The position numbers and the translations under genes are program-made. Under the pieces are notes generated by a model, which worked only from the letters and a program-made list of their open reading frames with translations, did not search any database and had not been told where the DNA came from. This document shows, piece by piece, positions 1 to 64,000 of a DNA stretch of 64,000 nucleotides. Location: assembly GCF_030295325.1 (NCBI RefSeq), contig NZ_AP027059.1, positions 1,856,637 to 1,920,636 on the forward strand, given 5' to 3'. The stretch is from Haliovirga abyssi. Its GTDB lineage: Bacteria; Fusobacteriota; Fusobacteriia; Fusobacteriales; Haliovirgaceae. Position 1 is the first letter of the stretch. Each line of letters opens with the position of its first letter.

Positions 1-971
1 ATTGTACAATACATTCTACTTTCTAAATTATTTATTTTCCTTAAATATCTATAATATAATACATTCATATAAGCTGCTCCAATCTCAATATTTTTTGGAG
101 CATTATATAACTCTTTTGGCGTTAATATTTTTACTTTTCCATATAGTTTTTTAGTTGCATCTGCTCCTGCTGATTTTGGCACAATCTGCATAAGACCATA
201 TGCAGGAACATAAGATGTTGACATTGGATTAAAATCACTTTCGGATTGAATTATTGCATAAACTAAGCTTTCTTTTATTTTTTCTTTTTCAGAATATTTT
301 TTTATATATTTACTATACATTAAAGCTTTTTTGTTTTTATAATTTTTTGGAAGCTTTATTTTTATAATAACTCTCTTTTTCCCTTTAATCTTACTCTTTT
401 CCATCTTAAGTTTATTTCTCTTCACTTTATCTATTACAATTTCAGATACTTTTTTTATATTCTTTTCCCCTTTTTTCAAATATATATCTGTAATTATTGG
501 AAATGAAATTGGACTCTTAATTTTTTTATTCAGTCTCTTCTCTGTATTTTTTAAATATTCATTTCTATTGAAAGCTGTATTTGTATCTTCTAAAATTAAT
601 TTCGAAAAAGATTTTGCTAAATCTTTTTTTATTGTTTTTTCATCTCTTGATTTATCAACTATTTTTTCAATAGTTATTTCTCCTTTTTCAAAATCAACTA
701 TTTTTCTTTCACTGTATTTATTGTCATATTCTACAAATATTTTAGCTGAAGATACTTTTGGATTTTTCCAATTTTTAAGAATATTTTTTTTATAATTTTC
801 AAACTCTTCTTTTTGAATTTTCTCATAATTCTTAAACTCTTTTTCTATATTTTTCTTATAAGTTTGATATTCTTTATTAGAATTTTTTTTATAATTTTCA
901 AATCCATCATCTCCAAAACTAAATATAAATATAATTTGAAAACAGATAATTAACATTAATATTCTTTTCAT
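1..971 (-). CDS. MltC-like lytic transglycosylase, C-terminus cut by window edge
   Basis: Predicted periplasmic murein lytic transglycosylase that cleaves peptidoglycan glycan strands. The ATG at 971 follows a strong GGAGGAGC ribosome site. The N-terminus is a hydrophobic signal segment (about residues 1-19), then a long Lys/Glu-rich region like the N-terminal part of MltC. From about residue 235 comes an SLT domain: an IIQSESDFNP motif with the probable catalytic Glu near residue 244, then an AYGLMQIVP motif. The frame stays open to base 1, so the last part of the SLT domain lies outside the window. It is monocistronic as far as can be seen; the upstream LPP20 gene has its own terminator in between. 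The family is clear; the exact subfamily (MltC rather than another SLT type) is inferred from the N-terminal region. Confidence 0.85.
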   Translation of the reverse strand, partial: MKRILMLIICFQIIFIFSFGDDGFENYKKNSNKEYQTYKKNIEKEFKNYEKIQKEEFENYKKNILKNWKNPKVSSAKIFVEYDNKYSERKIVDFEKGEITIEKIVDKSRDEKTIKKDLAKSFSKLILEDTNTAFNRNEYLKNTEKRLNKKIKSPISFPIITDIYLKKGEKNIKKVSEIVIDKVKRNKLKMEKSKIKGKKRVIIKIKLPKNYKNKKALMYSKYIKKYSEKEKIKESLVYAIIQSESDFNPMSTSYVPAYGLMQIVPKSAGADATKKLYGKVKILTPKELYNAPKNIEIGAAYMNVLYYRYLRKINNLESRMYCT

Positions 972-992
972 AATTGCTCCTCCATAATCATA

Positions 993-1028
993 TTAAAAAA
1001 TAATCTGGCATTAAAAAACACCAGATTA
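993..1028 (-). terminator. Intrinsic terminator after the LPP20 lipoprotein gene
   Basis: TAATCTGG at 1001-1008 pairs with CCAGATTA at 1021-1028. Read on the minus strand the stem is followed by a run of T. It lies between the LPP20 gene and the transglycosylase gene. Confidence 0.7.
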
Positions 1029-1120
1029 TCAAATTATTTAGGTACATTAAAAAAATAAATTTGTCAAAATCATTTGAGAAAATCTTTAGATATATTCATA
1101 TTTATTCAAACAAATGACTT

Positions 1121-1163
1121 AGGAACGTTTAAAAAATAAGTTTCTTATTTTTAAGCCGTTCCT
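1121..1163. repeat. Family A repeat, short 43-bp copy
   Basis: An almost perfect palindrome: left end GGAACGTTTAAAAAATAAG, right end CTTATTTTTAAGCCGTTCC. It has only the termini of the about 100-bp family A repeat, without the middle part. It sits just downstream of the LPP20 stop codon. Confidence 0.7.
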
Positions 1164-1174
1164 TATTAAATTTT

Positions 1175-1756
1175 TTAATTACCTTTATTAAACATCTTAT
1201 CTATTGAAGAATCTAATTCATCTTGAGCATTTTTACTTTTAAATTCTTGCCATAGTGCTTTTTCATTTCTTAATGTACTATTTACAGTTTCCTTTATTTT
1301 AGGCAATGTATCCTCTTTTTTGATTGCAACTAATATATAAACTTCTTTTTCTGGAGATATCCACATATTAATTTGTTTTGAATTAGTAAGAACTTTACTT
1401 GATACTTGTTTTGACACATTTGTGGCAACTTTATCCACACCATCTTGCCCACCTACACCAACAGCATTAGTATAGCTTTTAAACATATTATTTACTTTTA
1501 CTTCTAATTGTCTAGCAAGTTCATCTCTTGCATTTGCCATTGCTTCTGTTCTAGCAAAACTTAATCCTGCTGCACCTATTTTTGCACTTCCAACTGCTGC
1601 TATTCCATCTTCTACTGATGGATTCATTACCCAATTTGGATATTGTGATTGTTGTTGTACCTTTGTTTCTGGTTTTGGTTTATTATTTGCACAACCTCCT
1701 AAAACACTAAGTCCTAATGCTCCTAATATTAATGCTCCTGCTACTGATTTTTTCAT
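1175..1756 (-). CDS. LPP20-family lipoprotein
   Basis: 193-residue exported lipoprotein. A signal peptide ends in a lipobox LGGC with the lipidated Cys at residue 22, followed by a short Lys/Pro/Gln-rich linker. The mature part (PNWVMNP, then GIAAVGSAKIGAAGLSFAR, then a helix rich in Ala and charged residues) matches the LPP20 domain of proteobacterial and epsilonproteobacterial lipoproteins. The ribosome site GAGGAGGAC lies before the ATG. Its function is unknown; family members sit in the outer membrane or periplasm. It has its own terminator and looks monocistronic. Confidence 0.8.
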   Translation of the reverse strand: MKKSVAGALILGALGLSVLGGCANNKPKPETKVQQQSQYPNWVMNPSVEDGIAAVGSAKIGAAGLSFARTEAMANARDELARQLEVKVNNMFKSYTNAVGVGGQDGVDKVATNVSKQVSSKVLTNSKQINMWISPEKEVYILVAIKKEDTLPKIKETVNSTLRNEKALWQEFKSKNAQDELDSSIDKMFNKGN

Positions 1757-1907
1757 TTTTTTGTCCTCCTCTTTATTTTTTTGTAATGAATTTAAATCAA
1801 TACATTATTGATAATCTCTATTTTTTTACTTTAAATTTTAAAAAAATAAGATTAATAAATTAAATAGTTTAAATCAAATAGTTTAATTGTTTTTTTTATT
1901 AAAAGCC

Positions 1908-2012
1908 TAAGGAACGTTTAAAAAATAATGTTCTCATATTTTGTTATAAAAACACTTAAAACATTGCGTATTTTATAACAAAATGGGAATGTTATTTTTA
2001 AGCCATTCCTAA
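1908..2012. repeat. Family A repeat (MITE-like), full-length copy
   Basis: About 100-bp imperfect palindrome flanked by TA on both sides. Left end AAGGAACGTTTAAAAAATAA, right end TTATTTTTAAGCCATTCC, with an internal inverted pair (TTTTGTTATAAAA and TTTTATAACAAAA) around the centre. Closely matches copies at 19879-19983 and 27569-27674. Confidence 0.8.
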
Positions 2013-2696
2013 GTAGATAGATTAGAAAAAAATTATTATATTAAATAAAAAATAAGATTAATATAACAAATAAAAGATAAGAACATTATTTTATAAATAG
2101 TTCTTAATTTTTACCTATCATATTAATTACATATTACAATATTATTTTTCATTTGTCAATTTTTATATTTACAAAAACAGGGGAGATTTTGAGAGGGTCA
2201 GGAATCAAAGGTGGGGCACTCCTCAAAAGCAGGAGCAGCAATATCACATTATCTGATACTCTAATGATAGCGCAGTCTCGACGGCTACGTCGGATAATGT
2301 TTATTATGTAGCGAGCCTTATCTGCTTACAAGCGACTGGCGGAACAAGATTAATAGAAGAAATCCCTTGCCAAACAGTAAAATATAATACTGTAAAAATT
2401 ATACCTATAACCATAAACAACCAATTTAAAATTCTATTAAGTAATTTATTATTTAAAAAAATTTTTAAAAATATCTCATCTCTTATTATTCCATATAGGC
2501 TAAACATCAATGTCATCAAGCTAAGAGATTTAGCTAGCGATAAAACAATATTATAAAATTCACACAAAAAGGAAATGAAGAGATTTTGCAGTATATATAG
2601 TTATCATAAAAAAAGGAGAACTATAACTGTGTAATCAAGAAAAGAAAAGAGAAGCGAAAAAAAGATAGAAAAGAAAGGAAAAAAATAAAAAAGGTA
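2013..2696. other. Gene-poor interval with a short GC-richer island
   Basis: No convincing gene. Most is AT-rich spacer, but about 2170-2345 is clearly richer in G and C than its surroundings and reads like foreign or decayed sequence. The best minus-strand ORF here has no ribosome site. Plus-strand frames show fragments resembling a beta-helix repeat (a GGALLKS..SNITLSDTL segment, then a frame shift to TSDNVYYVASLICL), which could be the remains of a surface-protein gene, but this is weak. The interval ends at the IS200 end hairpin. Confidence 0.4.
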
Positions 2697-3340
2697 CTAA
2701 ACAACCACCAGCTGAAGCAGGTGGGTTTCCTTTGCGACTGAAAGTCGCTATTTAAAGGCTAAAGCCTTCTTGAAAGGTCTTTGGCTAAAGCCATCTAAAG
2801 TTTCCGACTAAAACTCGTTTACTCTGTTATTTTAAAAATATCATTGTCTTTCATTTTATCTTGATTTTCAACATATTCTTTTATCATTTCCTCTGTAACA
2901 CTTCCAACCGTTCCACAAAAATATCCTCTTCCCCACAAATGTTGTCCCCAATATTTCTTTTTCAACTCTGGAAACTCATCTTGTAATAATTTTGATGATC
3001 TCCATTTTAAATATTGCACTATTTTTGCTGGGGACAATGTCGGTGGACAAGATATTAACAGATGAATATGATCTTTTGTTATATTCCCTTTTACTATCGT
3101 TATATTTCTCGCTTCGCAACCTTGTCTAATTAAATCCCTTAATCGTTTCGCCATCTCTCCTTTTAATATCTTATATCTATATTTAGTCACCCACACAATA
3201 TGGTATTTTATATCATATATCGAATGGCTTCCTTTTCTATATTCCATTTCTATCACCTCAACAAATTATACTACACATATTTATCTTTAGCAAATTTTGC
3301 TGAAAGCTATTCGCCTAAAGGCGAAGGTTTTTAACCTGGC
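2697..3340 (-). mobile_element. IS200-type single-strand transposon
   Basis: Compact element carrying only tnpA. The end downstream of tnpA has a hairpin at about 2702-2728 (CCACCAGCTGAAGCAGGTGG region) and short repeated CTTTAG/CTAAAG words; the end upstream of tnpA has the imperfect palindrome TTCGCCTAAAGGCGAA at 3310-3325. Such subterminal hairpins, without terminal inverted repeats, are the mark of IS200/IS605 elements. The exact ends are estimates. It directly abuts the truncated istA, so it probably took part in the deletion of that gene. Confidence 0.75.
2819..3247 (-). CDS. tnpA: IS200 transposase TnpA (Y1 HUH)
   Basis: 142-residue HUH-type transposase that excises and inserts the element as single-stranded DNA. 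The metal-binding HUH motif is HIH at residues 60-62 and the probable nucleophile is Tyr125 in EEMIKEYVENQ. The length is full for the family, and the frame is intact, so the element may still be active. The start is taken at the ATG at 3247, preceded by GAGGTG at proper spacing, rather than at the GTG three codons upstream inside that ribosome site. Confidence 0.9.
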   Translation of the reverse strand: MEYRKGSHSIYDIKYHIVWVTKYRYKILKGEMAKRLRDLIRQGCEARNITIVKGNITKDHIHLLISCPPTLSPAKIVQYLKWRSSKLLQDEFPELKKKYWGQHLWGRGYFCGTVGSVTEEMIKEYVENQDKMKDNDIFKITE

Positions 3341-3346
3341 GCATAG

Positions 3347-4426
3347 AAAATAAACGGAGAGGAGAAAAAATTTCAATTAGCATTAATTACAACAGCATAT
3401 GGTTCATATCACTACGCGAGACTGTATAACAATCAAAAGACAGATAGCTTTTTAGATCTTCATGTTAAAGCATTTAAACATTTTAATGGAGTATATAAGA
3501 CTGTAGTATATGATAATATGCGTGTAGCAGTAAAAAGATTTATAGGACCAACGGAAAAGGAAACAACAGATGATTTAATAAAATTATCAATGTATTATGG
3601 TTTTGATTATAGATTTTGTAATACAAGACGAGGAAATGAAAAAGGGCATGTAGAACGAGGAGTTGAATTTGTAAGAAGAAAAAGTTTTTCAAGGAATTTA
3701 GAATCTTCAAGCTTAGAAGAAGCAAATAATCATTTAGAAAATACGTTGAAAAATATAAACTCAAAGCCAAGAAAATGGATGGGAAATAAAAGCCCAGAAG
3801 ACAAATTAAAAGAAGAAAAAGAATATTTGTTAAAGTTGAACCCAGATTATGTAATAGCAAAGAAGGTAGAATGCAGAGTAAATAAATACAGCACAATAAC
3901 AATAGAACAAAATAAATATTCAGTACCAGAAAGATTGGTAAATAAATTTGTAGAAGCTAAAATTTATCCAGAAAATATAAAAATATACTTTGAAGGAGAA
4001 TTATTAGCAACACATGAAAGGAGCTATAAATTACAGGATTGGATATTAGATATAAACCATTATTTAGAAACGTTAAAAAGAAAGCCTGGTTCACTAAAAC
4101 ACAGTACTTCACTACAATGCTCAGAACACAGGCTACAAGAAATATACACAAGTTATTATAGCAAAAAACCAAAAGAATTTCTAGAACTTTTAGAGATAAT
4201 AAGAGAAAAAAGTTTGAAAGAAGTTGAGAAAGTAATAGAGGAATTATTAAAAAATGGAGAAAAGTTAGTAACTACAGAAAATATAAAAAACATAATAAAC
4301 CAAGAAAAAATAGCTATTCCAGAAGCAGTAGATAAAAATGAAATAGAAGAAAAATCTATTGAATTATTAGAAAAAATAAGTGAAATATTTACATCTAATA
4401 ATAATGAAACGAGGTATATAAGTTGA
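3347..4426 (+). pseudogene. istA: istA transposase, N-terminal part deleted
   Basis: The frame is open from 3347. It starts in the middle of the IS21 transposase core (KFQLALITTAYGSYHYARLY), followed by VYDNMRVAVKRFIG and the GNEKGHVERGVEFVRRK segment of the DDE catalytic domain. About 360 residues remain of a protein usually near 500, so the helix-turn-helix and the first catalytic region are gone. An internal ATG at 3518 could start a shorter product, but no good ribosome site is visible. The last codons overlap istB. Confidence 0.8.
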
Positions 4427-5178
4427 AAAATAATGAATTGAAATTAATAAAGGAATATTTAAAAGAATTAAAATTATCAGGAATAGCAACAGAATTAGAA
4501 GAAAAAGTAGAGGAGGCTAATAAAACAGAACAAAGCTATGAGCTATTTTTAAAAGAAATACTAGAGCTTGGAATAGACAAAAGAAGAGAAAATGGGAAAT
4601 TGAATAGATTAAGATACGCAAAATTCCCATATAAAAAATATATAGAAGATTTAGAAAAAGAAAGTTTACCTAAAGAAGCTCAAATAAGGTTAAAGGAGTT
4701 AAAGAGTTTAAAATTTATAGAAGAAGGGAGGAATTTAATATTAGCAGGTAATGCAGGAACAGGAAAAACACACATGGCAATAGGATTAGGAATAGAGGCG
4801 TGTATGAAAGGTTACAAGGTTCTGTATGTAACAATACCATTATTAATAAACGAATTAAAAGAAACACGAAGTGGAGGTAAATTGAGAGTATTTGAAAAAA
4901 GATTTGAAAAATATGATCTAGTAGTTTGTGATGAATTAGGATATATTTCATTTGATAAAGAAGGAAGCGAGCTGTTATTTACATTTTTATCGTTACGAGC
5001 AGGAAGGAAAAGTACAATAATAACATCAAATTTACCATTTAACAAATGGAATGAAGTATTTAAAGATCCAGTACTAACAGCAGCACTAGTGGACAGACTA
5101 ATCCATAAATCTTATGTCATAAATATGAATGGGAATTCGTATAGAACTAAAGAAACTTTGGAGTGGTTAAAGACATAA
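4423..5178 (+). CDS. istB: IstB, AAA+ transposition helper ATPase
   Basis: 251-residue ATPase that helps IstA capture target DNA. It shows a Walker A GNAGTGKTH near residues 109-117, a Walker B YDLVVCDELGY near 165-175 and the usual C-terminal NGNSYR segment. The start is a TTG overlapping the istA stop (TTGA), with GAGG at 4411-4414, which suggests translational coupling. The gene is intact although its partner is truncated; IstB alone is not expected to mobilise the element. Confidence 0.9.
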   Translation: MKNNELKLIKEYLKELKLSGIATELEEKVEEANKTEQSYELFLKEILELGIDKRRENGKLNRLRYAKFPYKKYIEDLEKESLPKEAQIRLKELKSLKFIEEGRNLILAGNAGTGKTHMAIGLGIEACMKGYKVLYVTIPLLINELKETRSGGKLRVFEKRFEKYDLVVCDELGYISFDKEGSELLFTFLSLRAGRKSTIITSNLPFNKWNEVFKDPVLTAALVDRLIHKSYVINMNGNSYRTKETLEWLKT

Positions 5179-5257
5179 TTTTTTTATGCTCAACTGGGAC
5201 TTTTTCGATTAATAGGGTGGGAACTTTTCACTTGACAAATACAACATTTTTATCATA

Positions 5258-8227
5258 TCATTTTGATCTCAAATTTATTGCATACAATTTATAACTTCCT
5301 ACATAGATAGTATCATTATTTCCTATTGCTGGCTTTGAGTATATTATATATCCTATTTCATAATTCCATTTTAATGTCCCATCTGGATTTATTGCATACA
5401 AATTACGATCATAACTTCCTACATAAATTGTACCATCACTTCCTATTACTGGACTTGAGTCTATACTATTTTCTATTTCATAGCTCCATTTCAATGTCCC
5501 ATCTGGATTTATTGCATACAATTTATGATCACAACTTCCTGCATAGATAGTACCATTACTTCCTATTACTGGGCTTGAGTTTATCCAATCTCCTGTTAAA
5601 TAACTCCATTTTAATGTCCCATCTGGATTTATTGCATACAATTTATTATCATGACTTCCTACATAAATTGTACCATCACTTCCTATTGCCGGATTTGAAT
5701 TTATAGAATTCCCTGTTAAATAACTCCATTTTAATGTCCCATCTGGATTTATTGCATACAAATTACTATCACGACTTCCTACATAAATTGTACCATCACT
5801 TCCTATTGTCGGACTTGAGCTTATCCTATATCCTGTTAAATAACTCCATTTTAATGTCCCATCTGGATTTATTGCATACAATCTATGATCCCAACTTCCT
5901 ACATAGATAATACCATTACTTCCTATTGCCGGACTTGAGGTTACCCAATATCCTGTTAAATAACTCCATTTTAATGTCCCATCTGGATTTATTGCATACA
6001 ATTTATTATCAGAACTTCCTACATAAATTGTACCATCACTTCCTATTGCTGGTGAGGATACCCAATCTCCTGTTTTATAGCTCCATTTTAATTTGCTTGG
6101 AGCTTTAACATTTAATGCTTCTGAACTTATTGCACCATCATCATTTTTTGCTGTAACTTTTATTGTAAAAGTCCCTTCTGATGAATATATATGTTCTTTT
6201 ATTATATTATCAAAGCCACTTGTTATTGTTAGAGATGTTGTATTATCTCCCCAATCTATTGTTACTTCTTTTACCTCTCCATCACTATCTTTAACTGTTC
6301 CTGTTAGGGTTAATTTTAAACCTTCTATCTCACTAGTAATATTTATTTTTGGAACTATATTTGGTACTTTAACATTTAATGCTTCTGAACTTATTGCACC
6401 ATCATCATCTTTTGCTGTAACTTTTATTGTAAAAGTCCCTTCTGATGAATATAGATGTTCTTTTATTATATTATCAAAGCCACTTGTTATTGTTAGAGAT
6501 GTTGTATTATCTCCCCAATCTATTGTTACTTCTTTTACCTCTCCATCACTATCTTTAACTGTTCCTGTTAGGGTTAATTTTAAACCTTCTATCTCACTAG
6601 TAATATTTATTTTTGGAACTATATTTGGTACTTTAACATTTAATGCTTCTGAACTTATTGCACCATCATCATCTTTTGCTGTAACTTTTATTGTAAAAGT
6701 CCCTTCTGATGAATATAGATGTTCTTTTATTATATTATCAAAGCCACTTGTTATTGTTAGAGATGTTGTATTATCTCCCCAATCTATTGTTACTTCTTTT
6801 ACCTCTCCATCACTATCTTTAACTGTTCCTGTTAGGGCTAATTTTAAACCTTCTATCTCACTAGTAATATTTATTTTTGGAACTATATTTGGTACTTTAA
6901 CATTTAATGCTTCTGAACTTATTGCACCATCATCATCTTTTGCTGTAACTTTTATTGTAAAAGTTCCTTCTGATGAATATATATGTTCTTTTATTATATT
7001 ATCAAATCCACTTGTTATTGCTAGAGATGTTGTATTATCTCCCCAATCTATTGTTACTTCTTTTACCTCTCCATCACTATCTTTAACTGTTCCTGTTAGG
7101 GTTAATTTTAAACCTTCTATCTCACTAGTAATATTTATTTTTGGAACTATATTTGGTACTTTAACATTTAATGCTTCTGAACTTATTGCACCATCATCAT
7201 CTTTTGCTGTAACTTTTATTGTAAAAGTTCCTTCTGATGAATATATATGTTCTTTTATTATATTATCAAATCCACTTGTTATTGCTAGAGATGTTGTATT
7301 ATCTCCCCAATCTATTGTTACTTCTTTTACCTCTCCATCACTATCTTTAACTGTTCCTGTTAGGGTTAATTTTAAACCTTCTATCTCACTAGTAATATTT
7401 ATTTTTGGAACTATATTTGGTACTTTAACATTTAATGCTTCTGAACTTATTGCACCATCATCATTTTTTGCTGTAACTTTTATTGTAAAAGTCCCTTCTG
7501 ATGAATATATATGTTCTTTTATTATATTATCAAATCCACTTGTTATTGCTAGAGATGTTGTATTATCTCCCCAATCTATTGTTACTTCTTTTACCTCTCC
7601 ATCACTATCTTTAACTGTTCCTGTTAGGGTTAATTTTAAACCTTCTATCTCACTAGTAATATTTATTTTTGGAACTATATTTGGTACTTTAACATTTAAT
7701 GCTTCTGAACTTATTGCACCATCATCATTTTTTGCTGTAACTTTTATTGTAAAAGTCCCTTCTGATGAATATATATGTTCTTTTATTATATTATCAAAGC
7801 CACTTGTTATTGTTAGAGATGTTGTATTATCTCCCCAATCTATTGTTACTTCTTTTATCTCTCCATCACTATCTGTTGCATTTATTGTTAAATTTATAGT
7901 TTTATCTGTTATTGTTTCTTTAATATCCATTTTAGGTGCTACTAATTTTTTTAATTCTAAATTTATTATATTTTCTTTTTCTGATATCTGAATATCTTTT
8001 GTTATTTGTTTATACCCCTCTTTTTTTGCAATTAAAGAGTATTTTTGAAATTTTAAATCATTAATAACATATTTCCCTAAACCATCAGTTAAAGTTGCCT
8101 TCCCACCAATTTCTACTTTTACATCCTTTAATACATTTCCTCCACTCTCTTTAATAACTCCAGAAAGATTTCCCTGATCATCTTTTTGATTAAAACACCC
8201 TGTAAACATAAACACAATCACAATCAT
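5258..8227 (-). CDS. Surface lipoprotein with seven PKD and seven beta-propeller repeats
   Basis: Predicted outer-surface lipoprotein of about 990 residues. The order is: signal peptide with lipobox FTGC, a carboxypeptidase-regulatory-like beta-sandwich (about residues 20-95, LSGVIKESGG...GKYVINDLKF), seven PKD domains each with a DSDGE.KEVTIDWGDN motif, and seven PQQ/WD-like blades of 40 residues (GSDGTIYVGS..LYAINPDGTLKW). PKD domains 2-7 are almost identical. The ATG at 8227 is the likely start, but it lies 17 nt after the GGGAGGG ribosome site; the spacing suggests that an earlier start codon was lost, or that an upstream TTG without a ribosome site (8311) is used. PKD/propeller lipoproteins usually bind carbohydrate or protein; the ligand here is unknown. 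It is flanked by IS21 and IS110 remnants. Confidence 0.8.
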   Translation of the reverse strand: MIVIVFMFTGCFNQKDDQGNLSGVIKESGGNVLKDVKVEIGGKATLTDGLGKYVINDLKFQKYSLIAKKEGYKQITKDIQISEKENIINLELKKLVAPKMDIKETITDKTINLTINATDSDGEIKEVTIDWGDNTTSLTITSGFDNIIKEHIYSSEGTFTIKVTAKNDDGAISSEALNVKVPNIVPKINITSEIEGLKLTLTGTVKDSDGEVKEVTIDWGDNTTSLAITSGFDNIIKEHIYSSEGTFTIKVTAKNDDGAISSEALNVKVPNIVPKINITSEIEGLKLTLTGTVKDSDGEVKEVTIDWGDNTTSLAITSGFDNIIKEHIYSSEGTFTIKVTAKDDDGAISSEALNVKVPNIVPKINITSEIEGLKLTLTGTVKDSDGEVKEVTIDWGDNTTSLAITSGFDNIIKEHIYSSEGTFTIKVTAKDDDGAISSEALNVKVPNIVPKINITSEIEGLKLALTGTVKDSDGEVKEVTIDWGDNTTSLTITSGFDNIIKEHLYSSEGTFTIKVTAKDDDGAISSEALNVKVPNIVPKINITSEIEGLKLTLTGTVKDSDGEVKEVTIDWGDNTTSLTITSGFDNIIKEHLYSSEGTFTIKVTAKDDDGAISSEALNVKVPNIVPKINITSEIEGLKLTLTGTVKDSDGEVKEVTIDWGDNTTSLTITSGFDNIIKEHIYSSEGTFTIKVTAKNDDGAISSEALNVKAPSKLKWSYKTGDWVSSPAIGSDGTIYVGSSDNKLYAINPDGTLKWSYLTGYWVTSSPAIGSNGIIYVGSWDHRLYAINPDGTLKWSYLTGYRISSSPTIGSDGTIYVGSRDSNLYAINPDGTLKWSYLTGNSINSNPAIGSDGTIYVGSHDNKLYAINPDGTLKWSYLTGDWINSSPVIGSNGTIYAGSCDHKLYAINPDGTLKWSYEIENSIDSSPVIGSDGTIYVGSYDRNLYAINPDGTLKWNYEIGYIIYSKPAIGNNDTIYVGSYKLYAINLRSK
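5281..6080 (-). repeat. 120-bp tandem repeats (propeller blades)
   Basis: A 28-base word containing CCCATCTGGATTTATTGCA recurs with its end at 5400, 5520, 5640, 5760, 5880 and 6000, an exact 120-bp period, and in degenerate form at the end of the gene. Each unit encodes one 40-residue blade. Confidence 0.9.
6097..7880 (-). repeat. 264-bp near-identical tandem repeats (PKD domains)
   Basis: The word GGAACTATATTTGGTAC occurs at 6351, 6615, 6879, 7143, 7407 and 7671, an exact 264-bp (88-codon) period. Units differ by only a few bases, including silent ones, which points to recent expansion or gene conversion; copy number is likely to vary between strains. Confidence 0.9.
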
Positions 8228-8311
8228 ACTTAATAAACTTTTTTCCCTCCCTATTGTAATTAAAATTATTTCGTTATTTCTTATTTTTTGCAGTTTTTCA
8301 TTATAAACCAA

Positions 8312-8671
8312 TTTATAAAATATGAGTTCTTATAGACTATAAACAATATTTATATGCTTTTAAGAAAATTAGACGCACTTTAATAAAACGTTTGTCATTT
8401 TATTTTTTTTGGCGTGGTAATCCCTAATATTCTTATAGCAACAAACCTCCCATATCTAACAGGATCTATGTCCTAAATTCCTTCGTTCTGTCTGTCTATA
8501 AGTTAGGTGTTGATTAAAGCTCCTTTGCTGGGTCATTGCCCTAATGGAAAAAATTCCAACCAAATACCTGCTCATATTTTATGTATCCATTTAAACTTAT
8601 TCTGCTTCTTCATAGGCCATTATTTCTAATGGACGTTTACCCTAAGAATTAACATTTTTAAAATTTACTCT
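8312..8671. other. Long non-coding end of the IS110 element
   Basis: About 360 bp without a gene. The part 8390-8650 is more GC-rich and less A/T-tract-like than normal spacer here and follows the C-terminal fragment of the IS110 transposase, so it is most likely the non-coding end of that element. IS110/IS1111 elements make a structured bridge RNA from a non-coding end, and this is the only stretch around the gene long enough for one. The outer boundary was not identified. Confidence 0.45.
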
Positions 8672-9870
8672 TTATGCTGCTTGTAATTCTGGTCTCTTTA
8701 TATCATTTACTAATTTTTCTGCATTATATTTTATTCCCTTTTTCAATATTGCATAAAATACTCTTATTAACTTACAACTTATTGCTATTATTGACTGTTT
8801 TTTCTTTAATGGATTTTTAGCGCGTGTTGTATAATATTCATGTAGCTCTTTGAATTCTTCAACTCTTCCTATTAAAGGCATCGCTACTTGGAATAGAAGC
8901 ATTTTCAGGTTTTTCCTTCCTCATTTTGATATACTTGTTTTTCCTTTGTGTTTTCCTGAGCTATTTTCTTTCAAGTCTAGTCCTGATAACTTTTGTATTT
9001 GTTTTGGTGAATTATAATTTGATATATCACCAATTTCTGCAATAAATCCCGCTACTGTTGTTAGTCCTACTCCTTTGATTTCTAACATTAAATTACTATT
9101 TGGAATCTTTTTTAATAATTCTTCTATCAACATTTTTATTTCTTCTTTGGCACTTACTAATCCCTCTTGAACTCCTATACTCTTTTTTCTCCTATTGCTC
9201 TTACTTTTTCTTTTCTCCATATTTGGTTTATATCTTCTACTTTATAACTTAATACTTCTGACGGCAATGGTATTTCTTTTAAAATCATTATACTTCCTTT
9301 TCCTGTCCAATCTTTAAAGACTCTTTTATATTCTGGAAAATATATTTTTAACCATCTTTCTACTTTATTTTTTATCCTATTTAAATCTTTTATTAAATTT
9401 AATCTATTATTATTTGCTACTCTTAATTCTGCATACTCTCCTTCTAATATATTCGGTTCATTATATCTACCTTCTATTACTAATTTTGCTATCGTCTTCG
9501 GATCTTTCATGTCTGTCTTGCTTGGATTATTATCATCTAATTCCTTGCTTCTTTTTACATGAAATGGATTCACTAATACAAGCTTTTTATTTGTATTTTT
9601 CAAATATGAACCTAACCCAAACCAATAATGTCCTGTCGGTTCTGCTCCTATTAATGTTTTCGTCTTTGAATTATTCTTTTTTAATGTTTCTATCCAATTG
9701 TTTAATGATAAAAATCCTTCTCTCGTATTCTTAAATTTAAATACTTTTCCTAACTCTAATCCCCGCCAATCAAAAGCTCTTGCATAATGCTCTTCACTTC
9801 CTACATCTATTCCTACTACTAATGTTTTTTCTGTTACTTGCAATATTTTCTTATTTTGTGTATAATTCAT
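8672..9870 (-). pseudogene. IS110-family transposase, broken by frameshift and stop
   Basis: Three pieces read in order make one IS110 transposase. The N-terminal RuvC-like part starts at 9870 with GIDVGSEEH, then IGAEPTGHY and SKTDMKDPKTIA, which hold the DEDD-type acidic residues. Near 9175-9220 the frame shifts into a segment with the helix-hairpin-like GVGLTTVAGFIAEIGD and the C-terminal SGLDLKENSSGKHKGK serine region. A TGA in place of an Arg codon near 8923 separates the last piece (KNLKMLLFQVAMPLIG...). The start is well formed, with GGAGG before the ATG. The element is probably dead unless complemented in trans. Confidence 0.85.
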
Positions 9871-9919
9871 TTGAATACCTCCGTTATTTTGGTTTTGTTT
9901 TTTCGTTAACTACTTGACC

Positions 9920-9948
9920 ATTTTACCGCAGGTATTCTTTTTTGTAAA
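9920..9948 (-). promoter_or_regulatory. Promoter of the IS110 transposase
   Basis: On the minus strand TTTACA, a 17-nt spacer and TAAAAT lead into the IS110 gene about 50 nt downstream. Good match to the primary sigma factor consensus. Confidence 0.55.
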
Positions 9949-10003
9949 CTCTGTTTTTTGTTAATTACAGGAATGCTCCTTATTTATATATTTTTTGTTA
10001 ATT

Positions 10004-11698
10004 TTAATATTCAAATATATCTAATTTTTTCTCCAACTCTAAAATTATTTTATAATTATCTATTTGAACATTCTCATAAATTGGATTATTCTTTATATTT
10101 AAATATTTTAAAGAATTTAATTCTAACATCACTCTCAAATCAGTTATTAAATTATTATCTGCATATAAATTTTCTAAATTTGTCATATTCTGCAAATAAC
10201 TAATCTCTTTTATTTTATTATAACTAAATTCTAATGTTTCTAAATTCATTAAATTTACTATTGGAAACAAATTATCAATTTTATTATTACTTATCATTAA
10301 TTCTTCTAAATTTATTAAATTATCTAATCCATCCAATTTTATTATTTCGTTAAATTTCAGATCTAATATTTTTAATGCAGTTAATTTCTCCAATTTTGAT
10401 ATATCTTTTAATTGATTGTCAGACAAATATAATTTTTCCAATTTTGTTAAATTTTCAATACTAGAAATATCTTCTAACAAATTCCCTTCTAAATTTAATT
10501 CTTTCAAATTTACCATATCAGTTAAAGGTAAAATATTTTTTATACTGTTTTCACTTAAATCTAATTTTTCTAAATGTTTTAAATTTCCTAAAAAGCTTAT
10601 ATCTTCTATATTATCTCCTGCCAAATATAATTCTTTTAAGTTATTTAATTTTTTTATAAATTCAAAATCTTTATTTTTTAAATATGGCAAATATAATTTT
10701 TCTAATCCCATTAAATTTATTAATCTTTTTATATTGTCAATTTTATTCTGTATAATATCTAACTCTTTTAAATTTTTAATATACTCATCTATATTAAAAT
10801 TCTCTATGTCATCTTTTTCTAAGTTTAATCTTTCTAAATTCTTAATATTTTTTAAAAATGAAAAATCTGATATTCTACAGTTTTCAATAGTTAAATCGTT
10901 TAAATAATCAAGTTTAGGAATTATAAATTTTATTAACGTTTTATTTTCTATACTTTCTATATATAATGTTTTTAAATTTGTAAAATACTTTAATTCCTCT
11001 ATTAAATCAAACTTGTATATAAGTAAATTTTTAACCTGTTTTAAATCATTATAATAAATATTTCCATTTTCAGGAATATCTAATTTTGCCTTAATTACAT
11101 TTTCAAAATGTTTATTATAAAAAAATATATACGTTTTAACAGTAGATAATCCTTTATCATCAAATGCTATTATTTTTAATTCTATTGTTTTATGTTCTAA
11201 ATTATAGCTATGATTTAAATTCAACATCAAAAAATTTTCATCTATTTCTTCATCTATTTCTCCATCATTCTCCCAATCAATTTGAATCTTTTTTATTTTA
11301 CCATCTATATCTAAAATATTTCCTGATAAATTTATATTATTATTTTCTCTTTTTCCAAACATATTTAATACTGGTGGTTTATCAAATTCAACTTCTATAC
11401 TCTTACTTCTTATCCCCTCTACTTCACATTCTAAAATATATTTTCCGCTTTTATCTGTTGAAAAAAAATTGTTCTCAATTTTTTGCCTATTTACATAATA
11501 ATTAATGTGATAATTTGTCAATATATCTCCATATTTATTTTTAACTATACCTTTTAATACTAATTTATCAGTTCCATCCGCTCTTATTAATTTTTTATTT
11601 ATATTTAATTCTACTTTATCTATTTTTAGTTTCTCATTTAAAAAACATCCGCTTAGAAATAATATTAAAAATAATATTATTAATTTATTTTTAACCAT
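10004..11698 (-). CDS. Internalin-like leucine-rich-repeat lipoprotein
   Basis: 564-residue predicted surface lipoprotein. A signal peptide with lipobox LSGC is followed by an Ig-like region, then a PKD-like domain with DIDGKIKKIQIDWENDGE, clearly related to the PKD unit of the lipoprotein at 5258-8227. From about residue 225 to the end run some fifteen 22-residue leucine-rich repeats of the internalin type (L..L..L.L..N.I.DIS.L..L). The start at 11698 is chosen because GGAGAAG lies at good spacing; the ATG seven codons upstream has no ribosome site. LRR lipoproteins of this kind bind proteins or host and cell surfaces; no partner is visible. It lies upstream of the IS110 promoter and is transcribed in the same direction. 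Confidence 0.8.
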   Translation of the reverse strand: MVKNKLIILFLILFLSGCFLNEKLKIDKVELNINKKLIRADGTDKLVLKGIVKNKYGDILTNYHINYYVNRQKIENNFFSTDKSGKYILECEVEGIRSKSIEVEFDKPPVLNMFGKRENNNINLSGNILDIDGKIKKIQIDWENDGEIDEEIDENFLMLNLNHSYNLEHKTIELKIIAFDDKGLSTVKTYIFFYNKHFENVIKAKLDIPENGNIYYNDLKQVKNLLIYKFDLIEELKYFTNLKTLYIESIENKTLIKFIIPKLDYLNDLTIENCRISDFSFLKNIKNLERLNLEKDDIENFNIDEYIKNLKELDIIQNKIDNIKRLINLMGLEKLYLPYLKNKDFEFIKKLNNLKELYLAGDNIEDISFLGNLKHLEKLDLSENSIKNILPLTDMVNLKELNLEGNLLEDISSIENLTKLEKLYLSDNQLKDISKLEKLTALKILDLKFNEIIKLDGLDNLINLEELMISNNKIDNLFPIVNLMNLETLEFSYNKIKEISYLQNMTNLENLYADNNLITDLRVMLELNSLKYLNIKNNPIYENVQIDNYKIILELEKKLDIFEY

Positions 11699-11719
11699 AT
11701 TAATCTTCTCCATATTCAA

Positions 11720-11995
11720 TATAATATTCTATATTTTTGTATAATATTTATCTAATATATCTAAATTTAATAAATTCTTTGCAATCAAAACAACAATCAT
11801 CTCACTTTTTTTAACAAAATCATAATTTTATTTTTAAGCTGTTCCTAAATATTGGATAATGTCCCTGTGATAAAAAACAGGCGAGATTGATAATTTGAAA
11901 ATTTTAATGATAGTGATAAAATGTCCATAAAAAATAAGATTTAAAAGTCTTTCTTATAAAAACTTGGTACTCTCAAAAAAAAGAATATATATATA
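11720..11995. other. AT-rich spacer with a family A half-copy
   Basis: No gene is visible. At about 11826-11850 lies the right end of a family A repeat (TTTATTTTTAAGCTGTTCCTAAA) without its left half. The rest is low-complexity AT-rich sequence between the LRR gene start and the secA terminator. Confidence 0.5.
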
Positions 11996-12047
11996 AATAT
12001 TTGATGATAATAAACAACTTTTGCCATTTATCATCATCAAATATTTT
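11996..12047 (-). terminator. Hairpin terminator after secA
   Basis: AAATATTTGATGATA and TATCATCATCAAATATTT form a long stem just downstream of the secA stop codon. It is symmetrical enough to work in either direction. Confidence 0.6.
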
Positions 12048-12068
12048 GTTATTCTATTTTTCTCTTAT

Positions 12069-14672
12069 TTATCTTCCACAACAATTTTTATATTTTTTTC
12101 CACTTCCACAAGGGCAAGGATCATTTCTTCCTACTTTAGTTTTTCTTATTGGTTTCTTTTTTACCTCTTCATCTTCTGAAGTATTATAATACATTGGTGT
12201 TTCTACCCTTTGTCTTTCTATAAAATCAGGTTTTTCTACTTTTATCTTAAATAAATATGATGTAGTTTCCTCTTTTACTGTTTTTATCATATCACTATAT
12301 ATTTCTGATGATAATATTTTATATTCTACTACTGGATCTTTTTGTCCATATGCTCTTAGATTTATACCCTCTTTTAAAGAATCTAAAACTTGTAAATTTT
12401 CTCTCCATCTACCATCTAATATTTCAATCATAATATACTTTTCTAATCTTCTCATTAGCTCTTCTGTAAATTCTTTTTCTTTACTTTCATATATGTCAAC
12501 TAATTCAGAATAAATTTCATTTTTTATATCTTCAACATCTTTTTCTTTTATATTTTCTATATTTAGATCATACTCATATAATTCATATAATCTATCCTTT
12601 AATCCCTCTACATCCCACTCTTCAGGTGTTTCTCCTGTTAATTTTATAGTTGCTTCAAAGTCAGATGTAGATTTTAGCATATTTAAAACTTCGCTTTTTA
12701 AATTATCTTTTTCTAATATTTTATTTCTTTGGTCATATATAATTTCTCTTTGTTGATTCATTACATCATCATATTCTAATAATTGTTTTCTTACAGAAAA
12801 GTTTCTTGCTTCCACTTTCTTTTGTGCATTTTCTATAGCTTTTGTTATCATTGGATGAAAAATTGGTTCTCCTTCAGGTAAACCTAATCTCTCCATTACA
12901 TTTCTTACTTTATCAGAACCAAATAATCTCATTAATTCATCTTCTAAAGATAGATAAAATTCTGTAGCTCCTGGATCTCCTTGACGCCCTGATCTTCCTC
13001 TCAATTGGTTATCTATACGTCTACTTTCATGTCTTTCTGTTCCTAATATAAATAATCCACCAGCTGCTAAAACTTTTTCTTTTTCAATAGAACAATGTTC
13101 TTCATGTTTCTTTAATAATTTTTCATATTCTTCTGTCCCTTCTTCTGCTTCTAATTTAGCCATAAATTCAGGGTTCCCACCAAGTACAATATCCGTTCCT
13201 CTTCCTGCCATATTTGTAGCTATTGTTACAGCTCCATATCTACCTGCTTGAGCTACTATTTCAGCTTCTTTCTCATGATGTTTTGCATTTAATACGCTGT
13301 GAGGAATCTTTTTAGCTTTCAAAACAGCAGATAACTCTTCTGAACTATCTATAGATGCTGTACCTACAAGAGTTGGTTGTCCTTTTTTATAAAGCTCAAT
13401 TATTCTATTCACTATTGCATCTATCTTTTCTCGTTTTGTTTTAAATACAAGATCTGGATTATCTTTTCTTGCAATTGGTTTGTTTGTCGGCATTATAATT
13501 ATTGGTAATTTATAGATATGCATAAATTCTCCTGCTTCTGTTTCAGCAGTACCAGTCATACCTGATAATTTAGTATACATTCTAAAATAATTTTGTAAAG
13601 TAATTGTAGCTAAAGTTTGATTTTCTCCTGCAATATCCACTCCTTCTTTAGCTTCTATTGCTTGATGTAACCCTTCAGAATATCTTCTTCCAGACATAAG
13701 TCTACCTGTAAATTCATCTACTATTACTACTTCTCCATCTTTAACTATATAATCTTTATCTCTTTTAAATAGTTCTTTTGCTCTTAATGCTTGATTTAAA
13801 TAATGTGTTAATTCCACATTTTCAGGCGAATATAAATTATCTATTTTTAATATTTTCTCAACTTTTTTTATCCCAACATCAGTTAAAAGTGTAGAATGAG
13901 CTTTCTCATCTACCTCATAATCTGTCCCTTTTATTACTTGTATTGATATATCTGCAAATATTTTATACCACTTTGTAGTTTCTTCTGCTGCTCCAGAAAT
14001 TATAAGTGGTGTTCTAGCTTCATCAATTAAAATTGAATCAACCTCATCCACTATTGCATAATTTAATTCTCTTTGTACTTTTTGACCTTTATCAGTTGTC
14101 ATATTATCTCTTAAATAATCAAATCCAAATTCATTATTTGTACCATAAGTTATATCAGAATCATAAGCTTCTTTTCTTTCATCATTTTCTAATCCATTTA
14201 ATATAACCCCAACTTTTAATCCTAAAAATTCATATATTTTTCCCATCCACTCTTTATCTCTTTTTGCCAAATAATCATTTACCGTTACTAGATGAACTCC
14301 TTTTCCAGTTAAAGCATTCAGATATACAGGTAATGTTGCAACTAATGTTTTTCCTTCTCCTGTTTTCATCTCAGCTATTTTTCCTTCATGAAGAACTATT
14401 CCTCCAACCATTTGCACATCATAATGTCTCATTCCAAGAACTCTTTTTCCAGCTTCTCTTACTACTGCAAATGCTTCTGCTAAAATGTCATCTAATGTTT
14501 CTCCATTTGCTAGTTTTTCTCTAAATTCTACAGTTTTAGCTTTTAACTGTTCATCACTTAATGCTTGAAATTGAGGTTCTAATTCATTTATTTTCTCAAC
14601 TTTTTTTAACATTCTTTTTATTTCTCTTTCATTTTTTGTACCAATTATTCTACCTAACATTTTTTTCAACAT
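12069..14672 (-). CDS. secA: Preprotein translocase ATPase SecA
   Basis: 867-residue motor that drives unfolded preproteins through SecYEG at the inner membrane. Visible are Walker A MKTGEGKT near residues 100-107, the DEAD-like [17 protein letters not shown], the preprotein cross-linking region, the second RecA-like domain with [10 protein letters not shown] and [10 protein letters not shown], and the C-terminal zinc-binding tail ([16 protein letters not shown]) that contacts SecB or ribosomes. Length and domain order are normal for SecA1. The ribosome site AGAGGTAG precedes the ATG. It is a single gene with a terminator downstream. Confidence 0.98.
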
Positions 14673-14822
14673 AGTATTAACTACCTCTCTTTATTATATT
14701 TAGGAATTATTAAAAAATTATATTCTTATACTTTATAATAAAAATATTATTTTAAAACTATCCCTTTTTTAAAACAATTAACCTACAAAAACATTTAATT
14801 TTTCATAGATTAATTATAAAAA

Positions 14823-15773
14823 TTATATTCTTCTAATTCTTGTAAACCCTGACATATCAATTACTTTATCAAATTTTTGCACTTTTTCTATTGCATCTAA
14901 AATAAGATTAACTCCCAAAGTATCACTTGACATATGACCTGCCATAATTACATTTATATTATGCTCTTCTGCTTTTTTCAAATGTGCTTCTGACATATGC
15001 ATTCCAATTAAAGTTCCAACCCCTGCATTTTCCATTTTTTCATAAATAGAATCGTTTGCTTCTACTCCACCTGTAACATCTATATAAATTTTTCCAACTC
15101 TATTATCTTCTGTTCCTGATATGATTTTTGGTGCATTTTGATTTCTTGATGCTATTTTATATTCTTCTTCTTCTAATAATATTTTAATAATATCTTTTAA
15201 TTTATAAGGCATTTTATTCTTAAACAGTTCATCTAAATATGTATGAACTGCATTATCTGCTGCTGTATGAATATTCATAAATGGAATATCTAAAATTTTA
15301 GCTGTATCAATAGCTCTATTATAATTCAAACTCATTAAACTTCTACCATATTTAACCAAAGATTCGTTTAATATTTTTTCTGCTGTACTTACTCCAACTC
15401 CAGCTTCTAATAATAGATCTTCTTGTATTTTTATCATTTTATTTAATCCAAATAAACTTTTCCCCTCTGGATGATGTGCTAGTACAAGGTCTATCTTTTC
15501 CCCTTTTTCTCTTAATCTATCTACAATTAAAAGTTCTTGTGCTTCCATATCTATTCCTACTGCTATATTTTTTATATCTAAATTTTCATCACCATATAAT
15601 ATATTTGAATCATTATATGGATTCCAAATTAAACTTTCATTAAAATACTCTTTATTTTCCTCTTTTTCATATAATTTTTTATTTTCTTCTAATACTTCCT
15701 TCACTCTATCTTTTCTTGGATCCGCCTTTATCCCTGCTTCTATTCCCAATTTAAATATGTCTATTAATTTCAT
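14823..15773 (-). CDS. NIF3-family metal-binding protein
   Basis: 316 residues. The histidine motifs LAHHPEGKSL (about 99-108), NIHTAADNAVHTYL (about 168-181) and AGHMSSDTLGVNLILD near the C-terminus match the dinuclear-metal site of the NIF3 (DUF34/YbgI-like) family. Members are widespread, and proposals include a GTP cyclohydrolase I-like role or metal housekeeping, but the function is unsettled. The start follows GCGGAGGAAT. It is flanked by secA and manC, with no operon partner. Confidence 0.75.
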   Translation of the reverse strand: MKLIDIFKLGIEAGIKADPRKDRVKEVLEENKKLYEKEENKEYFNESLIWNPYNDSNILYGDENLDIKNIAVGIDMEAQELLIVDRLREKGEKIDLVLAHHPEGKSLFGLNKMIKIQEDLLLEAGVGVSTAEKILNESLVKYGRSLMSLNYNRAIDTAKILDIPFMNIHTAADNAVHTYLDELFKNKMPYKLKDIIKILLEEEEYKIASRNQNAPKIISGTEDNRVGKIYIDVTGGVEANDSIYEKMENAGVGTLIGMHMSEAHLKKAEEHNINVIMAGHMSSDTLGVNLILDAIEKVQKFDKVIDMSGFTRIRRI

Positions 15774-15990
15774 TCTGTATTCCTCCGCTCTATTTTTTTA
15801 TGAAATGTCTACATTCAGAATATATGCTATACACATAGCCCATTTTATGTAACCATTATAACATATTTTGCTTATAATTTTAAACTTTTTTTTATTTTTT
15901 TAAATTAGTTATTACAGTTCATATGTAATAATTAAAAACTTAATATAAATTACTAATTCTACTAATTTATACTTTCCCAGTAAGATATAA

Positions 15991-16028
15991 AAAGTCTTGC
16001 TAAATTTTAAAATCAGCAAGACTTTTTT
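15991..16028 (-). terminator. Intrinsic terminator after manC
   Basis: AAAGTCTTGCT pairs with AGCAAGACTTT; T-runs lie on both sides, so it can end transcription from either direction. It follows the manC stop with a family B repeat in between. Confidence 0.75.
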
Positions 16029-16045
16029 ATTTAAAAACAACCTAA

Positions 16046-16182
16046 AAAATAAGCTACGCTTCATCTGGTAAAACATAAATATTTTTCTAAATTTTTGGCT
16101 TCTGAAAAATTTTGCCTTGAAAAATCGCATATTTCAAAAAACGGCGTAGCTTATTTTCTGAATAAATTTATACTTTCCTAAC
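16046..16182. repeat. Family B repeat, copy 1
   Basis: About 135 bp with inverted ends AATAAGCTACGC and GCGTAGCTTATT and a shared internal sequence. It is nearly identical over its full length to 26574-26712. It lies between the manC terminator and the manC stop codon. Confidence 0.85.
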
Positions 16183-16208
16183 AAATAAAAAATCATATCT
16201 CTTATTTT

Positions 16209-17279
16209 TTAAACGTTCTTCAATTCTTTTATAACTTTTTTTATATGTTGTGCATTTTTTTTGCTACATATAAGCAAAGAATCTTTTGTATCTACCACAA
16301 CTAAATCCTTTACTCCTATAACTGCAATCACTTTTTCACTTTCTTTTTCTCCAACAACTATATTATCTTTACTATCTATATCTATTACTCTAGCATCTTT
16401 TACTATATTCCCTTTTTCATTTTTATCAAATACTTCATCTAATGCAGTATAACTTCCTACATCACTCCATCCAAAATCTACTGGAATCACTTTTATATTT
16501 TTTGCATATTCCATAACTCCAAAATCAATTGAAATTTTTTCAAATTCTTCAAATTCTTCCTCTATTCTTACTTTTTTTTCTTTAGGATCAATCTCTTTAT
16601 TTCCCATTATAAGCTTTATCTCTTCTAACGTTTCCCAATGATTAGGCATAAATTTTTCTATACTTTCAAGGATTGTTTTAGTAGAAAATATAAACATTCC
16701 ACTATTCCACAAATAATTTCCTGATTCTACATATTTTTCAGCTCTTTCTAAATTTGGTTTTTCCCAAAATCTAATTACTTTTGAAGCTTCTCCAATATAA
16801 CATTCTGCTTCTGTTTCTATATATCCATATCCTGTTTCTGGTTTTGTAGGTTTTATTCCAAGTGTTATAATATTACCTTTTTTCGCTTCTTCTGCTCCTG
16901 ATAATATTCTTTTTCTAAAATTTTCTTCATTTTTTATTAAATGATCAGAAGCTAATACTATCATCTCTGAATTTGGATATCTAATATCGATATTCAAAGC
17001 TCCATATCCTATTGCAGCTGCTGTATCTTTAAATGATGGTTCTATAATTATATTTTCTTCTGGAATCATAGGAAGCTCTTTTTTTATTCCATTAGCTTGT
17101 ATTGCATTAGTCCCTATAAAAATTCGTTCTGCTGGTATTATTGGTAAAATTCTATCCACAGTTTCTCTTATCATAGATTTATCTGATACTAATTTCAATA
17201 ATTGTTTAGGTTTTTCTTTTGTTGATAAAGGCCAAAATCTTTCTCCGCTTCCCCCTGCCATTATAAAAGCTGTTAACAT
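16209..17279 (-). CDS. manC: Mannose-1-phosphate guanylyltransferase
   Basis: 356-residue nucleotidyltransferase making GDP-mannose from mannose-1-phosphate and GTP in the cytosol. The signature GGSGERFWPLSTKEKPKQ (residues 9-26) carries the nucleotide loop and catalytic Lys; EKP near residue 180 and FGWSDVGSY near 270 are also conserved. The length fits the monofunctional type, without a C-terminal phosphomannose isomerase domain. GGAG precedes the ATG. It is a monocistronic gene with its own promoter. GDP-mannose would feed polysaccharide or protein glycosylation. Confidence 0.93.
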   Translation of the reverse strand: MLTAFIMAGGSGERFWPLSTKEKPKQLLKLVSDKSMIRETVDRILPIIPAERIFIGTNAIQANGIKKELPMIPEENIIIEPSFKDTAAAIGYGALNIDIRYPNSEMIVLASDHLIKNEENFRKRILSGAEEAKKGNIITLGIKPTKPETGYGYIETEAECYIGEASKVIRFWEKPNLERAEKYVESGNYLWNSGMFIFSTKTILESIEKFMPNHWETLEEIKLIMGNKEIDPKEKKVRIEEEFEEFEKISIDFGVMEYAKNIKVIPVDFGWSDVGSYTALDEVFDKNEKGNIVKDARVIDIDSKDNIVVGEKESEKVIAVIGVKDLVVVDTKDSLLICSKKNAQHIKKVIKELKNV

Positions 17280-17322
17280 AATTTTTTCTCCTTTCAGATA
17301 TGTTTATAGTGATTATGTTATA

Positions 17323-17351
17323 ATATTATCAAATCAGCTTGTTCTTGTCAA
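17323..17351 (-). promoter_or_regulatory. manC promoter
   Basis: On the minus strand TTGACA, 17 nt, TAATAT. It lies in the short gap between the start of the chemoreceptor's 3' end and the manC ribosome site. Confidence 0.7.
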
Positions 17352-17356
17352 TACTC

Positions 17357-19834
17357 TTAAATTTTAAACTTCTCTATTATACCATTTAGATTTTCCACTT
17401 TACTATTTAAATTTTCAGCACTTTCACTTATATACTCTATAACTTTCATTTGCTCTTCTATTGAAACATTTATTTCATTTATATCCTCTAATATTTTATT
17501 ATTATCTTTTTCAATATTATCAGAATCTTTTAATATTAATTCGAAATCTTTTATTTGTTCATCTTCAACTAATGTTATATTCCCCATATTTTCTTTTATT
17601 AAATCCGCTGTTTTCATAATATTATTAAGTTTTGATTTTATTTCATTTATTCCATCTTGAGTCACTTTACTTATTCTTTCTGTTTTTTCTGTTTTATTAA
17701 CTATTTCTGTATTTTTCTTTTCAATTTCTCCTACATATGATGATATATCATTAGCTATATCATTTGTTTCACCTGATAATTTTCTTATTTCTTGTGCTAC
17801 TACTGCAAATCCTTTTCCTGCTTCTCCTGCTCTTGCAGCTTCTATTGCTGCATTTAATGCTAACATATCTGTTTGATCTGATATTGAATTTATTTTTAAT
17901 AAAAATTGACTAATATTTTTTATATCTTCACTTAAATCCTCTATCAATTTAGAAATATCTTCACTATTTACAATTATATCTTTAACATCATTTATTAAGT
18001 TATTAGAAAAACTATATCCCTCGTTTGCAATACTAGACATTTCAATGCTATTTTCACTAGATACTGTTATCTTATTGCTTACCATTTCAACTTTTTTTGT
18101 CAAATCTTTTATTTTACTAGAAAACATTTTTATTCTACTTATATTTTCTTCTGAATTATTTTTAACTTTTATAGAATTCTCTCCTATACTCTCTACAGAA
18201 TTTCTACTCTCTACAGAACTACTTACTAAGTTTTCAGCTTCTTTTCCAACTTCTAAGGTAACATTTTTAGAATTTACTATTATATCTTTCATACCTTTTA
18301 TCATATTATTAAAACTATCTGCTAAATCTTTTAATTCATCTTTTGTTTTTATTTCTGCTACAACATTCAAATCTCCATTTTCAGCTTTTTTCATTAATGT
18401 TTTTAATTTAAATATTGGATTTGTTATCATAAATGATATCACTGCTGTTAATAATATTCCTATTAAAACTCCTATAACTAATATTATTATTACAAATGTT
18501 TTACTACTTTTTGCTTTTTTAGATATACCATTTTTTATTATTTCTGATTTATCTACAGTGTCGCTTACGTTCTTGCTAGTTACTTTTCTTAATTCATCAG
18601 TTATCCCTAAAGATTTATTAATATTTTCATCTACTTTAGATTGTTCTTTATAAATATCAACCCATTTTTCATTTTTAAAAGATTGATATTGGCTAATAGA
18701 ATCAAATATTTTAGTATGAATATCTAGTTTTTTTCCTAATTCTATATATACTTTTTTTAATTTAGGATATTTTTCTAATTGTTTTTTTAATATAACCCTA
18801 TATTTAGCTACTGCATCACTCCATTTTTTTGTATTTTCATTATAAGAATCACCTTTTAATATAAATGAATCTTTTTCATAGCCAATTATTTCTAACAATT
18901 TACTATTTAATAATTTAAAATCTGTCAAATTATATATATCACTTGAAAACATAACCGCTCCAAGTATTATTCCTCTATATTTTGTTTTTTTATAATATAT
19001 TACAGCATCTTCTAAATTATTTTCACTATTTCTCAAATCTGAAGTTAATATCATACCACTATTTTTATCAAATTTTAAAGTCTTTGGCAGTTTTTTTAAA
19101 TATGGATGAAATAAAACATTAAAATTTTTATCTAATATAATTCCATATCCTTTTTTTCCATATCCACCTACATAAAAATATTTTGATACATAAACATTTC
19201 CTTTTACAGTATTTGCAACTTGTAAATCTGTAAATTCCTTATTATTAACTATCGCTTTTTTTCTTCTTAGTTGCATCTCTTCTATTCTTATACTATTTTT
19301 AAGTTTTCTTTCTATTGTTTTATTTATATTACTTTTGTAATTTACCTCTAAATTTCTAATTTTTCCTTTTAACTCTTCAGTGGTAACTAATAATTTTTTT
19401 AAATTCTCATTATTAACATCTTCTTTAATTATAATGCTTTCTTTTAGAGCTATTATTTTTTCTATACTATTTTTGACAGTTTCTATATTTTTCTTTAAAT
19501 CTACTATTTTATTATTATCTCCTAAGTCTCCTGCTTGAACATTTATAATTTTATGTATATTCTCTATCTCTCGTTTTGATTTTTTAATTTCTTTTAAATT
19601 ATCCTCAAGAAGTATAGTCCTTTCTTTAACTTTTAAATTTAATATAGAATTTTCAATTTTCACTGTACTTTCTATCAACGGTATTGTATTTTTTAAAATT
19701 TTATTTGAAACACCAGATATAGTTTCAACACCTTTTTTCATAGATTGAACTTGTAATATACCGTTTTGCCCAATAAGAATTATTACAATAAGTAAAATCC
19801 CACCTAATAAAATTAACTTTTGTGATATCTTCAT
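17357..19834 (-). CDS. Methyl-accepting chemotaxis protein
   Basis: 825-residue inner-membrane chemoreceptor. A first membrane helix at about residues 7-23 is followed by an unusually long periplasmic region (about 430 residues) with helical-bundle flanks and a Cache/PAS-like core ([15 protein letters not shown] around residue 235). A second membrane helix lies near 450-475, then HAMP, then the cytoplasmic coiled coil with the signalling tip [24 protein letters not shown]. The receptor would signal to CheA/CheW, which are not in this window. The start follows a GGGAGGG site. Its ligand is unknown; the flagellar and sugar genes downstream make chemotaxis plausible. Confidence 0.92.
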
Positions 19835-19878
19835 TTTTCCCTCCCATTTTTTGATTCCATTTACATATTTAATATTAC

Positions 19879-19983
19879 TATGGAACGTTTAAAAAAATAA
19901 TGTTCTCATATTTTGTTATAAAAACGCTTAAAACATTGCGTATTTTAAAGCAAAATGTGAATGTTATTTTTAAGCCATTCCTA
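19879..19983. repeat. Family A repeat (MITE-like), full-length copy
   Basis: Flanked by TA on both sides, with the same ends and central inverted pair as 1908-2012. It lies in the leader region of the chemoreceptor gene. Confidence 0.8.
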
Positions 19984-20035
19984 TATATATCATACTTTCA
20001 AATCTTTTTAATAAAATAAAACTCATTTTTAATTT

Positions 20036-20074
20036 TATTAAAAAGATGGCAAGCAAATTAATATTTGCTTGCCA
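20036..20074 (-). terminator. Intrinsic terminator of the sugar ABC operon
   Basis: TGGCAAGCAAAT (20047-20058) pairs with ATTTGCTTGCCA (20063-20074), followed on the minus strand by a CTTTTT run. It lies after malE, the last gene of the operon. Confidence 0.8.
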
Positions 20075-20125
20075 CACAAAGTATATGATTAAATCTAAAA
20101 AGATTATCTTTTCAAAATCATATTC

Positions 20126-21319
20126 TTATTGATTCATATCTGATATTTTCTTTTCTGCTAATTTTTGCATTCCTGCTGCGGCATCTTTTGCTGATATTTT
20201 ATCATTCATTATATCTTCTTGGAATGGTCTAATTGCATCCCATATAGCTCTCATTTCTGGAACTATTGGCATAGGTTTTCCCATTAACATTTGTGCTACA
20301 GATCCTGCTAAGAATGGATCATTTTTTATAGATGGATCATTAGCTGCTTCTATATTTACAGGTAATGTTTTATCTCTTGTAGCTGTAAATAATTGGATAT
20401 CTTTTCTTGTTATAAATTTAATGAATTTACCTGCTGCTTCTTCTACTTTTGGATCTAATCCTTCTGGTACAAATAAACCTTGGACAGCTGTCATTGGTGA
20501 ATAGAATCCTCCACCTGGTACTTGAGGTACTTTAGCAAGTCCCATATTATCTTTTAATACTGATTTATAACTAGAATATGACCAATCTCCATTAATTATA
20601 AATGCTGCTTTTCCATCTTTAAATAAACTATCCGCTGTTCCATAATCAGCTTCTGTAGGAACTGCTTTAGATACATATTTTAAGTCATGTACAAATTGTA
20701 AAGCTTTTACCATAGCTGGAGTATCCAATGTTGGTTGACTATTATCATCCATTACCCAACCACCAAAAGCTCCTAAAAATCCTACAAACCAATATGGTTC
20801 ATTTAAATTATATACTAATTTATATTCTGTTCCATAATCTGTAGCAAGTAATTCTTTCCAAGTTGTAGGTACTTTTTTTACATATTTTTTATTATATATT
20901 AGAGTCAAATGATTTCCTATTTGTTCTGGAACACCATATAATTCTCCAAAAATAGTTAATTGTTTTAAACTTGTAGGTATAAATTTTTTCAAAAATTCTT
21001 GATCTAAACCTTTTACTTCTGAAATTGGTTTAATTATACCCATTGTAGCATATACACCAACTGTATCTGATGGTCCTAATACTATTGCTGGTGGATTACC
21101 TGAAAATGCTGCATTTTGAAAATTGTATCTTAAATCTTCTGGAGCATAATGTACTCTTTTTACTGTAATTCCAGGATTTTCTTTTTCAAACATTGCTATT
21201 GCTTTATCATATGTTGGATCTATAGTTGATTCCCACTTTTCCCATATTTGAATTTCTGTTGAAAATGATAAACTTGTAACTATAAGCATAGCTATTAACA
21301 TTAATAAACTTTTTTTCAT
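20126..21319 (-). CDS. malE: MalE-like extracellular sugar-binding protein
   Basis: 397-residue periplasmic binding protein of an oligosaccharide ABC importer. It has a Sec signal peptide (about 1-20, no lipobox), then EIQIWEKWE and the group-1 binding-protein fold, with NGDWSYSSYK and a GVPEQIGNHLTLIYNKK segment typical of MalE relatives. It is last in the operon with its membrane partners MalF, MalG and MalK upstream. The substrate is probably a maltose-type or other alpha- or beta-glucan oligosaccharide, which the sequence alone does not fix. Confidence 0.88.
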   Translation of the reverse strand: MKKSLLMLIAMLIVTSLSFSTEIQIWEKWESTIDPTYDKAIAMFEKENPGITVKRVHYAPEDLRYNFQNAAFSGNPPAIVLGPSDTVGVYATMGIIKPISEVKGLDQEFLKKFIPTSLKQLTIFGELYGVPEQIGNHLTLIYNKKYVKKVPTTWKELLATDYGTEYKLVYNLNEPYWFVGFLGAFGGWVMDDNSQPTLDTPAMVKALQFVHDLKYVSKAVPTEADYGTADSLFKDGKAAFIINGDWSYSSYKSVLKDNMGLAKVPQVPGGGFYSPMTAVQGLFVPEGLDPKVEEAAGKFIKFITRKDIQLFTATRDKTLPVNIEAANDPSIKNDPFLAGSVAQMLMGKPMPIVPEMRAIWDAIRPFQEDIMNDKISAKDAAAGMQKLAEKKISDMNQ

Positions 21320-21333
21320 TTCCTAACCTCCCA

Positions 21334-21801
21334 TTATTTTTTTAATTTTGCTTTTAAAGCTTCTACCTCTTTCACTTTTTGTGCCATTAATTTTTTGTAA
21401 GTATTTTGCACTCTTCTAGTTTTTAATTCTGCCTTTGATAACTTTAATTTTAATTCTTCTACTTCTTTCACTTTTTGTGCCATTAACTTTTTATAAGTAT
21501 TTTGCACTCTTCTAGTTTTTAATTCTGCCTTTGACAACTTTAATTTTAACTCTTCTACCTCTTTCACTTTTTGTGCCATTAATTTTTTGTAAGTAGATTG
21601 AACTCTTTTTACATTTAATTTTGCTTTTTTCAAATCTACAACTAATTTATCCAAACTTTTGGCATAAGCTCTATTTTCTTCTTGCAATTTAACAACTTGA
21701 GCTTTCAAATCTTTAGATGTATTACCTTTTTTAGATAAACCTGTACATCCTGTAAAAGATAATACAATTAAAATAGAAGCAACTGCAATTCCTCTTTTCA
21801 T
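21334..21801 (-). CDS. Small coiled-coil lipoprotein with 32-residue repeats
   Basis: 155-residue lipoprotein (lipobox SFTGC). After the Cys the chain is almost wholly alpha-helical coiled coil. It is built of nearly identical 32-residue units around RRVQNTYKKLMAQKVKEVEE and LKLKLSKAELKT, repeated about three times; at DNA level the period is 96 bp (for example GTATTTTGCA at 21401 and again 96 bp further on). It lies 14 bp upstream of malE inside the sugar operon. I do not recognise the family. A Lpp- or YbgF-like envelope spacer or a scaffold for the binding protein is conceivable, but this is a guess. Confidence 0.65.
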   Translation of the reverse strand: MKRGIAVASILIVLSFTGCTGLSKKGNTSKDLKAQVVKLQEENRAYAKSLDKLVVDLKKAKLNVKRVQSTYKKLMAQKVKEVEELKLKLSKAELKTRRVQNTYKKLMAQKVKEVEELKLKLSKAELKTRRVQNTYKKLMAQKVKEVEALKAKLKK

Positions 21802-21915
21802 GTTTTCACCTCCCTAGTTTTATTTTAAAAAAATTATTTTCATTCAACACAAAAGTGTCTCTTAAATTACCATCTCTTAGAGAGTATACAACTCAATGTA
21901 CCATTTGTCAACTTT

Positions 21916-22806
21916 TTATTCTTTTACGCCACCTAATGTAAGACCTGAAATCAAATATTTTGATAAATACATAAACAGAGCCATTGCAGGAACCATTACT
22001 AATATTGAAGCTGCAGCAAAATTTCCCCATTCAGTTTGAAATTGTCCAGCCATAGTTTGCAATCCCAAAGGTAATGTTTTTAAGCTTTCTTTTTGCATAA
22101 ATACATTAGCTACTACAAAATCTGTCCATGAAGCCATAAATGAAAATAGTGCAGTTACCACTACTCCTGGTTTTACAAGTGGTAATATTATCTTATAAAA
22201 TGCTTTAAATTGGCTAGCACCATCTATCATTGCTGCTTCCTCTAAGGTATATGGAATAGTATCATAGTACCCTTTCATTTGCCACACGCATAATGGCAAA
22301 GCTGTTGTAGTATACATTAATATTAATCCAAAATATGTATTAGTAAGATGTAATTTTGACATTACTAAATACATTGGAAGTAACAACATAGTTGCTGGAA
22401 ACATTTGAGTTATAAGAAAAAATGTTAATCCACTCTTTTTCCCAGGAAAATTAAACCTAGAAAAAGCATATCCTGCTGTAGATGCAAATGAAACTCCAAA
22501 TATAACAGTAAAGAATGATACTATTGTTGAGTTTTTTAACCAAATCCAAAAGCTAGCATGAAAAAATTTAGTTATTAAATCTGCTGAAGCATATTTGGGA
22601 TCTAACCCTCTTAAAAATAAAATATTTTTAAAAGAATCAAAACTAGCATCTTTTGGTATTATTGCTAATGATGCTGTAAAAGCTCTATCTCCAGGTCTTA
22701 ATGATATTGTTACAACTCTAAGTATTGGATATATCGCTAATATACTTGCAATTATTAATATTGTATGTATTATTATTCTTTTACTTAACTTGTCTTTCAT
22801 TGCCAT
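21916..22806 (-). CDS. malG: Sugar ABC transporter permease MalG
   Basis: 296-residue inner-membrane permease with six predicted membrane helices. The EAA loop (EEAAMIDGASQFKAFYKIIL then PLVKP) contacts MalK. The C-terminus ends GLTLGGVKE as in MalG. The start codon overlaps the malF stop (TAATG), with GAGGAGGGAG upstream. Length is normal for the family. Confidence 0.92.
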   Translation of the reverse strand: MAMKDKLSKRIIIHTILIIASILAIYPILRVVTISLRPGDRAFTASLAIIPKDASFDSFKNILFLRGLDPKYASADLITKFFHASFWIWLKNSTIVSFFTVIFGVSFASTAGYAFSRFNFPGKKSGLTFFLITQMFPATMLLLPMYLVMSKLHLTNTYFGLILMYTTTALPLCVWQMKGYYDTIPYTLEEAAMIDGASQFKAFYKIILPLVKPGVVVTALFSFMASWTDFVVANVFMQKESLKTLPLGLQTMAGQFQTEWGNFAAASILVMVPAMALFMYLSKYLISGLTLGGVKE

Positions 22807-24353
22807 TATCTAACTCCCTCCTCTGCTTTAGTAACTTTGATTAATAGCACACTAAATACCATTAATATTAAAAATATAGCTACAGAGAATGCAGCTGCAT
22901 AACCATATCTATATAAATTAAATGCAGCTTTATACACATATGTTACCAATATATCTACTTTCCCAGTAAGTTTATCTTGAGACATTAAATATATTACATT
23001 TACATTATTAAAAGTCCAAACCACTCCCATAATTACTGCTGGAGTCATTACAGGTTTTAATAATGGCAATGTTATATTTTTTATTTGTTCCCAAGAAGTC
23101 GCTCCATCTATTTCAGCTGCCTCATAATATGTTTCAGGTATACTTTGTAATCCACCTAAAGCTATCATCATCATAAATGGTATTCCTAGCCATACATTAG
23201 TTATTATTGCCCCTGTCAACATCCAATTAGCATTAGTAAGCCAAGGTATAGTTACTGTTGCATTTATATGAAAAAATCTCAAAACATCATTCATCATTAA
23301 GTTTATTGCACCATATTGACCATTAAACATACCCTTCCATACTAATACAGCTATAAATTGAGGTATTGCCCAAGGCATTATAATTAATGTTTGATATACA
23401 GGTCTCATTTTCATTTCTCTATTTAATAATATTGCAAGAAAAATTCCTCCTGTAACGTGGAAAAATATGTTTGCAAATGTCCATATTATTGTTCTCATAA
23501 AAACTTTCCAGAATAAAACATCTCCAAATATTGACAAATAATTTTCAAATCCATTATAATAAAGTTTATCCGCTTTTATAAATACTATAAATCTTTTTAA
23601 ATTTAAATTTGAAAAAGATATCCTAAAATTATATAAAAATGGATATATAATTATTACCAAAACTATTAATACTGCAGGAAATAGCATATAATATGCGAAT
23701 CTCTCTTTTTTTACCCAATTATATGTTTTAGTTATCTCTTTTTTCGTTTCTTCTATATTTTCTTTTACACTTTTCTTTTCTTCTTTTTTTAATCCACCTC
23801 TAATTATATAAATCAAAGATATTATATATACAGTAATAACTACAACGTGTTGAGTTACCTCTGCTACTCCAAGTTTATTAATAACAGATACTTTTAATCC
23901 TAAGTTATGTAATCCTATACCTAGTAATTTATCATATAATAATACTCCCGCAGTTAAAATTGTATTTAATGTTAATAAAAAATATAATCTTTTATAAGCT
24001 AATACCGCAAAAGCAAATATAAGAGATATTATTATCAAAGAATAAAATACAAAATTGCTTTTACTAAGTTCATTATCTGTTAATTTCTGATATTTCTTCA
24101 CTTCTTTAAATTGTAATATTTTCCCTCTATATTTCTTCATGCTTATTGTTGTAGATAATGGAAATCTTCTAAAAATAGAATCTTTTTTCAAATCACTTTT
24201 TCTGTATTCTGTTGTTCTCATAACTTTTCTTTTTACTTTTTTATTATCAAGAACTCCACCTAAGTATGTATTTCTACTAAAAAACAGAGTAATCGCAAAT
24301 AATAAAAACAATAAAAAAGAAGCAGTATATAAAGTAGTTTTATTTTGTTTCAT
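22806..24353 (-). CDS. malF: Sugar ABC transporter permease MalF with long N-terminal part
   Basis: 515-residue inner-membrane permease. The C-terminal 290 residues are the usual MalF domain with the EAA loop YEAAEIDGATSWEQIKNITL. The first 220 residues hold about four extra predicted helices and a polar loop (about 28-95). This recalls the extra helices and large P2-type region of enteric MalF, but is placed at the N-terminus. It partners MalG and MalK. The start at 24353 follows a GGAGGAAT site. Confidence 0.88.
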   Translation of the reverse strand: MKQNKTTLYTASFLLFLLFAITLFFSRNTYLGGVLDNKKVKRKVMRTTEYRKSDLKKDSIFRRFPLSTTISMKKYRGKILQFKEVKKYQKLTDNELSKSNFVFYSLIIISLIFAFAVLAYKRLYFLLTLNTILTAGVLLYDKLLGIGLHNLGLKVSVINKLGVAEVTQHVVVITVYIISLIYIIRGGLKKEEKKSVKENIEETKKEITKTYNWVKKERFAYYMLFPAVLIVLVIIIYPFLYNFRISFSNLNLKRFIVFIKADKLYYNGFENYLSIFGDVLFWKVFMRTIIWTFANIFFHVTGGIFLAILLNREMKMRPVYQTLIIMPWAIPQFIAVLVWKGMFNGQYGAINLMMNDVLRFFHINATVTIPWLTNANWMLTGAIITNVWLGIPFMMMIALGGLQSIPETYYEAAEIDGATSWEQIKNITLPLLKPVMTPAVIMGVVWTFNNVNVIYLMSQDKLTGKVDILVTYVYKAAFNLYRYGYAAAFSVAIFLILMVFSVLLIKVTKAEEGVR

Positions 24354-24377
24354 TTATATTCCTCCTATAATTTCTTC

Positions 24378-25484
24378 TTATAAACTTATATTTTCTTCTG
24401 TCTCTTTGTCAAATATATGACATTTACTTGTATCAAACCATATTTCATATTTTTCTCCTGATTTTACTGTTACTCCTTCACTTCCCAATCTTGCTATATA
24501 TTGATTTTTTCCCGGTGTGAAATATACAAATACTTCATTTCCCATTTGTTCTACTACATATATTTCTGAATTTACATAATTATCTTTTTCGTTTGGATGT
24601 GTTTCATGACTTCCTATATGTTCTGGTCTTATTCCAAACCACACTTCTTTCCCTACGTATTTTTGTACTTTGTCTGCTTTTTCTTTTGGCAATCTTAATT
24701 TCATATGTTCTGTTACTACATATGTTGTATCTCCTTCTTTTTCTAGTTTTGCTTCTACTATATTCATTGATGGACTTCCTATAAATCCTGCTACAAATTT
24801 ATTTTCTGGTTTATTATATAAATTTAATGGAGTGTCTACTTGTTTTATTACTCCTAACTCCATTACACATATTCTATCTCCCATTGTCATTGCTTCTACT
24901 TGATCATGAGTTACATATATCATTGTTGTTCCTAATCTTTTATGTAATTTTGTTATCTCTACCCTCATATGTACTCTTAATTGAGCATCCAAATTTGATA
25001 ATGGTTCATCAAATAAAAATACCTCTGGATCTCTTACTATTGCTCTACCTACTGCTACTCTTTGTCTTTGTCCTCCTGACATCTCTTTTGGTTTTCTATC
25101 TAATAGGTCTGTTATTCCTAATATTTCTGCTGCATCTTTTACTCTTTTATCTATCTCTTCTTTTGGTGTTTTAGCTAATTTTAGTCCAAATGCCATATTA
25201 TCATATACGTTCATATGTGGATACAAGGCATAATTTTGGAATACCATTGCTATTCCTCTATCTTTTGGTGGTAACTCATTTACTATTGTATCACCTATTG
25301 CTACCGTTCCTCCTGTTATCTCTTCTAATCCTGCTATCATTCTTAATGTTGTTGATTTTGCGCAACCTGATGGCCCTACAAATACCATAAATTCTCCATC
25401 TTTTATTTCTAAATTGTGCCCATGTACTGCTTTGAATCCATTTGGATATGTTTTTTCCATATCTTTTAAAACTACTTTTGCCAT
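24378..25484 (-). CDS. malK: Sugar ABC transporter ATPase MalK/MsmX type
   Basis: 368-residue ATPase on the cytoplasmic face. Walker A is GPSGCAKST (one Gly of the usual GCGKST is Ala, a variant known in some homologues), followed by the Q-loop [12 protein letters not shown], the signature [14 protein letters not shown] and Walker [13 protein letters not shown]. The C-terminal OB-type regulatory domain is present. It lies 63 bp after lacI and 24 bp before malF. Confidence 0.93.
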
Positions 25485-25547
25485 ATTATTTCTCCTTTCA
25501 AATTTGTTTTTATATTTAATTTTTCTTATTTTTTATAGCCAAATACA

Positions 25548-26546
25548 TTATTTGATTTTTTTACAGCTTTTTCTCTTTATTAATTTAGGCTCTATTAAAA
25601 TTTCATTATTTACATTTTTATTTTCTATAACATCCATTATATATTTCACTGCCATTTGCCCTATTTCCAATGGATTTTGATCTACTGTTGTAAGCGAAGG
25701 ATTACTGTAATATCCAAATCCAATATTATCAAATCCAACTACAGATATATCTTCTGGAATTTTCATTCCATTTGCTTTTACTCCTTCAATAAATCCTATT
25801 GCCATTAGATCACTTACTGAAAATATAGCTGTTGGTCTATCTTTTTTTCTAAACAACCTTTTTCCAATTTCATATCCACTTTTTTTAGTAAAATCTCCTT
25901 CATAAACATACTTTTTATGAAATAAATTTTTACTTTCTAAAATTTTTTTATAAGCAAAGTATCTCCTTTTAGATATCTCAGCCTCTCCACCTATTATTAT
26001 CCCTATTTTTTCATGTCCTAACTCGGTTAAGTAGTCTATTACAGATTTAACCCCTTTATAGCTATCGCTACTTAGAAAACTAATATTTTCTCCTTTTAAA
26101 TGAAAATCGATTATAGATATTGGTAATAATAAATCTTTTACAGAATTTATTTTTTTATCTTCAGAGTCAACTCCAATAAATATAACTCCTTCTACCATTT
26201 TTTCTCTTATTATTTCTGTATAGCTCTTATTCTTATTTTCTGAAAATACAAGTATATCATACGCGTATGAAACAGCTGTTTCTATTATTCCATCTAAAAA
26301 TTTATATCCGTAATATTCTTCCCCTTTTAGATTTTCTTTTCCTAAAATAAACACCCCTAAAGTATTACTTTTTTTTGTTGCAAGTTTTTTGGCAAAATAA
26401 TTAGGAGAATATCCCATCTCCTTTGCTGTTTTTTTCACTTTATCTTTTAATTCAATACTTATATCCTCTTTATCGTTAAGTGCTTTTGATACAGCAGCTT
26501 TTGATATATTTAATTTTATAGCAATATCTTTTATTGTAACTCCCAA
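25548..26546 (-). CDS. LacI-family repressor of the sugar operon
   Basis: 333-residue DNA-binding regulator. The N-terminal HTH reads TIKDIAIKLNISKAAVSKALN with the hinge YSPNYFAKKLATKKS, followed by a periplasmic-binding-protein-like effector domain. The start is taken at the TTG at 26546, 8 nt after GGAG; the GTG upstream would overlap that site. It is the first gene of the sugar operon and lies behind a promoter with a perfect operator (26765-26778), so autorepression relieved by a sugar is the likely scheme. Confidence 0.88.
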   Translation of the reverse strand: MGVTIKDIAIKLNISKAAVSKALNDKEDISIELKDKVKKTAKEMGYSPNYFAKKLATKKSNTLGVFILGKENLKGEEYYGYKFLDGIIETAVSYAYDILVFSENKNKSYTEIIREKMVEGVIFIGVDSEDKKINSVKDLLLPISIIDFHLKGENISFLSSDSYKGVKSVIDYLTELGHEKIGIIIGGEAEISKRRYFAYKKILESKNLFHKKYVYEGDFTKKSGYEIGKRLFRKKDRPTAIFSVSDLMAIGFIEGVKANGMKIPEDISVVGFDNIGFGYYSNPSLTTVDQNPLEIGQMAVKYIMDVIENKNVNNEILIEPKLIKRKSCKKIK

Positions 26547-26573
26547 TTTTATCACTCCTTAGAAATAGTAAAA

Positions 26574-26712
26574 AAATAAGCTACGCTTCATCTGGTAGGA
26601 CATAAATATTTTTCTAAATTTTTGGCTTCTGAAAAATTTTGCCTTGAAAAATCGCATATTTCAAAAAAATGGCGTAGCTTATTTTCTGAATAAATTTATA
26701 CTTCCCTAGTAG
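26574..26712. repeat. Family B repeat, copy 2
   Basis: Near-identical over about 135 bp to 16046-16182. It sits between the lacI promoter/operator and the lacI ribosome site, so it is part of the operon's 5' leader RNA, where it would form a long hairpin. Confidence 0.85.
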
Positions 26713-26764
26713 ACTCGAAAATAATATATCCATTTCATAACAAAATCATTTTCTAAAACTTCCT

Positions 26765-26778
26765 CTTAATCGATTAAG
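26765..26778. promoter_or_regulatory. LacI-type operator
   Basis: CTTAATCGATTAAG is a perfect 14-bp palindrome with the central CG typical of LacI-family sites. It begins 8 nt after the -10 box, so bound repressor would cover the transcription start. Confidence 0.75.
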
Positions 26779-26786
26779 TTGATATT

Positions 26787-26815
26787 ATTATAACTCATAA
26801 TGAAGATTTTGTCAA
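26787..26815 (-). promoter_or_regulatory. Promoter of the lacI-mal operon
   Basis: On the minus strand TTGACA, exactly 17 nt, TATAAT: a full consensus primary-sigma promoter, which fits a gene set held off by a strong repressor. Confidence 0.85.
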
Positions 26816-26880
26816 CTATTTTGTGCTTTTTTTATCTGAAATTGATTAATTTTTGCACATTATACTTAAATATACCGCAT

Positions 26881-26914
26881 AAAAAAATAGAGCTAGTTAT
26901 TGTCAGCTCTATTT
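26881..26914 (-). terminator. Terminator after the flagellar 203-residue ORF
   Basis: AAATAGAGCT (26885-26894) pairs with AGCTCTATTT (26905-26914); a T-run follows on the minus strand. It ends the flaG-fliD transcript. Confidence 0.8.
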
Positions 26915-27525
26915 TAACTTTTCATATATTTATTTTTTCCATCTTCTAAAATTTCATCATATAAAATCGGCAGCTTTTTTTCTATATCTTCTAGCATATC
27001 TAACAACTCATACTCTAATATATCACTTAGCAAAACATAGTCTCTATCCTCTATACTTTCCACTATTGACTCTACTATATTCTGAAAAGATTCTATTAAC
27101 TCATCAAATTCTATTTTTTTAAATTCAATTCCTAAAATTTCTTTTACACTTGAAAACACATTATCTATCCATTCTAATCCATTAGTTAGTTGAACTATTA
27201 TTGTAAAAGCTTCACTTTCTTCTTCAATAGCCAATAAATTTACTATATTCTGTATTCCATCTTTCAATTTATAGATATAATTATTCATCTCTTGAAAAGA
27301 TTCTAACAATAATACTTGAGGTATTTGAGTTTCAAATTCTATTTTTTTCACTTCATTTATCGTTACATTATCAACATCTTCCAAAGCTCTTCCATCTATA
27401 TTAATGGATATGATAACTTTCCCAGTTTCTTTTATAAAATTCTCAACTTCTTTTATAATAGTGTCCAAATCATCTGTTTTTTCTATGTCAGCATCTACTT
27501 TTACTTTATCAATAAATATTTCCAT
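26914..27525 (-). CDS. Unknown protein at the end of the fliD operon
   Basis: 203 residues, acidic, no signal peptide or membrane segment. Residues 1-68 look like a small beta-grasp domain (MEIFIDKVKVDADI..., SINIDGRALEDVDNVTI); the rest is helical with Leu/Ile/Glu heptads, compatible with a four-helix bundle. It stands where fliS (flagellin chaperone) usually follows fliD, yet it is longer than FliS and I do not recognise it. A flagellar export chaperone or regulator is a reasonable guess from position only. The start follows an AAAAGGAGAA site. Confidence 0.7.
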   Translation of the reverse strand: MEIFIDKVKVDADIEKTDDLDTIIKEVENFIKETGKVIISINIDGRALEDVDNVTINEVKKIEFETQIPQVLLLESFQEMNNYIYKLKDGIQNIVNLLAIEEESEAFTIIVQLTNGLEWIDNVFSSVKEILGIEFKKIEFDELIESFQNIVESIVESIEDRDYVLLSDILEYELLDMLEDIEKKLPILYDEILEDGKNKYMKS

Positions 27526-27568
27526 TTAAATTCTCCTTTTTATAGAGTTCTTAAGTCATTCCTGTTCC

Positions 27569-27674
27569 TAAAGAACGTTTAAAAAATAATGTTTTTATAT
27601 TTTATTCATAAAAACGCTTGAACCACTACGTATTTTATAAACAAAATTTATAGGTTATTTTTAAGACGTTCCTA
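27569..27674. repeat. Family A repeat overlapping the end of fliD
   Basis: Flanked by TA. Its right end supplies the last codons of fliD (Leu-Gly-Thr-Ser-stop read from TTAGGAACGTCTTAA). A fragment of another right end lies just beside it at about 27550-27562. Confidence 0.8.
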
Positions 27675-29655
27675 AACTAGCAAGTTGACCTGTAAGCCAT
27701 GAAGATTGACTATTACTAGTAGATATTGCTTGCTCCATTGCTGTAAATTGTTTTTTTAGCGAATCAGATCTCATTTTTAATCTACTATTCATACTATCTA
27801 TCCACTCATTCATATCTTTTACTGTACTATCTAAGGATTTTATATGACTATCCATTGTTCCATTATATATTGTATATGGATTAAGATAGCTTTTTAATCT
27901 AACTGCAATTCCATCTCTAGAATTATTTTCATCATAATCATATGTTGACGTTATAGTTTCTCCCGAAGCAGGTGCTGTCCCAAATTTTAATTCTCCACTC
28001 TGTAAATTAACATATATTTCCCCAGCTTGTGGAGTACCTGATGTTATTAATTTATTAGTAGAATTTGAAGCAGTATATGTTGTAGTTCCAACTTGTAATG
28101 TTACCTTATCTATGCTTGAAGGTGTATAATTTAGACTATAATCAACAGTAGTTCCATCTCCAGTTCCTACAGCCTCATCTGTTATTGTTCCTGTTCCTAT
28201 ATCTTGAGTAAACAAACCTTTTACAGCTTCCATATTAGCTTTTAAAGCTTCAGTTAATTTACTTTTATCTATTTTTAAAGTTGATGTTTTTGTATCACTA
28301 GCTTCTACTCCAACTAAAGCCAACTGATTATAATCACTATCTAATCCACTTACAGTTCCTGTTAATTTATTCCTTAAAGAATAAATTAAATTAACTGCCA
28401 TACTATCGCCTTGTAGTTCTCCATCTTTTTTAGTTTTATCTTCTAAATATGATATTAAGTTATTATATTTATCCACAAAACCACTTATTTCTCCATAAGC
28501 TTTATCTGTATCTTGAGATACTGATAAAGTAATTTTTTCTCCTGTATCAGTAGCACTTTTCAGCTCAAAATTAACTCCATTTATATTAAATTTATTAGAA
28601 GGCTTTGTAAAATTAACTCCATTTATTGTTACAGTGGCATCACTACCTGAATATACTGATTTTTCAGTAGTTGCATCTGTATCATCTGTTTGGTTCATCA
28701 AATTCATAGATGCTAAAAATCCACTTGTATCATTTTCAAGTGTAATATCATCTCCAGATTCTTTTGCTGTAAGAGTCATTTTTTTTGTATCATTATCATA
28801 AAAAGCTGTAACTCCTGCACTAGAACCATTAATATCATTTATTATACTTTCTATACTATCATCTGCTGTATTCATCTCAAAAGTATATCCATTTATTGTG
28901 AAAAAACCATTACTAACTCCTGATAAATTTGAAACATCTGTTATCTTCTTTTGATAATCTGGATTTTCTCCATTTTCGATTTTTTCTCCTAAATGAGTTT
29001 CCATTCCAACTGCTGTTAAAAATCCACTTGTATCAGTAGAATCAAACTCTATATTTTGAGAAGTTGATGCTTCTTTTGCTTCTATTTTAAATTTACCTGT
29101 TGTAGAATCAAAACTAGCTACTACTCCTGCGTTAGATACATTTATTTTATTTATCACCATATTTATTGTATCATCTGCTATTACATCTACAACTTTTCCA
29201 TTTATCTTAAAACTACCTTCTGTTACTGAACCTCCAACACTAAATTTTTCATTTGGATCTGTCAACGTAGATGTCTCCTCTACATTAGCTTTCACTCCAT
29301 CAGTAAAATTTAATGCTGTTCCAGAAGTTATTTTACCAGGCTCTGCCAAAACTACATTTTCCAAAACATAGCTACTTGCAGAAGCTGATGTTGTCGCCGT
29401 TCCTGTAATTTTAGAATCATCTGTCGAAGATACCGTCCTCGAATCAAACGTAGAACTAAATTTTAAATTAGTTGCTGCACTTTTCAAAGATGACATTTTA
29501 CTATCTATATTTTGCCAAATAGTTTTTTCCATTTTTATTTTATTTATTTCTTTTTGTTTTTGATACATTGGTTGCCTATCAGCTTCTAACATTTGTTGAA
29601 TTATTGAAGACGTATCTAATCCTGATGCCATCCCCGCAAGTTGTACTCCTGCCAT
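27661..29655 (-). CDS. fliD: Flagellar filament cap protein FliD
   Basis: 664-residue hook-associated protein 2, the cap that folds flagellins at the filament tip. The N-terminus GMASGLDTSSIIQQMLEADRQP and C-terminal coiled coil (MNSRLKMRSDSLKKQFTAMEQAIS) are diagnostic. In between, two flagellin-hook IN motifs (about 150-225 and 245-320, each with G.F.ING and a following GV.A.YD segment) and a variable region. Exported by the flagellar type III system without a cleaved signal. The stop codon lies inside a family A repeat. GGGGAGGTG precedes the ATG. Confidence 0.93.
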   Translation of the reverse strand: MAGVQLAGMASGLDTSSIIQQMLEADRQPMYQKQKEINKIKMEKTIWQNIDSKMSSLKSAATNLKFSSTFDSRTVSSTDDSKITGTATTSASASSYVLENVVLAEPGKITSGTALNFTDGVKANVEETSTLTDPNEKFSVGGSVTEGSFKINGKVVDVIADDTINMVINKINVSNAGVVASFDSTTGKFKIEAKEASTSQNIEFDSTDTSGFLTAVGMETHLGEKIENGENPDYQKKITDVSNLSGVSNGFFTINGYTFEMNTADDSIESIINDINGSSAGVTAFYDNDTKKMTLTAKESGDDITLENDTSGFLASMNLMNQTDDTDATTEKSVYSGSDATVTINGVNFTKPSNKFNINGVNFELKSATDTGEKITLSVSQDTDKAYGEISGFVDKYNNLISYLEDKTKKDGELQGDSMAVNLIYSLRNKLTGTVSGLDSDYNQLALVGVEASDTKTSTLKIDKSKLTEALKANMEAVKGLFTQDIGTGTITDEAVGTGDGTTVDYSLNYTPSSIDKVTLQVGTTTYTASNSTNKLITSGTPQAGEIYVNLQSGELKFGTAPASGETITSTYDYDENNSRDGIAVRLKSYLNPYTIYNGTMDSHIKSLDSTVKDMNEWIDSMNSRLKMRSDSLKKQFTAMEQAISTSNSQSSWLTGQLASLGTS

Positions 29656-29707
29656 TTAAATTCACCTCCCCATTTAATACCAATAATCCATGTTTTTCAA
29701 ACGTTCT

Positions 29708-30040
29708 TTAAATTTTTTTATCCAAAACATTTCCAATTAACTCTTCTACTCCTTTTGCTACATTTATTATCTCTTTTGCTGGAATTTGCTGTAACATTTC
29801 TCCTGTTTGTTCGTTATATATTTTAACTACCCATTTATTTGTATCGTCATCCTTTTCATATCTTATTCCTTTATCTTTATTATCGGTTTTTATCCCTAGT
29901 TCCTTAAGTTTTGTTTCTACTTTATTCTTGATATTATTATATCCTATTTTTTTATCTTTTTCTACCGCTTCTTTTGGAACTTCCATTTTTTTTATAGGTG
30001 GGCTATTCTCTAAATATGCTCCCACATTTTCAACTCTCAT
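29708..30040 (-). CDS. flaG: FlaG family protein
   Basis: 110 residues. The C-terminal half (IRYEKDDDTNKWVVKIYNEQ, then EMLQQIPAKEIINVAKGVEEL) is the FlaG domain, known to influence filament length. The N-terminal half is charged linker. It lies upstream of fliD, as in many flagellar clusters, and is probably co-transcribed with it. Confidence 0.85.
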   Translation of the reverse strand: MRVENVGAYLENSPPIKKMEVPKEAVEKDKKIGYNNIKNKVETKLKELGIKTDNKDKGIRYEKDDDTNKWVVKIYNEQTGEMLQQIPAKEIINVAKGVEELIGNVLDKKI

Positions 30041-30127
30041 TTTAATTCACCTCCAACATTTAGGAATGATTAAAAATAATCTTCCTATTTTTTTAATGTT
30101 CTTTTTTAGTTTCTATATCCCATAATA

Positions 30128-30151
30128 GCCGACTCCATATTTGGAGTCGGC
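30128..30151. terminator. Strong GC-rich hairpin after flagellin 1
   Basis: GCCGACTCC and GGAGTCGGC form a perfect 9-bp stem with a 6-nt loop, next to a second GGCCGGC palindrome. A T-run follows only on the plus strand, so on the minus strand it may work as an mRNA-stabilising or partial terminator hairpin between flagellin 1 and flaG. Confidence 0.5.
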
Positions 30152-30172
30152 CTGGCCGGCTTTTTCATTTTT

Positions 30173-30991
30173 TTATTTTAGTAAATTCAGCACACTTTGT
30201 GGCATTGAATTAGCTTGTGCTAACATCGCTGTCCCTGACTGCGAAATTATTGACTCTTTTGAATAATTCACCATTTCTTTTGACATATCTACATCTCTTA
30301 TCCTACTTTCTGCAGCCTGAAGGTTTTCAGAAGCTGTACCCAAATTATTTATTGTATGCTCCAACCTGTTTTGCATTGCTCCAAAACTAGCTCTTTGAGT
30401 AGAAACTGATGTGATAGCTGTATCAATTGTAGTTATAGCACTATTTGCAGCTGTTTGTGATGAAACTGAAATACTAGAAATCCCCAAAGCACTTGCTCTC
30501 ATACTTGAAATATTTAAGGTTACTGTTTGAGAAGCATTCGCTCCTACATGAAACGATAACCCAGTTGTTGAATATGACCCTGATAAAAGGTTCATTCCAT
30601 TAAACTGAGTTGTTTCCCCAATCCTATTCACTTCACTTACAAGCTGATTTACTTCTAATTGTATCATATCTCTATCAGAACTTGTATTAGTATCATTTGC
30701 AGATTGAACAGATAATTCTCTCATTCTTTGTAATATTGAATGAGTTTCATTTAATGCTCCTTCTGCTGTTTGTATAAGACTTATAGAATCTTGAGAATTT
30801 CTTTCTGCCATATTAAGACCATTGATCTGCCCTCTCATCTTTTCTGATATGGCTAATCCTGCTGCATCATCACCAGCTCTATTTATTCTTAAACCTGATG
30901 ATAATTTTTCCAACGATTTCGCTATAGTCCCTTCAGAATTAGTTAAATTTCGATAAGAATTCATAGCTGAAATATTATGATTTATAATCAT
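30173..30991 (-). CDS. fliC: Flagellin 1
   Basis: 272-residue short flagellin (D0 and D1 domains only). It has the conserved N-terminus MIINHNISAMNSYRNL and LEKLSSGLRINRAGDDAAGLAISEKMRGQI, and the C-terminal AAESRIRDVDMSKEMVNYSKESIISQSGTAMLAQAN. It is the most divergent of the four paralogues here. The start is the ATG at 30991 after GGAGGGGGA; the longer ORF upstream is leader. A CsrA-type hairpin and a Shine-Dalgarno-sequestering strand precede it. Confidence 0.93.
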   Translation of the reverse strand: MIINHNISAMNSYRNLTNSEGTIAKSLEKLSSGLRINRAGDDAAGLAISEKMRGQINGLNMAERNSQDSISLIQTAEGALNETHSILQRMRELSVQSANDTNTSSDRDMIQLEVNQLVSEVNRIGETTQFNGMNLLSGSYSTTGLSFHVGANASQTVTLNISSMRASALGISSISVSSQTAANSAITTIDTAITSVSTQRASFGAMQNRLEHTINNLGTASENLQAAESRIRDVDMSKEMVNYSKESIISQSGTAMLAQANSMPQSVLNLLK

Positions 30992-31142
30992 AGCAATCTC
31001 CCCCTCCATGATATTTTTTCTAAAGCATCCCTGCTTTATCATCACGCGAGATTATACCGCCGGCCAAAGTAGTATAATATCAACATGACCACCGTTAGAT
31101 TTAATTTAATTAAATCCAACAGAAGAATTTATCATGGAGGGG
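30992..31142 (-). promoter_or_regulatory. Flagellin 1 leader: CsrA hairpin and sequestered ribosome site
   Basis: The minus-strand hairpin TAAAGCA-GGGA-TGCTTTA lies at 31021-31038, 30 nt before the start. TATCATGGAGGGG at the ribosome site (31001-31013) is perfectly complementary over 13 bp to CCCCTCCATGATA at 31130-31142. Between the arms lie a GATTTAA/TTAAATC hairpin and an ATTATAC/GTATAAT hairpin with a GGCCGGC loop. Confidence 0.7.
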
Positions 31143-31156
31143 AAGAACTATTTTTT

Positions 31157-31186
31157 AGTATTAAGAGCCAAAAGGCTCTTAATACT
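31157..31186 (-). terminator. Perfect hairpin between flagellins 2 and 1
   Basis: AGTATTAAGAGCC and GGCTCTTAATACT, 13 bp with a 4-nt loop, just after the flagellin 2 stop codon. On the minus strand it is followed by A-run, not T-run, so it may be a processing or stabilising hairpin rather than a full terminator. No promoter is evident between it and the flagellin 1 leader. Confidence 0.55.
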
Positions 31187-31190
31187 TAGA

Positions 31191-32027
31191 TTATCTAAGT
31201 AATTGTAACACACCTTGTGGTTGTGCATTTGCTTGTGCTAACATTGCTGTACCTGATTGAGAAATGATCTTATTTTTACTAAATTTAACCATCTCTTTAG
31301 ACATATCAACATCTCTTATTCTGCTTTCTGCTGCTTGTAAGTTTTCTGATGATGTATTCAAATTATTTATTGTATGCTCTAATCTGTTTTGCATTGCTCC
31401 AAATTTTGATCTCTCAGCTGAAACTGACTCAATAGCTGTATTTATTGTAGTTATTGCTGTTTCTGCTGATGCTGCACTTGTTATTGATAATGCTTGTGAT
31501 GCACTTGCTCCACTTATTCCAAGAGCACTTGCTTTCATACTGTTAAATTTCAAACTTACAAATTGACCTTCATTAGCTCCTACATGAAATCTTAGACCAT
31601 TTGTAGCATAGCTTCCTGTCATCAAAGTTTTTGTATTAAACTCTGTTTGTCCAGATATTCTATCTACCTCTTGTCTTAGTCTATCCATTTCTTTTTGTAT
31701 TTCGCCTCTATCTGTTGTCGTATTTGTATCATTTGATGATTGTACTGCTAATTCTCTCATTCTTTGTAATATTGAATGTGTTTCATTTAATGCACCTTCA
31801 GCTGTTTGTATCAAACTAATAGAATCTTGTGCATTTTTTGCAGCCATGTCCAATCCTTTTACTTGTCCTCTCATTTTTTCTGATATAGCTAGTCCTGCTG
31901 CATCATCACCAGCTCTATTTATTCTTAAACCTGATGACAATTTTTCCAATGAACCATTTACATTATTATTGGTTTGAGTCAAGTTTCTAAAAGAATTCAT
32001 TGCTGACATATTGTGATTGATAATCAT
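31191..32027 (-). CDS. fliC: Flagellin 2
   Basis: 278-residue short flagellin with the same conserved termini as its neighbours (MIINHNMSAMNSFRNL; RIRDVDMSKEMVKFSKNKIISQSGTAMLAQANAQPQG split by normal variation). It is very similar to flagellin 3 throughout, including the central NGLRFHVGANE.QFVSLKFNSMKASAL segment. GGAGGGGG precedes the ATG. The leader carries the CsrA hairpin and sequestering strand. Confidence 0.95.
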   Translation of the reverse strand: MIINHNMSAMNSFRNLTQTNNNVNGSLEKLSSGLRINRAGDDAAGLAISEKMRGQVKGLDMAAKNAQDSISLIQTAEGALNETHSILQRMRELAVQSSNDTNTTTDRGEIQKEMDRLRQEVDRISGQTEFNTKTLMTGSYATNGLRFHVGANEGQFVSLKFNSMKASALGISGASASQALSITSAASAETAITTINTAIESVSAERSKFGAMQNRLEHTINNLNTSSENLQAAESRIRDVDMSKEMVKFSKNKIISQSGTAMLAQANAQPQGVLQLLR

Positions 32028-32210
32028 TTTTATAACCCCCTCCGTGTTTTTTTCCCAAGCATCCTTGCCTGAGTTGATTGTAAAAATATAGGGCCCTTAT
32101 ATTTAGCAACCATCACTAACTTCTATAAAGCTAAAAATTAACAATTGTTACTAAATGTAAAAACACGGAGGAGATATCCTTGAAAGAAAATTAAGAATAA
32201 TTTTCTTTCA
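32028..32210 (-). promoter_or_regulatory. Flagellin 2 leader: CsrA hairpin and sequestered ribosome site
   Basis: Minus-strand hairpin CAGGCA-AGGA-TGCTTG at 32056-32071, 29 nt before the start. The ribosome-site strand AAAAACACGGAGG (32039-32051) is perfectly complementary over 13 bp to CCTCCGTGTTTTT at 32159-32171. A GGGCCC-centred palindrome lies between. A 12-bp perfect hairpin (TGAAAGAAAATT/AATTTTCTTTCA) at 32181-32210 probably marks the 5' end of the leader. Confidence 0.7.
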
Positions 32211-32233
32211 TATTATTATCAAACATTTAAACT

Positions 32234-32436
32234 TAAGAACGTTTAAAAAATAATTTTCTCTTTTTTTGTTATAAAAACGCTTAAAGAACATTTAAAAAAT
32301 ATTTTCTTATATTTTGTTGTAAAAACGCTTGAATCGTTGCGTATTTTAAAACAAAAGGATAAGGTTGTTTTTAAAGCGTTCCTAAATTATTGCGTATTTT
32401 ATAACAAAATCAGAAGGTTATTTTTAAGCCATTCCT
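32234..32436. repeat. Two family A repeats, one nested inside the other
   Basis: The inner copy (about 32283-32384, flanked by TA on both sides) interrupts the outer copy. Removing it restores an outer repeat (32234-32282 joined to 32385-32436) that aligns end to end with other full copies. This shows family A moves as a unit. Confidence 0.8.
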
Positions 32437-32446
32437 TAATTTATTA

Positions 32447-33286
32447 TTACCCTCTTAGAAGTTGTAATACTCCTTGAGGTTGTGTATTTGCTTGTGCTAA
32501 CATCGCTGTACCTGATTGAGCAATAATTTTATTTTTACTAAATGCAACCATCTCTTTAGACATATCAACATCTCTTATTCTGCTTTCTGCTGCTTGTAAA
32601 TTTTCTGATGATGTACCTAAGTTATTTATTGTATGCTCTAATCTGTTTTGCATTGCTCCAAATTTTGATCTTTCAGCTGAAACTGTTTCAATAGCTGTGT
32701 TTATTGTAGTTATTGCTGTTTCTGCTGATGCTGCACTTGTTATTGATAACGCTTGCGATGCACTTGCTCCACTTATCGCTAAAGCACTTGCTTTCATACT
32801 ATTAAATTTCAAACTTACAAATTGATTTTCATTAGCTCCTACATGAAATCTTAGACCATTTGTAGCAAAACTTCCTGTCATCAAAGTCTTTGTATTAAAC
32901 TCTGTTTGATTAGATATTCTGTCTACTTCTTGTCTTAGTCTGTCCATTTCTTTTTGTATTTCGCCTCTATCTGTTGTTGTATTTGTATCATTGGCTGATT
33001 GTACTGCTAATTCTCTCATTCTTTGTAATATTGAATGTGTTTCATTTAACGCACCTTCAGCTGTTTGTATCAAACTAATAGAATCTTGTGCATTTTTCTT
33101 TGCCATATCCAGACCTTTTACTTGTCCTCTCATTTTTTCTGATATAGCTAGTCCTGCTGCATCGTCACCAGCTCTATTTATTCTCAAACCTGATGATAAT
33201 TTTTCCAATGAACCATTAATAGTCTTATTTGTTTGTGATAAATTCCTATAAGAATTCATTGCTGTTATATTATGATTGATAATCAT
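32447..33286 (-). CDS. fliC: Flagellin 3
   Basis: 279-residue short flagellin, nearly identical in sequence to flagellin 2 apart from scattered substitutions. The start is the ATG at 33286 (MIINHNITAMNSYRNL) after AAGGAGGATG; the 33 upstream codons of the open frame are leader. Separate leader with CsrA hairpin and sequestering strand. Confidence 0.95.
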   Translation of the reverse strand: MIINHNITAMNSYRNLSQTNKTINGSLEKLSSGLRINRAGDDAAGLAISEKMRGQVKGLDMAKKNAQDSISLIQTAEGALNETHSILQRMRELAVQSANDTNTTTDRGEIQKEMDRLRQEVDRISNQTEFNTKTLMTGSFATNGLRFHVGANENQFVSLKFNSMKASALAISGASASQALSITSAASAETAITTINTAIETVSAERSKFGAMQNRLEHTINNLGTSSENLQAAESRIRDVDMSKEMVAFSKNKIIAQSGTAMLAQANTQPQGVLQLLRG

Positions 33287-33437
33287 TTCCCTCATCCTCC
33301 TTGACTTTTTTTTGGCATCCCTGCCTATTACAATGTTTACCGCGCGGACTTCAACATTATAAAGTGGTTTTTTTAACCACCACAACTGAGATTAATAAAA
33401 TTAACCCCACTCATTGTGGTTAAATCTCGTCAAGGAG
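33287..33437 (-). promoter_or_regulatory. Flagellin 3 leader: CsrA hairpin and sequestered ribosome site
   Basis: Minus-strand hairpin GGCA-GGGA-TGCC at 33314-33325, 28 nt before the start. GTCAAGGAG at the ribosome site (33297-33305) is complementary over 9 bp to CTCCTTGAC at 33429-33437. Inside the loop lie further hairpins: GTGGTT/AACCAC, AATGTT/AACATT capped by CCGCGCGG, and GAGATT/AATCTC. Confidence 0.7.
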
Positions 33438-33543
33438 ATCTGATACTATCTTCCCTTTTTTATTTTATTATTTTCTTTTTACATATCAAACTATCTTAAA
33501 ATAATTTTATACCTTCCCAAATATAAAAAATTTTAAATATTAA

Positions 33544-34383
33544 CTATCCTTTCAACAGTTGCAACACTCCTTGCGGTTGTGCATTTGCTTGTGCTAACAT
33601 TGCTGTTCCTGATTGAGATATAATTTTATTTTTACTAAATTTAACCATCTCTTGAGACATATCAACATCTCTTATTCTACTTTCTGCTGCTTGTAAATTT
33701 TCTGATGCTGTTTTTAAATTATTTATTGTATGTTCTAATCTGTTTTGCATTGCTCCAAATTTCGATCTTTGTTCTGATACTGATTCAATAGCACTATTTA
33801 TTGTTGTAATTGCTGTTTCTGCTGCTGTTGCAGTTGTTATAGATATTGCTTGTGATGCACTCGCTCCACTTATTGCTAAAGAACTTGCTTTCATACTGTT
33901 TATTTTTAAACTAATAGATTGACCTTGATTTGCTCCTACTTGAAATACCATTCCTGTTGTTGCAAATGCTCCAGTCAATAGTTTTTTAGTATTAAATTCT
34001 GTACTGTCAGCTATTCTGTCGATTTCTTGTTTTAATTGATTCATCTCTTTTTGTATTTCTGATCTGTCTGATGATGTGTTAGTATCATTGGCTGCTTGAA
34101 CTGCTAATTCTCTCATTCTTTGCAATATTGAATGAGTTTCATTTAGAGCTCCTTCTCCTGTTTGTATCAAACTTATTGCATCTTGAGAATTTTTACTTGC
34201 CATATCTAACCCTCTGATTTGACCTCTCATTTTTTCTGAAATTGCTAGACCTGCTGCATCATCACCAGCTCTGTTTATTCTTAACCCTGATGATAATTTT
34301 TCTAATGATTTCGTAACACTATCATTAGTTGTTGATAGATTTTTGTAGGCATTCATAGCCACAATGTTGTGATTAATAATCAT
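33544..34383 (-). CDS. fliC: Flagellin 4
   Basis: 279-residue short flagellin, first of the four behind csrA and thus in the position of Bacillus hag. Starts MIINHNIVAMNAYKNL and ends with RIRDVDMSQEMVKFSKNKIISQSG and QPQGVLQLLKG. It is somewhat more divergent from 2 and 3 in the central part. AAGGAGGATG precedes the ATG. Confidence 0.95.
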   Translation of the reverse strand: MIINHNIVAMNAYKNLSTTNDSVTKSLEKLSSGLRINRAGDDAAGLAISEKMRGQIRGLDMASKNSQDAISLIQTGEGALNETHSILQRMRELAVQAANDTNTSSDRSEIQKEMNQLKQEIDRIADSTEFNTKKLLTGAFATTGMVFQVGANQGQSISLKINSMKASSLAISGASASQAISITTATAAETAITTINSAIESVSEQRSKFGAMQNRLEHTINNLKTASENLQAAESRIRDVDMSQEMVKFSKNKIISQSGTAMLAQANAQPQGVLQLLKG

Positions 34384-34482
34384 TTCTCTTCATCCTCCTT
34401 GATTTTTTTTGTCTTTTCGACATCCTTGTCTTTTCAAACATATAAAAAACCCTGTTTAAATTTTTCAAACAGGGTTTTTTTG
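34384..34482 (-). promoter_or_regulatory. Flagellin 4 leader: CsrA hairpin and terminator-like hairpin
   Basis: Minus-strand hairpin GACA-AGGA-TGTC at 34419-34430 contains the CsrA consensus ACAAGGATGT, 36 nt before the start; a second GGA is in the ribosome site. Just upstream, AACCCTGTTT and AAACAGGGTT (34448-34476) form a stem followed by T-run, which looks like an intrinsic terminator. There is no room for a promoter between it and the gene, so transcription must pass through it. Confidence 0.7.
34444..34481 (-). terminator. Attenuator-like terminator in the flagellin 4 leader
   Basis: 10-bp stem AACCCTGTTT/AAACAGGGTT with a 9-nt loop, T-runs on both sides. It stands between the csrA region and flagellin 4. 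Confidence 0.75.
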
Positions 34483-34520
34483 TTAGTTTAATTAAAGATT
34501 AAACTATATAATAAAACAAT

Positions 34521-35061
34521 TAAAGAGTTGCAGAAAAATAAGTTTCTTATTTTTTTAATTACTCTTTAAAACTTGTTTCATTGTATAATCAAACCTTTTA
34601 CTAATCCTTTAGTTAATTCTTAAACCTCCCTGTTTAAGGTTTTTTTATGAGGTTGACTCCTCTATTCAATTGTTAGTTATTTTTTTGCCACAAGAAAATT
34701 TCTCTTGTGGCGCGCCCAATACAATTCAAAAAGAAACAAAAATAACACTTGCTATTAGTTGGAAGTCATAAGAACCCACTAATGGCAAGTGTTAATATTT
34801 AAAAATAAATTAACAATACACTTACCGAACCATTCCTTTAGCTCTTACTTAAACCTCCTTGTTTAAGGATTTTTTATGAGGTTAGCTCCTCTATTCAACA
34901 TCTTATTTAAATTATCGTCATCTTCTTTTATTACTTTAATACTTTTTTATTTTTTTATTTCTTACTTTTTTAGAAATATTAAAAAAATAATATTCTTGTA
35001 TTTGTTCATAAAGATATTATCGTTATATATATAATTTACTTTAGCTTTTTTTGTATATTTT
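34521..35061. ncRNA. Non-coding region rich in hairpins with GGA loops
   Basis: About 540 bp without a gene between csrA and the flagellin 4 leader. It holds two copies of a 45-50-nt unit (minus strand, about 34672-34616 and 34898-34848): a GAGG..CCTC mini-hairpin, then CTTAAAC-ARGGAG-GTTTAAG with GGA in the loop (34619-34638 and 34848-34867), then CTAAAGGA. Further hairpins lie at 34688-34711 (CCACAAGA/TCTTGTGG) and 34744-34793 (AACACTTGC/GCAAGTGTT). The read as an RNA, such as a CsrA-binding leader or decoy, is inference. On the plus strand the same two hairpins are followed by T-runs. Confidence 0.45.
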
Positions 35062-35298
35062 TTATTTTTTTATTTTTTTAAATAAATTTCCTAATCCACT
35101 TATTTTTTCTTTTGAATTTTTTGCTGCTATCTCATTTTCTTTTTGAATCTCAGCATAAACTTCCGCTCTATGAACTGTTACTTTTCTAGGAGCTTTTATT
35201 CCAATCTTTACTTGATCTCCTTTTACATCTACAACAACTATTTCTATATCATCACCAATTATAATACTTTCATTTTTTTTCCTCGATAGCACTAACAT
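35062..35298 (-). CDS. csrA: Translational regulator CsrA
   Basis: 78-residue RNA-binding dimer ([35 protein letters not shown]) that binds GGA-containing hairpins and blocks translation, classically of flagellin mRNA. The N-terminal strand and the VHRAEVY segment that contact RNA are intact; the C-terminal tail is longer than the 60-65 residues of enteric CsrA, as usual when FliW is present. Its start is one base past the fliW stop, so coupled expression is likely. The four flagellin leaders downstream carry matching sites. Confidence 0.97.
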
Positions 35299-35299
35299 A

Positions 35300-35761
35300 T
35301 TATTTTACCTCCTGATCAGAGGGTAAGTTTTTCTCCATCTCTTCTAATACATAATGTTTTAACTTATGTCTTGAATTTGTTGATATAACCTGTTTTGCTA
35401 TTTTTCTTTTTGCATTAATAACTATTGGTCCTTGTAGATTAGCTGTCATTTTAGAAGGATCATCTGGTATTACAACAATTGAAAATATTTCTGAATCTTC
35501 AGGTTTTGTTAATTTCAAATCCTCAGTATCTTTTTCAGAAATTTCTAAAGCATATTTTGGCATAAATTCATATGGCCTTATTATAACAAATGCCAATGCT
35601 GGTTCTTCTATTGCTTGTAACCATTTTAATGGATTTCCTTCTTCCATATTAAAAATTACATATTTTTTAATATCTTCAAATCCTAATATTCCTTCTGGAA
35701 AATTTATAATTTCCGCTTCTTCTATTTCTATTTCTCCAAATCTAGTAGTGCTTATTTTCAT
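35300..35761 (-). CDS. fliW: Flagellar assembly factor FliW, CsrA antagonist
   Basis: 153 residues with the FliW pattern ([29 protein letters not shown], then [18 protein letters not shown]). In Bacillus FliW sequesters CsrA and is itself bound by flagellin, so filament assembly sets flagellin translation. The same order yviE-fliW-csrA-flagellin is seen here. Confidence 0.95.
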
Positions 35762-35779
35762 ATTCTTCCTCCTACTTTA

Positions 35780-36358
35780 TTATCCTTTATAATTAATATT
35801 ACCACCTATAACGTTTATATTTACTTTTGGATAATTTGCTTTTATATTTATCTCGCCCATTTGAGCTGAAATATTCAATCTTTCTTTTGATATAGTTTCT
35901 ATTTTCCCTGGACTATAACTTGAAGTTACATATCCTTTCCTAACATCTATCTGAATTGGATTTTTAGGGAAAACATCTAATTTTACTTTCGCCTTTAAAT
36001 TTCTTTCTGCTTTTCTTTTAGCTATATAAGGGATGGGACTTGCACTTTTTTTATCTATTTTCATCATTGCATCACCATCACTTGCATATTCTGCTATAGC
36101 TGTGTATGAATCATTTAGACTTTGCGATGCCACTTTATCAGTCATATCCATAATATTTTTCGAATTATCTAGTTGTCTAAACGCAGGATAATTATGTATT
36201 AATAACTCAGCATCTTTTTTCTCCACTTCAAATCTATGTTCCGTTTTTATTAATTTAAAATCTCCAGTTTGACCAGTTATATTTATTTTAGGGTCTGTTT
36301 TTGTTATATTAATTTTTGCATTTATTGTCTCTATTTTTAAAGATGGAAATTCTATCAT
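35780..36358 (-). CDS. yviE: YviE-like protein (DUF6470)
   Basis: 192 residues. No signal peptide; beta-rich with several NIT and INI strand repeats, a central helical region (YTAIAEYASDGDAMMKID, then a charged stretch), and a C-terminus IKANYPKVNINVIGGNINYKG. Its place between flgL and fliW and its general pattern match the B. subtilis YviE/DUF6470 family, of unknown role. The start is the ATG at 36358, 8 nt after GAGG. Confidence 0.75.
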   Translation of the reverse strand: MIEFPSLKIETINAKINITKTDPKINITGQTGDFKLIKTEHRFEVEKKDAELLIHNYPAFRQLDNSKNIMDMTDKVASQSLNDSYTAIAEYASDGDAMMKIDKKSASPIPYIAKRKAERNLKAKVKLDVFPKNPIQIDVRKGYVTSSYSPGKIETISKERLNISAQMGEINIKANYPKVNINVIGGNINYKG

Positions 36359-36396
36359 TTTTACCACCTCAATCTTTTAAAATTTATTTTAAAAAA

Positions 36397-37392
36397 TTAT
36401 CTTAAAAAATCCATTAATGTTGGTTGAATAACTTTAGCACCAACTGATAATGACATACTTTGTACACTTTCTTGAACTTTTAAATCCATTATTGTTTTGG
36501 TTACATCTGTATCTTCTGTTCTTGATAGTAAATCAGTTATATTTATAGTTTGATTTTTTAATTTAATTTCAGCTTGATCCATTCTATTCATTTTTGCTCC
36601 AACTTCTGATCTATATCTTAAAATTTTTGTTAAACTAGTTTCTAATTGTGTAATACCATCTCCAACTGATTTTCCATCTCCATTTTTATCACTTATCTCT
36701 CCAGAATAAATTGAATCTCTTAGATCCATCATTGTTTGAAATATATTTCCAGAGTCTATAAATATTTCTTTTCCTGAAATATTAAATGAAGTTTTTACAT
36801 TTTCATCAATTTCGGCTTGCAATCTTCCTGAATCCCCATTGTATTTAACTACAGTAACATTATTATTATTAATCCCAGTTCTAACATTTCCATTTACATC
36901 TGTTAAATCTCCGCCTGGTCCACTTACTCCACTATCATTATCTCCATTGTAACTTTGAAAAGGAGCTTCAGTAGTTTCATATCCTCCAAAAATATATTTA
37001 CTTCCCACTTTGCTGTTAGCTATTCCTACTAACTCTGAAGTTAATTGAGTTATCTCATCTGCTATTGCATCTCTTGAGTTTTGTTCAAATGTTCCATTAG
37101 CTGCTTTTACAGATAACTCTCTTGTTCTCTGAAGTATATTTGTAACCTGACTAAGTGCTACATCAGTTGAATTTAATACCGTTTTTGCGTTATCAACATT
37201 TGATAAATATTGATCTATCTCTTTTAAATTACTCCTATACCCCATTGCTTTTATTGTCCCTGTAGGATCATCTTCAGGAATAGATATTCTTTTTCCAGAA
37301 GAAAGTTTATTATTTGTTTTATCTAATTTTGCTTGATTTATTTGTAAATTAGCAAGTGTGTTGGCTATAGTCATTTTATTTGTAATTCTCAT
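36397..37392 (-). CDS. flgL: Hook-filament junction protein FlgL
   Basis: 331-residue hook-associated protein 3, flagellin-like at both ends (MRITNKMTIANTLANLQINQAKLDKTNNKLSSGKR at the N-terminus and a closing coiled coil). The central domain includes IFGGYETTEAPFQSYNG. The ATG at 37392 lies 8 nt after GAGGG; the GTG upstream is inside that site. Confidence 0.95.
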   Translation of the reverse strand: MRITNKMTIANTLANLQINQAKLDKTNNKLSSGKRISIPEDDPTGTIKAMGYRSNLKEIDQYLSNVDNAKTVLNSTDVALSQVTNILQRTRELSVKAANGTFEQNSRDAIADEITQLTSELVGIANSKVGSKYIFGGYETTEAPFQSYNGDNDSGVSGPGGDLTDVNGNVRTGINNNNVTVVKYNGDSGRLQAEIDENVKTSFNISGKEIFIDSGNIFQTMMDLRDSIYSGEISDKNGDGKSVGDGITQLETSLTKILRYRSEVGAKMNRMDQAEIKLKNQTINITDLLSRTEDTDVTKTIMDLKVQESVQSMSLSVGAKVIQPTLMDFLR

Positions 37393-37420
37393 TTCTAACA
37401 CCCTCTTTATATTTTAGGTT

Positions 37421-39244
37421 TTAAAGCTTATTTATCAACGTATCTAACATAGAATTCATTGTACTTATATATTTTGCCGCAGCATTATACCCATGTTGAT
37501 ATTTTATCATATTTGCCATCTCTTCATCAAGTGATACACCTATTTTAGATTGTCTCCTTTGTTCTAAATTATCAATTAAAACTTGTTGATTCCCTGAAAA
37601 CCTGCTTGCTTGCTGTGCTGTAACCCCTAAATCTGATACTAAAGATTCAAAATAATCAGCATAAGTATACTTACCAATTGATTTTTGATATTTAAGGTCA
37701 CCAATATCCATTGCATTACTTCCATCTCCTGATGCATTTGCAGTATCTGCAATTCCATCTCCATTTGTATCAGTCCCTTTTGCTGCAGCTATTCCATCTA
37801 CACTATCTATTGCTACATACATTTTTGATGCTGCACCTGGTTTTGGTCTTGCCGTTCTATCACTTGATAATGCTGCTAGAGTTGTTGTATCTTCATAGTT
37901 ATATTCTGTATTCCCAGAAGTTAATACTCCTAACTCTTGTAATAGAGAACCACTGCTGTCTTTTAATGATTTTATAACATAATTTGAATCTTTTTCCCCT
38001 CTTAATATTAATCTATTATTTGGTCCCATAGATGCAACTACACCTGTCTCTTGATCATTTATTCTATTTATTAAATCAGAAGCTGTATCTTTATCTGTAT
38101 CATATTCTATTTGTATTCCATTTATTTCAAAATCTCCAGTAGCTGAACTAATATCTGTATCTGTAGACAAAGCAGATACTTCACTATCATCTATAACTGT
38201 ACTTCCTTTAACTTTATATATAGCCCCTTCACTTACTCCATCACTATCTAAATCCATAGTTTCATCATAAGTATCAAATTCACCAAAAAAATCATTTCCC
38301 TTTTGTCCATTTATATCAAATCCAGCTTTATGAAGCTCATTTGTATTATCTATTAGTCCTACTGCTAACTGATCCAAATAATCTGTATATTTATTTATAT
38401 CCTTATCTCTTAATTCTACAAGCCCTTTTAATTCTCCATTTTTCAAATATATCTCTTTATCAGTATCACTCCATTTTATTTGATACATTCCACCATTAAC
38501 TTTTGTATCTTTTACCGTTTTTAATTCTGTATAATTACTCCCCTGAACAGCTGTCCTTCCACCAATAATTACAGAATACTCAGTTCCTCTAGAGACACTT
38601 ACATTTACATCTTTAGAAAGATCCTCTACTAAAAGATCTCTTTTATCTCTCAAATCATTAGCTTTTGCTCCATCAGATTCAACTTTTTCAATTTGAGCAT
38701 TTATTCCTGCAATCTGCTTTAATTTTGAATTAATATCTGTTACTTTTATAGCTACGTTATTATTAACATCATCTTTTAAAGCCGTTAGTTGTTCATATGT
38801 ATTATTTACAGTATTTGCTAAATCTACAGCTCTTTCTTTAACAGTTATTCTTATAGAACGATCTTCTGGATTTTGGCTTAAATCATGCAAAGAGCTCCAA
38901 TATTCATCTAAAATATATCTTACACTTTGGTCTGATGGTTCATTAATAATATATTGCAAATGTTTTAGATTACTTTCACGCACATCCCACTTAGCTTTTT
39001 CTTGTTTTTCTTTTATCATTCTATCATCTAAAAATTCATCTCTTACTCTTTCTATACCAGTAACATCTGCTCCAGAACCAATAGTCCCATATTTTGTGCT
39101 AGCATAACTTGTCGATTGTATATCTGCAATTTGTCTACTATATCCATCTGTATTAGCATTTGCTATATTATGACCAGTAACATCTATTGCTGTTTGTTGA
39201 CTCATCAGACTTTGCTTTCCCATTTCTAATCCAAAAAATCCCAT
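37421..39244 (-). CDS. flgK: Hook-filament junction protein FlgK
   Basis: 607-residue hook-associated protein 1. N-terminus MGFFGLEMGKQSLMSQQTAIDVTGHNIANANTDGYSRQ and C-terminus LDEEMANMIKYQHGYNAAAKYISTMNSMLDTLI are diagnostic. A flagellin-hook IN motif lies around residues 365-440. Exported by the flagellar machine with FlgN as chaperone. Confidence 0.96.
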   Translation of the reverse strand: MGFFGLEMGKQSLMSQQTAIDVTGHNIANANTDGYSRQIADIQSTSYASTKYGTIGSGADVTGIERVRDEFLDDRMIKEKQEKAKWDVRESNLKHLQYIINEPSDQSVRYILDEYWSSLHDLSQNPEDRSIRITVKERAVDLANTVNNTYEQLTALKDDVNNNVAIKVTDINSKLKQIAGINAQIEKVESDGAKANDLRDKRDLLVEDLSKDVNVSVSRGTEYSVIIGGRTAVQGSNYTELKTVKDTKVNGGMYQIKWSDTDKEIYLKNGELKGLVELRDKDINKYTDYLDQLAVGLIDNTNELHKAGFDINGQKGNDFFGEFDTYDETMDLDSDGVSEGAIYKVKGSTVIDDSEVSALSTDTDISSATGDFEINGIQIEYDTDKDTASDLINRINDQETGVVASMGPNNRLILRGEKDSNYVIKSLKDSSGSLLQELGVLTSGNTEYNYEDTTTLAALSSDRTARPKPGAASKMYVAIDSVDGIAAAKGTDTNGDGIADTANASGDGSNAMDIGDLKYQKSIGKYTYADYFESLVSDLGVTAQQASRFSGNQQVLIDNLEQRRQSKIGVSLDEEMANMIKYQHGYNAAAKYISTMNSMLDTLINKL

Positions 39245-39286
39245 TCTATTTCACCACCTCTAAAAAAAAGCAGCAAATAGCCGCTT

Positions 39287-39760
39287 TTAAATTTTAGTAT
39301 TTAATAAATTTTTTCTAACTGCATTTTTTTTCTCTTTATCTTGATTATATCCCATCTCTCTTTTACCTGATAAATTATCTATAATCTTATTAATTAATCC
39401 ATTTGACATTTCAACTATATTTTGAGCTGTTATATTGTTATTTTTTATTTCATTTATAGTTGCTAACATTATTTTTCTAATTTCAATTAGCTCTTTCTTT
39501 TTCGAGCTATTTTCCAGACTCTCTATATAGTCTAATAATTTCCCCCATTTTTCTCCCAACAAATCTATTCGTTCTTTTTCTAATTCAAATATTTTTTTAT
39601 TATTTTCAGATTCTAATTGAATTACAACATCTAGTTTTCCCATCTTCTCATTAATTAAATATTCTAATTTTTGAATAGAATAATCTAATGCTTTTTTATA
39701 TAATTCAAGTTCTTTTGTTAATATTTTTATTAAATTATCTTCTATAGAGTTTCCGCTCAT
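39287..39760 (-). CDS. flgN: FlgN-type flagellar chaperone
   Basis: 157 residues, almost all helical and charged, with the FlgN pattern (L.KEL.LYK.AL..S..K...L, then a long C-terminal helix). It lies directly before flgK, whose product it would escort. Confidence 0.75.
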   Translation of the reverse strand: MSGNSIEDNLIKILTKELELYKKALDYSIQKLEYLINEKMGKLDVVIQLESENNKKIFELEKERIDLLGEKWGKLLDYIESLENSSKKKELIEIRKIMLATINEIKNNNITAQNIVEMSNGLINKIIDNLSGKREMGYNQDKEKKNAVRKNLLNTKI

Positions 39761-39769
39761 AAGTCACCT

Positions 39770-40087
39770 CTAAAATATACTATCTATTAACGAATCTGCA
39801 ACTTTGTCTAAATTCATTTTATAAGTTCCATTTGCTATACTTTGTTTTAATGAAGAAATCTTATCTGAATTCGTATCATTTATTTGTGATAATTTTTGTT
39901 TTATAAATTCTATTTCTACTTTATTATTATCTATTTTAGCATTTTGAGATATTGTAACTTTATCTTTTATTGCACCAGTTTTAGAGAATTTATCAGAATC
40001 TTTTTGTTCATTTTTTACCTTTGCATTCTCAATTTTATCTGTTTTATATGCCTTATAAATATTTGAGATATTTCCAAATACTTTCAT
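39770..40087 (-). CDS. flgM: Anti-sigma-28 factor FlgM
   Basis: 105 residues. The C-terminal segment KISSLKQSIANGTYKMNLDKVADSLIDSIF is the FlgM sigma-binding motif; the N-terminal half is disordered. It would hold the flagellar sigma factor until the hook is finished and then be exported. Start at the ATG at 40087 after GAGGTG. Confidence 0.85.
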   Translation of the reverse strand: MKVFGNISNIYKAYKTDKIENAKVKNEQKDSDKFSKTGAIKDKVTISQNAKIDNNKVEIEFIKQKLSQINDTNSDKISSLKQSIANGTYKMNLDKVADSLIDSIF

Positions 40088-40157
40088 AATTCTCACCTCT
40101 CTTCTATATATATTTTCTACTATTAAATTTATCGTCTTTTTTCCATTAAAACTTTAA

Positions 40158-40565
40158 CTATTTTTTAAATTTATCAGAAATATACATTGACCTTTTCGTT
40201 TCATCTTTTCCTTCATCTTTTGTTCCACTTAAAGAATCAGATACAACCCCTAATTCATTTTGACAACTTTTACAAATTTTACCTGTATGTATAGGCTTCC
40301 CACACATTTCACAAGGATAAGTCATTATTATACCTGTTCTCTCTAATCTTCCTTCTCTTACCCAATCCATTATCAATCCTTCATCTATTTCCGTTTGTTC
40401 TGCAACCTCTTTTATTGAAGCATTAGGAGAATCATACAAATAATTTTTTACTTCCATAAATAGTTCCTCTTCTTTATTTAAACAACTAGGACAAATATTT
40501 TTTCTTCCAGTTTTCATAAACAGTTTCCCACATATTTTACATTCTACTAAATTATCAAATCCCAT
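40158..40565 (-). CDS. yvyF: YvyF-type flagellar operon protein
   Basis: 135 residues with two pairs of cysteine motifs (CKICG..CPSC near the N-terminus and CEMCG..CKSCQ near 85-100) around a short helical linker. It matches the family of small zinc-ribbon proteins found between comFC and flgM. Its role is not settled. It overlaps the comFC stop. Confidence 0.8.
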   Translation of the reverse strand: MGFDNLVECKICGKLFMKTGRKNICPSCLNKEEELFMEVKNYLYDSPNASIKEVAEQTEIDEGLIMDWVREGRLERTGIIMTYPCEMCGKPIHTGKICKSCQNELGVVSDSLSGTKDEGKDETKRSMYISDKFKK

Positions 40566-41217
40566 TTTCCATCACCCTTTTTCTATAGTATTTTGCTACA
40601 AATAACGTTAAATAAATTATTTTATTCGGTTTATATAATTTTCTTATATTTTTCTCTATCTCTTTTAAAGTTGAACCTGTAGTTATTACATCATCAACAA
40701 TTAATATATTTTTATTATTCAAATCTAAATTTTTATCTATTTTAAAACTATTTTTTATATTTTCTTTTCTTTTATTTTCATTTAAAATTTTATACATTGA
40801 TTTAGTATTTTTTATTCTTTTAATTTTAATATAATCTAATTTTAATTTATCCAAAATAAGATCTACCTGATTAAATCCCCTTTTTCTTTTCCTATTTATA
40901 TTTATTGGAACTGAAATTATTTCATCTATGTTTTCTTTATCTAATAAATAATTTACTTTTTCTTTAATAATTCCACTTATAATTTCACTAATTGATTTTA
41001 TTCCTACAAATTTATAATTTAATAAGATTTTTTTATGATTCTCATCATAATGCCAAAAATAATACAAATTATCAATTTTTTTCAAACTTGATTTATAATA
41101 AAACTCTTTGTAACAATTATAACATAAATATTTTCTTGTGTCATCTACTTTTCTATTGCAAACAACACATTTTTCACTAAATATAATTTTTTTAATATTC
41201 AAAAACAAGTTCTGCAT
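40555..41217 (-). CDS. comFC: ComFC-like phosphoribosyltransferase
   Basis: 220 residues: an N-terminal zinc ribbon (CVVCNR..CYNC) and a PRTase domain with the PRPP loop NILIVDDVITTGSTLKE. Related to ComFC/GntX, which acts in natural transformation; the exact reaction is unknown. The 26-bp overlap with the zinc-ribbon gene upstream suggests coupling. Confidence 0.85.
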   Translation of the reverse strand: MQNLFLNIKKIIFSEKCVVCNRKVDDTRKYLCYNCYKEFYYKSSLKKIDNLYYFWHYDENHKKILLNYKFVGIKSISEIISGIIKEKVNYLLDKENIDEIISVPININRKRKRGFNQVDLILDKLKLDYIKIKRIKNTKSMYKILNENKRKENIKNSFKIDKNLDLNNKNILIVDDVITTGSTLKEIEKNIRKLYKPNKIIYLTLFVAKYYRKRVMENGI

Positions 41218-41386
41218 TTTTTTCCAACACCTTTTCAGAATACACCTCTACAAAACCACAATCTAAGCATATTTTATAATAATATGTCCCCATTTCTACT
41301 CCAACAATATTTTTTGTTTTTTCTGGAATTATTACTTTTTTCAGTTTATAATTGTTAGAACCACATTTTATACAACTTAAATTCAA
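41192..41386 (-). CDS. Small zinc-ribbon protein
   Basis: About 64 residues with CIKCG and CLDCG, the two halves of a four-cysteine zinc ribbon. The likely start is the TTG at 41386, which lies after the GGGGGTG site embedded in the end of yraN; an upstream TTG (41401) is possible. It is wedged between yraN and comFC. Function unknown, likely nucleic-acid or protein binding. Confidence 0.65.
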   Translation of the reverse strand: MNLSCIKCGSNNYKLKKVIIPEKTKNIVGVEMGTYYYKICLDCGFVEVYSEKVLEKNAELVFEY

Positions 41387-41391
41387 TTTTT

Positions 41392-41736
41392 TCACCCCCA
41401 AAAGCTATCCATTATCCAATTATATTCATTTTTATTTATTGCAACTACATCAAACCTAAAATCAAATTTTTCCAATTCATTTTTTTGTATATATTCTTGA
41501 GCCGTTCTATATATTCTATCCTGTTTTCTTTTATTTACAGATTCTTCTCCATATCCATAATTTTTATTGCTCCTATATTTCACTTCTATAAAAATTATTG
41601 TATTATTTTTTTTTGCAATAAAATCAATTTCTCCCCTTTTCCCTCTAAAATTTTTCTCTAAAATTTCATACCCGTTTTCTTTAAATATTTTTATTGCTTC
41701 TTCTTCTTTATTACTCCCTACCCTTCTTTTATTCAT
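41392..41736 (-). CDS. yraN: YraN family (UPF0102) nuclease-fold protein
   Basis: 114 residues: GEEEAIKIF-like opening, then NFRGKRGEIDFIAKKNNTIIFIEVKYRS, the RecB/PD-(D/E)XK nuclease-fold core (E, D, E-V-K). Function unclear. It overlaps the HD-GYP gene by 8 bp. Confidence 0.88.
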   Translation of the reverse strand: MNKRRVGSNKEEEAIKIFKENGYEILEKNFRGKRGEIDFIAKKNNTIIFIEVKYRSNKNYGYGEESVNKRKQDRIYRTAQEYIQKNELEKFDFRFDVVAINKNEYNWIMDSFWG

Positions 41737-42865
41737 TTATATTCGCTGCCCCTACTATAAACTTTGTTTTATCTTCTGACAAATCAATCTCTAAAGGCTC
41801 TCTCTTTTTTCCATCTTCAAATTCTATAATTAATATATCTGGTCTAATCACTTTATTTTTATTAACTTTTTTTACAACTGCTATTTCTCCTGTATTTAAT
41901 TTAACATAACTTCCTGTTGGATATATTGACAATGTTTTCAAAAAAACTTTTACTAAATCAGGATCAAAATGAGTTCCTGTACCACTAACTATAATTTTCA
42001 TTGCATCATATGGTAACATTGCTTTTCTATAAACTCTATCAGTAGTTAAAGCATCATATACATCTGCAATTGCTACAATTCTTGCAAAATAATTTATCTG
42101 TTCTCCTTTTAATTTTTTTGGATATCCTGTCCCATCAAACTTCTCATGATGTTCTGCCGCTATATATTTTGCTATATCAGAAATATCTTTTCTGTCTTTT
42201 AATAATAGATATGTATATACAGGATGTTGTTTCATAATTTCAAACTCTTCATCTGTTAATTTACTAGATTTATTCAAAACTTCTAATGGAATCTTTGTTT
42301 TACCTAAGTCATGTAATAAACCACCTATTCCAATATCTATAATATCTTTTTTAGATAGCTCTGCCTCTTTTGCTATTAAAATTGATATTGTGGATACATT
42401 TACAGAATGAGTATATGTATAATCATCAAAATCTTTTATATTAAGTAAATTCAAAGCTGAATCTTCATTTTCTAATATATCATCAACTATTCCTTCAACT
42501 GCAGTTTTTATCTCTTTAGAATTAACATTTCCCATTCTAATATCTGAAATTAAATTTTCAACAACCTTTAAAGCTTCTTGCTGAGTTTTTTTACTTAATG
42601 CTTGTTTTACAAATTTTGAACTTTTTGATGGTAAAAATTTTTGTTTACCATCTATTGAAAAAATTGTATCTGCTCTATTTACAGTTTTTAATTCTATACC
42701 TTTATTTTCTGCCATATATTTTTTCAAAGATATAATATCATTTTCGCTTACTTCTATTCCTTTTGTTAAAAACACTTCCCCTGTTCTATTATCTATTAAT
42801 GTTATCCCAGATTTCATTCCAGGCTTAAGATCATTTATTGATATTTTTTTTGTTTTTCCGTTCAT
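41729..42865 (-). CDS. HD-GYP domain protein, probable c-di-GMP phosphodiesterase
   Basis: 378 residues, soluble. An N-terminal DUF3391-like region is followed by the HD-GYP domain (HSVNVS, GLLHDLGKTKIP, EHHEKFDGTGYP, ADVYDALTTDRVYR), which has the full HD and GYP motifs. It would split cyclic di-GMP, a motility regulator, which suits its place in the flagellar operon. Confidence 0.9.
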   Translation of the reverse strand: MNGKTKKISINDLKPGMKSGITLIDNRTGEVFLTKGIEVSENDIISLKKYMAENKGIELKTVNRADTIFSIDGKQKFLPSKSSKFVKQALSKKTQQEALKVVENLISDIRMGNVNSKEIKTAVEGIVDDILENEDSALNLLNIKDFDDYTYTHSVNVSTISILIAKEAELSKKDIIDIGIGGLLHDLGKTKIPLEVLNKSSKLTDEEFEIMKQHPVYTYLLLKDRKDISDIAKYIAAEHHEKFDGTGYPKKLKGEQINYFARIVAIADVYDALTTDRVYRKAMLPYDAMKIIVSGTGTHFDPDLVKVFLKTLSIYPTGSYVKLNTGEIAVVKKVNKNKVIRPDILIIEFEDGKKREPLEIDLSEDKTKFIVGAANINE

Positions 42866-42866
42866 C

Positions 42867-43121
42867 TTAATCCTCCTTTTCTATTGAGTATACGTATAAA
42901 AATATTTCTGCTATTATCTCGTATAACTCTTCTGGAATTTCCTCTGAGATATCTAATTTTGAAAGTATTTCTACTAAACTTTTATCCTCTTTTATATATA
43001 TTCCATTTTCTTTAGCTATCTCTATTATTTTTTCAGCAAGATACCCCTCTCCTTTTGTTATAACTTTTGGAGAGTTATCATTTTCTTTATCATAAACTAA
43101 TCCAACTGCTTTTTTTTTCAT
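42867..43121 (-). CDS. FlhB C-terminal-like protein (YlqH type)
   Basis: 84 residues matching only the cytosolic C-terminal domain of FlhB/EscU: AVGLVYDKENDNSPKVITKGEGYLAEKI. The NPTH self-cleavage motif of FlhB itself is absent, as in stand-alone YlqH proteins. It may help substrate switching in flagellar export. One base from the next gene. Confidence 0.8.
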   Translation of the reverse strand: MKKKAVGLVYDKENDNSPKVITKGEGYLAEKIIEIAKENGIYIKEDKSLVEILSKLDISEEIPEELYEIIAEIFLYVYSIEKED

Positions 43122-44176
43122 ATTTTTAAATTCACACCTTTATTTATAATTATTTTTTCATCTTCTATTTTTTGTATTCTTAATCCCCCTACAAAATAAC
43201 CCATTTTTTCTATTTTTTCTTTTAATTCTTTTATTTTAGACATATATTCATCTTTCATATTTATATTTTGAATAAAAAAATCTATATCCAAATATTTATT
43301 CCAATTCTTAATTTTTATTGTTACTTTTCCGGAATTTTCAAGTTCTAAATTTATTTTCAGATAATAACTGTTTTTTTTATCACTATTTTCTGCATCTTCA
43401 CTATTAGAATTTTCATATTTAACTTCTATTTTTGCAGGAGTTTTCATCATTTCTGATAAAAACATAAATTCTATAATATTTTTCTCGTTTAATTTATTTA
43501 AATTATTTATTATATTTAACCCTTTTTTAAAGCTGCTATCTCCATCTTTGCTTTCACTTAACATTTGTTTTATTTTTTTTGCTACTTCCTCTTTTGTTGT
43601 TTCTTTTTTTATATCTTTTAATTTTTCATTTATATCGCCATTATAATATGAATATATATTTTTCAAATTGTCTGAATTTATCTCTAAACCATTTTTTACC
43701 AATGTAACTAATGATTTTAATAGACTTTTACTATTAGGAAATTTATCTTTTAATTTATTAAAATTTTTTATTATTTTTTCTACATCATTTTGTTTTAAAA
43801 TTTCTCCTTTTTCTCTTGAAATTATATTTATATCACTTTTTAATTTTAAAACATTAGCTTTAGAATTTAACTTCTCTTTCATAGGTACTAACTCTGCAGT
43901 TTTACTCTCCTCATCATTTTCTAAAATTGCAACTTCTATTTTTTCTGCTGAAATATTTTCTACTGTTAATTTTATTATATCACCTTTTGTTAATTGCCTC
44001 TTTGTAGTTGCTCTAACTTCTGTACCTTTTATATTAATTAATATTTTATTATTCTTTCCAACTTCTATTACTTTAGCTTTTGTTATTTCCCCTTTTTTTA
44101 ATTTGCTCATTAATTCATGTTGTTTTGTTTGGGTAGATATTAAAAATTTTGATTTTACTCTTAAAAAGTTTGACAT
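43118..44176 (-). CDS. FliK/YlqG-like hook-length control protein
   Basis: 352 residues. Lys/Glu-rich, largely helical; the C-terminal 90 residues (LKINLELENSGKVTIKIKNW, then a beta-alpha-beta end ALRIQKI-like) resemble the hook-length-control domain of FliK. Its neighbours YlqH and rnhB match the Bacillus rnhB-ylqG-ylqH order, which supports the call. Confidence 0.6.
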   Translation of the reverse strand: MSNFLRVKSKFLISTQTKQHELMSKLKKGEITKAKVIEVGKNNKILINIKGTEVRATTKRQLTKGDIIKLTVENISAEKIEVAILENDEESKTAELVPMKEKLNSKANVLKLKSDINIISREKGEILKQNDVEKIIKNFNKLKDKFPNSKSLLKSLVTLVKNGLEINSDNLKNIYSYYNGDINEKLKDIKKETTKEEVAKKIKQMLSESKDGDSSFKKGLNIINNLNKLNEKNIIEFMFLSEMMKTPAKIEVKYENSNSEDAENSDKKNSYYLKINLELENSGKVTIKIKNWNKYLDIDFFIQNINMKDEYMSKIKELKEKIEKMGYFVGGLRIQKIEDEKIIINKGVNLKI

Positions 44177-44179
44177 CTC

Positions 44180-44782
44180 TTACCCCTTTTTATCTCCTAA
44201 TATTTTTTTCAAAAATGATTTCCTATGTATTTCACAAGGCCCTATTTCTAATAATTTTTCTCTATGTTGCTTTGTCCCATATCCTTTATGTTTTTCAAAT
44301 CCATATTCAGGATATTTATCAGAAAACTCTACCATTATTCTATCTCTAGTAACTTTTGCAATTACAGAGGCTGCTGCAATAGATACACTTTTACCATCAC
44401 CTTTTATTATCGCTTCTTGTGTATTTTCATATTCTCTTATTTTTTTATCGCCATCAACTAATATAATATCAAAATCTCTTTTTATTTGTGATATTGCTTC
44501 TCTCATTGCTTTAAAAGTTGCATTTAATATATTTATAGTATCAATCTCTTTTTCTCTAACAATTCCTACTCCTACTTCACAATTTTTCATAATAACTTCA
44601 TATAATTTTTCTCTCTTTTTTTCAGTTAATTTTTTAGAATCATTTATCTCTTCTAATCCGCTATAATCATTTATAATAACTGCTGCTGCAACTACAGGTC
44701 CAGCTAAAGGCCCTCTCCCTGCTTCATCTACTCCTACAACTATTTTATTATACTCTTTATCAAATTTTATTAATTGGCTCAT
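44180..44782 (-). CDS. rnhB: Ribonuclease HII
   Basis: 200-residue RNase HII that nicks RNA in DNA hybrids. VGVDEAGRGPLAGPVVAAAVI carries the first catalytic acids; SKKLTEKKREKLYE and YGFEKHKGYGTKQH are also conserved. First gene of the minus-strand run leading into the flagellar genes. Confidence 0.96.
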   Translation of the reverse strand: MSQLIKFDKEYNKIVVGVDEAGRGPLAGPVVAAAVIINDYSGLEEINDSKKLTEKKREKLYEVIMKNCEVGVGIVREKEIDTINILNATFKAMREAISQIKRDFDIILVDGDKKIREYENTQEAIIKGDGKSVSIAAASVIAKVTRDRIMVEFSDKYPEYGFEKHKGYGTKQHREKLLEIGPCEIHRKSFLKKILGDKKG

Positions 44783-44847
44783 ATTATTCTCCTAATCTAA
44801 TTATTTGTATCAATTTGTTCTATTTGTTATTAATTTTTTATTATAAA

Positions 44848-45016
44848 GGGCAATCACATGAGATTGCCCCAATGTCATCAAGTTAACGATAATTTATAAT
44901 TTTATATTGGGTTTGCCAACGGCAAAACCCCTACATTATAAAATAAATTAATACTGTAGGGGCTTGCCGTTGGCAAGCCCAGTTCTTAACTTGATAACAT
45001 TGTAATTGCCCCTACA
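44848..45016. repeat. Large nested palindrome of GGGCAAT/GGGGCTTGCC repeats
   Basis: An outer inverted pair (GGGCAATCACATGAGATTGCCCC at 44848 and the matching arm ending near 45016) encloses a second pair around GGGTTTGCCAACGGC and CTTGCCGTTGGC. It is family D sequence, also seen at 46078 and 50013. It lies between rnhB and rluD. Confidence 0.75.
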
Positions 45017-45046
45017 AATATATTTTGTTTTAAAATACGCAATCTT

Positions 45047-45973
45047 TTAAATATTCTTTAATTCTAATCCTAATTGTTCTAAAACATCTTTAAAATCTTC
45101 TGGAATTTCTCCTGTTAATTTCATCTCTTTTTTTGTTACAGGGTGCATAAATTCTAATTTATACGCATGCAACATTTGTCTAGCAGCTATTTTACTTGTT
45201 TTTCCATAGACATCATCTCCTAAGATTGAATGTCCAAGGCTTTTCATATGAACTCTTATTTGATGTGTTCTTCCTGTTTCTATTTGAACTTTTACTAAGC
45301 TATAACCATCTTTTTCATCTAATACCCAATAATTTGTAATTGCATTTTTCCCATTTCTATATACTACTGCCATTTTTTTTCTATCTTTTGGATTCCTACC
45401 TACTAATGTTTCTATTCTTCCTTTTTCTTTTTTTAATTTTCCATTTACAATAGCAATATAAGTTTTTTTTATAGTTTTTTCCTTAAACATCTCTGTTAAT
45501 TCTCTATGTGCTAAATCATTTTTTGCTACTATTATAAGTCCACTTGTATTTTTATCTAATCTGTGAACAATTCCAGGTCTTAATACTCCATTAATTCCAG
45601 ATAAATCTTTTATATGGTGCATTATTGCATTTACAAGAGTTCCGCTGTAATTTCCAGGTGCAGGATGAACTACCATATTTGCAGTTTTATTTATTACTGC
45701 AATATCTTTATCTTGATATATTATATTTAGTGGAATATCTTCAGCAACTATTTCTAACTCTTCATTTTCTGGTATATTTACCTGTATATCTTCATTCCCT
45801 TTTAATTTATAGCTACTCTTTATTTTTTTTATGCCTTTAATTTCTATTAATCCATCTTTTATCAAATTTTGAATATATGCTCTTGAATATCCCTCCATTT
45901 TTTCATTTAAGTATTGATCTAATCTTTTATTTTCATCTTCTAACTCACTTTTAAAATTTATTTTTTTTGTCAT
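45047..45973 (-). CDS. rluD: Pseudouridine synthase RluD family
   Basis: 308 residues: an N-terminal S4 RNA-binding domain (RLDQYLNEKMEGYSRAYIQNLIKDG) and a catalytic domain with the active-site motif PGIVHRLDKNTSGLIIVAKND. Typical RluD length. It makes pseudouridines in 23S rRNA helix 69 in well-studied relatives. Confidence 0.94.
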   Translation of the reverse strand: MTKKINFKSELEDENKRLDQYLNEKMEGYSRAYIQNLIKDGLIEIKGIKKIKSSYKLKGNEDIQVNIPENEELEIVAEDIPLNIIYQDKDIAVINKTANMVVHPAPGNYSGTLVNAIMHHIKDLSGINGVLRPGIVHRLDKNTSGLIIVAKNDLAHRELTEMFKEKTIKKTYIAIVNGKLKKEKGRIETLVGRNPKDRKKMAVVYRNGKNAITNYWVLDEKDGYSLVKVQIETGRTHQIRVHMKSLGHSILGDDVYGKTSKIAARQMLHAYKLEFMHPVTKKEMKLTGEIPEDFKDVLEQLGLELKNI

Positions 45974-46077
45974 ATTTCTCCTTTTCTTCTTTATGATGCT
46001 TTCAATGTTGTCTTATTATAGGCTCAGTCCTATAGATACGATTCCTAATTATCTTATATTGCCTCTGAGATACCCGT

Positions 46078-46104
46078 AAGGGCAATTCATGAATTGCCCC
46101 TACA
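46078..46104. repeat. Family D palindrome
   Basis: GGGCAATTCATGAATTGCCC followed by CTACA, related to the copies at 44848 and 50013. Confidence 0.7.
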
Positions 46105-46228
46105 TAGGCTAAAATATAAAAATAGATTTTTTATTTTCTACTATATCAAATTATACTCTATTTTTTTTGTCTTATCAACTTTTTTATAAATGTTTTTCTA
46201 TCCCACATTATTAATTGTACATTGTCAA

Positions 46229-47074
46229 TTATTCTCCTGCAAACTTATATAACATTTTTATCTCTTCTGGCCAAAGAGTTTCATCTTTTGTTTCTAATAT
46301 CATTGGCTTTTCTTCAAATCTAGGATCTGCCATTAAAAATTTAAATGCATCTACTCCTATATTTCCTTGTCCAATATTATGATGTCTATCTACTTTACTT
46401 TTAAATTCTGATTTTGCATCATTCACATGAAATGCTTTTAGATATTTTAAACCTATTATTTTATCAAACTCTTCAAAAGTCTCTTCATATTTTTCTTTTG
46501 TTCTTATATCATATCCAGCTGCAAATCCATGGCAAGTATCATAACAAACACCTATTCTGCTTTTGTCTTTAATTTTATCTATAATATAAGCTAAATGTTC
46601 AAATTTATATCCTAAATTAGTCCCTTGTCCTGCTGTATTCTCAAGCACAACTGTTACTGATGTTGTCTCTTCTAATGCTCTATTAATTGATTCAGATATT
46701 CTATCTAAACATTCCTCTTCACTTATTAACTTTAAATGACTCCCTGGATGAATATTCAAATATACTAATCCTAATTGTTCACATCTTTTTAATTCATCTA
46801 AAAATGAATTATACGATTTTTCTCTTTTTTCATCATCAGGATTTCCTAAATTTATCAAATACCCATCATGTGGTAATATTTGTTCTGGCTTGTATCCATA
46901 TTCTTTTAAATTTTCTTTAAATTTTATTATTGATTTTTCTGTTAATGGTTTCGACTCCCATCTTCTTTGATTTTTTGTAAACATTGCAAATGCCTTTGCT
47001 CCTATTTTATTTGCATTTAGCGGTGCATTTTCTACCCCTCCAGCTACACTAACATGGGCTCCTATCCATTTCAT
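46229..47074 (-). CDS. nfo: Endonuclease IV
   Basis: 281-residue AP endonuclease of base-excision repair with the TIM-barrel metal site: [43 protein letters not shown] and [23 protein letters not shown] supply the zinc ligands. Full length. It shares a divergent promoter pair with the sensor at 47309. Confidence 0.96.
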
Positions 47075-47115
47075 TTTTTACCTCCTATTTCCATTTTGGC
47101 AGTATCAATCATTCT

Positions 47116-47144
47116 ATTATAAGTTCAATTATAAAAATTGTCAA
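47116..47144 (-). promoter_or_regulatory. nfo promoter
   Basis: On the minus strand TTGACA, 17 nt, TATAAT, full consensus, in the nfo leader. Confidence 0.8.
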
Positions 47145-47150
47145 CTTAAA

Positions 47151-47179
47151 TTGACTTTCTCTATATTTAATGGTAAAAT
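47151..47179 (+). promoter_or_regulatory. Promoter of the GAF/HD-GYP sensor
   Basis: TTGACT, 17 nt, TAAAAT, divergent to the nfo promoter; a degenerate family A repeat follows before the start codon. Confidence 0.65.
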
Positions 47180-47190
47180 TTTAATATGAA

Positions 47191-47287
47191 TAAAGAAACA
47201 TTAAAAAATAAGTTTCCTAATATTTTATTTGTTAGGAAAGTATAATTTTATTAAAAAAATAATATGATTATTTTTAAATCGTTTCTA
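47191..47287. repeat. Degenerate family A repeat in a leader
   Basis: Left end AAGAAACATTAAAAAATAAG and right end TTATTTTTAAATCGTTTC still show the family A pattern though the centre has changed. It lies between promoter and start of the sensor gene. Confidence 0.55.
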
Positions 47288-47308
47288 AATAAAAAAGGGG
47301 GATTTAAT

Positions 47309-49573
47309 ATGAATAAAAAAACTATTTCATTAAAAAATATATTAAAAAAATATAACTTATTAATTATTTCTATTAATATTGCTTTTATCATTATTGCTCT
47401 TCTTTTTACTATTCTTATTACAAATAACAACATTAAAAAATTAGCGTTAAATAATATAATTAACTCCTCTAATTATATTTTAGATAATTTTGATAATAGT
47501 TTTTCTGGTTACGAAAATTCTTTTAATTTTTCATTAAAAACTGCAATTATAAGTTTAAAAAAACAATTAAATAAAACAAATAATTTTTCAAAAAAAAATA
47601 TAGAAAAACAATTAAATAAAATAAATAAAGAATTAGATGTTAAAAAAAATTTTTATGTTAGTACTCTTAATTATTATATAATAAATCCTAAAGGTAAAAT
47701 TTATATTACAAATTATCCAAAAGATTTAAATTTAAATATTTTTAATTTTAAATCTCTTAATATGTTAAGGGATTTAAAAACTAGTGATATCTTAATTGGG
47801 AAAATAAATTTTGAAGTATCAAGTAAAAGATTTAGAAAGTTTATTTATACAAAACTAAATAATGGAGATATTTTAGAACTAGGAGTTTTTCTAGATAATT
47901 CCTTTATTGAAAATTTAAAATCATCTTTTTCCAATTTAAAGAAAAATAATGATTTTATTACAGATATTAGTTTTTACGATTCTTTAGGACAAGATTTATT
48001 TTATAATAAAAATAATCTATCTAATAAATTTATAAATAAATTAAATAAAAAGAATATAATTATAAATAAAATTGGATTTAATAAATATGAAATGTATTTA
48101 TCGTGGGAATCTGCTTATAAAAAAAATGTGATTTCTTCAAAATATTATTATAAAATTAATGTCTCATTAGCTTCACTAAATAACAAAAATTACATTATTA
48201 TTTTTATATTAATTATATTTACAATTGTATATATAACTATTGCTTTTTTTATTAATAAAACAACATATAAAAAGATTGCGGAACCCTTTTCTGAATTAAC
48301 TAAAAGTATGAAACTGTTTTCAAAAGATAGAATTTTAAATAGTCAAGATATTTCTTCTAACAACAATATAGAAGAATTTAATTTTTTAATTGAAACTTAT
48401 AAAAATATGGCTGATGAAATTACTGCTGGATTTGAAGAATTAGCAGCAATGAATGATACATTAAAAGAATCATATGATATAGTTGAAGAAACTAATGAAA
48501 AAATGGAGCAATTATTATCTGTATCATCTAGCTTAATTGAAAAAGCTGTTAATAAAGATACTGATTTCTTATCATTTATATTACATACAGCCTTAAAACT
48601 TATTCCAGAAGCTGACTATGGAACTGTTTATTTAATAAAAGATGGTTTTGTGCATTATATAGATGCTGTTGGACATAATAAAAAATTATTAAATAAAATA
48701 CATATTGATCAAAAATATTTTCAATATGGTAATTCTTCTATAGAAATAGTTGAAAATATACTTGATCAAGATGTTTCTTTTTTTCCAAAAGATTTATTTG
48801 AAAAAATTAAATTAGCTTCCAAACCAATAAAAACTACATTAGCTTATAAATTTAAAGTTAATGATGAAATTGTAGGTGGAATGTCTATTGATATTTCTAA
48901 AAATAGTATAAAACATTTTTCACCTTCATCTACAAATATTGTTAAAGCTATTGGAAGTTTTTCTACAGCATTCTTTGCTATTATAAAATATATAAATCAA
49001 AAAGAAGTATTTAGAAAAGATATTGTATTTTCCATGATCAACCTTTTAGAAATACATGAAACATATATGAAAGGGCATTCGCAGCAAGTAGCTGATTTAT
49101 CCTTAAAAATAGCCGCTAAAATGGGACTCGATGAAAAAACTTTAGATGAAATTTACTGGGCATCATTAGTTCATGACATAGGTAAAATTATTATTCCAAG
49201 TGAAATTTTGAATAAAAAATCTAAACTTACAGATGAGGAATTTGAAATTATAAAAAAACATACTAATTATGCTTATCAGGTTCTTAATAAATCTGAATTT
49301 TTAGGTAATATAGCAAAAATTGTTTTACATCATCACGAAAGAATTGATGGAACAGGTTATCCAGAAGGGTTACATGGCAATAATATTCCACTTGCATCAA
49401 AAATTATAGCTGTAGCAGATGCTTGGGATGCAATGACACATGAGCGTTCTTACAAGCCTGCTTTATCGAAAGACAAAGCAATAACTGAAATAATCAATAA
49501 TAAAAACAGACAATTTGATTCAGATATTGCTGATATTTTAATAAAAATTATAAAAGAAAAAGAGAAAATCTAA
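47309..49573 (+). CDS. Membrane sensor with GAF and HD-GYP domains
   Basis: 754 residues. A membrane helix near residues 15-40, a periplasmic sensor region of about 250 residues, a second helix near 295-315, a helical linker, a GAF-like domain (about 430-560), and an HD-GYP domain at the C-terminus (HSQQVADLSL, LVHDIGKIIIPSE, LHHHERIDGTGYPEGLHG, ADAWDAMTHERSYKP). Probable c-di-GMP phosphodiesterase responding to an external cue. The start is the ATG at 47309 after AAGGGGGAT; the 15 codons upstream are leader. The only gene in its direction for many kilobases. Confidence 0.9.
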   Translation: MNKKTISLKNILKKYNLLIISINIAFIIIALLFTILITNNNIKKLALNNIINSSNYILDNFDNSFSGYENSFNFSLKTAIISLKKQLNKTNNFSKKNIEKQLNKINKELDVKKNFYVSTLNYYIINPKGKIYITNYPKDLNLNIFNFKSLNMLRDLKTSDILIGKINFEVSSKRFRKFIYTKLNNGDILELGVFLDNSFIENLKSSFSNLKKNNDFITDISFYDSLGQDLFYNKNNLSNKFINKLNKKNIIINKIGFNKYEMYLSWESAYKKNVISSKYYYKINVSLASLNNKNYIIIFILIIFTIVYITIAFFINKTTYKKIAEPFSELTKSMKLFSKDRILNSQDISSNNNIEEFNFLIETYKNMADEITAGFEELAAMNDTLKESYDIVEETNEKMEQLLSVSSSLIEKAVNKDTDFLSFILHTALKLIPEADYGTVYLIKDGFVHYIDAVGHNKKLLNKIHIDQKYFQYGNSSIEIVENILDQDVSFFPKDLFEKIKLASKPIKTTLAYKFKVNDEIVGGMSIDISKNSIKHFSPSSTNIVKAIGSFSTAFFAIIKYINQKEVFRKDIVFSMINLLEIHETYMKGHSQQVADLSLKIAAKMGLDEKTLDEIYWASLVHDIGKIIIPSEILNKKSKLTDEEFEIIKKHTNYAYQVLNKSEFLGNIAKIVLHHHERIDGTGYPEGLHGNNIPLASKIIAVADAWDAMTHERSYKPALSKDKAITEIINNKNRQFDSDIADILIKIIKEKEKI

Positions 49574-49592
49574 AATTGATTTTCTCTTTTTC
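49557..49592 (+). terminator. Terminator of the sensor gene
   Basis: AAAAGAGAAAATC pairs with GATTTTCTCTTTT, followed by T-run. Confidence 0.8.
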
Positions 49593-49627
49593 TTTTATTT
49601 TCTATACATATATTTTTTTAATTATTT

Positions 49628-49969
49628 CTATGCGAATGTTTTATCTTTATATCCCCAATTTTCTCTTTCCAATTCATGAAATGTAATATATACATCTGAT
49701 ATTCCTAATATTTCTTTATAAATTTTACTCATTTGTTTAGTTATTTCATTTTTCTGATCTTTTGTCAGATTTCCTAATAATTTTAATTCGACATAAGCGT
49801 ATTCTCCTTGTTTTCCACCCAAATATATCTCTGATTTTCTAAAACTAACCATTATATACTTTTCACATTTTCCTGCTGTTTCTTTTAAAATTTTAGCGAT
49901 TTTAGATTTTAATATATCTTTTTCTTCTAATGTAACCTCTTTTGAAATTTCATTTCCTACATATGGCAT
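49628..49969 (-). CDS. MIF-family tautomerase-like protein
   Basis: 113 residues beginning Met-Pro, so a free N-terminal Pro is available as in the MIF/tautomerase superfamily. YVELKLLGNL, then YITFHELERENWGYKDKTFA at the C-terminus, match the MIF fold. Trimeric enzymes of this kind tautomerise phenylpyruvate-like acids; the substrate here is unknown. Confidence 0.75.
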   Translation of the reverse strand: MPYVGNEISKEVTLEEKDILKSKIAKILKETAGKCEKYIMVSFRKSEIYLGGKQGEYAYVELKLLGNLTKDQKNEITKQMSKIYKEILGISDVYITFHELERENWGYKDKTFA

Positions 49970-50012
49970 GTTTACCTCTCCTTTCGATATTTTAAATATA
50001 TTTTTATATTAC

Positions 50013-50044
50013 ATCCGTAAGGACAATTCATGAATTGCCCCTAC
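50013..50044. repeat. Family D palindrome
   Basis: ACAATTCATGAATTGCCC followed by CTACA; same family as 46078-46104 and the nested pair at 44848-45016. Confidence 0.65.
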
Positions 50045-50057
50045 AAAAACACCAATC

Positions 50058-50804
50058 TTATTTTCTTTCTAAGGCTCTTAATGTAAACATACTATCTTTT
50101 ATATTAACATCTAACTCTATATCTTTCATAATTATTTCAGTATATGAATTTTTCTTTATTTTATCTTCCATTTTTATATCTGAAGGATAATATTTTCCAT
50201 CTATTATATCATTTTTTAAAACTGTCATAGCTTTTAATAATTTTCCAGAAACAGCATACATCTCTTCTTTGATTAAATTAAAATTTGTTTTTCCTATCCA
50301 AATTAATCTTTTGTAATAACTTGTTTCTACTCCTTTTTTTACAACTAATTCTAATAGATAAAAATCTTTTGTTTCTTCTTTTACTTTAGAATTATATATA
50401 TCATACAACTTATTTCTATTTGTTTGATCTTCATATGAAAAATCACTTCCCATCATACTTTGTCTAAGCATATGCCCTGAAATTTTTACAGTTCTATTAG
50501 CTTTTGGTAAATACATCCACATATTATCTCCTATTCTTAAATACTTAGTCCCTTTATCTCTTGAAGGATATGTAAATTCTACAAATGATTTTTCTGTTCC
50601 TTTTCCATAAATTTTCATTTTTTTTGTATATTTTCTTCCTCTTTTAAAAATTATCATCTCACCGTTATATTTTATACTATTTGGAGTTATATTTTCATCC
50701 ACTTTTTTTAATATCTCATCTCCTGTCATTCCATACCCTAAATTAAAAATTGCTAACAAAGCAATCATAATAATTAAATTCTTTATCACATTTTTTCTAT
50801 TCAT
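50058..50804 (-). CDS. LolA-like outer-membrane lipoprotein-sorting protein
   Basis: 248 residues. Signal peptide at the N-terminus, then a LolA/LolB-like half-barrel region (GEMIIFKRGRKYTKKMKIYGKGTEKSFVEFTYP, DNMWMYLPKANRTVKISG). Periplasmic; would carry lipid or lipoprotein. Last gene of the TetR operon. Start at the ATG at 50804, 9 nt after GGAG, rather than the upstream ATG. Confidence 0.75.
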   Translation of the reverse strand: MNRKNVIKNLIIMIALLAIFNLGYGMTGDEILKKVDENITPNSIKYNGEMIIFKRGRKYTKKMKIYGKGTEKSFVEFTYPSRDKGTKYLRIGDNMWMYLPKANRTVKISGHMLRQSMMGSDFSYEDQTNRNKLYDIYNSKVKEETKDFYLLELVVKKGVETSYYKRLIWIGKTNFNLIKEEMYAVSGKLLKAMTVLKNDIIDGKYYPSDIKMEDKIKKNSYTEIIMKDIELDVNIKDSMFTLRALERK

Positions 50805-50857
50805 CTTTATCATCTCCCTATTATTATATTTTTCTATCATAAAGTCTAAAAAAACCT

Positions 50858-50907
50858 ACCTCTCCGTCAGCTTCGCTGCCACCTCTCCTAAAAGGAGAGG
50901 CTTTTTT
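50858..50907. repeat. Family C repeat, partial copy
   Basis: CCTCTCCGTCAGCTTCGCTGCC and the CCTCTCCT..AGGAGAGG hairpin; the same segments occur in the fuller copy at 60050-60147. Confidence 0.7.
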
Positions 50908-50916
50908 GGATTTCTC

Positions 50917-52125
50917 TTATCTCAAATTTTCTACTGGAGCTTTTCTTACTTCATATAAAGTAACTATAGTCGTGGCTAATACAGATATTATTAAGCTTAA
51001 AACTATTGCAAAATATATTGTTCCTAAAGTTGGCTTCATATATATTGTACTTTTTACATTTATATCACTTGAAAGTCTATCTACTACATTTCCTAAATGT
51101 ATCCCTTTTATTGAAAAATAGTAAGATATTCCGCCTCCTAACATTATTCCTAATACTGCTCCTATTGAAGTAAGTATAACTCCTTCTAGTACAAACATAT
51201 TAAATATTTTATATCTGTACATTCCAAGAGCCTTTAATACTCCTATCTCTTTTTTTCTCTCAAATACTACCATTAACATTGTATTTGCTATCCCTACTCC
51301 AGACAATATTGCTAATGCTAAAGCTAATACATATTTTACAATAGGAAATACTCCTGCTGTATATCTATTAAAACCAATCTCATTCCAACCTTTTATTTCT
51401 AAATTTTTATTAACTATCTTGTTTTTTAATTCTAACTTTTTTTTCAATATATCTTTTTTATTTTTCAAATATATAACATATTCTGTAGCTAATCCATCCA
51501 TATCTAATAGATATTCTGCATCTTTTAATCTAATATAATAGCTTCTATTTAGCTTGCTATTATCCATTTTATAAAATCCAACAACTTTATAATTTAATGC
51601 TGACATCTCTTTATTTATTGTGTTTGTAAGAAGTGTAACTTCATCTCCAATCTTTAAATTTAATTTATCCTTTATTGTCTTACCTATAATTATTTCATTC
51701 TCATTTGAATAGTCTAAAAATCTTCCTTTATAAATAAATTTATCAAACCCTATTATATTATAATCTTTTTTTTCTATACCATATCCCAGTCCTGCTATAT
51801 TTTCATCTCCAAAAAACATAGCTCCACCAAATTTTATTCTAGGAACACTATTTTCTATACCTTTTATATTTTTCATAACTTTATCTATATTTCTATATTC
51901 AATTGAAGCTTCTACATCTAATGATTTCTCTTTTATATCAAAATCTTTAGATGTAATCCTAATATCTCCAGTAACTCTTCTTCCTGCCTCTTCCATCATA
52001 TTTACTGTACCATCTATCCAACTAAGTCCAACTATAATTCCAGCTACTCCAACTACAACTGACATTGCTGTTAACAAACTTCTTTTTTTATTCCTAAAAA
52101 TATTTCTAAATGCTATTTTGAACAA
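50917..52125 (-). CDS. FtsX/LolE-type ABC permease 2
   Basis: 402 residues. One N-terminal helix, a large periplasmic MacB-like core domain (about 45-260), then three C-terminal helices with the conserved LGMYRYKIFNMFVLEG turn. LolCE/MacB family. Start at the TTG at 52125 after GAGGTGGG; the ATG at 52161, which overlaps the previous gene, has no ribosome site. Confidence 0.85.
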   Translation of the reverse strand: MFKIAFRNIFRNKKRSLLTAMSVVVGVAGIIVGLSWIDGTVNMMEEAGRRVTGDIRITSKDFDIKEKSLDVEASIEYRNIDKVMKNIKGIENSVPRIKFGGAMFFGDENIAGLGYGIEKKDYNIIGFDKFIYKGRFLDYSNENEIIIGKTIKDKLNLKIGDEVTLLTNTINKEMSALNYKVVGFYKMDNSKLNRSYYIRLKDAEYLLDMDGLATEYVIYLKNKKDILKKKLELKNKIVNKNLEIKGWNEIGFNRYTAGVFPIVKYVLALALAILSGVGIANTMLMVVFERKKEIGVLKALGMYRYKIFNMFVLEGVILTSIGAVLGIMLGGGISYYFSIKGIHLGNVVDRLSSDINVKSTIYMKPTLGTIYFAIVLSLIISVLATTIVTLYEVRKAPVENLR

Positions 52126-52150
52126 AATTCCCACCTCTTTTCTATTATAA

Positions 52151-53332
52151 TTAATTTCCATTTACCGCTTCTACTGGATTAAATTTTGTAGCTTTATACG
52201 CTGGATAAAATGCTGCTACAACTGATATTACAAATCCTAATATAAAATATCCTATAACTTTTGAAAATTCTAATTGCATAAATATTTTATCAGATAAAGG
52301 TAAATCTATCCCTGAATCCCCTGCATTTATTGGTATTCCAACTTTCTGATAATGTATTGTTACTAAACTTCCTATAAAAACTCCTAAAAAACTTCCTATA
52401 ACTCCTACAAACGCTCCTTCAAAAATAAATAATTTTAAAATTTTAGATTTACTCATTCCATTTGCCATCATAATTCCGATCTCTTGTTTCCTCTCCATTG
52501 TAACCATAACCATTGTATTAGCTATTGTAATCCCTGCCATAGCGAGCAAAATAAAACTTACTATATTAAATGCTTTTCCTCTTATTTGAGTTATTAATAT
52601 TACATCTTTCACTTCATCTTTCCAATTAACTGCCTCACAATTAATATCTTTTAATTTATCTTTGTTTGCTATATCTCCTAAAACAGCTATATCATTTATC
52701 CCATTAGTTATTATAAATTTTTTCACATAATCAATATTCAAAAATATTAATCTACTGTCTAACAGAGGATTTCCTGTTTTTATAATTCCGCTAATAATCA
52801 AATCATCTGCATTTAAACTATTTTCTACAGTTCTTGCCGTTATGGTTATTCCATCTCCTACTTTTAATTTTAAATTATTTGCTAATTCACTTCCTATTAC
52901 CACTCCATTTTTATTCTTAAAAAAATTACCTTTTAGCATATATTTTTCTCTTTTAAATACTTTTTTTTCTTCATTGGGATATACCCCTAAAAACATTGCA
53001 GGCATATCTAAATCATCTTTTATAATTTTTCCAGAAAATTTTATTCTTTTTGTGTAAATAGAACCTTTTAGAATTTTATCCAATTTTTTTTCATCTTTTA
53101 TCATAAAATCTAATGGATTATTATTATCTTTATCCTCATAAAATCCTTTAAGATAAATTTTATTTGTTGCAATATCCGTTTTTACATATGTATCTATTAA
53201 CTGTTTTTTTAATCCATCATTTAATCCTGCTCCTAATATTGCAATTAATATCCCAAAAATTATTGTTACCAATGTAAGTCCTGTTCTTATTTTATGCCTA
53301 AAAACATTTCTATATGCCATTTTAACTATCAT
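52151..53332 (-). CDS. FtsX/LolE-type ABC permease 1
   Basis: 393 residues with the same layout as permease 2: N-terminal helix, MacB-like periplasmic core, three C-terminal helices with MERKQEIGIMMANGMSKSKILKLFIFEG. The ATG overlaps the stop of the ATPase gene (ATGA). Confidence 0.88.
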   Translation of the reverse strand: MIVKMAYRNVFRHKIRTGLTLVTIIFGILIAILGAGLNDGLKKQLIDTYVKTDIATNKIYLKGFYEDKDNNNPLDFMIKDEKKLDKILKGSIYTKRIKFSGKIIKDDLDMPAMFLGVYPNEEKKVFKREKYMLKGNFFKNKNGVVIGSELANNLKLKVGDGITITARTVENSLNADDLIISGIIKTGNPLLDSRLIFLNIDYVKKFIITNGINDIAVLGDIANKDKLKDINCEAVNWKDEVKDVILITQIRGKAFNIVSFILLAMAGITIANTMVMVTMERKQEIGIMMANGMSKSKILKLFIFEGAFVGVIGSFLGVFIGSLVTIHYQKVGIPINAGDSGIDLPLSDKIFMQLEFSKVIGYFILGFVISVVAAFYPAYKATKFNPVEAVNGN

Positions 53333-54015
53333 TTTATCTCTTCCTTTCTTATTTTCCCATCTCTTAGCCAAAGAATTCTTTTAGCATAATCAATTATTAA
53401 TTGATCATGGGAAGAAAACAGAAATGTAACTTTTTCCTCTTCATTTAATTTCTTCATTAATTCCAAAATCTTTTCTCCTGTTACACTATCTAAATTTGCA
53501 GTTGGTTCATCAGCCAATATTAACATTGGTTTTTTCACTAATGCTCTTGCTATTGCTACTCTTTGTTGTTGTCCACCTGACATTTCGTTTGGACGTCTAT
53601 TCCTTAATTCTTGTATTCCAACTTCTTCTAATATTTTTTCTATTTTATCCTTTTTTTCACTTTTACTAAATTTACCTAACAGATCAAGTGAAAACTCTAC
53701 ATTTTCATAAGCTGTTAATACTGGAATCAAATTATAGCTTTGAAAAATAAATCCTATTTTATCTCTTCTAAAATTTGAAGCTTCTTTTATTGATAAATTT
53801 GTTATATCTTTTCCTGCTACAAATACTTTTCCGCTTGTAACATTATCCATTGCACCTACTATATTTAATAATGTAGTTTTTCCCGAGCCAGATGGCCCTG
53901 CAAAGACTGCAAAATCTCCCTGAGGTATATTTACATTAATCTCCTTTAATGCCCTTACCATAATCTTTTTATTTCCATAATCTTTTTCTACACTTTCCAA
54001 TTTTATCATTTCCAT
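53329..54015 (-). CDS. LolD-type ABC ATPase
   Basis: 228 residues: Walker A GPSGSGKTTLL, Q-loop FIFQSYNLIPVLTAYENVEF, signature MSGGQQQRVAIARAL, Walker B LILADEPTANLD. The YxxVE(F/L) segment is of the LolD/MacB type. Its partners are the two permeases that follow. Confidence 0.93.
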   Translation of the reverse strand: MEMIKLESVEKDYGNKKIMVRALKEINVNIPQGDFAVFAGPSGSGKTTLLNIVGAMDNVTSGKVFVAGKDITNLSIKEASNFRRDKIGFIFQSYNLIPVLTAYENVEFSLDLLGKFSKSEKKDKIEKILEEVGIQELRNRRPNEMSGGQQQRVAIARALVKKPMLILADEPTANLDSVTGEKILELMKKLNEEEKVTFLFSSHDQLIIDYAKRILWLRDGKIRKEEIK

Positions 54016-54095
54016 TTATAATACCCCTTTCTACATTTTTATTTTTTTATTTTATCCGCCTTTATCCTGTGGTTAAAATTCTTTTATCTTTTAGC

Positions 54096-54974
54096 TTAAA
54101 ATTCCACATCCATCTTTACTCCATACTCACTATTATTCAAATTATCATCCTTATATATAAAATCTAATGTTACATAATCATTATATATATATGAATAATC
54201 AGCATTCCAATTGTAGTTAGCATTTTCAAAATCATATATTAAAGTTTGAGAAAAATAAGCATTTTCACTTAAATTATATCTATACATATTAAATGTCTTT
54301 TTATTATTACTATCTAATTTATATTCATATTCAGTCAACAGATATAATACATTATCAAATATATCTATAGAATAATCAGCTCCTACATTAAAAAATTTAT
54401 TTTTAACAAGATATTGTCCCCAAATTCCTAAAATTAAATTTCCTTTAAATTCTAATAATAATTCATCTTTTTCTTTTCCATAATTTCTAAAATAGTTTAC
54501 CATTAACTCACTATTTAAAATAGTTTTTGTATATCTTATTCCTAAATTTTCATTTTCTTTTTCTTTTTGAAACAAAACCATTTCTAGCCTTGATAACCCC
54601 TTTATATATTTTACATATAATGAATCCACCCCTTTTCCTTGCTCTTTTGGATTTTCCCAATTAATATTATTAAATACATTTCCATAATTAAAAAAATAAC
54701 TACTTCCCCAATCTATATTTTGCCTTCCTAATGATAAAGTTATATCTCCAATATAAAATTCTGAATATAATTTATTTATAATAGTTTCGCTCTTATTATC
54801 AATTAAAATCTCCCCTTTTGAATAAAAATCATCTTTTGAAATATCTGTTGATAATCTTAATTCACCATATTTCTTTTGAAAATATTTTGTAGTAATCCCT
54901 ACAGAAAAATCTGCTGCAAATATAATATTTGATAATAATAAAAATGTTAATATACCTTTTGCTATTCTTTTCAT
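54096..54974 (-). CDS. Predicted outer-membrane beta-barrel
   Basis: 292 residues. Signal peptide (about 1-20), then alternating hydrophobic/polar strands with many Tyr and Asn, ending in a terminal strand finishing in Phe (YGVKMDVEF), as for Omp85-independent barrels. Lies between the TetR gene and the exporter genes, so probably the outer-membrane part of the same system. Family not recognised. Confidence 0.65.
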   Translation of the reverse strand: MKRIAKGILTFLLLSNIIFAADFSVGITTKYFQKKYGELRLSTDISKDDFYSKGEILIDNKSETIINKLYSEFYIGDITLSLGRQNIDWGSSYFFNYGNVFNNINWENPKEQGKGVDSLYVKYIKGLSRLEMVLFQKEKENENLGIRYTKTILNSELMVNYFRNYGKEKDELLLEFKGNLILGIWGQYLVKNKFFNVGADYSIDIFDNVLYLLTEYEYKLDSNNKKTFNMYRYNLSENAYFSQTLIYDFENANYNWNADYSYIYNDYVTLDFIYKDDNLNNSEYGVKMDVEF

Positions 54975-55012
54975 TTTAATTCTCCTTTCTTTTTTTATTT
55001 ATTATTTCTACT

Positions 55013-55642
55013 CTAACCTAACTCCAATAATTCTTCTAATACTGTAACTTTACCTTTTTTCAATCCTAAAATTTTCTCTAATATTCTCTCACGTGCGAGT
55101 ACAAACTCTTTTCTATAATTTTTATCTGATATAAGTTTTTTTATATCACCAGAATAAGATATCATATGCAAAAGATGTTCTAAAGTAATATCTATATATT
55201 CTAGCTCAAATTCTCCGTTTTCAACTCCTTCTTCCACAATAATTTTTAGATATGGAAATAATTTTTTTACATATTTTTCTGTAAATTTATAAAATATTAT
55301 CTCCATCTGATTTTTTAATATTGCATCTGCCATTTTTTTAGTAAAATCTGAATCATTTAATTTCATATTTATCATTCTTTTTAAAATAGAAAAAAGTTTT
55401 TCTTTAGAACTTAAATTTTTATTATTTATAATTTTATCAAAACCTTCTAAAACATTCAAAAACATATAATCCATTAAGTCATCTAAAAATTGCTCTTTTG
55501 ATTTAAAATAATAATAAAATGTTCCTTTTGCAATATTTGCTTCTTCTATAATACTCTCAATAGATGTCTTTTCGTAACCATTTTCCGCAAACTTATTTTT
55601 CCCAATTTTAAAGATTTTTTCTTTTGTTTTATTTATTTTCAT
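55013..55642 (-). CDS. TetR/AcrR-family repressor
   Basis: 209 residues. The N-terminal HTH reads KIFKIGKNKFAENGYEKTSIESIIEEANIAKGTFYYYFKSKEQF, diagnostic for TetR. First gene of the envelope operon, behind a promoter overlapped by an ACTGAC-C-GTCAGT operator; likely autorepressing. Confidence 0.92.
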   Translation of the reverse strand: MKINKTKEKIFKIGKNKFAENGYEKTSIESIIEEANIAKGTFYYYFKSKEQFLDDLMDYMFLNVLEGFDKIINNKNLSSKEKLFSILKRMINMKLNDSDFTKKMADAILKNQMEIIFYKFTEKYVKKLFPYLKIIVEEGVENGEFELEYIDITLEHLLHMISYSGDIKKLISDKNYRKEFVLARERILEKILGLKKGKVTVLEELLELG

Positions 55643-55668
55643 TTTTTATTTTTCGCCTCCTTTTTTAT

Positions 55669-55681
55669 ACTGACCGTCAGT
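55669..55681. promoter_or_regulatory. TetR operator
   Basis: ACTGAC-C-GTCAGT, a perfect inverted repeat with one central base, 8 nt after the -10 box. TGACCGTCA-type sites are usual for TetR/AcrR regulators. Confidence 0.75.
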
Positions 55682-55689
55682 CTAATAAA

Positions 55690-55718
55690 AGTATACTCTT
55701 TTTGTTTTTATTTGTCAA
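55690..55718 (-). promoter_or_regulatory. Promoter of the TetR-exporter operon
   Basis: On the minus strand TTGACA, 17 nt, TATACT. Confidence 0.8.
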
Positions 55719-55721
55719 ATA

Positions 55722-55790
55722 AAAAATCGTATATTTTAAAAAAACAGCGTAACTTATTTTCTGAATGAATTTATCCTTTTTTAGTAAAAA
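55722..55790. repeat. Family B repeat, right-hand fragment
   Basis: AATCGTATATTT..CAGCGTAACTTATTTTCTGAATGAATTTAT corresponds to the right half of 16046-16182; the left half is missing. Confidence 0.65.
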
Positions 55791-55852
55791 AAGGATTTTT
55801 TTATTTATATCGTATATTATAGTTAGAATAAAAATAAAGGAGATGACTTCTC

Positions 55853-56578
55853 ATGAAAAAATTTATTATTATATTTGCTATATTAATATTTTTTATTACA
55901 TCATTTGGAGAAACTATTCAAGTAGTAACAGAAGAATATCCACCGTTTAATTATTCTGAATATGGTGTTATTAAAGGAGTATCTACTGATATTGTAAAAG
56001 CTGTTTTTAAAGAAGCAGGTATTGATTATAATATTAAAATTTATCCTTGGGCTAGAGCATATAAAACTACTTTAATTAAAAAAAATCAGATACTTTATAC
56101 AACAATAAAATCTAAAAAAAGAGAAAAGCTTTTTAAATGGGTTGGTCCTATTGTTCATATTGATTTATATATTTTCAAACTAAAATCCAGAAAAAATATT
56201 ATAATTAATTCAATTGAAGATATCAATAAATATCGCATAGAAGGTGTCCGCGATGATATTACCACTCAATATTTACAAACATTTGATAAAAACATTTTTA
56301 TTACTTCAAATTCAGAAATTGGAATTAAACATTTACTAGAAAAGCATACAGATTTATTTCCATATGGTGGTCGTGTTATTTACGCTTTAATGAAAAAATA
56401 TAATAAAGACCCTAATCTAATTCAAAAAGCTTATAAATTAGATGCTCTTTCTACTGGAGGCTATATGGCATTTAATAAAGATACTCCTGATTATCTTGTT
56501 AAAAAATTACAAAATGCTCTTGATAGAATTAAAAAAAATGGGACTTATGATAAAATATTTGAAAAATGGAATAATTAA
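55853..56578 (+). CDS. Amino-acid-type periplasmic binding protein
   Basis: 241 residues: Sec signal peptide (about 1-19), then VVTEEYPPFNYSEYGVIKGVSTDIVKAVFKEAG and a closing GTYDKIFEKWNN, the SBP_bac_3 (polar amino acid) fold. No permease or ATPase gene is nearby, so it may be an orphan binding protein or feed a receptor. GGAG lies upstream of the ATG. Confidence 0.85.
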   Translation: MKKFIIIFAILIFFITSFGETIQVVTEEYPPFNYSEYGVIKGVSTDIVKAVFKEAGIDYNIKIYPWARAYKTTLIKKNQILYTTIKSKKREKLFKWVGPIVHIDLYIFKLKSRKNIIINSIEDINKYRIEGVRDDITTQYLQTFDKNIFITSNSEIGIKHLLEKHTDLFPYGGRVIYALMKKYNKDPNLIQKAYKLDALSTGGYMAFNKDTPDYLVKKLQNALDRIKKNGTYDKIFEKWNN

Positions 56579-56592
56579 AGATTTTCAAAAAT

Positions 56593-56622
56593 AAAAAGAG
56601 CCGTAAATTCGGCTCTTTTTTC
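56593..56622 (+). terminator. Bidirectional terminator between convergent genes
   Basis: AAAAAGAGCCG pairs with CGGCTCTTTTT, with T-runs in both directions. Confidence 0.85.
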
Positions 56623-56628
56623 TATGTA

Positions 56629-56874
56629 TTAATACCCCACACCAGCTTTTTTAACATTATTAGCATCAAATGCATGACAAGGTGTTACCCCATGTACCAT
56701 TCCACACTTATCACATACGCTTTCAAATTTTTCCATTCTAAACTCATTTCCACAACTACATTTTATTTCCAAAGGTACTGGTAAATATTGATTTGTAAAT
56801 CCCATTGCTCTAACTTTATCCACAACTTGTTGCCCATTCTCAAAACTTGCTGCACATCCATCATGTGATGACAT
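56629..56874 (-). CDS. Small Cys-rich protein of a cytosolic GTPase/ATPase module
   Basis: 81 residues. Two cysteine clusters, KCSCG and CDKCGMVHGVTPC, and an N-terminal SSHDGCAASFENGQQ. Possible zinc or other metal binding. I do not recognise the family. Last of four genes; start at the ATG at 56874 after GGGAG. Confidence 0.6.
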   Translation of the reverse strand: MSSHDGCAASFENGQQVVDKVRAMGFTNQYLPVPLEIKCSCGNEFRMEKFESVCDKCGMVHGVTPCHAFDANNVKKAGVGY

Positions 56875-56894
56875 AATAACCACTCTCCCATTTT

Positions 56895-57905
56895 TTAAAT
56901 ATTTGATAAATTTTCCCCATATCTTAGTCCATTTCTCAATCCCTGCATTCTTTTATCAATAACTTCTAATTCTTTTAAAATTTCTTTTTCCTCTTCTGTT
57001 GTTTCTATTATTTTTTCTATACCACCATTGTTTATTACAATTCTTTTATTTCCTAATAAAGCCAACATTGGATCATGAGTTGCCATTAATACAACTTTTT
57101 CTTCGCCAATTAACAGTTCCAGAGCTCTTTTCCTATCAACTCCAGCATTTTCTATTTCATCTATTAAAACTATTGGAGATTTACTCAAAATTGCTGTATC
57201 TGCAATCATTAATGCTCTTGATTGCCCACCGCTTAAATCTGTTATTTGAGTTTCTCTTTCAAATTTTTCTCCAGCTAAATCATTTGCAGAATTTATTATT
57301 TTTTCTATTAATTCTTTTGGATTTTCTACTAATCTGCTTTTGGCATGAAGCTGTAAAAAATCCTCTACACTTAAATCCATTATAAAATTCATATTTTGAG
57401 ACAGTTGTGCCACCAATCTATTACTTGAAGAAAATCTCCATTTTTTATCTGGATTTTTTCCATTTATAAGTATTTTTCTATTTGTAGGTGTATCTCTATC
57501 TGCAACCCATTCTATATCTGCTAATAATCTACTTTTCCCGCTTCCTGTTGGTCCTACTATACATATAATTTCACCTTTTTTTATTTTTAATTCTTCATAT
57601 TTTTCTTCATTTCCAAATTTATTAGTTCCTGCTATTATAGAGATAGAATTAACATCGTCATCTTCTTTTATTCCCAAGAATTCTATCATTTGTTTAATAT
57701 ATTCTTCTATTTTTAATAAAATATCATCTTTTTTTACTCCTAATTCTTCTAATTCTTCATTATCTAATTTATTAATATTTTCTTCTAGTGTAGATTTATA
57801 ATCTAAATTTTCAAAATTATTAGTTTCAAAATAGTTACTCATAAATGAATATTTTTTTAATAATTCATCTATTTTCATCTTTTTTATCTTATCAAATTTA
57901 ATCAT
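56895..57905 (-). CDS. Soluble ABC-type ATPase of the same module
   Basis: 336 residues. An N-terminal helical segment (KIDELLKKYSFMSNYFETNNFENL) resembles a DUF1858-like small domain; then an ABC ATPase with Walker A GPTGSGKSRLL, signature LSGGQSRALMIAD and Walker B SPIVLIDEIENAG. No membrane segments, and no permease gene is in the cluster. ATGA overlap with the GTPase gene. Confidence 0.7.
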   Translation of the reverse strand: MIKFDKIKKMKIDELLKKYSFMSNYFETNNFENLDYKSTLEENINKLDNEELEELGVKKDDILLKIEEYIKQMIEFLGIKEDDDVNSISIIAGTNKFGNEEKYEELKIKKGEIICIVGPTGSGKSRLLADIEWVADRDTPTNRKILINGKNPDKKWRFSSSNRLVAQLSQNMNFIMDLSVEDFLQLHAKSRLVENPKELIEKIINSANDLAGEKFERETQITDLSGGQSRALMIADTAILSKSPIVLIDEIENAGVDRKRALELLIGEEKVVLMATHDPMLALLGNKRIVINNGGIEKIIETTEEEKEILKELEVIDKRMQGLRNGLRYGENLSNI

Positions 57906-58600
57906 TTCAAATCACCTGCTTCTATTTTTTTTACATTTCCTAATTGATGTTCTGCTCCAATTCTTGTTTCTCCAAGACAATATGAACAAGTAGCTGATGG
58001 CATAGAAAATCTTAATTTCAGCCCTTTTACGCTATCTGTATGTTGGTCATTTTCATATATCAAAGTGCTTAATTCATACGCTCCTTGACCTGTTAATCCA
58101 TTTACATTCATTATTGTAGCTCTTGGATTTACCATTGCTACTCCAGAAGAAAAAACTTCTCTTTCTGCTTGTGATACTATATCCCCTTTTGTTATTACTA
58201 CTATATCTGCCATTGTAAGCATAGGCCCTATTTTTTTTGGCGTATTTACTCCACTCAAATTATCTATGACACATACTGCTTTTACATCTTTAATATAAGG
58301 CGAACATCTATTACATAATCCCGCACTTTCTGTTATTAATACATCTAAGCTATTTTTTACTCCCCATTCTACTACTTCTTCAATATTGCTTACAAAATAA
58401 TGATCAGGACATAATGAACCAGATAATCCTTTTAATACTGGTATCCCTAATTTTTTATAAATCAAATCATCATCTGTATATAAACAATCAAATTTTGCAA
58501 CTCCTACATTTAATTTTCTATCTTTAAACGATTTTATTAATTTTGTTATTATTGCAGTTTTCCCCGATGAAGGAGGCCCTGATATAGTTATTAAATTCAT
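57902..58600 (-). CDS. G3E-type GTPase (HypB/UreG-like)
   Basis: 232 residues. P-loop GPPSSGKTAIITKL, then VLITESAGLCNRCSP and VVITKGDIV: the G-motifs of the SIMIBI/G3E GTPases that insert metals (HypB, UreG, CobW). Two Cys clusters (CNRC, CSYC near the end) could hold a metal. Start at ATG 58600, 8 nt after GGAG. No hydrogenase, urease or cobalamin genes are in the window. Confidence 0.75.
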   Translation of the reverse strand: MNLITISGPPSSGKTAIITKLIKSFKDRKLNVGVAKFDCLYTDDDLIYKKLGIPVLKGLSGSLCPDHYFVSNIEEVVEWGVKNSLDVLITESAGLCNRCSPYIKDVKAVCVIDNLSGVNTPKKIGPMLTMADIVVITKGDIVSQAEREVFSSGVAMVNPRATIMNVNGLTGQGAYELSTLIYENDQHTDSVKGLKLRFSMPSATCSYCLGETRIGAEHQLGNVKKIEAGDLK

Positions 58601-58635
58601 ATTTATCACTCCTAATTTTTAGTTTTACTTATTCA

Positions 58636-58677
58636 AAGAACGTTTAAAAAATAAGATTATTTTTAAGACATTCCTAA
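58636..58677. repeat. Family A repeat, short copy at a gene end
   Basis: 42-bp hairpin, AAGAACGTTTAAAAAATAA and TTATTTTTAAGACATTCC, which supplies the last codons of the gene at 58663-59883. Confidence 0.7.
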
Positions 58678-59883
58678 ATTTACCTTTTTAAATTCTATTT
58701 CACATTTTTTTAAAAGTTCCCCAATATTATTTTCAGCTATATAATCCCAACCTATCCACATATATTTTTTATCTTCTGTACCATTTTTTACATCTGGATT
58801 TATACTTGGGAATAATCCTTGATGAGATAAAACTTCTCCTACCTCTTTTGAGCTGAAAAATTCAGCAATTTCTTTTAATTCATCCTCTTTTTTAGCTTTT
58901 GTAAGCATAAATATTGGGCTTATAATTGCTCCATCACTTGGCCATACATATTTCATAGGACTTCTTTCATTAATTGTTTTAGTAAAAAAATATGGCATTA
59001 CTGTGATTAATGGTGGCTCAGGCTTCACATAAGATTTTACCATTTGTGCAGGATGTAGACTTTGATGTAAATTTCTAGCGAGTTTTCTCACTCCATCCAT
59101 TCCAAAATTTTTATATACATTTATAAGTATTGCATTAAATAGATCAAAATCGCTTACAGGTAAACTTACGCTATTTGCATAATCTTCACTTAATAAATCT
59201 TCCCAACTTTCAGGAACTTTTTTCCCATTTAACGCCTCTTTATTAATTAAGAATACTGCTGGCACTACTCCAATCATTGAATATTCACCTTTTGGATCTT
59301 TCAAATCAGTAAATTCTTTATTATATTCTTTCAAACCTGTAATATCTTTAAAAACTCCACTTTTTTTATATTGTCCCATTAATTCATCTTCGAAAAACAG
59401 ATCAAAACCTGCTGATATAAATATATCTGATAAATCTTTTTCGCTTCCATTTTTTAAATCCTCTTTTAACCAATCTAACCCCATAGAAGCAGCTTTTAAT
59501 TCATAATTTATACTATTTTTTAATTCAGGTTTATTTGCTATGAATTTTTCAAAAGCATTTAACATTGGAACTCTTACTGGACAAGGTAATAATCCTTGAA
59601 TTTTCAATTTATAATCTTCTAAATCATTTTTTCCTTGCGAATCTACAGCTGTTGTATTTATATTTTTATCAATCACTTCATTTAACAAGTTTTCAAATGT
59701 TGATATATCAATTTTTTTTGTTTTTAATGCCTGTTCAAGTGTAACTAAACTTCCAAAACTTTTTCTTTGACTCTCCTCTTTCAAATTTTCAAAACCATTA
59801 TTCACAAATATATCTATTGTTTCTTTATATTTTTCAGTTATATCATATAAAGTATCAGATATATTAAAATATTTATTATTCAT
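58663..59883 (-). CDS. DUF1858 fused to a binding-protein-like domain, no signal peptide
   Basis: 406 residues. Residues 1-65 are a DUF1858 domain (ITEKYKETIDIFVNNGFENL...); from about residue 100 on it looks like a bacterial solute-binding protein of the iron/thiamine type (LPCPVRVPMLNAFEKF, then VFLINKEALNGKKVPESWEDLLSEDYANSV). No signal peptide, so cytosolic unless the start is wrong. Start at ATG 59883 after GGGGATG. The stop codon lies inside a family A repeat. Confidence 0.7.
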   Translation of the reverse strand: MNNKYFNISDTLYDITEKYKETIDIFVNNGFENLKEESQRKSFGSLVTLEQALKTKKIDISTFENLLNEVIDKNINTTAVDSQGKNDLEDYKLKIQGLLPCPVRVPMLNAFEKFIANKPELKNSINYELKAASMGLDWLKEDLKNGSEKDLSDIFISAGFDLFFEDELMGQYKKSGVFKDITGLKEYNKEFTDLKDPKGEYSMIGVVPAVFLINKEALNGKKVPESWEDLLSEDYANSVSLPVSDFDLFNAILINVYKNFGMDGVRKLARNLHQSLHPAQMVKSYVKPEPPLITVMPYFFTKTINERSPMKYVWPSDGAIISPIFMLTKAKKEDELKEIAEFFSSKEVGEVLSHQGLFPSINPDVKNGTEDKKYMWIGWDYIAENNIGELLKKCEIEFKKVNLGMS

Positions 59884-59940
59884 AACTTCATCCCCTTTCA
59901 TTTTCTTGAACTAAGTATACCATTTCTGTCAAGAATATTT

Positions 59941-59958
59941 CTGTAACAAACGTTACGG
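59941..59958. promoter_or_regulatory. Inverted repeat upstream of the cytosolic module
   Basis: GTAAC-AAAC-GTTAC with matching outer C and G. It lies 58 nt upstream of the first gene of the module and could be a regulator's site. Confidence 0.4.
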
Positions 59959-60049
59959 AATGGAATTAAAATCAAAATTCAAAAAAATATTGTAATTACT
60001 AGGTTCAAAGAGTATTAATTGTTACGATATTATCTTTTAATAAAAAAAA

Positions 60050-60147
60050 CACCCTCTCAGTCACTATCGTGCCAGCTCTCCCAAATGGAGAGCCAAAAAA
60101 AGCCTCTCCTTCCAGGAGAGGTGGCAGCAAAGCTGACGGAGAGGTAT
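60050..60147. repeat. Family C repeat, full copy
   Basis: Starts ACCCTCTCAGTCACTATCG, ends GCTGACGGAGAGG; contains the CCTCTCCT..AGGAGAGG hairpin. Resembles the many GAGAG-rich palindromes of Clostridia and relatives. Partial copy at 50858-50907. Confidence 0.75.
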
Positions 60148-60228
60148 CTTTTATTTAATCTATCTAATTTATAATAAAAAACTTAATTTTAGAAATATAT
60201 TAATACTTATTCTTTTATCTTTTAATCA

Positions 60229-60996
60229 TCAATTGTCATTATCTCTTTTTCTCTCAATAGCTTTTCTAATTCCATCACTATTTGGCAATTTTTTCAAAAC
60301 TTTATCTAATTCTATCTTGTCCTTTTTTAAAAAATATATCTTAGCTAAATTTTGATATAAATCTATTTTTTTATATCCATTTTCTTTCGCTTTCAAATAA
60401 TATATTTTTGCTTTTTCTAATTTATTTTCTAAAAAATATACATTTCCTAATTGATTATATAATAATTCACTTTTTTTATTTTTCTTTACTCCTTCATTTA
60501 AATGTAAAATAGCTTTTCCTAATTTATTTTTTAATATATCTATTCTACTTAATAAATAATAAACTTTTTCATCTTTACAACCTAATTTTAATGCTTTTTT
60601 TAATAATAAATCTGCTTTATCTAAATTATTTATTTCCAACATTATTTCTGCTATATTTATATACCCGTTGTACCATTCTTTATTTTTTTTCATCCCCATT
60701 AAATTTATCTCAACAGCTTTTTTATATTCTTTATTTTCAAAATACAATTTACCTAAATTATTATATGCCCACATATATTTATCATCTATTTTTATAGCAT
60801 TTTTATAAAATATTTCTGCTTTTTTATAATTTCCTATATCTTTATACGCATTTCCTAAATTATAATTAGCTATAATACTTTTCCTATTTTTCAAATATAC
60901 ATCATTCCATATAGTCAAATCATCTTTATAAATATAATTTCTATACCCTGTTACTAAAATTAATAATAATAATATTGCCCATAAATTTTTTTTCAT
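60229..60996 (-). CDS. TPR protein 2 of the TPR/GT-C cassette
   Basis: 255 residues. An N-terminal membrane anchor (NLWAILLLLILVTGY) followed by about five tetratricopeptide repeats (NYNLGNAYKDIGNYKKAEIFYKNAIKID and others). Overlaps the GT-C gene (ATGA). Protein-interaction or substrate-presenting role is inferred. Confidence 0.8.
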   Translation of the reverse strand: MKKNLWAILLLLILVTGYRNYIYKDDLTIWNDVYLKNRKSIIANYNLGNAYKDIGNYKKAEIFYKNAIKIDDKYMWAYNNLGKLYFENKEYKKAVEINLMGMKKNKEWYNGYINIAEIMLEINNLDKADLLLKKALKLGCKDEKVYYLLSRIDILKNKLGKAILHLNEGVKKNKKSELLYNQLGNVYFLENKLEKAKIYYLKAKENGYKKIDLYQNLAKIYFLKKDKIELDKVLKKLPNSDGIRKAIERKRDNDN

Positions 60997-62147
60997 TTTT
61001 TATCTTCCACTTTATTATTAAATTTATCGATTAAATAATATAAAGTTCCCACAAAAGCAAATATAAATCCTACAGAAGGTAAATATACTCTATGTTCATA
61101 AATCACATCTTCTATTGGAATTATTGTAGATGTAGGAATTAAAACAACATAGAACCATAAAATTCCAAAAGCATAAAATTTATTTTTTTTAATATTGTAT
61201 ATAGCAATTAAAATTAATCCTATATGTAAAACAAGAGATAACCAAGTTATTAAATCCATATTTTTTTGTATCTTATAATCATAATCCAAACTTTGTCTTA
61301 TTGGCAAAATCATAAGTCTTAAATATGTTCTCACTACATTCATCTCTGTTCTCAAATAATCTTCTCTTGTCATACTCTTTTTATGTTCTTGTCTTAAATC
61401 AAATGTTTTTATAATTTGCACTTTATCAACTGATACTGCTTTATATACCCTTATCCAAAATGGTATTAATGCTAATGATGATATTAATAAAAACAGTCCA
61501 ATATCTTTTTTTTTCAATTTTTTTATATTACCAAAAATAATTTCATAAATCAATATTATTCCACCTAATGTTACTACAATCTCCTTACATCTCGAACCTA
61601 ATATTATCATTATAGCACTATAAATGACATATTTGATTTTAATTGTATCTCTATATCTCAAATAAAAATAAAAACTTCCTAAAAAAAACATTGAAGCCAT
61701 TGACTCTAGCCTTTGTGTAACATATGTAACTGCTTGTGTAGTTATTGGATGTGCTATAAATATAGCACTTATAAAAAATGAGATTTCATCTTTATATGTT
61801 TTTAATTTCGTTTTTGAAATTATATTTTTTGAAATCAAATAGACAAATAATGCTGAAAAAAAATGTATAATAAAATTTACTATATGATAACCAATTGGAT
61901 TTAATCCACCCAATTTATAATTTATTGCAAATGTAAAGTAAACCAATCTTCTACTACTAAAGCTTTTTCTAAATATATCTAAAAATGCTGACCATAAATT
62001 TTTTATTTCATAATTATATATTATTGAGGAATAATCATCAAAGTGAAAACTCCCCATAAAGCTTGTAGAGTATGCTATTAATCCTATTAAAAATATAACC
62101 GCTAGTGCAATCCACTGCTTTTTATATATTACATCTAATTTTTTCAT
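60993..62147 (-). CDS. Polytopic GT-C-type glycosyltransferase-like protein
   Basis: 384 residues, about ten predicted membrane helices. Motifs SFHFDDY (residues 33-39, with the Asp pair expected of GT-C enzymes), LGGLNPIGYHIVNFIIHF, LPIRQSLDYDYKI and EHRVYLPSVGF mark a bacterial family usually fused or adjacent to TPRs, distantly like TMTC O-mannosyltransferases. Here the TPR parts are separate genes on both sides. Possible lipid-linked sugar donor and protein acceptor. Confidence 0.7.
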   Translation of the reverse strand: MKKLDVIYKKQWIALAVIFLIGLIAYSTSFMGSFHFDDYSSIIYNYEIKNLWSAFLDIFRKSFSSRRLVYFTFAINYKLGGLNPIGYHIVNFIIHFFSALFVYLISKNIISKTKLKTYKDEISFFISAIFIAHPITTQAVTYVTQRLESMASMFFLGSFYFYLRYRDTIKIKYVIYSAIMIILGSRCKEIVVTLGGIILIYEIIFGNIKKLKKKDIGLFLLISSLALIPFWIRVYKAVSVDKVQIIKTFDLRQEHKKSMTREDYLRTEMNVVRTYLRLMILPIRQSLDYDYKIQKNMDLITWLSLVLHIGLILIAIYNIKKNKFYAFGILWFYVVLIPTSTIIPIEDVIYEHRVYLPSVGFIFAFVGTLYYLIDKFNNKVEDKK

Positions 62148-62959
62148 TATTTATTCTCTCCTTTTTTTATTCTATCTTTTATTATGTTTAAACTTCTTAA
62201 TACAGTTTTAGATTTTGACATTTCGTAGCCTTTTGTTAATATTTTTATAGCTTTTTCTTTTTCTCCTATTCTATAATAAAGTATTCCTAGGTTATTATAT
62301 GCTTTCCCATCATTTGGCTTTATATCTATTCCTCTTTTTAATAAAGGTTCAGCTTTTTCATATTCTTTATTTAATGAATATGCTACTCCTAAATTTGTAA
62401 GTACATTATAATCATTTTGATTTAATTCATATGCTTTCAAATTATATTTCAAAGCTTTTTCAGGATTTTTTAATTCAATGTAATTTTTACCTAATCTTAA
62501 TAATACTTTAAAATTATTTTTATCTTCATTTTTTCCTTTATCCATTATTTGCTCTAAAAAAAACGTTTCTTTTTCTCTATTTTTTAATTCTTTAAATAAA
62601 TCTGCTAATGCCTCATATGCAGGTGAAAAAGAATCATCTTCTTTTACTGCTTTTTTATAATAGTCAAAAGCTATTTTATATTTTTTTTGTTTCACATAAA
62701 TCCTTCCTATTGTTACATAAGTATGTGGATATCTCGGATCTATTTTTATAGCTTTTTCTAAATATTTTATTGCATTATCATAATCTTTTTCTTTATAATA
62801 ATTTACTCCTAAATTTATCCATCCTCTTGCTTTTTTAGGCGTTTTTTTAGCTATATCCATATTTAGAGTTACTCCAGTTAGCCAAGTCATATTTCTAAAT
62901 AATGTAACAATAGTTAGCATAATTAATATTGCTATTAATAACCTATTTAATAATTTCAA
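62147..62959 (-). CDS. TPR protein 1 of the TPR/GT-C cassette
   Basis: 270 residues: an N-terminal membrane helix (about 1-22), then six or seven tetratricopeptide repeats (ARGWINLGVNYYKEKDYDNAIKYLEKAI and others). The start is taken as TTG at 62959, 8 nt after GAGG; the GTG at 62968 lies inside that site. Its stop overlaps the GT-C start by one base. Confidence 0.78.
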   Translation of the reverse strand: MKLLNRLLIAILIMLTIVTLFRNMTWLTGVTLNMDIAKKTPKKARGWINLGVNYYKEKDYDNAIKYLEKAIKIDPRYPHTYVTIGRIYVKQKKYKIAFDYYKKAVKEDDSFSPAYEALADLFKELKNREKETFFLEQIMDKGKNEDKNNFKVLLRLGKNYIELKNPEKALKYNLKAYELNQNDYNVLTNLGVAYSLNKEYEKAEPLLKRGIDIKPNDGKAYNNLGILYYRIGEKEKAIKILTKGYEMSKSKTVLRSLNIIKDRIKKGENK

Positions 62960-62979
62960 TAAAAGCACCTCTCTTTGTT

Positions 62980-63008
62980 TTGTATTTTGTATTTTTTTAT
63001 GTTATAAT
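62980..63008 (+). promoter_or_regulatory. Promoter of the nucleotidyltransferase gene
   Basis: TTGTAT, 17 nt, TATAAT, in the divergent region between the TPR cassette and the gene starting at 63062. Confidence 0.6.
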
Positions 63009-63061
63009 TTTAATACAATTGAATTGCTACCCTCAATATTAAATTTTAAAAGGAGCTAATT

Positions 63062-64000
63062 ATGTTTTTTTATAATCCACAACCAAAATTAGAAATAAAA
63101 TTACAAGATTTAATTAATAAATTTATTCTTGAAATAAAATCTAATAAAAATCTATCTAAATATATCAAAATATTTGGTATTACAGGTCCTGCTGCTAGAA
63201 GTCAGGCCGTATATCCATATAGTGATATTGATTTTTATGCCATTACAAATTTTATCTCTTCTAAATATGAAAAAATATTAAGAAATATTTTCAACAATAT
63301 CTTTATCAATTTAGACATTGAATGTTCTTTACTTTTAGTTGCGCCTTCAATATATTATCGACCAGATTTAATGTTTTTTGAGTTTAATAATTCTGGAATA
63401 GTTTATTTAGGAGAAAAACAAAATAAACTTTCATTAGATAAAATACCTAATTGGGAAATTTTTAGACTTCTAACTTTTAGAAGCAATCCTTTTTTTTCTA
63501 CTTTTTCTTTATCAAACAATAAATTGATAATTAAAGATATTGAAAAATTTTATTATTATTATTCAAAATTAATATTAGGTATTAGTGAAGCATTTCTTAT
63601 ACTAAAGAACAAATACAGTGCTGATAATTTTGAAAGGCAAAAAGATATTAAGAGTTTAGAGATAAGTTTACAATTAAAAAATGAGATAGAAAAAGCATTT
63701 TTATTTAGATATAAAAATTATAACTATACAGAAACTCCTGAAAAACTTTTTGAAAATGCTATAACTTTTTTAAAAATTGTTTGGGATAAATTAATAATCG
63801 AATATTTTAAAACAGATAAAAAAACTGCATTAAACAAACTAAAAAAAATTAATGCACCTTTCCCTGCTATTTTATATACAAGATTATTTTTTATGATAAA
63901 TTATTACAAATATAATAATAAAATTATATTTTCTATAAGAGAACCATTTATAGATGAGATATTTTCTACTTTAGAATTTTTAGAAAATCCAAGTGAAAAT
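63062..64000 (+). CDS. Nucleotidyltransferase-fold protein, C-terminus cut by window edge
   Basis: 313 codons are open to the window end. GITGPAARSQAVYPYSDIDFYAIT (about residues 42-65) is the Gly-Ser/Arg...Asp-x-Asp signature of the polymerase-beta/MNT nucleotidyltransferase superfamily. The downstream part is helical. Aminoglycoside nucleotidyltransferases, GlnD-like or toxin-linked forms share the motif, so the substrate is open. AAAAGGAGCT precedes the ATG. Confidence 0.7.
   Translation, partial: MFFYNPQPKLEIKLQDLINKFILEIKSNKNLSKYIKIFGITGPAARSQAVYPYSDIDFYAITNFISSKYEKILRNIFNNIFINLDIECSLLLVAPSIYYRPDLMFFEFNNSGIVYLGEKQNKLSLDKIPNWEIFRLLTFRSNPFFSTFSLSNNKLIIKDIEKFYYYYSKLILGISEAFLILKNKYSADNFERQKDIKSLEISLQLKNEIEKAFLFRYKNYNYTETPEKLFENAITFLKIVWDKLIIEYFKTDKKTALNKLKKINAPFPAILYTRLFFMINYYKYNNKIIFSIREPFIDEIFSTLEFLENPSEN

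Follow-up and report, generated by a model that had tools for sequence, protein, structure and literature searches.

What occupies the 678 nucleotides that separate csrA from a flagellin gene, and how might this interval control that gene? In the window, by which we mean the whole 64,000-nt stretch of DNA analysed here, fliW, csrA, the 678-nt gap and flagellins 4 to 1 follow one another in that order on the minus strand (Table 1); the genome is 2.7 Mb in size and is the sole member of its family among the Fusobacteriales-like relatives compared. The original prediction placed in this gap a terminator stem ahead of flagellin 4 and two copies of a GGA-hairpin unit, one of which could form an antiterminator. 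Our analysis makes it a little better than an even bet that a sigma-28-driven, CsrA-binding leader RNA acts here as an attenuator of the downstream flagellin gene.

The locus has the components associated with flagellin control by CsrA and FliW. In addition to the adjoining csrA and fliW genes, CsrA carries a C-terminal extension as in FliW-binding CsrA proteins, and its nearest solved chain is 5dmb_D, from a FliW-CsrA complex entry (E 1e-18, residues 2-77). The leader of flagellin 4 contains a predicted CsrA hairpin and a GGA within its Shine-Dalgarno sequence, and the leaders of the other flagellins have hairpins like it. Folding predicts that a long stem takes up the Shine-Dalgarno GGA in flagellins 1-3 (P = 1.0) and that this GGA is largely open in flagellin 4, which agrees with the original observation that flagellin 4 lacks an antisense arm. 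In the leaders of flagellins 1-3 (30991-31190, 32027-32250 and 33286-33440) it is a distal antisense arm that pairs the Shine-Dalgarno sequence (P = 1.0), and a CsrA-type hairpin of the form C-ANGGAT-G stays open beside it; several flagellin leaders of the relatives look similar.

Table 1. Features of the csrA-flagellin 4 region and of flgM, in positions of the window; sites and hairpins are predicted.
Feature	Position	Strand	Basis or remark
fliW, directly upstream of csrA	35300..35761	-	NF009793 above cut-off; 5dmb_A FliW E 2e-30
csrA, 78 aa	35062..35298	-	TIGR00202 E 5e-27; NF002469 above cut-off
Sigma-28-like promoter P1, TAAAG-N15-AACGATAAT	35016..35043	-	pattern match; equivalent in four relatives
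Sigma-28-like promoter P2, TAAAG-N15-GACGATAAT	34911..34938	-	pattern match; motif shared with the site upstream of flgM
Copy 1 hairpin 1, GAGG-AGCTAA-CCTC	34878..34891	-	stem covaries with GAGC/GCTC of relatives
Copy 1 hairpin 2, CTTAAAC-AAGGAG-GTTTAAG	34848..34867	-	predicted CsrA site
Copy 1 hairpin 3, GAGCTA-AAGGAA-TGGTTC	34827..34844	-	predicted CsrA site
Terminator-like hairpin after copy 1, with U-rich tail	34725..34799	-	hairpin 34738-34799
Copy 2 hairpin 1, GAGG-AGTCAA-CCTC	34649..34662	-	
Copy 2 hairpin 2, CTTAAAC-AGGGAG-GTTTAAG	34619..34638	-	predicted CsrA site; supplies the antiterminator strand
Antiterminator strand UUAAACAGGG	34628..34637	-	includes GG of the predicted CsrA site; duplex with 34465-34474
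Copy 2 hairpin 3, ACTA-AAGGAT-TAGT	34600..34613	-	predicted CsrA site; forms in competition with the long hairpin
Long hairpin bringing hairpin 2 and terminator together	34488..34607	-	long hairpin at the equivalent position in relatives
Intrinsic terminator ahead of flagellin 4, 17 pairs, then U-rich sequence	34444..34480	-	position conserved in relatives
Terminator 5' arm CCCUGUUUGA	34465..34474	-	partner is hairpin 2 or the terminator 3' arm
Flagellin 4 leader hairpin GAC-AAGGAT-GTC	34419..34430	-	predicted CsrA site; same or GACAAGGAAGTC before the corresponding flagellin in relatives
Flagellin 4 Shine-Dalgarno AAGGAGG	34394..34400	-	possible second CsrA contact
Flagellin 4, Hag-type flagellin	33544..34383	-	NF009446 above cut-off
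Sigma-28-like promoter directly ahead of flgM, TAAAG-N16-GACGATAA	40129-40156		third window match
flgM	39770-40096		NCBIfam name FlgM

Within the gap a structured element occurs twice (34829-34898 and 34600-34669), as had been claimed, with 86% identity over 70 nt; the 22-nt core of the unit has exactly two occurrences in the window compared with 0.01 expected, and neither BLAST nor a covariance model, R1, found further copies elsewhere in the window genome. We aligned 10 copies from five genomes over 91 columns and scored three hairpins, whereupon 96% of the stem cells were seen to pair and 7 of 16 pairs had changes on both sides; hairpins 1-3 had a covariation score of 0.397, whereas shuffling gave 0.165 and sliding the partners no more than 0.067. 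Hairpins 2 and 3 carry ANGGA loops in all copies, in which the A and the GGA never change and N can be any of the four bases; this is at the sequence level the CsrA consensus, and nearly all copies have the form C-ANGGAG-G in hairpin 2 and A-ANGGAN-U in hairpin 3. Furthermore, hairpin 2 fits the CANGGANG hexaloop, described as high-affinity for CsrA/RsmE in the cited part of PMC4894983, and the two GGAs of a copy are spaced 18-22 nt apart in 8 of the 10 (the optimum given there for CsrA is 18 nt), while the two g23 A copies hold an extra ANGGA between them. Together with the presence of csrA in every genome that has the element, the covarying stems with invariant ANGGA loops and this spacing support the reading of hairpins 2 and 3 as conserved, predicted CsrA-type sites. 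The free N disfavours an array of Shine-Dalgarno mimics. Hairpin 1, whose GGA (GAGGAG..CCTC) had been counted among the GGA hairpins, was ruled out as a CsrA site, since this GGA is not kept in the relatives, where the stem is GAGC/GCTC and the loop A-rich; it is in the other two hairpins that the CsrA-type site is conserved.

The copies are separated by further structure. After copy 1 there is a terminator-like hairpin (34738-34799) that had been absent from the original prediction, and its 5' arm is predicted to pair alternatively with GGUAAGUGU beside copy 1 hairpin 3. By folding, first copies also bury the GGA of hairpin 2 in downstream pairing, but more weakly, and in the relatives no clear U-tract follows the first copy, so that the two copies need not work alike. 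At 34687-34711, also between the copies, lies a hairpin formed by GCCACAAGA and TCTTGTGGC, with an A-tract after it and GGGCGC before it, which is no terminator on this strand.

Comparison across the phylum links the array to flagellin. Six of 98 genomes encode flagellins and exactly the same six encode csrA, so co-occurrence of the element with csrA is inseparable from its co-occurrence with flagella. The unit had been put forward for a search in relatives, and this was borne out in four genomes from two genera (G076, G058, G079 and G080), each with a two-copy array directly before one flagellin and a terminator just before a GACAAGGA(T/A)GTC leader hairpin; in the sixth flagellin genome (G001) the contigs break off shortly behind csrA and within flagellin. 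The upstream neighbour in the relatives is not csrA, being an HD-domain-like protein (g23) or an OmpA-like protein (g25) as judged by sequence, and the conserved link is thus with flagellin. R1 detected the element twice in every one of the five genomes (E 1.1e-7 or better), which represent about three independent lineages; as the model had been trained on these ten matches, the informative result is that no others appeared, with nothing below E 0.03 elsewhere in the phylum. A search of 50 flagellated genomes, mostly Bacillota, gave no R1 match, which says little as it had no positive control. A FliA-family sigma factor was above cut-off in the window genome, G076, G080 and G001, and FliW was detected in the window genome, G001 and G058 in a search that left out G076, G079 and G080.

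Two loci outside the phylum were also noted. Psychrobacillus has three clustered ANGGA hexaloop hairpins (L044 456-950, also L031 and L052) about 4.3 kb upstream of flagellin, which were set aside because they fall within an open reading frame that appears to be flgN. Alteribacillus persepolensis (L086 4885-4997) has three ANGGA hairpins in a row directly before flagellin.

Using the pattern TAAA-N14-16-NNCGATAA we identified two sigma-28-like sites, P1 and P2, ahead of the array. Each of the four relatives has three such sites before its array, one of those in G079 reading TTAAGG and not TTAAAG. Genome-wide the pattern is not enriched (22 matches, compared with 37 for the reversed pattern) and is unspecific, therefore the case for these promoters stands on position and conservation. 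A consensus scan of the minus strand from 33665 to 35421 found no sigma-70-like site. In every one of the five genomes the flagellin leader hairpin follows the terminator within about 15-20 nt, an interval with little room for a promoter, and consensus scans showed none between this terminator and flagellin in the window or the four relatives, although a promoter of flagellin 4 could be missed by such scans.

With promoter-like and terminator sites and no sizeable reading frame (its longest open stretch, 30 codons, rules out a protein-coding array), the array could instead be one or two separate genes for a trans-acting CsrB/RsmZ-like sRNA, with their own sigma-28 promoters and a constitutive terminator, which would titrate CsrA and free all flagellin mRNAs. 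Its place before flagellin would then reflect regulon clustering, and flagellin 4 would have its own promoter. The two copies, in which four ANGGA loops share the form C-ANGGAN-G with the flagellin leader sites, are consistent with such a decoy, but it would have only four consensus sites compared with the many in CsrB, and the proximity of leader hairpin to terminator in every genome, with no promoter seen, speaks against it. So does the conserved pairing described below between the terminator arm and hairpin 2, for which a decoy would have no use, and overall we consider this explanation unlikely.

The case for attenuation rests on the terminator and its alternative partner. The stem that had been placed at 34444-34481 is real but ends one base earlier, at 34480, and the region around it is strongly structured (fold z-score -8.1 for 34440-34680). 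In the relatives the terminator is kept in place with different sequence. As was pointed out originally, hairpin 2 of copy 2 has a GGA loop and contains AAACAGGG, identical to the 3' arm of the terminator, and the pairing suggested on this basis between hairpin 2 and the terminator 5' arm was recovered in our folds. When the RNA was cut just before the terminator 3' arm to represent the nascent transcript, the GGA strand of hairpin 2 was predicted to pair with the 5' arm in five of five genomes with P of 0.94-1.0 (mean over the two G of the GGA), being about 0.99 for the antiterminator in the window, where the duplex has 10 predicted pairs and -14.6 kcal/mol. Shuffled arms reached the native P in 0, 0, 0, 1 and 4 of 200 trials in the five genomes, and terminators swapped in from elsewhere never did. 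Swapped or shuffled arms frequently gave values above 0.5 in G076 and G058 but never in the window, and the signal is therefore weaker in these two. Likewise, own-genome pairs had energies of -9.4 to -11.6 kcal/mol, compared with -6.4 and -7.2 for swapped pairs and -4.9 for hairpin 2 of copy 1. Comparison and computation thus point to a conserved antiterminator that is mutually exclusive with the terminator. The complete terminator is nonetheless predicted to be more stable than the antiterminator in each genome (by 7.6 kcal/mol in the window, 1.0 in G076, 0.2 in G058, 8.6 in G079 and 6.4 in G080, computed without kinetics, pausing or proteins), and the window value implies that antitermination must be kinetic.

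These folds also bear on whether the array is simply a structured 5' leader of the flagellin mRNA with a role in ribosome access or RNA stability. CsrA would then act on translation only, at the leader hairpin and the Shine-Dalgarno sequence, and the terminator-like and antiterminator pairings would be incidental. Translational control of flagellin by CsrA and FliW is an established arrangement in the cited parts of PMC4894983 and PMC7652899, and flagellin 4 has both canonical sites; however, the retention of a terminator and U-tract in place despite different sequence, and an alternative pairing above the shuffled and swapped controls, make this explanation improbable. It is similarly improbable that the loops bind a partner other than CsrA (the 16S rRNA anti-Shine-Dalgarno, another RNA-binding protein, or a small ligand as in a riboswitch), for which the Shine-Dalgarno-like AAGGAGG of copy 1 and the confounding of csrA co-occurrence with flagella can be cited, given that N takes any of four bases next to an invariant GGA, a pattern that one would expect of CsrA but not of pairing to rRNA, and that no Rfam riboswitch matched.

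The attenuator that we favour would operate as follows. Transcription would start at P1 and P2 late in flagellum assembly, once sigma-28 is active, and each copy would present two ANGGA loops spaced for one CsrA dimer. Free CsrA would hold copy 2 hairpin 2 as a hairpin, leaving the terminator 5' arm to pair with its own 3' arm, and transcription would stop before flagellin 4. Once the hook is complete and flagellin is exported, FliW would take CsrA away and hairpin 2 would open, its GGA strand joining the terminator 5' arm in the antiterminator and allowing read-through into flagellin. Since the antiterminator helix includes the GGA of hairpin 2, predicted CsrA binding and antitermination would be mutually exclusive, and it is most likely that CsrA favours termination before flagellin while removal of CsrA by FliW allows read-through. 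Of the original proposal that CsrA on this hairpin decides read-through, the CsrA-type sites are thus supported by comparison, whereas we infer the binding and the direction of control. CsrA at the flagellin leader hairpin and Shine-Dalgarno sequence would add control at the level of translation. With its four ANGGA sites the terminated RNA would bind CsrA too and may titrate it. The fuller proposal, of an intrinsic attenuator controlled by CsrA and FliW whose terminated leader serves as a CsrB-like decoy, sequestering CsrA alongside FliW outside the Gammaproteobacteria, is more tentative and we place it somewhat short of even.

Among known systems, the CsrB/CsrC and RsmX/Y/Z decoys of Gammaproteobacteria resemble the predicted RNA of the array in being non-coding, with repeated GGA loops, their own promoter and an intrinsic terminator at the end, and the array shares with them several ANGGA loop hairpins, two per copy, with covarying stems in hairpins 1-3. 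It differs in having no sequence or covariance-model similarity, fewer sites, a position directly before flagellin and sigma-28-like promoters. No Rfam family matched the array at the gathering score, the weak matches up to E = 10 being terminator-like hairpins, and CsrB, CsrC and RsmX/Y/Z gave no match up to E = 10 in the window (33300-35310) or E = 1 in the relatives, so that the likeness to CsrB-type decoys drawn originally holds as an analogy only. In addition, the organism has FliW, which Gammaproteobacteria do not have according to the cited part of PMC7652899. The TwoAYGGAY motif recalls the array by its name, through GGA-type hairpin loops, but it gave no Rfam match here, and the text of PMC2864571, which lists it for human gut, Gammaproteobacteria and Clostridiales, gives it no flagellin context.

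The flaA leader of Campylobacter jejuni and the hag leader of Bacillus subtilis are like that of flagellin 4 in combining a CsrA hairpin with a Shine-Dalgarno site under FliW control, and the flaA leader itself titrates CsrA (PMC4894983; PMC7652899). These leaders act on translation, and the cited parts of both papers describe no upstream array of CsrA sites or terminator/antiterminator switch. Neither a CsrA-operated intrinsic attenuator nor a CsrB-like RNA in a bacterium with FliW was found in the literature searched, most subscription journals lying outside it. In the cited part of a 2020 review, joint action of FliW and sRNA on CsrA remains to be determined in any species (PMC7652899); with its conserved array of CsrA-type sites next to csrA and fliW, this locus makes that question directly testable.

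In the E. coli pgaA leader, as proposed for the array, CsrA binding remodels the leader RNA and favours termination, but there termination is Rho-dependent with exposure of rut sites (cited part of PMC7652899), whereas here an intrinsic terminator would compete with an antiterminator that contains the predicted CsrA site. Should the switch operate as modelled, flagellin would be under CsrA control both at transcription termination and at translation, and such a conserved switch looks, from these models, like a new way of timing flagellum building in flagellated Fusobacteria. In the trp leader of B. subtilis, the protein TRAP binds repeated triplets in the antiterminator strand and lets an intrinsic terminator form. 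The logic of the array is similar, while the protein, the RNA repeats and the signal (FliW and flagellin export, not tryptophan) differ, and if the proposal is true CsrA would act on an intrinsic terminator in a TRAP-like way.
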